DNA from: a virus
Length of the DNA: 27,696 nt
Reading direction: 5' to 3' (one strand)
IMG/VR virus record: IMGVR_UViG_3300021963_008622
Coordinates: 1 to 27,696 of that record
Shown: positions 1-27,696 of the stretch, one piece after another
Layout of the letters: every line of letters begins with the position of its first letter
Numbering within the stretch: the stretch's first letter is position 1
The notes under the pieces: model-generated
What the model saw: the letters and a program-made list of their open reading frames with translations, nothing else
Database searches by the model: none
What the model was told of the DNA's origin: nothing
Translations under genes and position numbers: made by a program

Positions 1-20
1 GCTAAAAAATTTAAAAAGAA

Positions 21-362
21 ATGAATCATACAGTAGTTGCAAAACTTTTAAAAACTCACACCGACGCAAACAATTCAACGGATTACACGCCATCATTCGT
101 GAATGGGTCAAACCGTGGTCTAAACAATGCCAACGATACTGGAGTCGGTTACTACACTGATACTTGGTACGGAATTCATAACCCGAGCGGATCCGCTATT
201 ACAGTTACAGCGGTTAAGACAGCTGATCAGGGGACCTCTGGTGCTGGCGTAAGCATTAGAATTAATCCAGGTGAAACTTTCTATGCGGTCATTTCACAGA
301 TCACAGTTGGTGCTGGAGTAACAGTAGTTCTATTGGGAATTCCAACAACATTCAGTAGATAA
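21..362 (+). CDS. Small probable virion protein, 113 aa
   Basis: I do not recognise this family. The protein is Gly/Thr/Asn/Val-rich with no charged helical stretches; residues 55-110 alternate short hydrophobic strands with Gly/Thr turns, as in small beta-sandwich decoration or fibre-tip proteins of phages. No signal peptide or membrane segment is visible. The ATG follows an A-rich leader (positions 3-20) with no Shine-Dalgarno. Its stop TAA shares one base with the ATG of the next gene, so the two are probably translationally coupled. The position directly upstream of a baseplate gene supports a structural role, which is inference. Confidence 0.6.
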   Translation: MNHTVVAKLLKTHTDANNSTDYTPSFVNGSNRGLNNANDTGVGYYTDTWYGIHNPSGSAITVTAVKTADQGTSGAGVSIRINPGETFYAVISQITVGAGVTVVLLGIPTTFSR

Positions 363-814
363 TGGGACCAGTACTTACCTTTGGACAAAGACAACAAGCA
401 TTAAGGGGATTGCCGTTTTATGGAAAAGGCGATTTCAACTTCGTTGCGTCCAGAAGTAATTTCTCAGGAGGTATTTCAATCAAGGTACTACCGCTATCTG
501 ATCTTTCTAGACCACAAAGTGTCGACATTGACGATTTCGATAGAGAAATCAAACACTTAAGCCAAACCTTTAAGCCTGGTTCCAGAATAAGCGGAATCAA
601 GGTTAATTCGCCATTCAAAGGTAAAAAGGGCGAAGGCGAATCATTAATAGGTAAATTCGAAAGTTTTAAAATTGATAAACCCAATCAAATAATCAGAGCA
701 TTCATTAGAGATCCAAAAACGATGAAGTCAGTTGAGGTTTATCCAGAAACATTGACTCGTCTTGTTGAGTCTAAGTCCCATCTAGCGAAAACCTTCCTGG
801 AATTCGTGATATAA
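362..814 (+). CDS. Hypothetical structural-region protein, 150 aa
   Basis: Not recognised. It is a soluble, basic, mixed alpha/beta protein with no membrane segment. Residues 85-108 are Lys/Gly-rich and probably form a loop. The ATG overlaps the preceding stop by one base (ATAATGG), which fixes the start and suggests coupling. The 21 bp to the next gene are A-rich. Its place between a small virion-like protein and a gp26-like baseplate gene suggests a tail or baseplate assembly role, but nothing in the sequence itself proves it. Confidence 0.6.
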   Translation: MGPVLTFGQRQQALRGLPFYGKGDFNFVASRSNFSGGISIKVLPLSDLSRPQSVDIDDFDREIKHLSQTFKPGSRISGIKVNSPFKGKKGEGESLIGKFESFKIDKPNQIIRAFIRDPKTMKSVEVYPETLTRLVESKSHLAKTFLEFVI

Positions 815-835
815 TCTTAAAAAGAACAAATATTT

Positions 836-1873
836 ATGCCAATAGAACAAGAGAAGGCTCTTGGTGGAGAAGAAGAAATATCTTCGTTTCTCGAGCAAGA
901 AGATTCAAAGTACGGCAAAAATTCAAACGATGAACCTAAGTCGGTTGAAGCTGAAACGTCACTACCGAAAACTAATTTAGGAACAGCAAGATCAGTTCAA
1001 ATTGCAGAAGAGTCTTCGATCTCTGGCGCAAATGATGGATACTGGAAGAATGTGCCTCTTGAGAATTTACCATCTGGTGGATTATTTTATGCAGAAGGTT
1101 CAGAACTAACAATTAGAGCAGCAACAGTTTCCGAAATACGGCACTGGTCGACAATCGATGAAGATGATGTTCTTGACATAGACGACAAACTAAATTTCAT
1201 AATTGAAAAGTGTACAAGATTTAAAATCAAAGGAGGTCAGTCATGGTTAACTTGGAGAGACATTTTGGAAATCGATAGACTGTACGTTATCTTTTTGATC
1301 CATGAAATAACTTTCCCTGACGGCCAGAACGAGCTGTTTGTTAAGCTTCAGTGTACTGAAACTTGCTCAGAAGAAGGTAAATTCAATGATGATGTCAAAG
1401 TTAGAAGTAACATGCTGCAGCTATTTGAATTTCCAGCTGAACTAGAGCAATGGTATTCATCTCAATACCGCTGCTTTGAAGTGGTTTCGCAAAAGTTAAA
1501 CGAAACTTTCTATCTGTATATGCCAACGATCGGAGTAATTGAAAGGCTCCGTAAAAGAATCGCAGAAGCAAAGAATCTAAACAGGCAAATCGACAGGTCG
1601 TTCATAAAGATTGCGCCGTACATTATCCAAGACTGGACTAAATTTGGACAGCAGGAGTACTCAGGTCTTCAATCTGAAAGTCTAGGCTGGCATATCAATA
1701 AATTCACGTTCATCACCAAATTCGTTGATCAAGTTCAATCTTCTAGAGACAATTCAGTCACTGCGCAGTGCCCTAAGTGTGGAGCAAAATTGACGTCATC
1801 AATTTTTTCGTCAGACAGCTTCACTGTCAAAGATCTTTTCCTTATTTCAGGTAGACTTGACCAACTTATTTGA
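836..1873 (+). CDS. T4 gp26-like baseplate hub protein with zinc-binding cysteines
   Basis: Resembles the T4-type baseplate protein family (T4 gp26; Pfam T4_baseplate as I recall it). The first about 70 residues are acidic and low-complexity. The conserved body starts near residue 70 with a motif LPSGGLFYAEG followed by a Glu/Ile-rich segment. Two cysteine pairs, CTETC near residues 178-182 and CPKC near 318-321, are spaced as a split zinc ribbon. At 345 aa it is longer than T4 gp26 (about 208 aa), mostly because of the acidic N-terminal extension. In T4 this family helps assemble the central hub. The 3' end overlaps a small ORF in the +1 frame (1857-2030) that looks like the usual downstream partner. 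Family assignment is from motif memory, not a search. Confidence 0.65.
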   Translation: MPIEQEKALGGEEEISSFLEQEDSKYGKNSNDEPKSVEAETSLPKTNLGTARSVQIAEESSISGANDGYWKNVPLENLPSGGLFYAEGSELTIRAATVSEIRHWSTIDEDDVLDIDDKLNFIIEKCTRFKIKGGQSWLTWRDILEIDRLYVIFLIHEITFPDGQNELFVKLQCTETCSEEGKFNDDVKVRSNMLQLFEFPAELEQWYSSQYRCFEVVSQKLNETFYLYMPTIGVIERLRKRIAEAKNLNRQIDRSFIKIAPYIIQDWTKFGQQEYSGLQSESLGWHINKFTFITKFVDQVQSSRDNSVTAQCPKCGAKLTSSIFSSDSFTVKDLFLISGRLDQLI

Positions 1874-2030
1874 GACTAATCGTCTCCTGGCAGTGAAGCT
1901 GCACCAATCGATCACCGAACTTTACGGATTGCCTTTTTATGAGTACCTAAGCTACGTCAAATTCTTAATAGACGAATCAGGAGCAAATACTCAAGAAGTT
2001 TTCGAAATTCAAACTGGACTTGACGCGTAA
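1857..2030 (+). CDS. Small gp51-like baseplate assembly ORF overlapping the gp26-like gene
   Basis: A 57-aa reading frame with no ATG. The only obvious start is TTG at 1857, inside the last codons of the gp26-like gene, in the +1 frame. The peptide reads as a real protein, not noise: an amphipathic helix LLAVKLHQSITELYGLPFYE and then an acidic helix. The KLHxxITELYxLPFYE pattern is the kind I associate with small baseplate-hub assembly partners encoded after gp26. It could be made by TTG initiation coupled to the upstream stop, or by a +1 frameshift that fuses it to the gp26-like protein. Its stop lies inside the loop of the terminator at 2016-2053, so it closes the transcript. Confidence 0.5.
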   Translation: MTNLFETNRLLAVKLHQSITELYGLPFYEYLSYVKFLIDESGANTQEVFEIQTGLDA

Positions 2031-2053
2031 TTTGCTCAGGTCCTTTCTTTTTT
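2016..2053 (+). terminator. Rho-independent terminator after the baseplate genes
   Basis: Stem GGACTTG (2016-2022) pairs with CAGGTCC (2037-2043), seven pairs including one G-T wobble, with a 14-nt loop holding the TAA of the small ORF. It is followed by the T-rich tract TTTCTTTTTT (2044-2053). A late-type motif begins right after it, so one unit ends and another begins here. Confidence 0.6.
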
Positions 2054-2063
2054 AATAAATAAC
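2054..2063 (+). promoter_or_regulatory. Late-promoter-like box AATAAATAAC
   Basis: AATAAATAAC lies 17 nt before the GTG at 2081. It resembles the T4 late core TATAAATA and recurs at similar spacing before several structural genes. Promoter activity is inferred. Confidence 0.5.
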
Positions 2064-2080
2064 CAAAAGACATTACCTAA

Positions 2081-3214
2081 GTGGAAGACATCACGACCGG
2101 TCAGCTAGACGAAAACTTTAATGAATTCACAATTCCAACCCCGGATATTGTGCTGGAAGCAGCAATTAACGAAGAAAAGCAATCAGCGTCGAATGCTACT
2201 GGAGAAAATGTTCTTTTGTCGGAAGTAGTAAAACCAACATCAGGCGAATCAGTCGCTAATTTAAAGACACTACCTATTGACACTTCAATCGAAGGGGTAA
2301 AGGCTGAAACTGCAAAGGCTGAGCCAACTGAGACAATTAAAGTAATTGCAGTTCCGGTCCAGATCGAAAAGGTTATTCAAACACCAGCAAGCCTTGCGAC
2401 CTCAGGTAACACTGCTCAACTTGAAGCAAATCCAGTAACGAATAATATTAATTCGCAAACACTCAACCAAGTAAGATCATCAATTGCATCGGCCACTGAG
2501 AAACAGGTATTAAATTCAGTAGTTAACAATATGGTCTCCTCCAATAAACTTACAGAGAGTTCCCAAAATTCAATAAACTCAATTGTAAACAGTGGATCAA
2601 ACCTAATAAATGGCCTAAATTCGGTTAAAGAGTCTTCTGACAAATCAGTAATGGACAAAGTAACTTCAACTGAAGATTTACTTTTTTCCAGTTTCATGTC
2701 TCCTGATTTCAAACTGGCCTTGTCCGATCAGGGTATAAACTTTGGAAAAATTGATTCGATGCTTGGCGCTGCTGGAAAAGGCGCTGACTTCGCATCTAAT
2801 TCAGTAGACTCAGCCAAGAATAAATTGTCAACTGAATTAGCTAGCGTAAAATCTTCAAAATTAGCAGATTCAAATTCGGTAAAACAATTATTGACTCCTG
2901 ACAAAACTTTAGAAAAAAGTGTTAGTAAATTAACTAGAGAGCTGCCTGAATCAATAAACAACCTAAGCTCATCGTTTAGCACATTCTCTCCACAGAGCTC
3001 AAGCGTCACAAACGTTACGAATGAGGGAACTAAAATTGATCAAAGCAGTACAGTCAACTCAATGCAGCCTAGTAATAAGCAAGCGGTTCAACAGGACGCC
3101 GCTTCACAACAGGCTAATTCTCAAGCAGGTATGAATCAGAGCGAATTTTACGTGCAAGCAATATACGCAGCATTGATGTCAGGTAAAATTAGAGTTAAAC
3201 TTGAACAAGTATAA
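2081..3214 (+). CDS. Ser/Asn-rich probable virion protein, 377 aa
   Basis: Not recognised. The sequence is dominated by Ser, Asn, Thr, Val and Lys, with heptad-like Ser-Asn-Ser-Val stretches around residues 130-300 and a Gln/Ser/Asn-rich segment at 300-360. This suggests an extended or partly disordered fibrous protein. No Cys, no signal peptide. The GTG start is forced: the codon before it is TAA, and no in-frame ATG occurs near the N-terminus. The last residues (VQAIYAALMSGKIRVKLEQV) look like a conserved ordered tail. A terminator and a late-type box precede it, so it probably opens a late operon running to about 6161. Confidence 0.6.
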   Translation: MEDITTGQLDENFNEFTIPTPDIVLEAAINEEKQSASNATGENVLLSEVVKPTSGESVANLKTLPIDTSIEGVKAETAKAEPTETIKVIAVPVQIEKVIQTPASLATSGNTAQLEANPVTNNINSQTLNQVRSSIASATEKQVLNSVVNNMVSSNKLTESSQNSINSIVNSGSNLINGLNSVKESSDKSVMDKVTSTEDLLFSSFMSPDFKLALSDQGINFGKIDSMLGAAGKGADFASNSVDSAKNKLSTELASVKSSKLADSNSVKQLLTPDKTLEKSVSKLTRELPESINNLSSSFSTFSPQSSSVTNVTNEGTKIDQSSTVNSMQPSNKQAVQQDAASQQANSQAGMNQSEFYVQAIYAALMSGKIRVKLEQV

Positions 3215-3215
3215 T

Positions 3216-3443
3216 ATGGAACACATGAATGAAATTCGAGAAATCGTAAACGAGTACAGCAAGATAACGGCTGGAATTAATGAGCTTGAAAGAATGACTC
3301 AACTGCTGAACTTTAGAAAGATTGAACTAGAGACAGCATTGAACAACAACAAGAACCGTGAGAAAGCTCTAATAGATAAAATAATAGAGGAGACTGGCCA
3401 GGAACCGGACTTTTATAAAATTATGTCAGAACTAAATGTTTAA
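3216..3443 (+). CDS. Small coiled-coil protein, 75 aa
   Basis: Almost wholly alpha-helical: residues 5-60 have Leu/Ile/Met spacing of a coiled coil rich in Glu and Lys, ending in a short TGQEPDFYKIMSELN tail. Function unknown. I place the start at ATG 3216, one base after the preceding stop, instead of a TTG at 3201 inside the upstream gene. AAGTATAATATGG spans the junction, so a TATAAT-like string abuts the start codon. The end overlaps the next gene by 8 nt. The context suggests a small assembly partner or chaperone (inference). Confidence 0.6.
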   Translation: MEHMNEIREIVNEYSKITAGINELERMTQLLNFRKIELETALNNNKNREKALIDKIIEETGQEPDFYKIMSELNV

Positions 3444-4065
3444 GCCCTTATTGAAATTGGATTTAAAATCAATGCTATTGATAGTGTTAGTGCTAATCAT
3501 TGTACTAATGAGAACTTGCGAAAGCGGACAAAATAAACCCGGCAAGACCGTTAAGATCGATGGTAAAAAGTACGAAGTATTAAAACACGATATTGATACG
3601 TTCATTCAAAAACAAGAGACGATTGTTTACAAAAGGGGTAAAGACGTGTATCATGATACTACAATCTACGTGCCGACTCCAGTAAGCTTTGATACTTTGC
3701 AGGTTGTAAAAGACTACTACGCTAAGCGAGTTTATATAGACACCCTAAAATTAGCAGATTCACTAGGTTACATTGTGGTTAATGATACAGTTTCGCAAAA
3801 CAGTTTATTGGGTAGATTATGGAATGCTCAAGTGAATAAGACAACTATAAAAGAAACCCTAATCGTCAAAGAGCTTCCAAAGAACCAAGTTTATATCGGT
3901 TTAGTAGGAGGATTTGATAAGGCAAACGTTGTTAACTTTGCAGGCCCATCGCTAATGTTAAAAACCAAAACGGACAAAGTGTACAGCATCGGAGTCGGAT
4001 ACTCAGCAGACAAAGTAATGTCTATCCAAGGTGGACTGTACTGGAAAATTAAATTAAAGAAATAA
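3436..4065 (+). CDS. Membrane-anchored periplasmic-type protein, 209 aa
   Basis: Residues 12-27 (SMLLIVLVLIIVLMRT) form a strong N-terminal membrane helix, followed at once by CES. The Cys does not sit in a good lipobox, so a signal anchor is more likely than a lipoprotein. The rest is polar, with beta-strand-rich Thr/Val/Tyr stretches and a Gly-rich C-terminal part (residues 150-205) reminiscent of a small beta-barrel or strand-repeat region. It could be a spanin-like or envelope-interacting protein; no lysis partner is obvious nearby. The ATG overlaps the upstream gene by 8 nt and the stop overlaps the next ATG by one base, so it belongs to the structural operon. Confidence 0.6.
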   Translation: MFKPLLKLDLKSMLLIVLVLIIVLMRTCESGQNKPGKTVKIDGKKYEVLKHDIDTFIQKQETIVYKRGKDVYHDTTIYVPTPVSFDTLQVVKDYYAKRVYIDTLKLADSLGYIVVNDTVSQNSLLGRLWNAQVNKTTIKETLIVKELPKNQVYIGLVGGFDKANVVNFAGPSLMLKTKTDKVYSIGVGYSADKVMSIQGGLYWKIKLKK

Positions 4066-6161
4066 TGATTTCTAGATTTGTAACGCTAACTGATTACTGT
4101 GTATTGGAGTACATGATGACTCCATTAGGAGATCCTGCTCCAGACATCGTCAATTCCCAATACTATTTTGTTGACAACAAGCACGTTGACGGTTATCAGG
4201 TTTATAATACAGATGCGTATGATAGCATTACAAAGAATACTCGAGGTTTAAGCGTTGTTGCGATAGGCGGATCTAGGTTAGTTAGAGTAGATCTTACTGA
4301 TTTGCCTATATACACACAGTACGATCCAAGCATTACTGAAACCTCTGTCGCTGCAAGTTTAAGCAGCTTCACAATAATGGACACCATGAGGTTTCACTTT
4401 GCATCAGGCTTCAATTTCACAGAGGTTGAAAACATTATTTTAGGAGCACGTCAAAAACTAAATGACTTAAAACAATTACAATTGGCAAACGTATTAATCG
4501 ATGCGCAAACTGCCCAAACTCTATTAACATTCAATCCAAAGCCTCTCTACTTAACTAATACAATTTACGACAGATACGTTGACATTAAGGTTCCGACCTT
4601 AGCGTACCTTGACGAGGATTTCAATCAATTCGGATCAGCATCATTTGAATACGCGATAACGAATGGCACAGGTTTCATCAAAGAAGCGCCAATCACAGTT
4701 TCATTGATTGAAGCAACATACGAAGACTATTATCCAGAAAACGGAGAAAAGTATGAATTGTATAGAGTCGCTAATTATTTTGAAGGATCAGTTCCGCAAG
4801 TAAACGAATTTGATAGTTTGGGAGCTATAATCCAAGAGGCAACAGACGGGGACTACATTGAATTTTTTGCAACATGGAATGGAACTTTCGCAGAAGACTT
4901 AATTTCTACGCTGAATGCAAAAGGCCCAGATAACGATTGGATATTCATTCACCAACTTCAGGTTTATGAACAAGTAGGAACAGCTCTTGTGCCTTCGGGA
5001 AATTTCACAGTTTACCAAGAGGATAACTTTGACACGGCTCTAAGTTATCGACCAATACTAAAGGAGGCAGGTTTCGCGGTTTCAATGTCGATAGACTACA
5101 CGCTTAGGCTCGTGAATAAAAAGACAGGAGATCAAATCATCCGAACCGGGTCAATGTCTCTTTTCAATCCAAATAAGTACGGAAAATACTTAGCCAAACT
5201 TGAATTAGCTGACAAACCTCAGTCAATGAAAGTTTACAATAAGATCGTTCAAAAGAATCTTGAAATTTCAAACCTATTCACTGGAGCTAAAACTCCGCAG
5301 ACTCCTGTCAATCAAACAATGTCAATGCCGACCGTGATTGAAAAAGAGGTGAAGGTTGGAGTTCCAGTATTCTACAAACAGGCCAACATTCAAATAAGCC
5401 AAAAGAACGCTCTACTTAAATACGGAGACGGTTCAATGGAGGTCATTTTTGGACAGGGAGAGCTAATTATTCCAATCGATCCTACTGACAATTTTTTTAG
5501 GATCAACGTATATGAAAAGAATCCAAAGAATCCAAAGATTCACACGCCTGCTAATTTGAATAATAATTCAAGATTTGCTCTAACGTTTGGGTCAGATTCT
5601 AAATTTGTCTATAACGGTCTTACTGATCCAGCTTATGTTGATCCAAGTAAAGGTCAATTGGCATTTAGAATACCCAAGGATCAGGCAAAGAAAATTCTTG
5701 AGTCGACTGACACAACAATGTTCATTTCGTTAATTGGCGAAGACGGAACTGAAACTCTACTATACACAGGTAGATGGTTACCTTCTTCACAATACGCTAC
5801 AGTTCTAAGAGCAAACGAGGCTGCTCAAAATGCACTTCTAAACGATCCTCAAACAATTATTTCTGAACTGAGAGAAAAAATCACCTCACTTGAGGCAACT
5901 AATGCTTCGCTAAATAAGCGCCTACAAACCTTTAGATTCGGAGCAGGTAACTTAGCTCTTCAAATTGAAACTGTTAAAAACCTAAATCCGATTGCTGGAC
6001 AATTGAACCCGTATACTGATTTAATAATCACGAATACTCAAACCGATACGACTAATACGACAACAATCATCCAAGATGAGCCAGTTCCTACAACTACTCG
6101 TAGATCGCAAGCGCCTACGAATCCGAATGCAGGAGGAAGAGGGCCACGACCGACTTTCTAA
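4065..6161 (+). CDS. Large probable virion protein, 698 aa
   Basis: No named family recognised. It is a long soluble protein with many beta-strand segments (residues 1-560), including internally domain-like blocks near 60-330 and 420-560. A short coiled coil follows around residues 595-620, then a low-complexity Thr/Asn/Pro/Arg tail (650-698). This layout of a beta-rich body, a coiled coil and a disordered tail suits a tail, fibre or neck component. The ATG overlaps the stop of the membrane-anchored gene by one base. The gene closes the operon; about 100 bp of AT-rich DNA with three late-type boxes follow. Confidence 0.6.
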   Translation: MISRFVTLTDYCVLEYMMTPLGDPAPDIVNSQYYFVDNKHVDGYQVYNTDAYDSITKNTRGLSVVAIGGSRLVRVDLTDLPIYTQYDPSITETSVAASLSSFTIMDTMRFHFASGFNFTEVENIILGARQKLNDLKQLQLANVLIDAQTAQTLLTFNPKPLYLTNTIYDRYVDIKVPTLAYLDEDFNQFGSASFEYAITNGTGFIKEAPITVSLIEATYEDYYPENGEKYELYRVANYFEGSVPQVNEFDSLGAIIQEATDGDYIEFFATWNGTFAEDLISTLNAKGPDNDWIFIHQLQVYEQVGTALVPSGNFTVYQEDNFDTALSYRPILKEAGFAVSMSIDYTLRLVNKKTGDQIIRTGSMSLFNPNKYGKYLAKLELADKPQSMKVYNKIVQKNLEISNLFTGAKTPQTPVNQTMSMPTVIEKEVKVGVPVFYKQANIQISQKNALLKYGDGSMEVIFGQGELIIPIDPTDNFFRINVYEKNPKNPKIHTPANLNNNSRFALTFGSDSKFVYNGLTDPAYVDPSKGQLAFRIPKDQAKKILESTDTTMFISLIGEDGTETLLYTGRWLPSSQYATVLRANEAAQNALLNDPQTIISELREKITSLEATNASLNKRLQTFRFGAGNLALQIETVKNLNPIAGQLNPYTDLIITNTQTDTTNTTTIIQDEPVPTTTRRSQAPTNPNAGGRGPRPTF

Positions 6162-6183
6162 GTTCGCTTAGATTAGCTCTGAT

Positions 6184-6242
6184 GAATAAATAACTTCAGT
6201 ATAGGTAGATAAATAAACTTAGCGATATAAGCTGATAAATAA
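6184..6242 (+). promoter_or_regulatory. Three tandem late-promoter-like boxes
   Basis: GAATAAATAAC (6184-6194), GATAAATAAAC (6208-6218) and GATAAATAA (6234-6242) are spaced 24 and 26 nt apart in the gap before the 512-aa gene. The last box ends 21 nt before the ATG. This is the only place in the window with three copies in a row, which suggests strong late expression. Confidence 0.5.
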
Positions 6243-6263
6243 TAAAAAAAGACAAGCGTTTCA

Positions 6264-7802
6264 ATGAACGGTCTCATACAAGAACTAACAACTGAGCTCA
6301 AATCTAATCCGAGCATAAATTCTAGCATCGCCGCAAAGGTTGTGCTTGAATCAATCAACAATTCACTTATGTTGGGTGTTGCACCTGATCAAATCTTAGA
6401 AAACTCTCTAGAAACTCTGGAGCAGTTTGCTACTGAAATGGTAAACGAAAACATCAAGGAAGTCGTTGCTAAATTTAAGAAAATGGCAGAAAAACCTACC
6501 GCGAGCCTTCAGAACATGGCTAAAGAAGCTGGCCTAAAGATCAAACTTCAAGCTATCAAAGAATCTGAAACTTACGGAGATCCAATTTTCAAGCATACGG
6601 TTGCTAGATTGGAAGAAGCTGTTAATTCTATGCCAGAGTACAGAGCATTAGGTTTTGTGTACGAAGGTCTTTCTAAGTTCGCTTATGATAAAACAGTCGC
6701 TGGAATTTTGGAAGAAATTTCAACTTATGTTAATAACAATCGAGTAAAATTAGAAGTATTAAACGCGGTTTTCGAAATGAGGCTTGCGGGTCCAGTTCTT
6801 TACAAAGATGCATGCGCTCTTCTTGAGCAAGCTGTATTAGAAGGAATTGAAACAGCTGACGGAATTAGAATGAAACTACGTTCTTTTTCTAATTTGCCAG
6901 TAGTTAGCAGACTTATCAATACCGTAAGCATGTTAGAGGCTAAAACTGATGGTACCTTTAATTTAGGAATCGGTAACGGTGACGCTCAAGTAAAACCTAT
7001 CATTGCTCCTTTTTATAAAGTTACTGAAAATGATGCATTAATTTTCATCGATAACAAATTCATTAAAGTTTCAGAAAATGAGGATCCTACCCAAGTAACA
7101 GCGGAAGACGCTCAAGAATTTCCTGAGTTCTTTGAAATTTGCGAAGCATTCAGATTCTTGAACTTTAGAGAATCAGGTTCAGACATCGTTGCAAAAGGTA
7201 GCAATCTATCAGTTGCTTTCGGGATCAACGAAAACGGAACACTAAACCTTAAGTTGAATGGTGCAGTTGTTGAAAACCTTGACAACGTTAGATTGTCAGA
7301 GCTTTTCGTAATGGAGTCTCTTGACACACGCAGTGCTCTTACTAAAATCTTTGATAACTTGGACCTTATTGTTAATATCGAATTCGGTAAAACAATTATT
7401 AACGAAAGACTTGGAAGAAATTCAATCGTTTTAAATCTTGGCGAAAACATTTTTGTTTTTGAAAAGTTGGGAGACACTCGCATTCTTAAGAAAATGAAAG
7501 ACCTAACTTTCCATAGTTACGTAATGGAAAACTTCAAGTATGACGTTAGCGAGCTTTATTCAATTCAGTTAGAAGAGAGAGACGCTAAAATCAAGGAACT
7601 TAACTCAGAGAAATCGGTGATTGAGGCTAACTTAGAGAAATTAGAAAAAACTATTTCTCAAATCAATGAAGCTTTATCAGATTCAACAATCTCTGCTGAT
7701 AATAAAGAGAAATTAAACGAACTTAGAATGTCAATTGAAAAGAACGTTAATTCTCTAAAGAATCAGTACATCCTAATCGATCAGTCCAAAAAAAAAGCTT
7801 AA
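6264..7802 (+). CDS. Probable abundant virion protein with C-terminal coiled coil, 512 aa
   Basis: Not recognised by family. Residues 1-210 are mostly helical (many Glu/Lys/Leu/Ala), 220-430 mixed with beta-strand character, and 440-505 form a long coiled coil (Glu/Lys/Leu/Ile heptads). There is no membrane segment and no Cys-rich motif. The start ATG 6264 follows an A-rich leader without Shine-Dalgarno. Three late-type boxes upstream imply high expression, as expected for a major structural or scaffold-like protein. The last codons are TCC-AAA-AAA-AAA-GCT-TAA: the A9 run (7788-7796) permits a -1 slip into the downstream 88-aa frame, giving a product of about 609 aa. Confidence 0.6.
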   Translation: MNGLIQELTTELKSNPSINSSIAAKVVLESINNSLMLGVAPDQILENSLETLEQFATEMVNENIKEVVAKFKKMAEKPTASLQNMAKEAGLKIKLQAIKESETYGDPIFKHTVARLEEAVNSMPEYRALGFVYEGLSKFAYDKTVAGILEEISTYVNNNRVKLEVLNAVFEMRLAGPVLYKDACALLEQAVLEGIETADGIRMKLRSFSNLPVVSRLINTVSMLEAKTDGTFNLGIGNGDAQVKPIIAPFYKVTENDALIFIDNKFIKVSENEDPTQVTAEDAQEFPEFFEICEAFRFLNFRESGSDIVAKGSNLSVAFGINENGTLNLKLNGAVVENLDNVRLSELFVMESLDTRSALTKIFDNLDLIVNIEFGKTIINERLGRNSIVLNLGENIFVFEKLGDTRILKKMKDLTFHSYVMENFKYDVSELYSIQLEERDAKIKELNSEKSVIEANLEKLEKTISQINEALSDSTISADNKEKLNELRMSIEKNVNSLKNQYILIDQSKKKA

Positions 7803-7831
7803 GTGAGTCCGAGGACATTACTCTAGTGTCC
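7788..7831 (+). promoter_or_regulatory. Candidate -1 frameshift signal: A9 slippery run plus hairpin
   Basis: Nine As (7788-7796) contain the classic slippery heptamer A-AAA-AAA in frame. A hairpin GGACAT (7813-7818) / GTGTCC (7826-7831) with loop TACTCTA starts 16 nt later. After a -1 slip the frame stays open to 8092, adding about 97 residues. It could instead be coincidence or a homopolymer sequencing error. Confidence 0.4.
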
Positions 7832-8092
7832 CCAACTGCCGCTAAGTACGCAACTGGCCAACGCGTCATGTTGAAGTCAGGTCAATCTGCGAAAATTGTT
7901 GGAATTGATCCAGTCGGTAAAACTTACAAGGTGATGGGTTCTGACAATAAGTACAAATCGGTTAAGCCTGAGGAGATCGAAAAGATTGACTCTTCTAAGT
8001 ACAAGGACTATCAGACTTCTGGCCCAAATCCTCAAAATCCAGACGAACTTTCGATCAAAGAAAAGGACGTTACTCTAGACCAAATCGCATAA
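7826..8092 (+). CDS. Small SH3/KOW-like basic protein or frameshift extension, 88 aa
   Basis: Residues 5-52 alternate short strands with Gly turns (ATGQRVMLKSGQSAKIVGID, then a KTYKVMG strand), like a KOW or SH3-type barrel. The tail is polar and acidic. The only nearby start is GTG 7826, which sits in the 3' arm of the hairpin and has no ribosome signal. The frame is open upstream through the A9 run of the 512-aa gene and lies in its -1 frame. It may therefore be expressed as a C-terminal extension by frameshifting, as a separate protein from GTG, or both. Function unknown. Confidence 0.5.
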   Translation: MSPTAAKYATGQRVMLKSGQSAKIVGIDPVGKTYKVMGSDNKYKSVKPEEIEKIDSSKYKDYQTSGPNPQNPDELSIKEKDVTLDQIA

Positions 8093-8094
8093 TC

Positions 8095-8106
8095 TTTAGT
8101 ATAATA
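8095..8106 (+). promoter_or_regulatory. TTTAGTATAATA box before the methyltransferase
   Basis: Exact TTTAGTATAATA, 20 nt before ATG 8127. It starts the enzyme island and is one of four identical copies in the window. Confidence 0.5.
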
Positions 8107-8126
8107 TCATCTAAAGACAATGTAAA

Positions 8127-8942
8127 ATGGCTGACGTACTATGCTCAATCGAAGAAGCTCGAATTAATGGAACTCTTCAAGTTTTCGAAAAGAAAACTAA
8201 ATATCACGAATATCAATTTCTAGTTAGATCTGAGGAAGAGATAAAATTCAACGTTTCTCAAAACATCTCAACCAAGCCTACTGGCGGAGAGTACTTCAAA
8301 CCGCTTTTCATACCTCATTATGCTCAAAACCCAGGCGGACCATTGACTCTTGAGGATTTAAACGAGGAAGACGTTTGGCTAGACGCAGGAGGCCATATTG
8401 GAATATTTGCGACCCGTTTGCTAACACAATTTCCAAGAATTCAAAAAGTTTATTCTTACGAACCGTTTCACAATAACGTTGAGTTCGCTCAGCAAAATAT
8501 TGAAATGAATCATGTACAAGACCGTTGTGAGATAATCGAGAAAGCAATAGTAGCCGACGATTCTGAATCCGTAGAATTCTTTCTATCTCAAGATTCAGGT
8601 AAGCACAGCGTCCATCCAATCCGAGGACGTCAGGTCACAACAGTTCCTGCTGAAAATATCAACACAATCATCAAAGAAAAGGGAATCACCTGCATCAAGA
8701 TGGACATTGAGGGGCTTGAATACGATATGATCAAGGCAATTAATAAGGAAAGTTTCGATCAATTGAAGCTATTCATCGTTGAATACCACTTTCATTACAG
8801 TTGGTTACTTGAAAACCGTGCATCTAAATTCAATGAGATCATGGAAATTTTCGGAAACAATTTTGACAGAATCTTCGTTAACCCAAGAACAGCAAACGGT
8901 AAGCACTTCATTACTCACTTTGCTGGATTTAAAAAGGTATAA
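8127..8942 (+). CDS. FkbM-family SAM-dependent methyltransferase
   Basis: A Rossmann-fold methyltransferase of the FkbM (Methyltransf_21) type. SAM motif I is WLDAGGHIGIFATRL (residues 84-98), the acidic residue after strand 2 is in YSYEPF (E112), and the family-typical MDIEG motif lies at 192-196. FkbM enzymes mostly O-methylate sugars or polyketides. In phages they may modify surface glycans or glycosylated substrates; the actual substrate here cannot be read from sequence. At 271 aa it is full length. The stop overlaps the ATG of the DNA glycosylase by one base, and a GT-B-like glycosyltransferase follows, so methylation of a glycan laid down by that enzyme is plausible (inference). Confidence 0.8.
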   Translation: MADVLCSIEEARINGTLQVFEKKTKYHEYQFLVRSEEEIKFNVSQNISTKPTGGEYFKPLFIPHYAQNPGGPLTLEDLNEEDVWLDAGGHIGIFATRLLTQFPRIQKVYSYEPFHNNVEFAQQNIEMNHVQDRCEIIEKAIVADDSESVEFFLSQDSGKHSVHPIRGRQVTTVPAENINTIIKEKGITCIKMDIEGLEYDMIKAINKESFDQLKLFIVEYHFHYSWLLENRASKFNEIMEIFGNNFDRIFVNPRTANGKHFITHFAGFKKV

Positions 8943-9367
8943 TGAGCCCATACGAGTTATTGCAAGAAATTTATCATAGCGACCCTTGGAAATCACAAGT
9001 GTGTTGCATCTTGCTTAACTGCACTCGAAGAGTTCAGGTCGATAGAGTTCGTGATGAACTCTTTCGTCGTTATCCAGATGCAGTTGAAATGTCAATGGCT
9101 GACCCATCTGAACTTTCACAGCTTCTTAAACCCCTAGGCTTTTATAATAGGCGAGCGAAAACTCTAATTAAATTCAGTTTTGACTGGATTGATAAGGATT
9201 GGCAACATCCCAAGGAACTGTACGGCATTGGACAATACGCTGCAGATTCTTGGGATATTTTTTATGAAAACCGGTTAGACATAGAACCCAATGATGGAGT
9301 TCTAGTAAAATACTTACAATGGAAAAGAAATCAAGTAAATCACTCTATGCCTATTTTGGCGAATTAG
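8942..9367 (+). CDS. MBD4-like HhH-GPD DNA glycosylase
   Basis: Matches the catalytic domain of MBD4-type thymine/uracil glycosylases, not classic Nth/MutY. It has an N-terminal helix YELLQEIYHSDPWKSQV, then LLNCTRR (25-30), LLKPLGFYNRRAKTL (61-75), the helix-hairpin-helix LYGIGQYAADS (93-103) and the catalytic Asp in EPND (D118), then KYLQW. At 141 aa it is the bare catalytic domain with no methyl-binding domain and no iron-sulphur cluster. Known relatives remove T or U from T:G and U:G mismatches. Start ATG 8942 overlaps the previous stop; the 3' end overlaps the next gene by 49 nt. Substrate preference in a phage is unknown. Confidence 0.8.
   Translation: MSPYELLQEIYHSDPWKSQVCCILLNCTRRVQVDRVRDELFRRYPDAVEMSMADPSELSQLLKPLGFYNRRAKTLIKFSFDWIDKDWQHPKELYGIGQYAADSWDIFYENRLDIEPNDGVLVKYLQWKRNQVNHSMPILAN
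9301..9312 (+). promoter_or_regulatory. TCTAGTAAAATA box inside the glycosylase gene
   Basis: A variant of TTTAGTATAATA lying within the 3' end of the DNA glycosylase gene, 6 nt before ATG 9319. It supports that ATG as a separate expression start. Confidence 0.4.
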
Positions 9368-10386
9368 GCATATTCGATACAAATATCCCAGGTCATACAT
9401 TCTATCAACTTGGATTAATGGGAGCCCTATCTGATAAATTCAAAGTTGATCAATTCGATTTTTTGAATTACATTAGCGATAAGTATACAAGCGGCTCAAT
9501 TGATCCATTTTTTCCTAATGATAATCTGGGAGTTCTCATGACTGAGTATTCAAGACAATTAATTAATAACTATCAGATTTCATATCCTGAAGTTATCGAA
9601 AAGGTGAAGAATCGTGAATACGATAAGCTCTTTTTAAAAGCCAGATTCAGGAATCTATCGACTCTACAGAAAAAGTTGAAAGACGCTAAGATTTTTGAAG
9701 ACATCATTACCACTGCTCTAGAAGTAGGATACGATCCCGCTGATATCGTCATCATTGACACAGACCTTTCGCTAAGTGAATCATTCTTATCTACCATCAA
9801 GGAACTTGGCCTTAGTCGTGAAATTCCATCAATTACAATGCCTGGAATGAGCAAAGCCTTCATTGAGGACTGCTTGCGAATTCATGAAAATTCAATAGAG
9901 TCAAATCCTATGAATTTGATGTACTACGGAAACCTTTCCTTTGATAATTATAAAGAGGGCCATTCCAAGAATCCAATCATAAACGATATCATCCAGTCGG
10001 TCGATCAGGCTCAAATGTTTGATGGAGCACCGTTCACAATGTCAGTTGCCGCAAAAAAAGACTTGGGTCTTGAGAATTGGATAGGTAAAATGAATGGAGT
10101 TTCCTTGATTGCCAGAGAGGATAGAGAGCGTATTTGGGATCATTTCAGAATGTCCTTAGTATCAGTAAACGTGAGCAAGGATCTATACATTAGAGAAAAA
10201 TTCATTCCAGCTAGAGTTTATGAGTCCATCATATTCGGCGTGATTCCAGTATCTTACAAATGGGGTCAGCACCCAGCAATGACGTTTGAAACAGTTGAGG
10301 ATTTTTGGGAAATCTGTAAGTTTCTAGCCGAGTGTTCCAGAAAGGACTATTTAAAGATTCTTCGACACTGCGCTGACCAACTTTAG
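9319..10386 (+). CDS. GT-B-like glycosyltransferase, 355 aa
   Basis: The C-terminal part carries the signature of GT-B glycosyltransferases that bind the donor through an Arg/Glu loop: a basic segment, then PARVYESIIFGVIPVSY (about residues 295-311), with the conserved E and G before a hydrophobic strand. The N-terminal half starts with strand and loop YAYFGELGIFDTNIPGHTFY, consistent with the first Rossmann domain. Phage enzymes of this fold glycosylate either DNA bases or surface/teichoic-type glycans; which one is not decidable here. It overlaps the glycosylase gene by 49 nt in another frame; the conserved N-terminus needs the start at 9319 or very near it. Neighbours FkbM and MBD4-like genes form an accessory island between two structural blocks. 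Confidence 0.7.
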   Translation: MEKKSSKSLYAYFGELGIFDTNIPGHTFYQLGLMGALSDKFKVDQFDFLNYISDKYTSGSIDPFFPNDNLGVLMTEYSRQLINNYQISYPEVIEKVKNREYDKLFLKARFRNLSTLQKKLKDAKIFEDIITTALEVGYDPADIVIIDTDLSLSESFLSTIKELGLSREIPSITMPGMSKAFIEDCLRIHENSIESNPMNLMYYGNLSFDNYKEGHSKNPIINDIIQSVDQAQMFDGAPFTMSVAAKKDLGLENWIGKMNGVSLIAREDRERIWDHFRMSLVSVNVSKDLYIREKFIPARVYESIIFGVIPVSYKWGQHPAMTFETVEDFWEICKFLAECSRKDYLKILRHCADQL

Positions 10387-10397
10387 CCTCGAGCAAA

Positions 10398-10408
10398 GAA
10401 TAAATAAT
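10398..10408 (+). promoter_or_regulatory. Late-promoter-like box GAATAAATAAT
   Basis: Lies 22 nt before ATG 10431, in the short gap after the glycosyltransferase, and restarts the structural genes. Confidence 0.45.
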
Positions 10409-10430
10409 AAGAAATTACGCAAATTAATAA

Positions 10431-12833
10431 ATGCAATACGTAGTTTCAGCAGAAGAGTACTTTAACTCGCTAAATGAAAACAACCAAAATCTAGACAAGC
10501 TCGTCAAGTATTTTGAAAATATTCCAACTGCTTTTTTCGAGGCACTCGAAAGAACAGATTGGTCAAAAATGGATGATTTCTTCAATCTTCCAGTAGATGA
10601 AGCCGTTTCTCAGGCTAAATTAGATCACCAACTTTTCTTATTAGAACAGATTGACGATATCACTGACATTATTCAAAAAGAGGACTTTTTGGCTAGGGCT
10701 GGATATGACACAGTAGCTCTACGCGAAAGCGGAGAATATTTAGCTACGATTCAGGCTCTTGATGAAGGAGTACTTTCGTCGGTTTGGAATTTCATTAAGA
10801 AAATGGTCGCTGATCCTGATCCAACTGAGATGACCTTGAACATCTTGAGATTGATCTTGGACATTATAGGAATCGTTCCTTTTACCTGGGCAGGTTTTCC
10901 GATAGACATTGTTGCAAACGTGTTGTCTGCCGTAATTTCACTCTACAAGAAAGACTGGTTCTCAATGATACTTAGCTTATTATCAGCAGTTGACGTAACT
11001 CACGTGAATGCGATAGCTACTAAATTCCTTAAGCCTGCTGCACCAGTAATAAACAAAATAGCACCAATCTTATTCAGAAACGGTGCAACTGCAGTTTCGA
11101 TCGGGAAAATTGTAATCGCTGCAAGACAAGATCTCATTAAAATTGGCGGAAGAAGCTTGCTAGAAAATGTTGCAACCCTGCTTAAGAATATTGCAAGTTT
11201 CATAGTAGGATCAGGTGTAAGCATCGTTAAATTAATATCAGGCTTTATTGAAAAAGCCATCAATCTTGCAACCTTCGGGGCAGCTAAGAAATACACCGCT
11301 AAGATTCCACAATTCGTCGATAAACTCGCAGCTAATATGAATCTATGGGGCAAGAACTTTGATTCTGCTTCTAAAATTCTAGCTGGAGCTGAGGGCGATT
11401 CTATCGCTAGAGCATCAGATGACCTAACTAAACAGGCCCTAACTGCCGCAAAGGGAGAAAGAAGTGCACTTGTTAAACAAGTACAAGCGGACGCTCGTGC
11501 TGCCGGAAAGACCGGTGATGCTGTATGGGCAGAAGTTAGATCAAAGGTCGCTGACTTTGATAAAGCGATAGTTGACAAATACTTGAATGCAACCGGTTAT
11601 CTTGGAGATCTTCGCAGTGTTGTTAAAGAGACAGATATTTTTAAGAATAGGATTGCAAAACTTTCTCAAGCTGAGCAGGAGATTTGGATTGCTGCAAAAA
11701 TGGAGAATGAAATAATCGGACAAGCTAAATTAAGTGCTGATAAAATACTAAAGGACAAAGAGCTTGTAAAGAAGCTTGCTGACTTGGGTTGGAGACCAGG
11801 CAGTGCGGATCTAATTGCAATGGCAAGAAAAGGAGATGAGGCTGGTGTTAAGAAGTTCTTTGAGACTTTCTTAACTGATCCGCAGCTATCTAAAAATCTA
11901 AGTAGGGCTGAAATCAAAGCATTCACGCCATTCGTCGCAAGGCCAAAAGCTTTCGTTGAAGGCGTTAAGCACATGGATGAAACCATTAAAGTTGCAAAAA
12001 CAATGGAAGGATTGGGAAGAACAATGGCAAAACGAGCAATCCCGTTCCGTCGAGTTGTAAGTTTCCTATCTAGGTTAGTATGGCAACAATTTGGAAATCT
12101 TGAATGCCTAGTGGAAGTAGGTGCAAATAAGATGAGCACCTCCGTCGCAACTGCAACAACCAAGCTTGCAGCAAAAGGAATGGAAAAGTCTCTACAACCT
12201 GTGGTTAATGAAGCGGATGAAGCTCAACCGGCCGAAACTACTCAAGATTCAGCTCAGCTAGATTCGTTGATTTCTCAAGAACTTGAAAAGAATAAAAAAC
12301 TAAAAGAAGAATTAAAGGATAAAAAGGGTAAAGCTGATTGCGGAATGCTTGCAGCTGCAAACTCAGCGATCGTTTCAGCCCATGTTGCTAATCATCCAGG
12401 ATCGACTGCAAAGCTTGGAGGCACATCTACTATGGGAAACGACCCTAAAGCTAGAGCTGATTTTGAAAAATCAAGCACAGAATACTCTAAGCAGATTCTT
12501 AAGTCAATGGGCCTAGATTCAAGCATTGATGCTCAACATGCAATAGACGGAACTGACCCAGTTACGCAACTTGCTCTATCAGATGTTTGGGATGCCGAAC
12601 ACGGAGTAGTTAGCGTAAACACGTCTGACGTCTCTAGAATGAAAGACGTAGCGGATGAGTTCGTAAAGAAAGGCACATGGACTCAAGCGGAAGCCGATGC
12701 TGCTATTAAAAAGGCTCAAGATATGCTTGAAGCTGGAGACATGCCGGAAATTCCACTACCTAAATCCAGTCAAAAAACAAATGAGGGTCTTTTCAAAACA
12801 AAAGGATTTGGGTTTACCTCTATAAATAATTAA
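10431..12833 (+). CDS. Large probable virion protein with hydrophobic segment, 800 aa
   Basis: Not matched to a named family. Residues 1-125 are acidic and helical. Residues 134-190 form a strongly hydrophobic block of two to three helices (ILRLILDIIGIVPFTWAGF and following) that resembles the hydrophobic module before toxin domains in polymorphic toxins, or a membrane-penetrating part of an ejected protein. Residues 190-600 are long Ala/Lys-rich helices. The C-terminal 200 residues are polar with a Lys/Glu run near 615-640. It could be a tape-measure-like or ejection protein. An LNE motif at residues 14-16 resembles T4 prohead-protease sites. The late-type box and the two following virion-like genes support late expression. 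Confidence 0.6.
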   Translation: MQYVVSAEEYFNSLNENNQNLDKLVKYFENIPTAFFEALERTDWSKMDDFFNLPVDEAVSQAKLDHQLFLLEQIDDITDIIQKEDFLARAGYDTVALRESGEYLATIQALDEGVLSSVWNFIKKMVADPDPTEMTLNILRLILDIIGIVPFTWAGFPIDIVANVLSAVISLYKKDWFSMILSLLSAVDVTHVNAIATKFLKPAAPVINKIAPILFRNGATAVSIGKIVIAARQDLIKIGGRSLLENVATLLKNIASFIVGSGVSIVKLISGFIEKAINLATFGAAKKYTAKIPQFVDKLAANMNLWGKNFDSASKILAGAEGDSIARASDDLTKQALTAAKGERSALVKQVQADARAAGKTGDAVWAEVRSKVADFDKAIVDKYLNATGYLGDLRSVVKETDIFKNRIAKLSQAEQEIWIAAKMENEIIGQAKLSADKILKDKELVKKLADLGWRPGSADLIAMARKGDEAGVKKFFETFLTDPQLSKNLSRAEIKAFTPFVARPKAFVEGVKHMDETIKVAKTMEGLGRTMAKRAIPFRRVVSFLSRLVWQQFGNLECLVEVGANKMSTSVATATTKLAAKGMEKSLQPVVNEADEAQPAETTQDSAQLDSLISQELEKNKKLKEELKDKKGKADCGMLAAANSAIVSAHVANHPGSTAKLGGTSTMGNDPKARADFEKSSTEYSKQILKSMGLDSSIDAQHAIDGTDPVTQLALSDVWDAEHGVVSVNTSDVSRMKDVADEFVKKGTWTQAEADAAIKKAQDMLEAGDMPEIPLPKSSQKTNEGLFKTKGFGFTSINN
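12821..12830 (+). promoter_or_regulatory. Late-promoter-like box TATAAATAAT
   Basis: Contains the exact T4 late core TATAAATA. It overlaps the last codons of the 800-aa gene and ends 18 nt before ATG 12849. Confidence 0.5.
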
Positions 12834-12848
12834 AATTACGATATAGGA

Positions 12849-13907
12849 ATGACATTTATTAAAACATTCGAAGCTTTCAAAAATCAAAGTTCACAAGTTT
12901 CAGAAAAGGCAATCTCAGGAGGTTCAGTAACTAAGGAGACTCCTAAGTCTGGCGAGCTTGCTAGATTCACAGTAGTTCTTAAAGCAACCGGTGATAACGA
13001 TACCATCAGTGATGCTAATCCTGCACAAAGCGCACTAGATCATCTTGTCAATAATCAAGAATTTAAAACTTGGTATTCTGACAAAACTACTAGCGCTGAT
13101 GCAGCAGGCCAACCGTTTACCAGTTTAAATTCAACATCAATTGCGTTCGTTGAAACTGGAAAACACAGACAAGCCGGCTTCTTAAAGAGAGAAAAAGCGA
13201 CAGAAACTTTCATTTTCAAGAGAATTGGTTCAGCTTCAACGACTGATAAAAATATGTCTGAGCTCAATTACGACGTCAAGAAATTTCCGGCTCAAGCCAA
13301 ATCAAATCTTTCTTCAGGCGGTACTGTTTATGCATGGAATGCTGAGCAGGAAAAGGATATGACTCTAAGCCCATCTAAGAAAATGCAGATTGCGCTAAAC
13401 GATCTAACCGTCGATGCTGCAATGAAAGATACAACTTCTCAAGCTGGAACTCAGGCGGCTTCATCAAGCACTGCGAGCTCTTCAGGAACACAAGGTTCAG
13501 CTGGAACTAGTGGAACCTCGGCAGTTGCTGCTTCTACTTCTTCTACTGCTGCACAATCTCCTTCATACGTAGGCCTTAAGAAGAGTTCAACATTTGATCA
13601 AAAGGTTCAAGATCTACAAAAGACAATCATAGCTAAGGGCGGAACCGCTGCCGACACAATTAAAACAAAGGGCGGATCTGACGGAAAATACGGAGCTGCT
13701 ACAGCTTCAGCAATCGGATCGTTGATTGGAACAAATAAAGAAGAGAACGAAATTACCGCAGACATTGACGCTAAATTGAAAACGGCTCTCGCTGGAGTTA
13801 CTGTACCGGCTTCGACTGGTCAAACCTCTGCCTCAAATCAACAACCTAAAAAACAAAAGTCTGGAGGTGGAGTAAAGCCTTTACCTGCACCAGCCGGTGG
13901 ACTATAA
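12849..13907 (+). CDS. Probable virion protein with peptidoglycan-binding-like C-terminal domain
   Basis: Residues 1-190 form an unrecognised domain. Residues about 195-245 are a Ser/Thr/Ala/Gly linker. Residues 252-300 (FDQKVQDLQKTII, then GGSDGKYGAATASAIG) fit the PG_binding_1 pattern VxxLQ...G...DGxYGxxT; the tail is Lys/Pro/Gly-rich. This would let the protein hold cell-wall peptidoglycan at infection. No lytic active site is evident. The N-terminus TFIKTFEAFKNQ resembles the T4 capsid-targeting peptide MKTYQEFIAE, so packaging in the head is possible (inference). A TATAAATA box lies upstream, and the next gene follows by 23 bp. Confidence 0.65.
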   Translation: MTFIKTFEAFKNQSSQVSEKAISGGSVTKETPKSGELARFTVVLKATGDNDTISDANPAQSALDHLVNNQEFKTWYSDKTTSADAAGQPFTSLNSTSIAFVETGKHRQAGFLKREKATETFIFKRIGSASTTDKNMSELNYDVKKFPAQAKSNLSSGGTVYAWNAEQEKDMTLSPSKKMQIALNDLTVDAAMKDTTSQAGTQAASSSTASSSGTQGSAGTSGTSAVAASTSSTAAQSPSYVGLKKSSTFDQKVQDLQKTIIAKGGTAADTIKTKGGSDGKYGAATASAIGSLIGTNKEENEITADIDAKLKTALAGVTVPASTGQTSASNQQPKKQKSGGGVKPLPAPAGGL

Positions 13908-13930
13908 TAAAAAGATATACTTAAAAACCC

Positions 13931-15034
13931 ATGAGACATCAAATCAATGTATCGAACTACGCTCTAATGTTAGAGAATAAAGTTTATGCAGACCAATCAA
14001 TTGAATTTCCATTGAACGAAGCAGGATCAGTACATAAACTTTATCCGCTAAAGGTCGATCCGGATCAACAAACCGAGGCGGCTTTAACCAACATAAAAAG
14101 CGGTGCGAACGGAGGAGCCTACGTGAATCAATGGAATCAGTTAATTACTAGCATCAATGAACCTCAACCTGAAGCTCATAAAAATGATGGAACTGTACAC
14201 AATTATACGTTTATGATATTCCATGATGACAATAAGACTCCGATGACTTACATTTCATACCAAATGCAAAGTGGTAAGTACATCAAAGGTAGTGTAAAAT
14301 TGAATCCGAATTGGAAAACTGACCCTTTTTATTACGAGAAACCCGCGACGGTTGCCGGTCAGAATATTGATATTAACAAGATTGCAACATACGATCCAAA
14401 GGGTAAAATGAATGAGTTCATCGCAGCTTTAATTACGGTATCAATAGAAAAATTTGGAAAGAGTTGGACTAAGGCTCACATTGATTGGGTTAACGGTCAA
14501 ATTAACAAATGCAAAGCGCTTGGCGGTTTCTATGGAACAATCACAACTTATGCAAGTCGTCCATTCTTGACTGGCACGGGCGACGTTTCAGCAAAAATCT
14601 CAGCACTAACTGGCGGAGATAAGGACGCTGTTACCGGATTAGTGAATGATGCTAGCCTAAAAATTGCAGGCTCAGCGAATACGGCGGCTAAGTTAAACGT
14701 TGTGTTAGTTGCAATGAATGGAAAGCTTGGAGAATCATTTATCAGTTTTCAGGACGAGGAATCACTAATCGCAATGTATCAACTAATTTCTCCAGGATTC
14801 GGCTCGGGCCAAATATCGACAGCTTGGACTGCATTAGGCCGCGGAGGAAGTCCATTGGCCAATATAATTGAGGAAATTGACACTGCGACCGGAGCCCATG
14901 CAAAGGGATTAATGGTTTGGGCGATTGGAGTTAGAGGACTTACTGCGACAAACGCGGATGCAATTCGTTTGACCGGTTTTGACACAGCTTCATACTCGGC
15001 CAGCTTAGCTCAAATTAAAGCAGCTTTAGTATAA
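13931..15034 (+). CDS. Probable virion protein, 367 aa
   Basis: Not recognised. The protein is soluble and mixed alpha/beta. Residues 1-150 contain several strands with aromatic and Asn/Pro turns; 150-367 are Ala/Gly/Leu-rich helices (ISALTGGDKDAVTGLVND and similar). FPLNEAG at residues 26-32 matches the LxE-A/G type of cut site used by T4-like prohead proteases, but this is weak evidence. The ATG follows an A-rich stretch with no Shine-Dalgarno. The stop TTA-GTA-TAA is built into the TTTAGTATAATA box that drives the bS21 gene. Confidence 0.55.
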   Translation: MRHQINVSNYALMLENKVYADQSIEFPLNEAGSVHKLYPLKVDPDQQTEAALTNIKSGANGGAYVNQWNQLITSINEPQPEAHKNDGTVHNYTFMIFHDDNKTPMTYISYQMQSGKYIKGSVKLNPNWKTDPFYYEKPATVAGQNIDINKIATYDPKGKMNEFIAALITVSIEKFGKSWTKAHIDWVNGQINKCKALGGFYGTITTYASRPFLTGTGDVSAKISALTGGDKDAVTGLVNDASLKIAGSANTAAKLNVVLVAMNGKLGESFISFQDEESLIAMYQLISPGFGSGQISTAWTALGRGGSPLANIIEEIDTATGAHAKGLMVWAIGVRGLTATNADAIRLTGFDTASYSASLAQIKAALV

Positions 15035-15036
15035 TA
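15025..15036 (+). promoter_or_regulatory. TTTAGTATAATA box before bS21
   Basis: An exact copy that includes the stop codon of the preceding gene and lies 6 nt before ATG 15043. Confidence 0.55.
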
Positions 15037-15042
15037 TTCACG

Positions 15043-15231
15043 ATGTTAATAGTAAACGTAAAGGAACATGGGTCTTTAGACCGAGCTCTAAAGGTTCTGA
15101 AAAGAAAATTCGAAAAAGTAGGTACGGTTCGAGAACTTCGTGCGCGTAAAGAATTTAAAAAACCTAGCGTTAAGCGAAGGGAAGAGGTGCTTGATGCAAA
15201 GTACCGCCAAACATTTGTCAAGAATGATTAA
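15043..15231 (+). CDS. rpsU: Ribosomal protein bS21, phage-encoded
   Basis: A clear full-length bS21 of 62 aa: MLIVNVKEHGSLDRALKVLK at the start, basic RKFEKVGTVRELRARKEF in the middle, KKPSVKRREE, and C-terminal AKYRQ. bS21 joins the 30S platform next to the 3' end of 16S rRNA. In Bacteroidota bS21 a tyrosine at position 54 helps cover the anti-Shine-Dalgarno; here Y54 is present at exactly that position. This matches the absence of Shine-Dalgarno sites in the window. Phage bS21 genes are known from large-phage metagenomes and are thought to replace host bS21 and steer translation. The gene overlaps the Nudix gene by 8 nt. Confidence 0.95.
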   Translation: MLIVNVKEHGSLDRALKVLKRKFEKVGTVRELRARKEFKKPSVKRREEVLDAKYRQTFVKND

Positions 15232-15691
15232 AACGTTTTCAGATTTTTTGAACGAGAAAAAGAAGAACTGGAATGGAGCTGGCGTCGCTATTGTTTACGA
15301 TAACAAAATTCTACTAGTTCATCCAGCCAACGGCAGTTGGGTCAAGCCCATCATGGGAATTCCCAAGGGCGGTGTTGAGGAGGGAGAAGACCTGCTTGAT
15401 GCTGCACTTAGAGAACTTCGTGAGGAGACTGGAATTGAACTTTCGCCAGACAAACTGGAACCTCAGGTCGAGTCAATCGACATTTTTAACAAAGACGGTA
15501 AGTACCAACATTCTCTACACTATTTCGTGTGTAGAATATCAGATCTTTCTGAAATAGGTCTAGACTCTCTAACCGTTCCTAAGTCTCAATTACAAAAGGA
15601 AGAGATTGATTGGGCCGGCTTCATCAATATCAATGAGGCATACGGTAAAGTATCTAGAGCCCAATTGATAATATTAGACCGACTTTCCTAA
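15224..15691 (+). CDS. Nudix hydrolase with capsid-targeting-like N-terminus
   Basis: A 155-aa Nudix protein. The Nudix box spans residues about 50-72 with the pattern G-x5-E-x7-REL-REE-TGI intact, so Mg-dependent hydrolysis of a nucleoside diphosphate-linked substrate is expected. The substrate is not readable. I start at ATG 15224 because the frame upstream overlaps bS21 entirely and the MIKTFSDFLNEK start is similar to T4 internal-protein leaders (MKTYQEFIAE), including a possible LNE cleavage site. If cut and packaged, the enzyme would enter the cell with the DNA (inference). An upstream in-frame ATG at 15140 is rejected as bS21-coding shadow. Confidence 0.85.
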   Translation: MIKTFSDFLNEKKKNWNGAGVAIVYDNKILLVHPANGSWVKPIMGIPKGGVEEGEDLLDAALRELREETGIELSPDKLEPQVESIDIFNKDGKYQHSLHYFVCRISDLSEIGLDSLTVPKSQLQKEEIDWAGFININEAYGKVSRAQLIILDRLS

Positions 15692-15746
15692 AACTTATTC
15701 GCCGTTTTGAGTAGAATTATCTATTAAAATCATAAATTTTATTCAA

Positions 15747-16364
15747 ATGGAAAACACTCAAGAATTATTAACCGATTCATTGGTCGCTGAAGAAACTACA
15801 GTTGATGTTGTCGGAAATGAGGTTGAAGAAACTCAACCTGAGTCTGAATTTAGCTTGGACGAAGAGCTAATGAAAGAGGCTATGCCGAGCGATGAACTTC
15901 AAAAAGAACAGTCTGCTCTAGATATGCTAATCGCTCGCAGAACTGGATTTTATCCAATCAAATTAGACATTGCTGACTTGAAGTGGATCAAGAATTCATG
16001 TAACTCAGGCAAGTTCACATTTACTGGACCAAACGAAGCATTCATGTTAATGAACTGTTTCATGGGAGTCTCAGCAGCAATCGCTAGACTTGAACAGGAA
16101 AAGGCTGAAAAAATGGAATCTACTGGTTCGGTTGAAATGCAGGCAGCAGCGATTGAAGCCGCAGCTATTCTACTTAACAAGTATGAAGGTTCTGGCCTTG
16201 AATCAGCTCAGCGCGTTTTCAGAATTGCAATCGCCCTAAATGGCCCAGTAATGGAAATGAAACAGCTTGATCAGATCATCAATCAGTTGAAAATCGAAGA
16301 GGCTAAAAAGGACGAACTTGCAAATCAAGCCGATCCTGAAAACACTCCGGTAAATCCTAGCTAA
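15747..16364 (+). CDS. Hypothetical acidic helical protein, 205 aa
   Basis: Not recognised. The N-terminal 55 residues are strongly acidic and probably disordered. Residues 60-190 are helical and include MLMNCFMGVSAAIARLEQEK and an Ala-rich helix near 130-145. The tail is polar and Pro/Asn-containing. It is closed by a strong terminator at 16383-16407, so it ends the bS21-Nudix transcript or its own. An AT-rich leader TATTAAAATCATAAATTT precedes the ATG, without a clear match to either recurrent box. Confidence 0.55.
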   Translation: MENTQELLTDSLVAEETTVDVVGNEVEETQPESEFSLDEELMKEAMPSDELQKEQSALDMLIARRTGFYPIKLDIADLKWIKNSCNSGKFTFTGPNEAFMLMNCFMGVSAAIARLEQEKAEKMESTGSVEMQAAAIEAAAILLNKYEGSGLESAQRVFRIAIALNGPVMEMKQLDQIINQLKIEEAKKDELANQADPENTPVNPS

Positions 16365-16382
16365 TCATCACAATTATTCTTT

Positions 16383-16407
16383 AAAAGCCGCGACTGCGGC
16401 TTTTTTT
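16383..16407 (+). terminator. Strong rho-independent terminator
   Basis: AAAAGCCGC (16383-16391), loop GACT, GCGGC (16396-16400), then seven Ts (16401-16407). The TTTAGTATAATA box of the ligase gene begins two bases later. Confidence 0.9.
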
Positions 16408-16408
16408 G

Positions 16409-16420
16409 TTTAGTATAATA
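16409..16420 (+). promoter_or_regulatory. TTTAGTATAATA box before DNA ligase
   Basis: Placed between a terminator and a gene, 6 nt before ATG 16427. This is the best evidence that the motif is a promoter, since transcription must restart here. Confidence 0.65.
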
Positions 16421-16426
16421 ACCTAT

Positions 16427-17716
16427 ATGACAACTCAAGATTTTCAAACGGTCGTTAACTTCATTGAGGAAATGAAAGCGACATCATCAACGAATGATAA
16501 AAAGGTGATTCTACAGAAATACGACTCGCCTATGCTCAGAAAGTTATTCGAGTACGTGTATTCTCCGTTCAAGCAGTATTACGTCACATCAGATAACTTG
16601 AAGAAGCGTCAGGATCTTAGTTTCGATAACTATGATGATATATTCGCAATGCTAGACGATCTGAATGAACGTCGTGTGACTGGTCACTCTGCTATACAAG
16701 CGGTTAATGGTTTTATTGCCAAGAATCATGAGTTCGCAGATGTGATCTATGATGTGATTGACCGAAATCTAAAGACCAGAGCAACGACCACTTTAATTAA
16801 TTCAGTCATGCCAGGAACGGTGCCAACATTCGATGTTGCCCTAGCTGAAAAATTTGACGGTAATGAAAAGAAGGTCGACTTTGACTCTGGCGAATGGTGG
16901 GCAAGTCGCAAGCTGGACGGAGTCCGATGCATTACCGTAATTGACGAGCACGGAGAGCCCAAGTTTTATTCCAGAGCAGGTAATGAGTTCTTGACTCTAA
17001 GCGTATTAGCTGATGATATTAAGAAACTCGGTTTACGCAGTAAAGTTTTGGATGGAGAAGTTTGCATCATGAAAGAAGGAGGTCTTGAAGATTTCCAAGG
17101 CATCATTAAGGAAATTGGTCGCAAGGACCATACGATTGCGTCGCCTAAGTATTACGTTTTTGATTTTCTTGAGCTTGAGGAATTCAATGCTCAATCGGGT
17201 AACGTTTCGCTTGCAGCTAGATTAATTATTTTAAATGCAGTAATCACCGGCCTAACCTATGCAGAACCTTTAGTTCAGATACAGGTTGAGAGCAAGGAAC
17301 ATTTTGAGGAATTGGTAGCTGATGCAACCCAAATGGGTTATGAAGGCATCATGATGCGTAAATCCGTTGGATACGAAGGTAAGCGATCAAAGAATCTTTT
17401 GAAAGTTAAAAAGATGCACGATGCTGAGTACGTGGTCATTGATCATGAAAGCGATGTTCACCGAGTTATTGAAAACGGTCGTGAGATTGAAGAGGTGATG
17501 TTAAAGGCTGTAATCGTTGAGCACAAGGGTAATCGAGTTAGAGTGGGTTCAGGATTCTCTCTTGAACAAAGACGGTTCTATCATCAAAACCCAAATGAAA
17601 TTTTAGGTAAAACAATAACCGTCCAGTATTTTGAAGAAACCACTGACCAGCATGGAGAACACTCACTGAGATTTCCAGTAATAAAAGTAGTTCACGGACA
17701 GAAAAGAGAATTTTAA
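16427..17716 (+). CDS. ATP-dependent DNA ligase
   Basis: A phage-type ATP-dependent ligase of 429 aa. Motif I is RKLDGVR with catalytic K162; motif III VLDGEV is at 207-212; the later YEGIMMRK and LLKVKK segments are motifs IV and V; an OB-fold follows (GNRVRVGSGF near residue 370). The N-terminal 120 residues form an alpha-helical DNA-binding domain as in T4/T7-like enzymes. The enzyme seals nicks in replication and repair. The start is ATG 16427, since upstream in-frame codons fall in the promoter and terminator. It heads a run of DNA-metabolism genes with 7 bp to the guanylate kinase. Confidence 0.92.
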   Translation: MTTQDFQTVVNFIEEMKATSSTNDKKVILQKYDSPMLRKLFEYVYSPFKQYYVTSDNLKKRQDLSFDNYDDIFAMLDDLNERRVTGHSAIQAVNGFIAKNHEFADVIYDVIDRNLKTRATTTLINSVMPGTVPTFDVALAEKFDGNEKKVDFDSGEWWASRKLDGVRCITVIDEHGEPKFYSRAGNEFLTLSVLADDIKKLGLRSKVLDGEVCIMKEGGLEDFQGIIKEIGRKDHTIASPKYYVFDFLELEEFNAQSGNVSLAARLIILNAVITGLTYAEPLVQIQVESKEHFEELVADATQMGYEGIMMRKSVGYEGKRSKNLLKVKKMHDAEYVVIDHESDVHRVIENGREIEEVMLKAVIVEHKGNRVRVGSGFSLEQRRFYHQNPNEILGKTITVQYFEETTDQHGEHSLRFPVIKVVHGQKREF

Positions 17717-17723
17717 TTTAGAC

Positions 17724-18203
17724 ATGCATAAAAGAATAATCCTAGTCGGCCGTGCCGCAAGCGGTAAAGATTACCTCCGCAAGAAACTTGAAGCTCAAGG
17801 CTTCAGGTATGCAGTCAGCTACACAACTCGCCCACCCAGAGAAGGCGAAATTGATGGAGTTGATTACATCTTCATCTCGCCAACAGAGGCTCAAGAAATG
17901 ATTAAGAATGACGAGTTCTATGAGTACGTTGAGTTCAACGGTTGGGTCTATGGAACATCAAGAGATCAATTCGACGAGGATGATGTGTTCATCATGACTC
18001 CTACCGGGCTATCTCATGTTGATGAGGACTCTCGTAAAAAATCTTTTGTCATCTTCATTGACATTGATGAGGAGATTAGACGTGAGAGAATGGCGAACCG
18101 CAACATGCCAGGAGATTCGGTGGATCGTCGAATTGAGGCTGATCGCAAGGACTTTGAGAATTTTACGAATTACGATATAAGAATAACTAACCCAGGCTTT
18201 TAA
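17724..18203 (+). CDS. Guanylate kinase-like nucleotide kinase
   Basis: The P-loop is GRAASGKD (9-16), followed by the GMP-binding signature SYTTRPPREGEIDGVDYIF (33-51) and YVEFNGWVYGTS. These are the classic Gmk elements converting (d)GMP to (d)GDP. The length of 159 aa is shorter than cellular Gmk (about 200), the lid and C-terminal helices being reduced. The P-loop has GRAASGKD where cellular enzymes have GPSGxGKS. A role in dNTP supply for phage replication is expected; a changed nucleotide preference is possible. One base separates its stop from the next ATG. Confidence 0.88.
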   Translation: MHKRIILVGRAASGKDYLRKKLEAQGFRYAVSYTTRPPREGEIDGVDYIFISPTEAQEMIKNDEFYEYVEFNGWVYGTSRDQFDEDDVFIMTPTGLSHVDEDSRKKSFVIFIDIDEEIRRERMANRNMPGDSVDRRIEADRKDFENFTNYDIRITNPGF

Positions 18204-18204
18204 T

Positions 18205-18630
18205 ATGGCATTTGAATTAACCGGAATAATCATTGAAATATTCCCATCGCAGACTTTTAACAAGGGCTTTCGCAAGAGAGAGTTCGTTATTGAAACGGGA
18301 GATAAGTACCCGCAAAAAGTAGTTTTCGGACTTGTTCAAGACAAGTGTGACATGATCGACTCTTACGGAGTCGGTGATACCGTTGCAGTTGCATTTGACG
18401 TCAAGGGTCGAGACTGGACCGACAAGTCAGGTCAGACAAAGTACTTCAACACGCTTGAGGCATATCGAATCAGCGGTCAACAACGCGCAGCCGTCAAGGG
18501 CAAGCAAGCGGAAGAGGAAGACGACGATGACGAAATTTTCCGCAGTTTAGGCATTGACACAGGTCCGAAGAAATCAACCGCCAAGGTCGATAAGGACTGG
18601 AGCGATGATGACTTACCGTTTGACCTATAA
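18205..18630 (+). CDS. DUF3127 SSB-like protein with acidic C-terminal tip
   Basis: Residues 1-92 match DUF3127, an OB-fold family common in Bacteroidota: FELTGIIIEI, then RKREFVIETGDKYPQKVVF, then VAVAFDVKGRDW and the LEAYRI strand. Residues 95-141 are a Lys/Asp-rich tail that ends DDDLPFDL, like the protein-docking tip of bacterial SSB (DDDIPF). This argues that it works as the phage single-strand DNA-binding protein at the fork, between ligase/kinase and exonuclease genes. The SSB role is inferred from fold, tail and context; I see no separate canonical ssb in the window. Confidence 0.8.
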   Translation: MAFELTGIIIEIFPSQTFNKGFRKREFVIETGDKYPQKVVFGLVQDKCDMIDSYGVGDTVAVAFDVKGRDWTDKSGQTKYFNTLEAYRISGQQRAAVKGKQAEEEDDDDEIFRSLGIDTGPKKSTAKVDKDWSDDDLPFDL

Positions 18631-18709
18631 AAATTAGTACATGAAATTACATCAAGACATTCAGACTGGAAATATAGCAGGCTGAAACATTTAAAAAATA
18701 AAAATAGAC

Positions 18710-20134
18710 ATGACAAAACCGATTAAATTAACGATCGCCATCGTGGTACTTGCTATCCTAGCAGCGGCTTACGTATGGCATTCCAATTCAACTCACCGCT
18801 ACGTGAGACATGAAGTTCACTCACCAGAAGCAAAAAGGGATCTTGAAGCGCTTGACAAAGCACTAAAGATCATGAGAGCAAAGGATTGCTCTGATCCATT
18901 AAGCTGGTACTATCAAGGCGCAATTCACTGGATTCCGGACACTCTTGCTGACAATAAACTATGCGAATCTTATCATACGGTCGCTGATCTAAAAGAGGCA
19001 TGGGATAATTGCACTCACTCGCCTAGCGGTAAGGAGAAATTGCACTTCTTGGTTTGGCATAGACTTTACATTTGGCACTTTGAGAAAATCGTTCGTAAAT
19101 TATCAGGCTACAATGAGTTCACATTACCGTACTGGGATTATTCTGGACCCAACTCAAATAATAAAGTTTTACAAGAAATGTTCAGAACTCCGGGAACAGG
19201 AGTCTATGAAGCTTGCAGATACGATGCGCTTAACGCTGGCCAGCCGATCAGCGGAGAAATCGAAAGAGCTCTTGACTTGACCAACTTAATGAAGAAGACC
19301 GATTATAAAGATTTTTGTTATCAGATCAATGCTGCTCCACACGGTGCAATGCACGACTACATTGGTGCAGGCAATGATACTACTGGAACTTTGAAATTCA
19401 ATAATCCAATTACAAATTCAATCACTAACACCGGTCTAATGGGTTGGGTACCTACAGCAGGATTCGATCCAGTTTTCTGGACTCATCATTCGCAAATAGA
19501 CAGAATTTGGCAACAGTGGACCAATTCAGAAAATGGAAAACTTGTAACGCTAGAAGAGCTTAAAGAAGTTGAATGGCCTTACGTTTTCTTTGATGAGAAC
19601 GGTAAGAAAATTACGTATACTCTAGAGCAAGCACTAGACATTATCTACAAAATGGATTACGATTTTGATGATGTTAAGGTTCAGCCTAAAGCCTCTTCAC
19701 CACGAGTAAGTTCGTATCCAGAAACGGTATTAGCAACTTCAGCTGAGCCGATTAAGATAAACAGTCAAATTACTGATGCTGTGACTCAACTTAAATTGAC
19801 AGGAGATCATCCAAAAACAATTAAATTAGTATTGACCGTATCTTACACCAAGATGCCTCATGGAGTTTATGAAGTCTATCTCAATAATCAAAATGAATTT
19901 AGCACAAGCGATAATGAGTTCGTTGGTTACATGACCTTTTTTGGAACAGACCACAAAATGTCTGGCGAAAGTTGCCCAAAGGGCTGTTGCACTCCATTGA
20001 CTAAAGCAGGTCGTCCAACCTTTGTTTTTGAGTATAATATTCCGTATTCGCATACGAATAAGATTCAAATTTACAAACACAATGGTAAACACACAGGTGA
20101 TCTAGTCATTGAGAAAATAGAATTTAAAAAGTAA
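18710..20134 (+). CDS. Membrane-anchored tyrosinase / polyphenol oxidase
   Basis: A 474-aa type-3 copper enzyme. Residues 7-23 are an N-terminal membrane anchor, placing the catalytic domain in the periplasm or outside. CuA: H73 (AIHW), then CTH (C101-x-H103, as in the Cys-His thioether pair of fungal tyrosinases), then VWHRLYIWHFE (H117, with H112 and H123 nearby). CuB: APHGAMH (H211, H215) and GFDPVFWTHHSQIDRIW (H259/H260). YDFDDV at 317-322 resembles the tyrosine motif before the linker. Residues 340-474 form a beta-rich C-terminal domain like the shielding domain of plant PPOs, with a CPKGCC cluster (422-427). The family oxidises mono-/diphenols to quinones. H103-x13-H117 is longer than the usual x8. 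The last base overlaps the exonuclease ATG. Confidence 0.92.
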   Translation: MTKPIKLTIAIVVLAILAAAYVWHSNSTHRYVRHEVHSPEAKRDLEALDKALKIMRAKDCSDPLSWYYQGAIHWIPDTLADNKLCESYHTVADLKEAWDNCTHSPSGKEKLHFLVWHRLYIWHFEKIVRKLSGYNEFTLPYWDYSGPNSNNKVLQEMFRTPGTGVYEACRYDALNAGQPISGEIERALDLTNLMKKTDYKDFCYQINAAPHGAMHDYIGAGNDTTGTLKFNNPITNSITNTGLMGWVPTAGFDPVFWTHHSQIDRIWQQWTNSENGKLVTLEELKEVEWPYVFFDENGKKITYTLEQALDIIYKMDYDFDDVKVQPKASSPRVSSYPETVLATSAEPIKINSQITDAVTQLKLTGDHPKTIKLVLTVSYTKMPHGVYEVYLNNQNEFSTSDNEFVGYMTFFGTDHKMSGESCPKGCCTPLTKAGRPTFVFEYNIPYSHTNKIQIYKHNGKHTGDLVIEKIEFKK

Positions 20135-20757
20135 TGAAATACGTATCAATTGATATTGAAACGACAGGCCTCGACTCAGAGGCCTGTCAAATTTTACAGA
20201 TCGGCGCCGTCATTGAGGATACTAACGATCCCAAACCTCTTGATGAACTTCCTAAATTTATGTGTATGCTTGAGCATGATACCTATTCAGGTCAGCCGAC
20301 TGCTCTAAGCATGAATGCCTGGATCCTAAAGATCTTGTCAGGTCTGGAAGGTTTAAGCAAGGATGAGCGTATCGAGTATCGTAAAGCCAACAATATTATT
20401 CCAGCAGCGCTTGCTGCCAAGCAACTTCAAATGTGGTTGATGGCAAACGGTTTTAAAATGGAATCCACTGGAGCCGTTAAGATCAATGCAGCCGGCAAGA
20501 ACTTTGCAACGTTTGACAAGCTCTTTTTGCAAAAGTTACCGAGCTGGGGCTCATGTATTCAAATGAGACAGCGCATCATTGATCCAGCAATTCTGTGCAC
20601 TGATTGGAAAGAAGATGATAGTTTGCCGAACTTAAACACCTGCTTGAAAAGGTTTGATTTGCCTGGAGAAGTTACGCATGATGCTTGCCAGGACGCGCTC
20701 GATGTGATTCGCGTGATTCGTTCAGCCACTCATAATTACACAATTAATAATAACTAA
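20134..20757 (+). CDS. DEDDh 3'-5' exonuclease (DnaQ-like)
   Basis: ExoI motif SIDIETTGLD (D7, E9), ExoII in GKNFATFDKLFL (D128), and ExoIII HDACQDALD (H182, D187) make a complete DEDDh active site. At 207 aa it is a stand-alone exonuclease with an insertion of about 40 residues before ExoII. Likely roles are proofreading, repair or end trimming of phage DNA; RNA as substrate cannot be excluded. The ATG overlaps the tyrosinase stop, so both are read from one message. A perfect 10-bp hairpin lies 30 nt into the gene. Confidence 0.88.
   Translation: MKYVSIDIETTGLDSEACQILQIGAVIEDTNDPKPLDELPKFMCMLEHDTYSGQPTALSMNAWILKILSGLEGLSKDERIEYRKANNIIPAALAAKQLQMWLMANGFKMESTGAVKINAAGKNFATFDKLFLQKLPSWGSCIQMRQRIIDPAILCTDWKEDDSLPNLNTCLKRFDLPGEVTHDACQDALDVIRVIRSATHNYTINNN
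20163..20188 (+). repeat. Perfect 10-bp inverted repeat at the exonuclease 5' end
   Basis: GACAGGCCTC (20163-20172), loop GACTCA, GAGGCCTGTC (20179-20188), then AAATTTT. It covers codons 10-19, next to the ExoI motif. It could attenuate transcription or limit translation from the tyrosinase message. Confidence 0.75.
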
Positions 20758-20777
20758 ATTGATATTCTTGGTCGGTT

Positions 20778-20789
20778 TTTAGTAAATTA
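20778..20789 (+). promoter_or_regulatory. TTTAGTAAATTA box before UvdE
   Basis: A two-base variant of TTTAGTATAATA, 5 nt before ATG 20795, in the 37-bp gap after the exonuclease. Confidence 0.5.
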
Positions 20790-20794
20790 ACTAC

Positions 20795-21763
20795 ATGGTA
20801 TCTAACAACGTAAGGCTTGGCTATTGCTGTATTAACTTATCACTAGCTGATCAAAAAATTACCGCCAATCGCGGTATGATAAAGAGGACCTTTCAGGAGA
20901 AGGGTCCTTTGTACTGTGGCGAGCTCGCTCATCAAAACGTCAAGGACATTCTTAAAATACTTGAATGGAATCTTGCAAACGGCATTTACGTGTATCGAAT
21001 GTCAAGCGATATTTTTCCCTGGATGTCAGAGTACGAAATTCAACAGCTTCCAAACTTTTCCGAAATTCTGCCTGACATGCAGGCGATCGGCCGCTTTGCG
21101 CTAGCAAATGGCATTCGAGTCTCAATGCATCCTGGCCAGTTCGATGTTTTGCCGTCTCCGACCCCAGCAGTTGTCACCAAAACGGTCAAGGACCTGGATC
21201 AGCACTGTGAAATCATGGATCTTATGGGCTTGCCAGTAAACGTGAGTTTTCCAATCAACATTCACGTCGGTGGTACGTACGGCGACAAAGCATCAGCTGC
21301 TCAGCGTTTTTGCGAAAATTTCCAGTTGCTAAAGCCAAACACCAAGGCGAGGCTGGTCGTTGAGAACGATGACAAGGCTGCTCAATACTCAGTAACCGAT
21401 CTCTATCAAATGATCTATCTACGTATCGGTACACCAATCACATTCGATTTCCATCATCACCGCTTCAATACTGGTGATCTCACCGAGGAGGCTGCACTAC
21501 GTCTAGCCTACACCACTTGGCACGGTCACACTCCTCTCACTCATTACTCAAGTTGTAAGAAAACGTTTGAGGACGCATCAGTCATTGCCCGATCTCATGC
21601 TGACCATGTTTACGAGAAAATAAATAATTACGGCTTAGCTATCGACATCGAGGTCGAGGCCAAGGCCAAGGATCTTGCGGTTCTCAGGTATCGTGAGCAA
21701 TACGAAACATTGCTTGAAAACTACCTAGAATTCAATGATACAAGATTCTTAGAAATAGTTTAA
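20795..21763 (+). CDS. uvsE: UV-damage endonuclease UvdE
   Basis: A full-length UVDE TIM-barrel enzyme of 322 aa. Motifs: RLGYCC (7-12), MHPGQ (111-115), NIHVGG (155-160), VENDD (189-193), DFHHH (218-222), THYSS and the C-terminal DIEVEAKAKDLAV. The His, Glu and Asp residues form the metal site. The enzyme nicks 5' of cyclobutane dimers, 6-4 photoproducts and some abasic or mismatched sites, starting alternative excision repair. With ligase, exonuclease and SSB-like protein nearby, most of a repair path is present. A short hairpin (20885-20890 with 20903-20908) lies about 90 nt into the gene. Confidence 0.93.
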   Translation: MVSNNVRLGYCCINLSLADQKITANRGMIKRTFQEKGPLYCGELAHQNVKDILKILEWNLANGIYVYRMSSDIFPWMSEYEIQQLPNFSEILPDMQAIGRFALANGIRVSMHPGQFDVLPSPTPAVVTKTVKDLDQHCEIMDLMGLPVNVSFPINIHVGGTYGDKASAAQRFCENFQLLKPNTKARLVVENDDKAAQYSVTDLYQMIYLRIGTPITFDFHHHRFNTGDLTEEAALRLAYTTWHGHTPLTHYSSCKKTFEDASVIARSHADHVYEKINNYGLAIDIEVEAKAKDLAVLRYREQYETLLENYLEFNDTRFLEIV

Positions 21764-21770
21764 AATCGCA

Positions 21771-22031
21771 ATGTCAACCGAGACAACTCAAAACTGTGGG
21801 TGCGGAGCAAATAGCCCGGCCCCAAAGGCAACCGTCCTAAGTCGAATCATGGACAAGGTTTTTGTTAGTGAGGCTGAGAAGACTCGCCGTATGGAGATCT
21901 GTAAAGCTTGCGAGCACTTTAGTCCAACGCTAACGCAGTGCGGAGTGTGCGGATGCTTTCTTGAAGCCAAGACCCGACTCGTTGGATTTCACTGCGCTCT
22001 ACCTGATATCGGTGAGGAAGCGAAGTGGTAA
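21771..22031 (+). CDS. Small zinc-ribbon protein, 86 aa
   Basis: Residues 43-79 hold the pattern CKACEHFSPTLTQCGVCGCF then a distant Cys in FHCAL, a zinc ribbon common in phage genomes but of unknown function; NCGCG near the N-terminus adds two more Cys. The C-terminus ends with KW. It follows UvdE by 7 bp and probably shares its transcript. A role as a small DNA- or protein-binding adaptor is a guess. Confidence 0.7.
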   Translation: MSTETTQNCGCGANSPAPKATVLSRIMDKVFVSEAEKTRRMEICKACEHFSPTLTQCGVCGCFLEAKTRLVGFHCALPDIGEEAKW

Positions 22032-22039
22032 TAAATAAG
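22030..22039 (+). promoter_or_regulatory. Late-like box AATAAATAAG
   Basis: Overlaps the zinc-ribbon stop codon and lies 70 nt before the next start, further than the other copies. May be chance. Confidence 0.25.
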
Positions 22040-22109
22040 CTTGAAATTGAATTAGATTTCCGTGAACCCGGTTTAATCAGGTTCTAGAAACAATAAAACT
22101 ATATGGAAA

Positions 22110-22334
22110 GTGAGAGTCGTTACCTGGAGAAAAACCCTAATGGGCAATCTAGCCACCTGGTGCATGATGATAGCTCTGTTCTTCAATCCTTTCGGATTCG
22201 ACGTGGTTCAGTATTGGCTGATCCAGTCAACTGGAAGTTTGTGGCGAGCGAATTTCGTTTTGTACTGTATAGCGGCACTATTCTTTGGGCTCTCTATCTA
22301 CTTTCGCTGGCGTTTTAAGAAACTTCCACAATGA
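22110..22334 (+). CDS. Small two-helix membrane protein, 74 aa
   Basis: Two hydrophobic helices (about residues 13-32 and 45-66) flanked by WRK and a basic end FRWRFKKLPQ indicate an inner-membrane hairpin. I choose GTG 22110 because WRKTLMGNLATW looks like a conserved start; ATG 22140 is the alternative. A competing frame from ATG 22103 gives a less protein-like sequence and is rejected. The last four bases overlap the next gene (ATGA). A lysis, superinfection or membrane-adaptation role is possible but not shown. Confidence 0.65.
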   Translation: MRVVTWRKTLMGNLATWCMMIALFFNPFGFDVVQYWLIQSTGSLWRANFVLYCIAALFFGLSIYFRWRFKKLPQ

Positions 22335-22552
22335 GAGACGGACTACCTCTAATCGGACTTGAACTCTACAAAGAGTCCTTTCCTTATCGAATCACCGGTG
22401 TTTACGTCACCGGGCTAAATCACACTTACGTTGGAGTAAGGGATGAGCGCACCCAGTGCACAACCAACTATAGGTTCACGGACATACAGTCCTTTCTAAA
22501 AGAGAACGGATTCTCGGTTAGAGAATCCGTTCAACTTGATTATCAAATTTAA
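22331..22552 (+). CDS. Hypothetical protein, 73 aa
   Basis: Not recognised. A small alpha/beta protein with strand-rich ITGVYVTGLNHTYVGVRD in the middle. It overlaps the membrane-protein gene by 4 nt. Its last 16 codons contain a perfect 12-bp inverted repeat that probably serves as terminator for the convergent leftward gene, only 8 bp away. Confidence 0.55.
   Translation: MRDGLPLIGLELYKESFPYRITGVYVTGLNHTYVGVRDERTQCTTNYRFTDIQSFLKENGFSVRESVQLDYQI
22498..22532 (-). terminator. Terminator of the leftward 405-aa gene, inside the opposing gene
   Basis: GAACGGATTCTC (22504-22515), loop GGTTA, GAGAATCCGTTC (22521-22532): 12 perfect pairs. Read leftward, the hairpin is followed by TCTTTT (22503-22498). 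Read rightward, no T-tract follows, so it fits the minus strand. Confidence 0.65.
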
Positions 22553-22560
22553 TTCATCAG

Positions 22561-23778
22561 TTACGGAGTTATGGTAGCTCCATAAAGATTCTGCACAATA
22601 GGCCAATTTGTGTTGTAGAACATGTCATGAAATGTTGGAATCCATGCGCCTGTTATATCATGAATCTTCATTGAGTATAATCGGTTAATCGGTCTAACTC
22701 CTGCATTGCTGGCATACTCACAACCAAATGAAAATCTCACGTTAGCCGTATTCCATGATAAACTTCCACCACCCTGTTCCGCTAAAATCATCGTATTTGA
22801 GGTTGGGGTGCTTTGGCCGCTAATGTACAGGCGAACTGGCTCAGAGGCAGTCTGTACTCTTGGAATCGATACGCAGAAGTAGTATTGACCAGCAGCCGGG
22901 GCGATAACCGGTCCAGTTTGCTCATAGGCAACAGTACTAGGCCCAAAGACTACTCTCCAGCCGGTTCCGCTAGACCAGCTTAGGCGGACCAAGTTATCGT
23001 CATTTGCGGCTCTTGCCTGGAACAGAGTGAAATCGAGAGCCGCTCCGTCCGGTATACCAAAAACTCCTTCAACGACTAGTCCATTATTTAGGTTGCTCAC
23101 GATATTATCAGCAACTTGGCTAATGTGACCGTTCGCACCATAAAGTATTCCAGACTCAGTTCCAATTCCAGTATTTAGTGAACCTAACTGCTGTACGTTC
23201 ATCGTAATTGACTCATGAGGTAGGGCCGGGTTTGATCCGGTCGGGAACCCGGCGGTAGCGTTAGGATTCGCTAAGTTACGAATCTTCGATTGTGAACCGT
23301 CATAGGAAGGTAAAAATCCAGATTCAATATTAACGATTGGTCGTGTGTCATTACCTGGGGCGTCGCCGAGAAGGTATGCTGGGTAATTACAATTTATTAA
23401 AGCATAACCGTTGGTCTTTGCCCAGTTGTACGCAGTCGCGTAATCCGAAAATGGTACGTAATTATTTACGGCTCTTTCAGGCAGACGACCCACGACCTCC
23501 TTGACCTTGGCCTCAAGGGTGTTTTGGTCATTGGCTGGGCCGGATATCCACCAGTACCTTGGAGTTGAGGTGGCTGCCGTGATCCCACCGAATCCTCTGG
23601 CAAAGGTGGTCGAAGCGACTAGTAAATTAGAACCTGGGTCGATGCCCGCTCTCCAAAGATTGGAAGTATCGGCTTTGTAGTCCTTCGGTAATAGGCCCAA
23701 TGAAACCGGTCCGGCATGAACGCAGTTTGCTGGAACATTGTTTCCATTTTCGCAAAATGGATGAATTGAAAAGCTCAT
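22561..23778 (-). CDS. LamG/ConA-like probable fibre or adhesin protein, 405 aa
   Basis: No signal peptide. Residues 1-200 form an unrecognised Gly/Pro/Asn-rich domain with several Cys. Residues about 225-390 alternate strands (VVEGVFGIPDGAALDFTLF, a WSSGTGWRVVFG turn, YYFCVSIPRV, RLYISG) in the way of a laminin-G/concanavalin-like jelly roll, a sugar- or surface-binding fold. It is leftward, unlike the structural genes, and visibly richer in G+C in its 5' half than its neighbours, both pointing to acquisition. AATAAATAAC lies 20 nt before its ATG, as for the structural genes, so late expression and virion display are plausible. Confidence 0.6.
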   Translation of the reverse strand: MSFSIHPFCENGNNVPANCVHAGPVSLGLLPKDYKADTSNLWRAGIDPGSNLLVASTTFARGFGGITAATSTPRYWWISGPANDQNTLEAKVKEVVGRLPERAVNNYVPFSDYATAYNWAKTNGYALINCNYPAYLLGDAPGNDTRPIVNIESGFLPSYDGSQSKIRNLANPNATAGFPTGSNPALPHESITMNVQQLGSLNTGIGTESGILYGANGHISQVADNIVSNLNNGLVVEGVFGIPDGAALDFTLFQARAANDDNLVRLSWSSGTGWRVVFGPSTVAYEQTGPVIAPAAGQYYFCVSIPRVQTASEPVRLYISGQSTPTSNTMILAEQGGGSLSWNTANVRFSFGCEYASNAGVRPINRLYSMKIHDITGAWIPTFHDMFYNTNWPIVQNLYGATITP

Positions 23779-23798
23779 TTGTTATAAGAATATTTTAG

Positions 23799-23808
23799 GT
23801 TATTTATT
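23799..23808 (-). promoter_or_regulatory. Late-promoter-like box AATAAATAAC, leftward
   Basis: The minus-strand copy, 20 nt before the ATG of the 405-aa gene. The strand-specific match supports a real element. Confidence 0.5.
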
Positions 23809-23864
23809 CTGGAGGTTGAGTACCAATTCAAAAAACGGTCAACTCAGTAATCCGTTTCTAGAGT

Positions 23865-23876
23865 TTTAGTATAATA
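23865..23876 (+). promoter_or_regulatory. TTTAGTATAATA box
   Basis: An exact copy in a divergent intergenic region, 5 nt before ATG 23882. Confidence 0.6.
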
Positions 23877-23881
23877 ATTCT

Positions 23882-24115
23882 ATGAGCTTCAACAAGTATT
23901 ACATTCCAGAGCCTGAAGTATTGGCAAGTTTAATGAAACGAAACGGCCCGAAGTACACGGTCACCAGAAAGATAGATGCGATAATTGGACACCCGGTGAG
24001 CATTGACATGTTTGATTTTGCATACGATATGGTCAAACAAAATGAATCTGACGAATCTGTGCTTGAGGCCCTAACTCAAAAATTCCCAGATCAATTCAAT
24101 GCCGAGTCCAACTAG
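23882..24115 (+). CDS. Hypothetical protein, 77 aa
   Basis: Not recognised. A small helical protein; residues 33-70 include VSIDMFDFAYDMVKQ and an acidic helix before FPDQF. It opens a three-gene overlapping set (17-nt and 4-nt overlaps) that ends at the 24641 terminator. The promoter-like box just 5 nt upstream fixes the start and suggests a near-leaderless transcript. Confidence 0.6.
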   Translation: MSFNKYYIPEPEVLASLMKRNGPKYTVTRKIDAIIGHPVSIDMFDFAYDMVKQNESDESVLEALTQKFPDQFNAESN

Positions 24116-24386
24116 AGCCAAACAGGTTCACTTGATAACTGCCAGAAACGGCGAATCTGAATCGCCTATCTGTGTAGCTGCGACCTTTCGTGGAGCATTT
24201 AAGATCGCGCTGTTCGAACAAGGAATCACATTTCCCAATCTGTCTGAGCGTGCCGCGCTAGGAGTAATGAATAAGATGGGAAGAGTTTTTATTTGGGATT
24301 CAAAGCAATTTGAACACTTCGAAGAGGCACAGTGGTCGCCGGTCGGCAAAATGGCAATAATTCAAAAAATACCAGTAAAGAGATGA
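24099..24386 (+). CDS. Hypothetical protein, 95 aa
   Basis: Not recognised. A mixed alpha/beta protein with a basic N-terminus and C-terminus. It overlaps the upstream gene by 17 nt and shares ATGA with the next one, so the three are translated together. No motif, Cys pair or membrane segment is visible. Confidence 0.55.
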   Translation: MPSPTRAKQVHLITARNGESESPICVAATFRGAFKIALFEQGITFPNLSERAALGVMNKMGRVFIWDSKQFEHFEEAQWSPVGKMAIIQKIPVKR

Positions 24387-24640
24387 GTTTAGAAAAACAT
24401 GTAGTTCTATGCGACTGCTACAGTCCAGAACACCAGTTCATTATGATTAAAGATACCAAAGACGGAGAGGTCTGGTTGGAAATTCACTTAAGCCCTACTC
24501 CAGGCTTTTTCAAGAGATTATGGATCGGTTTAAAATATGCATTCGGTTACAGATCCAGATACGGGGACTTTGACTCTGTCCTAATATCGCCTGAGGACCA
24601 GGCTAAAATCGTTCAATTATTACAAACTACTGAGCAATAA
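24383..24640 (+). CDS. Small conserved-looking phage protein, 85 aa
   Basis: Starts at ATG 24383 in the overlap ATGA. HVVLCDCYSPEHQF and then FFKRLWIGLKYAFGYRSRYGDFD form a pattern I have seen in small proteins of many large phages, function unknown. CDC and His near the N-terminus could bind metal. Upstream in-frame sequence from 24332 lies within the previous gene and is not needed. The stop is directly before a bidirectional terminator. Confidence 0.65.
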   Translation: MSLEKHVVLCDCYSPEHQFIMIKDTKDGEVWLEIHLSPTPGFFKRLWIGLKYAFGYRSRYGDFDSVLISPEDQAKIVQLLQTTEQ

Positions 24641-24665
24641 AAAAGGGAGCATTTAGCTCCCTTTT
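24641..24665. terminator. Bidirectional terminator between convergent genes
   Basis: AAAAGGGAGC (24641-24650), loop ATTTA, GCTCCCTTTT (24656-24665): ten perfect pairs with A-run and T-run on opposite sides. It serves both the rightward 85-aa gene and the leftward DUF4494-like gene. Confidence 0.88.
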
Positions 24666-24667
24666 CT

Positions 24668-24865
24668 TTATTCTATTAGTCCGAGTATCTTGGATTCTTG
24701 AATTGCTTCAAGTTGGCATGGCGAAATTCCTTCACCGAATCGATTGAGCAATTTTTGTTCAGCCTCACCGACTGAGCTTGCTTCGACCAAGTACTGTTCT
24801 CTAATTTTTTTGGTTTTACCATTGTCGTCTTCCGACTCAAATCTTAATTTTGCTAAGTAATACAT
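24668..24865 (-). CDS. DUF4494-like small protein, 65 aa
   Basis: MYYLAKLRFESEDDNGKTKK, then EQYLVEASSVGEAEQKLL, matches the DUF4494 pattern (tyrosine-rich first strand, EQYLVxA strand, GEAE helix), a family found mainly in Bacteroidota and their phages. Function unknown. It is shorter than family members I recall, covering the N-terminal part only. TCAAGTATAATA lies 16 nt before its ATG on the minus strand. Confidence 0.65.
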   Translation of the reverse strand: MYYLAKLRFESEDDNGKTKKIREQYLVEASSVGEAEQKLLNRFGEGISPCQLEAIQESKILGLIE

Positions 24866-24881
24866 ATTTTGTGAATTTGAG

Positions 24882-24893
24882 TATTATACTTGA
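24882..24893 (-). promoter_or_regulatory. TCAAGTATAATA box, leftward
   Basis: A minus-strand copy of the TTTAGTATAATA element, 16 nt before the DUF4494-like start, located between two leftward genes. Confidence 0.45.
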
Positions 24894-24895
24894 GA

Positions 24896-25336
24896 TTAGC
24901 GATGAGTTCTTGAAGGACGAAAAGTAATTTTTTTGCCAGGTCTTTGATATTGTATCTTATTTACGTCTTTGTCCACCATTTCATTGTCTGGCATCTCGGT
25001 GTCCTTTGCGAACATCTCCTTTTTATTCATTTCAGAAACTTCATAAGACTGTAATAATGAATCAGATTCTTCAGCGAATTCCTGAGCAAGATCCTCATTT
25101 GCAGTATCGTTTATCTCAACAATTAAGTCGTCCTGTAAGTCTCTGACTCTAGTAGGAGTCTCGTACTTTTCAGAGTACGGATTGATTTTACTTGGATTCT
25201 CCATGTACTGATTAGCAAGCTCAATCAGTTCCCTTGACACAGTACGGTAAAAACTATCGGATTTTGGATTTGGCTTCTTGTAAAAATCGTCGAATGATTC
25301 CTCAAAGCTTTCAAATAGTGCAACGTAATTCTTCAT
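24896..25336 (-). CDS. Acidic protein with capsid-targeting-like N-terminus, 146 aa
   Basis: Not recognised. I start at the ATG at 25336 because the upstream in-frame extension crosses the divergent promoter region and the glycosylase start. The N-terminus MKNYVALFESFEES resembles the T4 internal-protein leader MKTYQEFIAE. The body is helical and acidic (residues 75-115 rich in Asp/Glu), ending in a basic tail KKITFRPSRTHR. GATAAATAAC lies 24 nt upstream on the minus strand. A head-packaged internal protein would fit this combination; this is inference. Confidence 0.6.
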   Translation of the reverse strand: MKNYVALFESFEESFDDFYKKPNPKSDSFYRTVSRELIELANQYMENPSKINPYSEKYETPTRVRDLQDDLIVEINDTANEDLAQEFAEESDSLLQSYEVSEMNKKEMFAKDTEMPDNEMVDKDVNKIQYQRPGKKITFRPSRTHR

Positions 25337-25351
25337 TAACTTTTGGTATAT

Positions 25352-25363
25352 TTTAGTAAAGTT
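25352..25363 (+). promoter_or_regulatory. TTTAGTAAAGTT box before the Fpg/Nei gene
   Basis: A variant of the TTTAGTATAATA element, 9 nt before ATG 25373. It overlaps the leftward late-like box. Confidence 0.4.
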
Positions 25364-25370
25364 ATTTATC
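25361..25370 (-). promoter_or_regulatory. Late-promoter-like box GATAAATAAC, leftward
   Basis: A minus-strand copy 24 nt before the start of the 146-aa gene, overlapping the rightward box by three bases. Confidence 0.45.
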
Positions 25371-25372
25371 CC

Positions 25373-26179
25373 ATGCCAGAAGGACCAGAATGCAGAAGAG
25401 TTTACGAAGGAATTTCGGAATTCTCTAAAAATCGAACAATTACACAATTTGAAGTGTTGGGAGGGAGATTCCTAAAACGAGCTCCAGACCTTGAAGTAAA
25501 GCCTGCCGTGCCCGTTCGTGTGATTGGCGGTGGAGTTAAGGGCAAATTCATTTGGTTGGAATTCAATGACGAGACCTGTCTCTGGATAACGCTGGGGATG
25601 AGCGGATACTGGTCAACCGATAAACAACCGCACAGTCATTTTAGAATTGGATTTGAGGATGGTGCCTCGCTCTATTTCGTAGATCAGCGTAGGTTCGGCA
25701 CCTTAAAATTCACAAAGCTTGAGGAATTGCCAAAGAAGTTATCAAGCTTGGGACTTGACATGCTAAACGATCAGACCTCGAGCATGTATGATTTTATTAG
25801 AAGGGTTGAACTACCTAAGGCTCAAAAGAAAACTGTTGCTGAAGCATTAATGGATCAGTCTCTCTTTGCTGGAGTCGGTAATTACATCAAATGCGAAATT
25901 TTGTATCGTTGTAGAGTATCGCCGTACCGACTTGTAAAAGACCTGACGCAGGACGAAATTTGCCAACTTTGGAATTGGGGAAAACTTATCATGCGAGCCT
26001 CATACGAACAAGGTGGAGCCAGCATCCGAAACTATCGTCAAGTAACCGGTGAGTCTGGTAGTTTTACATTTGAATTTGAGGTGTACGCACAGAAACAAGA
26101 TCCTCTCGGTAATCAAGTGGTTAGGGAAGAAACTTCAGACGGCCGCACAACTCACTGGGTTCCGGAATTACAATCATAG
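25373..26179 (+). CDS. Fpg/Nei-family DNA glycosylase with zincless finger
   Basis: The start MPEGPE fixes ATG 25373, since P2 and E3 are the catalytic residues after Met removal. K58 in GVKGKF matches the conserved lysine. The helix-two-turn-helix is SLFAGVGNYIKCEILY (163-178). The C-terminal zinc finger lacks all four Cys; VYAQKQDPLGNQV to GRTTHWVP keeps the beta-hairpin and the Arg (R258), as in zincless-finger enzymes such as NEIL1 and mimivirus Nei1. The family removes oxidised pyrimidines or purines and cuts the strand. The length of 268 aa is normal. Divergent from the 146-aa gene with a 36-bp shared promoter region. Confidence 0.92.
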   Translation: MPEGPECRRVYEGISEFSKNRTITQFEVLGGRFLKRAPDLEVKPAVPVRVIGGGVKGKFIWLEFNDETCLWITLGMSGYWSTDKQPHSHFRIGFEDGASLYFVDQRRFGTLKFTKLEELPKKLSSLGLDMLNDQTSSMYDFIRRVELPKAQKKTVAEALMDQSLFAGVGNYIKCEILYRCRVSPYRLVKDLTQDEICQLWNWGKLIMRASYEQGGASIRNYRQVTGESGSFTFEFEVYAQKQDPLGNQVVREETSDGRTTHWVPELQS

Positions 26180-26186
26180 TATAATA
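26175..26186 (+). promoter_or_regulatory. CATAGTATAATA box
   Basis: Overlaps the stop of the glycosylase gene and lies 4 nt before ATG 26191. Confidence 0.5.
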
Positions 26187-26190
26187 AGTA

Positions 26191-26544
26191 ATGCAGGACA
26201 TAATCGACGTTGGCAATTTAGTATTCGATAGACTTGTCTCCGATCATGGAGAACTCTCTGAGTCACGAACTCTATTCCTATATGGAGTAACCACAGGTAA
26301 TACTTGGTTCGTATTGGACTCCGCTAAATGGATCACGATTGACCAGACCGGAATCACTAAAAACTTTGATGATTCTGGGATCGAAGGAATTGATCGAGAT
26401 TGGAAGAACCTGATCTTATCCAAAGAGGCTGCTAAAGCTGACAAACTAATTCAACAAATCAAGCCAAGGGACAATGGTCCAAAGGACGGAGACACTTACG
26501 AATTTTGGAAGAACGAAGGTCCGTGGCGCGAAATATCTCTTTAA
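26191..26544 (+). CDS. Hypothetical protein, 117 aa
   Basis: Not recognised. A soluble, acidic protein; residues 25-50 are strand-rich with aromatics (RTLFLYGVTTGNTWFVLDSA), 75-92 helical, and the end has several Trp/Pro/Gly (FWKNEGPWREI). Three bases separate it from the next gene, and the run continues into thymidylate synthase, so a single operon is likely. Confidence 0.55.
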   Translation: MQDIIDVGNLVFDRLVSDHGELSESRTLFLYGVTTGNTWFVLDSAKWITIDQTGITKNFDDSGIEGIDRDWKNLILSKEAAKADKLIQQIKPRDNGPKDGDTYEFWKNEGPWREISL

Positions 26545-26547
26545 TTT

Positions 26548-26787
26548 ATGCAAGTAAAACCAATATTCTTAATAAGATTCCCACATTCGCCGGAGCAGAA
26601 AGCTAACTATTTAAGTTATTATGAAATGCTTATTGAGCAGCTTCCTGACTATAACGTGCTTGTTCTAATGGAGTCAGGCATTGATAGAGTTGAATTTGAA
26701 TGCTATAATGCTCTCAACTCTACGGAAAAGGACATTGAAGAATTAAAAGCAATGGCACTCAAAATTTTAAAGCAAAATGAAAAATAG
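26548..26787 (+). CDS. Small conserved-looking phage protein, 79 aa
   Basis: IFLIRFPHSPEQ, then LPDYNVLVLMESGIDRVEFE and a C-terminal Glu/Lys helix form a small alpha/beta protein similar to ones I recall in many large phages, with no assigned role. It overlaps the thymidylate synthase gene by 11 nt. Confidence 0.6.
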   Translation: MQVKPIFLIRFPHSPEQKANYLSYYEMLIEQLPDYNVLVLMESGIDRVEFECYNALNSTEKDIEELKAMALKILKQNEK

Positions 26788-27696
26788 ACTAGACAAACAG
26801 TACACGACCCTGCTTCAGACAATAATCGATTACGGAGTAGAAAAAAAGGATAGAACCGGCACCGGAACAAAGAGTATTTTTGGTTACACAATTCGTCATA
26901 AAATGAGTGATGGTTTTCCATTACTTACAACTAAGAAAATGGCATTTAAAACTATGGTGACCGAGTTGTTATGGTTCCTTCGTGGTGATACAAACATTAA
27001 GTTCCTTGTTGATAATGGTTGTCATATTTGGGATGGTGACGCGTATCAAGGATACCTTAAAAGGATTAATGGTGGGTTAGAACCAGCAAGTAAGGAAAGG
27101 TTTATTGAAATGATAAAGAATGGTGAGGAAAGTAGGGTAGATGCTAATGGTTGGAGAATTGGTGAATTAGGACCAATTTATGGTAAGCAATGGAGAAGTT
27201 GGAGAGAAGGTGAATATACTACCCCGTTAGGATTGGATGGACCATCAATATGGAAAGAAGGTATAGACCAAATCCAAACCCTAATCAACGACCTTAAAAC
27301 AAATCCAGATTCAAGACGATTAATGGTTAATGCTTGGAATGTTGGTGAGTTAGACCAAATGGTTCTTCCACCATGTCATTATGGATTTCAAGTTTATACG
27401 AGAGAGTTAACATGGGAAGAACAGGTTCAATGGGTTATGAAAAACACTAACGTTGAATGGGAGAATCTTTACATAGTAGAAGAAATCGCTAAACCGTCTA
27501 CTCCCAAAAGAGCAATATCTTTAATGTGGAATCAACGAAGTGTAGATACGTTCTTAGGTTTACCATTCAATATTGCTTCTTACGGATTGTTACTAGAAAT
27601 CATTGCAAAAACGGTTAATATGGTTCCTGACGAATTGATTGGAAATTTAGGAGATACTCATTTGTATCTCAATCACATTGAGCAAGCGAAAGAACA
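26777..27696 (+). CDS. thyA: Thymidylate synthase, 3' end outside the window
   Basis: 306 codons are visible. KKDRTGTGTKSIFG at 23-36 (phosphate-binding Arg), GDTNIKFL at 70-77, IYGKQWR at 134-140, catalytic C200 in VLPPCHYGFQVY and LGLPFNIASYG at 260-270 identify ThyA. N265 favours dUMP, hence dTMP synthesis and not a dCMP hydroxymethylase. Two inserts (around 94-125 and 208-240) make it longer than the E. coli enzyme. Glycine codons are mostly GGT through the gene, unlike neighbours, hinting at separate ancestry. The start ATG 26777 overlaps the preceding gene by 11 nt. The last visible segment, with DTHLYLNH, is close to the usual C-terminal region. Confidence 0.92.
   Translation, partial: MKNRLDKQYTTLLQTIIDYGVEKKDRTGTGTKSIFGYTIRHKMSDGFPLLTTKKMAFKTMVTELLWFLRGDTNIKFLVDNGCHIWDGDAYQGYLKRINGGLEPASKERFIEMIKNGEESRVDANGWRIGELGPIYGKQWRSWREGEYTTPLGLDGPSIWKEGIDQIQTLINDLKTNPDSRRLMVNAWNVGELDQMVLPPCHYGFQVYTRELTWEEQVQWVMKNTNVEWENLYIVEEIAKPSTPKRAISLMWNQRSVDTFLGLPFNIASYGLLLEIIAKTVNMVPDELIGNLGDTHLYLNHIEQAKE

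Follow-up and report, generated by a model that had tools for sequence, protein, structure and literature searches.

A tyrosinase/polyphenol oxidase gene of large T4-type phages with a phage-specific cysteine cluster in its lid loop

Does a gene for a tyrosinase/polyphenol oxidase (PPO), located between replication and repair genes in viral DNA, truly belong to a phage, and what might its product do there? The question is posed by a stretch of 27,696 nucleotides (IMG/VR record IMGVR_UViG_3300021963_008622, analyzed over its whole length and referred to below as the window), in which positions 18,710–20,134 constitute a single uninterrupted ATG-initiated open reading frame (ORF) of 474 residues on the plus strand, the strand of all parts of the gene located below. 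The encoded protein matches the Pfam family PF00264 (E-value, 2.4e-29; 103.7 bits versus a curated cut-off of 22.6) and, weakly and below threshold, PPO1_DWL. An earlier sequence-only reading of this DNA had assigned the protein to the tyrosinase/PPO family, and this assignment is borne out by the profile match, the invariant copper ligands, and the structure model described below; its nature as a type-3 copper protein of that family is well supported. On the same strand, the gene is preceded by those for an ATP-dependent DNA ligase (16,406–17,716; phrog_114, E-value 9.8e-90), guanylate kinase (17,724–18,203; phrog_1815, E-value 3.3e-41), and a DUF3127/single-stranded DNA-binding (SSB-like) protein (18,205–18,630; PF11325, E-value 9.4e-27; phrog_4932), and is followed by those for a DnaQ-type exonuclease (20,134–20,757; phrog_192, E-value 8.7e-14) and a UvdE UV-damage endonuclease (20,795–21,763; PF03851, E-value 1.7e-54). 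The tyrosinase has no match in PHROGs, whereas its neighbors do match phage families.

Both borders of the gene are reproduced elsewhere. The stop codon and the start codon of the exonuclease have one base in common (TAATG at 20,134), as had been noticed earlier, and both junctions (18,630/18,710 and 20,134) recur in the contigs of five relatives (L002, L003, L004, L005, and L008), the upstream one being found also in L015, L019, and L021. In L008, the order of ligase, guanylate kinase, SSB, tyrosinase, exonuclease, and UvdE is kept with ~60–80% protein identity across the operon core. Because the same junctions recur in other contigs, a chimera or host contaminant is excluded, in agreement with the claim of the sequence-only reading, which had named a chimeric join at 18,630–18,710 or 20,134 as the point to be checked. 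Bacterial contamination or a chimeric contig, ruled out by this synteny in at least seven other contigs, is further opposed by the capsid, portal, and terminase genes on the carrying contigs and by the phage-only clade in the tree described below, so that its probability is negligible. Among the near relatives of the window, dN/dS values of 0.037–0.053 indicate strong purifying selection and hence maintenance of the tyrosinase protein.

Several features of the surrounding DNA were also recorded. The gap upstream of the tyrosinase (18,631–18,709) measures 79 nt in the window versus ~24–33 nt in L002, L003, and L005. The ORFs at 12,849–13,907 and 13,931–15,034 have no Pfam match; their N-termini (of the MKxIKxFExF or MR..NYALxLE type), like those of many ORFs in L009, L010, L017, and L020, recall the capsid-targeting sequences that internal head proteins of T4 bear. 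The protein encoded at 13,931–15,034 shares only ~40% identity with the corresponding proteins of L002, L004, L005, L015, and L021, an unusually fast change in a comparison where most flanking genes are 80–99% identical. At 25,343–26,179, a formamidopyrimidine-DNA-glycosylase-like (Fpg-like) protein (phrog_21295) is encoded; in L008 and L017, relatives of this protein lie close to the tyrosinase.

Two scans of IMG/VR viral contigs, a search that had been suggested together with the original annotation, yielded 23 contigs with close relatives of the window tyrosinase. Matches to the T4-type major capsid protein (gp23 type) occur on six carrying contigs, three of which (G003, G004, and G007) bear terminase, T4 portal, and gp23, and the others (G012, G013, and G015) gp23; T4-type terminase and portal genes are present on the contigs of L008 (252.6 kb), L009 (476 kb; G004), and L012 (299 kb; G007). 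With these hallmark genes and the synteny, the tyrosinase qualifies as a phage-encoded cargo gene, and its residence in phages is well supported. The portal of the L008 phage is 39% identical to that of the 462-kb phage record LR756500 and 32–36% to those of further records of huge phages, Prevotella Lak phages among them; that of the L009 phage is 85% identical to the portal of the 635-kb record LR745206; and that of the L012 phage is nearest to those of Microcystis phage Mel-JY01 and Flavobacterium phage immuto (~40%). In a Nature study of 2020, the Mahaphage clade, for which replication in Bacteroidetes was predicted, took in the Lak phages and those of the study's genomes that exceed 634 kb (PMC7162821). 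On the short contigs of L014, L016, L084, and L085, phage-family proteins are present and no hallmark T4 genes were found; the tyrosinase of L016 (9,938–11,281 of its contig), a copy with most of the lid loop lost, accompanies a virion structural protein (phrog_1645).

The flanking genes divide the relatives into ~9 separate gene neighborhoods, from which it follows that the tyrosinase has no fixed link with the replication/repair operon in which it had been placed, although such neighbors do surround it in the window. Across the carrying contigs, no consistent neighbor gene points to a substrate, and phrog_36717, tried as a marker for other contigs, gave zero matches anywhere. L006 and L083 derive from Lake Tanganyika metagenomes (PMC8245535), and in L006 (4,409–5,881) QueC-like and QueD-like genes read by eye near the tyrosinase suggest 7-deazaguanine synthesis.

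The structure model was predicted from a homologue alignment of 58 rows (16 phage and 42 bacterial), with a mean pLDDT of 88.9 and a pTM of 0.89; it replaced a first prediction from 14 rows, the quality of which was low around the active site (pLDDT, 74). Structure comparison of the model places it within the tyrosinase/PPO core fold. The best match is the Hahella tyrosinase HcTyr1 (PDB ID: 8b74; Z-score, 30.9 across residues 30–474, over 360 residues; identity, 23%), which shares both the core and the lid, but differs in having Asn instead of Gly at the position following HisB1 in the alignment, and its aligned part is devoid of a CxxGCC cluster. Next come enzymes of plants, Ralstonia, and Verrucomicrobium with Z-scores of about 25–28, and the core domain gives about 25 at 2.1–2.5 Å against plant, Verrucomicrobium, and catechol oxidase structures, among them 8bbr, 5ce9, and 1bt1. 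The plant latent PPOs and catechol oxidase have in common with the protein the core and lid fold (Z-scores, 24.5–27.9) and a weak PPO1_DWL match, but possess a waterkeeper Glu and a gatekeeper Phe at about 22–28% identity. The C-terminal β-sandwich lid domain (residues 340–474; 19,727–20,131), identified from the model strands, matches the latent PPOs to their C-termini, in accordance with the PPO-like C-terminal domain proposed earlier. The overlay on catechol oxidase that had been called for shows agreement over the core, and the lid fold is matched to residue 474.

The six copper-ligand His residues of CuA and CuB are H73 (HisA1; 18,926–18,928), H103 (HisA2, in C101-T-H103 with the putative thioether Cys; 19,010–19,018), H117 (HisA3; 19,058–19,060), H211 and H215 (HisB1 and HisB2, with Gly212 at HisB1+1; 19,340–19,354), and H260, which is preceded by H259 (19,484–19,489). 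All of these His residues and C101 are invariant in the 58 sequences, as expected from the CuA and CuB residues listed at the outset, where H259/H260 had been left as alternatives; in the usual numbering the position of H260 is HisB3 and that of H259 the "seventh His" (PMC8049008). The waterkeeper position (HisB1–4), whose role is described in PMC8049008, is occupied by Asn207 (19,328–19,330) in the window, the remaining phage rows having either Asn or Asp there, and Asp216 is found at HisB2+1. In most characterized PPOs, the waterkeeper is Glu; this Glu together with Asn or Asp at HisB1+1 favors monophenolase activity, with exceptions, and some enzymes with Gly at HisB1+1 are tyrosinases (PMC8049008). 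Since Asn207 replaces the waterkeeper Glu and Gly212 sits at HisB1+1, catechol oxidase-type activity appears to be a better guess than true tyrosinase activity, which we state with moderate confidence as a reasoned prediction of substrate preference. By analogy with one plant PPO, in which Glu-to-Gln substitution at the waterkeeper abolished diphenolase activity (PMC8049008), the Asn could also lower all activity.

This leaning of the active-site residues makes melanin formation from tyrosine less likely than o-diphenol oxidation. It also bears on the idea that the enzyme, jointly with the adjoining repair genes UvdE and Fpg, supplies the infected cell with a pigment resembling melanin or with a shield against UV and oxidants. 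Melanin is the best-known role of the tyrosinase family, UvdE lies directly downstream with the Fpg-like gene (25,343–26,179) nearby, and the order is repeated in L008; however, other lineages have the tyrosinase without UvdE beside it, the residues argue against strong tyrosine hydroxylation, and a periplasmic enzyme would need an exported substrate. We consider such a pigment or shield unlikely.

The lid carries F410–F411 (19,937–19,942), of which F411 is invariant in the 58 sequences and aligns with Phe397, the placeholder residue of HcTyr1 (PMC11609597): in the alignment of relative L023 with 8b74, the second Phe of the TFFG motif pairs with chain residue 397. A search with the window's own C-terminal part returned hemocyanin units only, and the 8b74 alignment came through L023. 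In the adjacent lid loop, C422-PKG-C426-C427 (19,973–19,990) forms a cluster of the CxxGCC type, which is present in 14 of the 16 phage rows, whereas none of the 42 bacterial rows has a Cys in that loop. The bacterial loop is rich in His and Met (146 of 654 loop residues versus 900 of 19,347 elsewhere, the rows being related and not independent), with three or more such residues in 28 of the 42 rows. The CPKGCC sequence, at first noted within a PPO-like C-terminal domain, is therefore present but not generic to PPOs: it is a hallmark of the phage clade, where it takes the place of a loop rich in His and Met. The cluster is not essential, because it is missing in L085, which keeps a His/Met loop, and in L016, which has lost most of the loop. 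Three changes are needed for it on the tree; a topology in which L085 branches off before the remaining phage rows is not rejected (p-AU, 0.21), and under it the cluster would be explicable by one gain and one loss.

A comparable arrangement occurs in fungal pro-tyrosinases (Aspergillus oryzae melB and Agaricus bisporus PPO4), in which the placeholder Phe of a C-terminal lid precedes a loop with Cys residues; in the mushroom tyrosinase, the CXXC motif of this loop has been proposed to load copper (PMC4157443). The fungal CXXC differs from the phage CxxxCC pattern and the proteins are only about 20% identical, and the Cys loop of the phage clade seems to have a separate origin within that clade. 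A copper-loading role of the CxxGCC loop is a reasoned prediction from this analogy, and the loop swap may mean that, in a copper-loading loop built into the protein, one way of binding copper has given way to another. No HMA copper chaperones were found in the phage contigs, which speaks neither for nor against self-loading.

The same features could be read differently, as those of a protein that binds copper or oxygen without catalysis (akin to hemocyanin, or serving as a copper sink). The top PDB matches by phmmer are molluscan hemocyanin units, and the waterkeeper Asn, the extra Cys cluster, and a placeholder Phe that may keep the site shut would suit this reading. However, the hemocyanin scores owe part of their height to repeated units, PPOs outrank hemocyanins by structure, and Bacteroidota relatives have most of the same residues; a mere binder is very unlikely.

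As to the location of the enzyme, a hydrophobic N-terminal signal/anchor (residues 7–25; 18,728–18,784) coincides with a model helix of residues 3–25, in line with the membrane anchor predicted at the start, and would hold the protein outside the cytoplasm. The window's own N-terminus, anchored like those of its nearest kin, has no lipobox; lipobox-type N-termini were read by eye in L010, L012, L016, L017, L018, L020, L084, and L085, with a weak motif in L008. The predicted export signal is well supported, and, because the N-termini of the window and its relatives carry an anchor or a lipobox-type signal, we infer export to be a property common to the phage tyrosinases.

In a tree of 52 proteins, all 15 phage sequences included form one clade (support, 100/98) within Bacteroidota tyrosinases, adjoining lipoprotein tyrosinases of Flavobacterium cerinum, Emticicia, and Mucilaginibacter, and a second tree without the lid-loop columns agrees with this placement. 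These bacterial lipoproteins, the sister clade, are 44–49% identical to the window protein over most of its length and have the same ligands, lid domain, and N-terminal export signal; they differ in lying on bacterial contigs and in a His/Met-rich lid loop without Cys, and the window copy in its hydrophobic anchor without a lipobox. The position of the clade beside Bacteroidota tyrosinases points to capture from Bacteroidota. The L009 and L012 tyrosinases are each ~60% identical to that of the window, yet the portal of the L009 phage has no match in the L012 contig; hence, the gene was probably captured once and later passed between unlike large T4-type phages, a single capture being the simplest reading, not proof. 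A plasmid source was unsupported, with plasmid relatives only 26–28% identical at best among the matches listed.

Altogether, the protein may be an exported, lid-plugged, copper-loaded dicopper PPO that protects the infected cell or its envelope, an overall account that we judge about evenly poised between right and wrong. The phage would make the enzyme in the infected cell and send it through the inner membrane, where the N-terminal anchor (a lipid anchor in relatives) is predicted to hold it facing the periplasm or the surface, with copper probably taken up on that side. The C-terminal lid would plug the active site via Phe411, and the CxxGCC loop beside it would probably deliver copper to that site, in the way suggested for the CXXC loop of fungi. 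Once copper-loaded and opened, the enzyme is predicted from its residues to use O2 in converting diffusible o-diphenols, and perhaps to a small extent monophenols, to quinones. In the least certain step, the infected cell or envelope would most likely be protected by removal of toxic phenolics or by deposition of a quinone/melanin-type polymer; such protection of the host is our leading guess for the benefit to the phage. Alternatively, quinone cross-linking of surface proteins or polysaccharide might alter the host envelope so as to exclude competing phages, as would befit the predicted envelope location and a gene that moves between phage lineages like optional cargo, but no link to other exclusion genes was seen, and we regard this use as quite unlikely.

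In line with the earlier remark that no described function of a phage tyrosinase is known, no phage tyrosinase was found in PHROGs, INPHARED, BFVD, or the literature searched, reports outside these collections being possible, and the window tyrosinase has no relatives among 50,697 phage genomes. One paper combining virome and tyrosinase (PMC12147045) was irrelevant, as it concerns autoimmune epitopes. A scan with a TAT-type bacterial subfamily revealed a second group on three viral contigs (L097, 2,488–4,116; L098, 2,662–4,107; L099, 358–1,788; PF00264 E-value, 4e-35 or better). Like the window protein, these are PF00264 enzymes with export signals on viral contigs, but they have a TAT-type signal, belong to another subfamily, and lack the Cys cluster. 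Because they represent a different tyrosinase, phages have probably taken up such enzymes at least twice. We tentatively propose, while thinking it more apt to fail than to hold, that large T4-type phages of Bacteroidota remodel or protect the host envelope with an exported dicopper oxidase having its own Cys copper-loading loop, unseen in the sampled bacterial relatives, and that such enzymes were acquired independently at least twice. Were this true, huge phages with a conserved, strongly selected copper oxidase would, on infection, alter the chemistry of phenolics, quinones, and copper at the surface of the host. The enzyme, with its unusual copper loop, offers something concrete to test and bears on the ways in which hosts are protected or reshaped by huge phages, in freshwater and elsewhere. 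Within the second group, the L097 and L099 tyrosinases are 60% and 54% identical to that of L098, L098 and L099 have one neighboring protein in common as read by eye, and relatives of the L099 copy occur in Caulobacter phage Cr30 as well as in phages of Ochrobactrum and Rhizobium.
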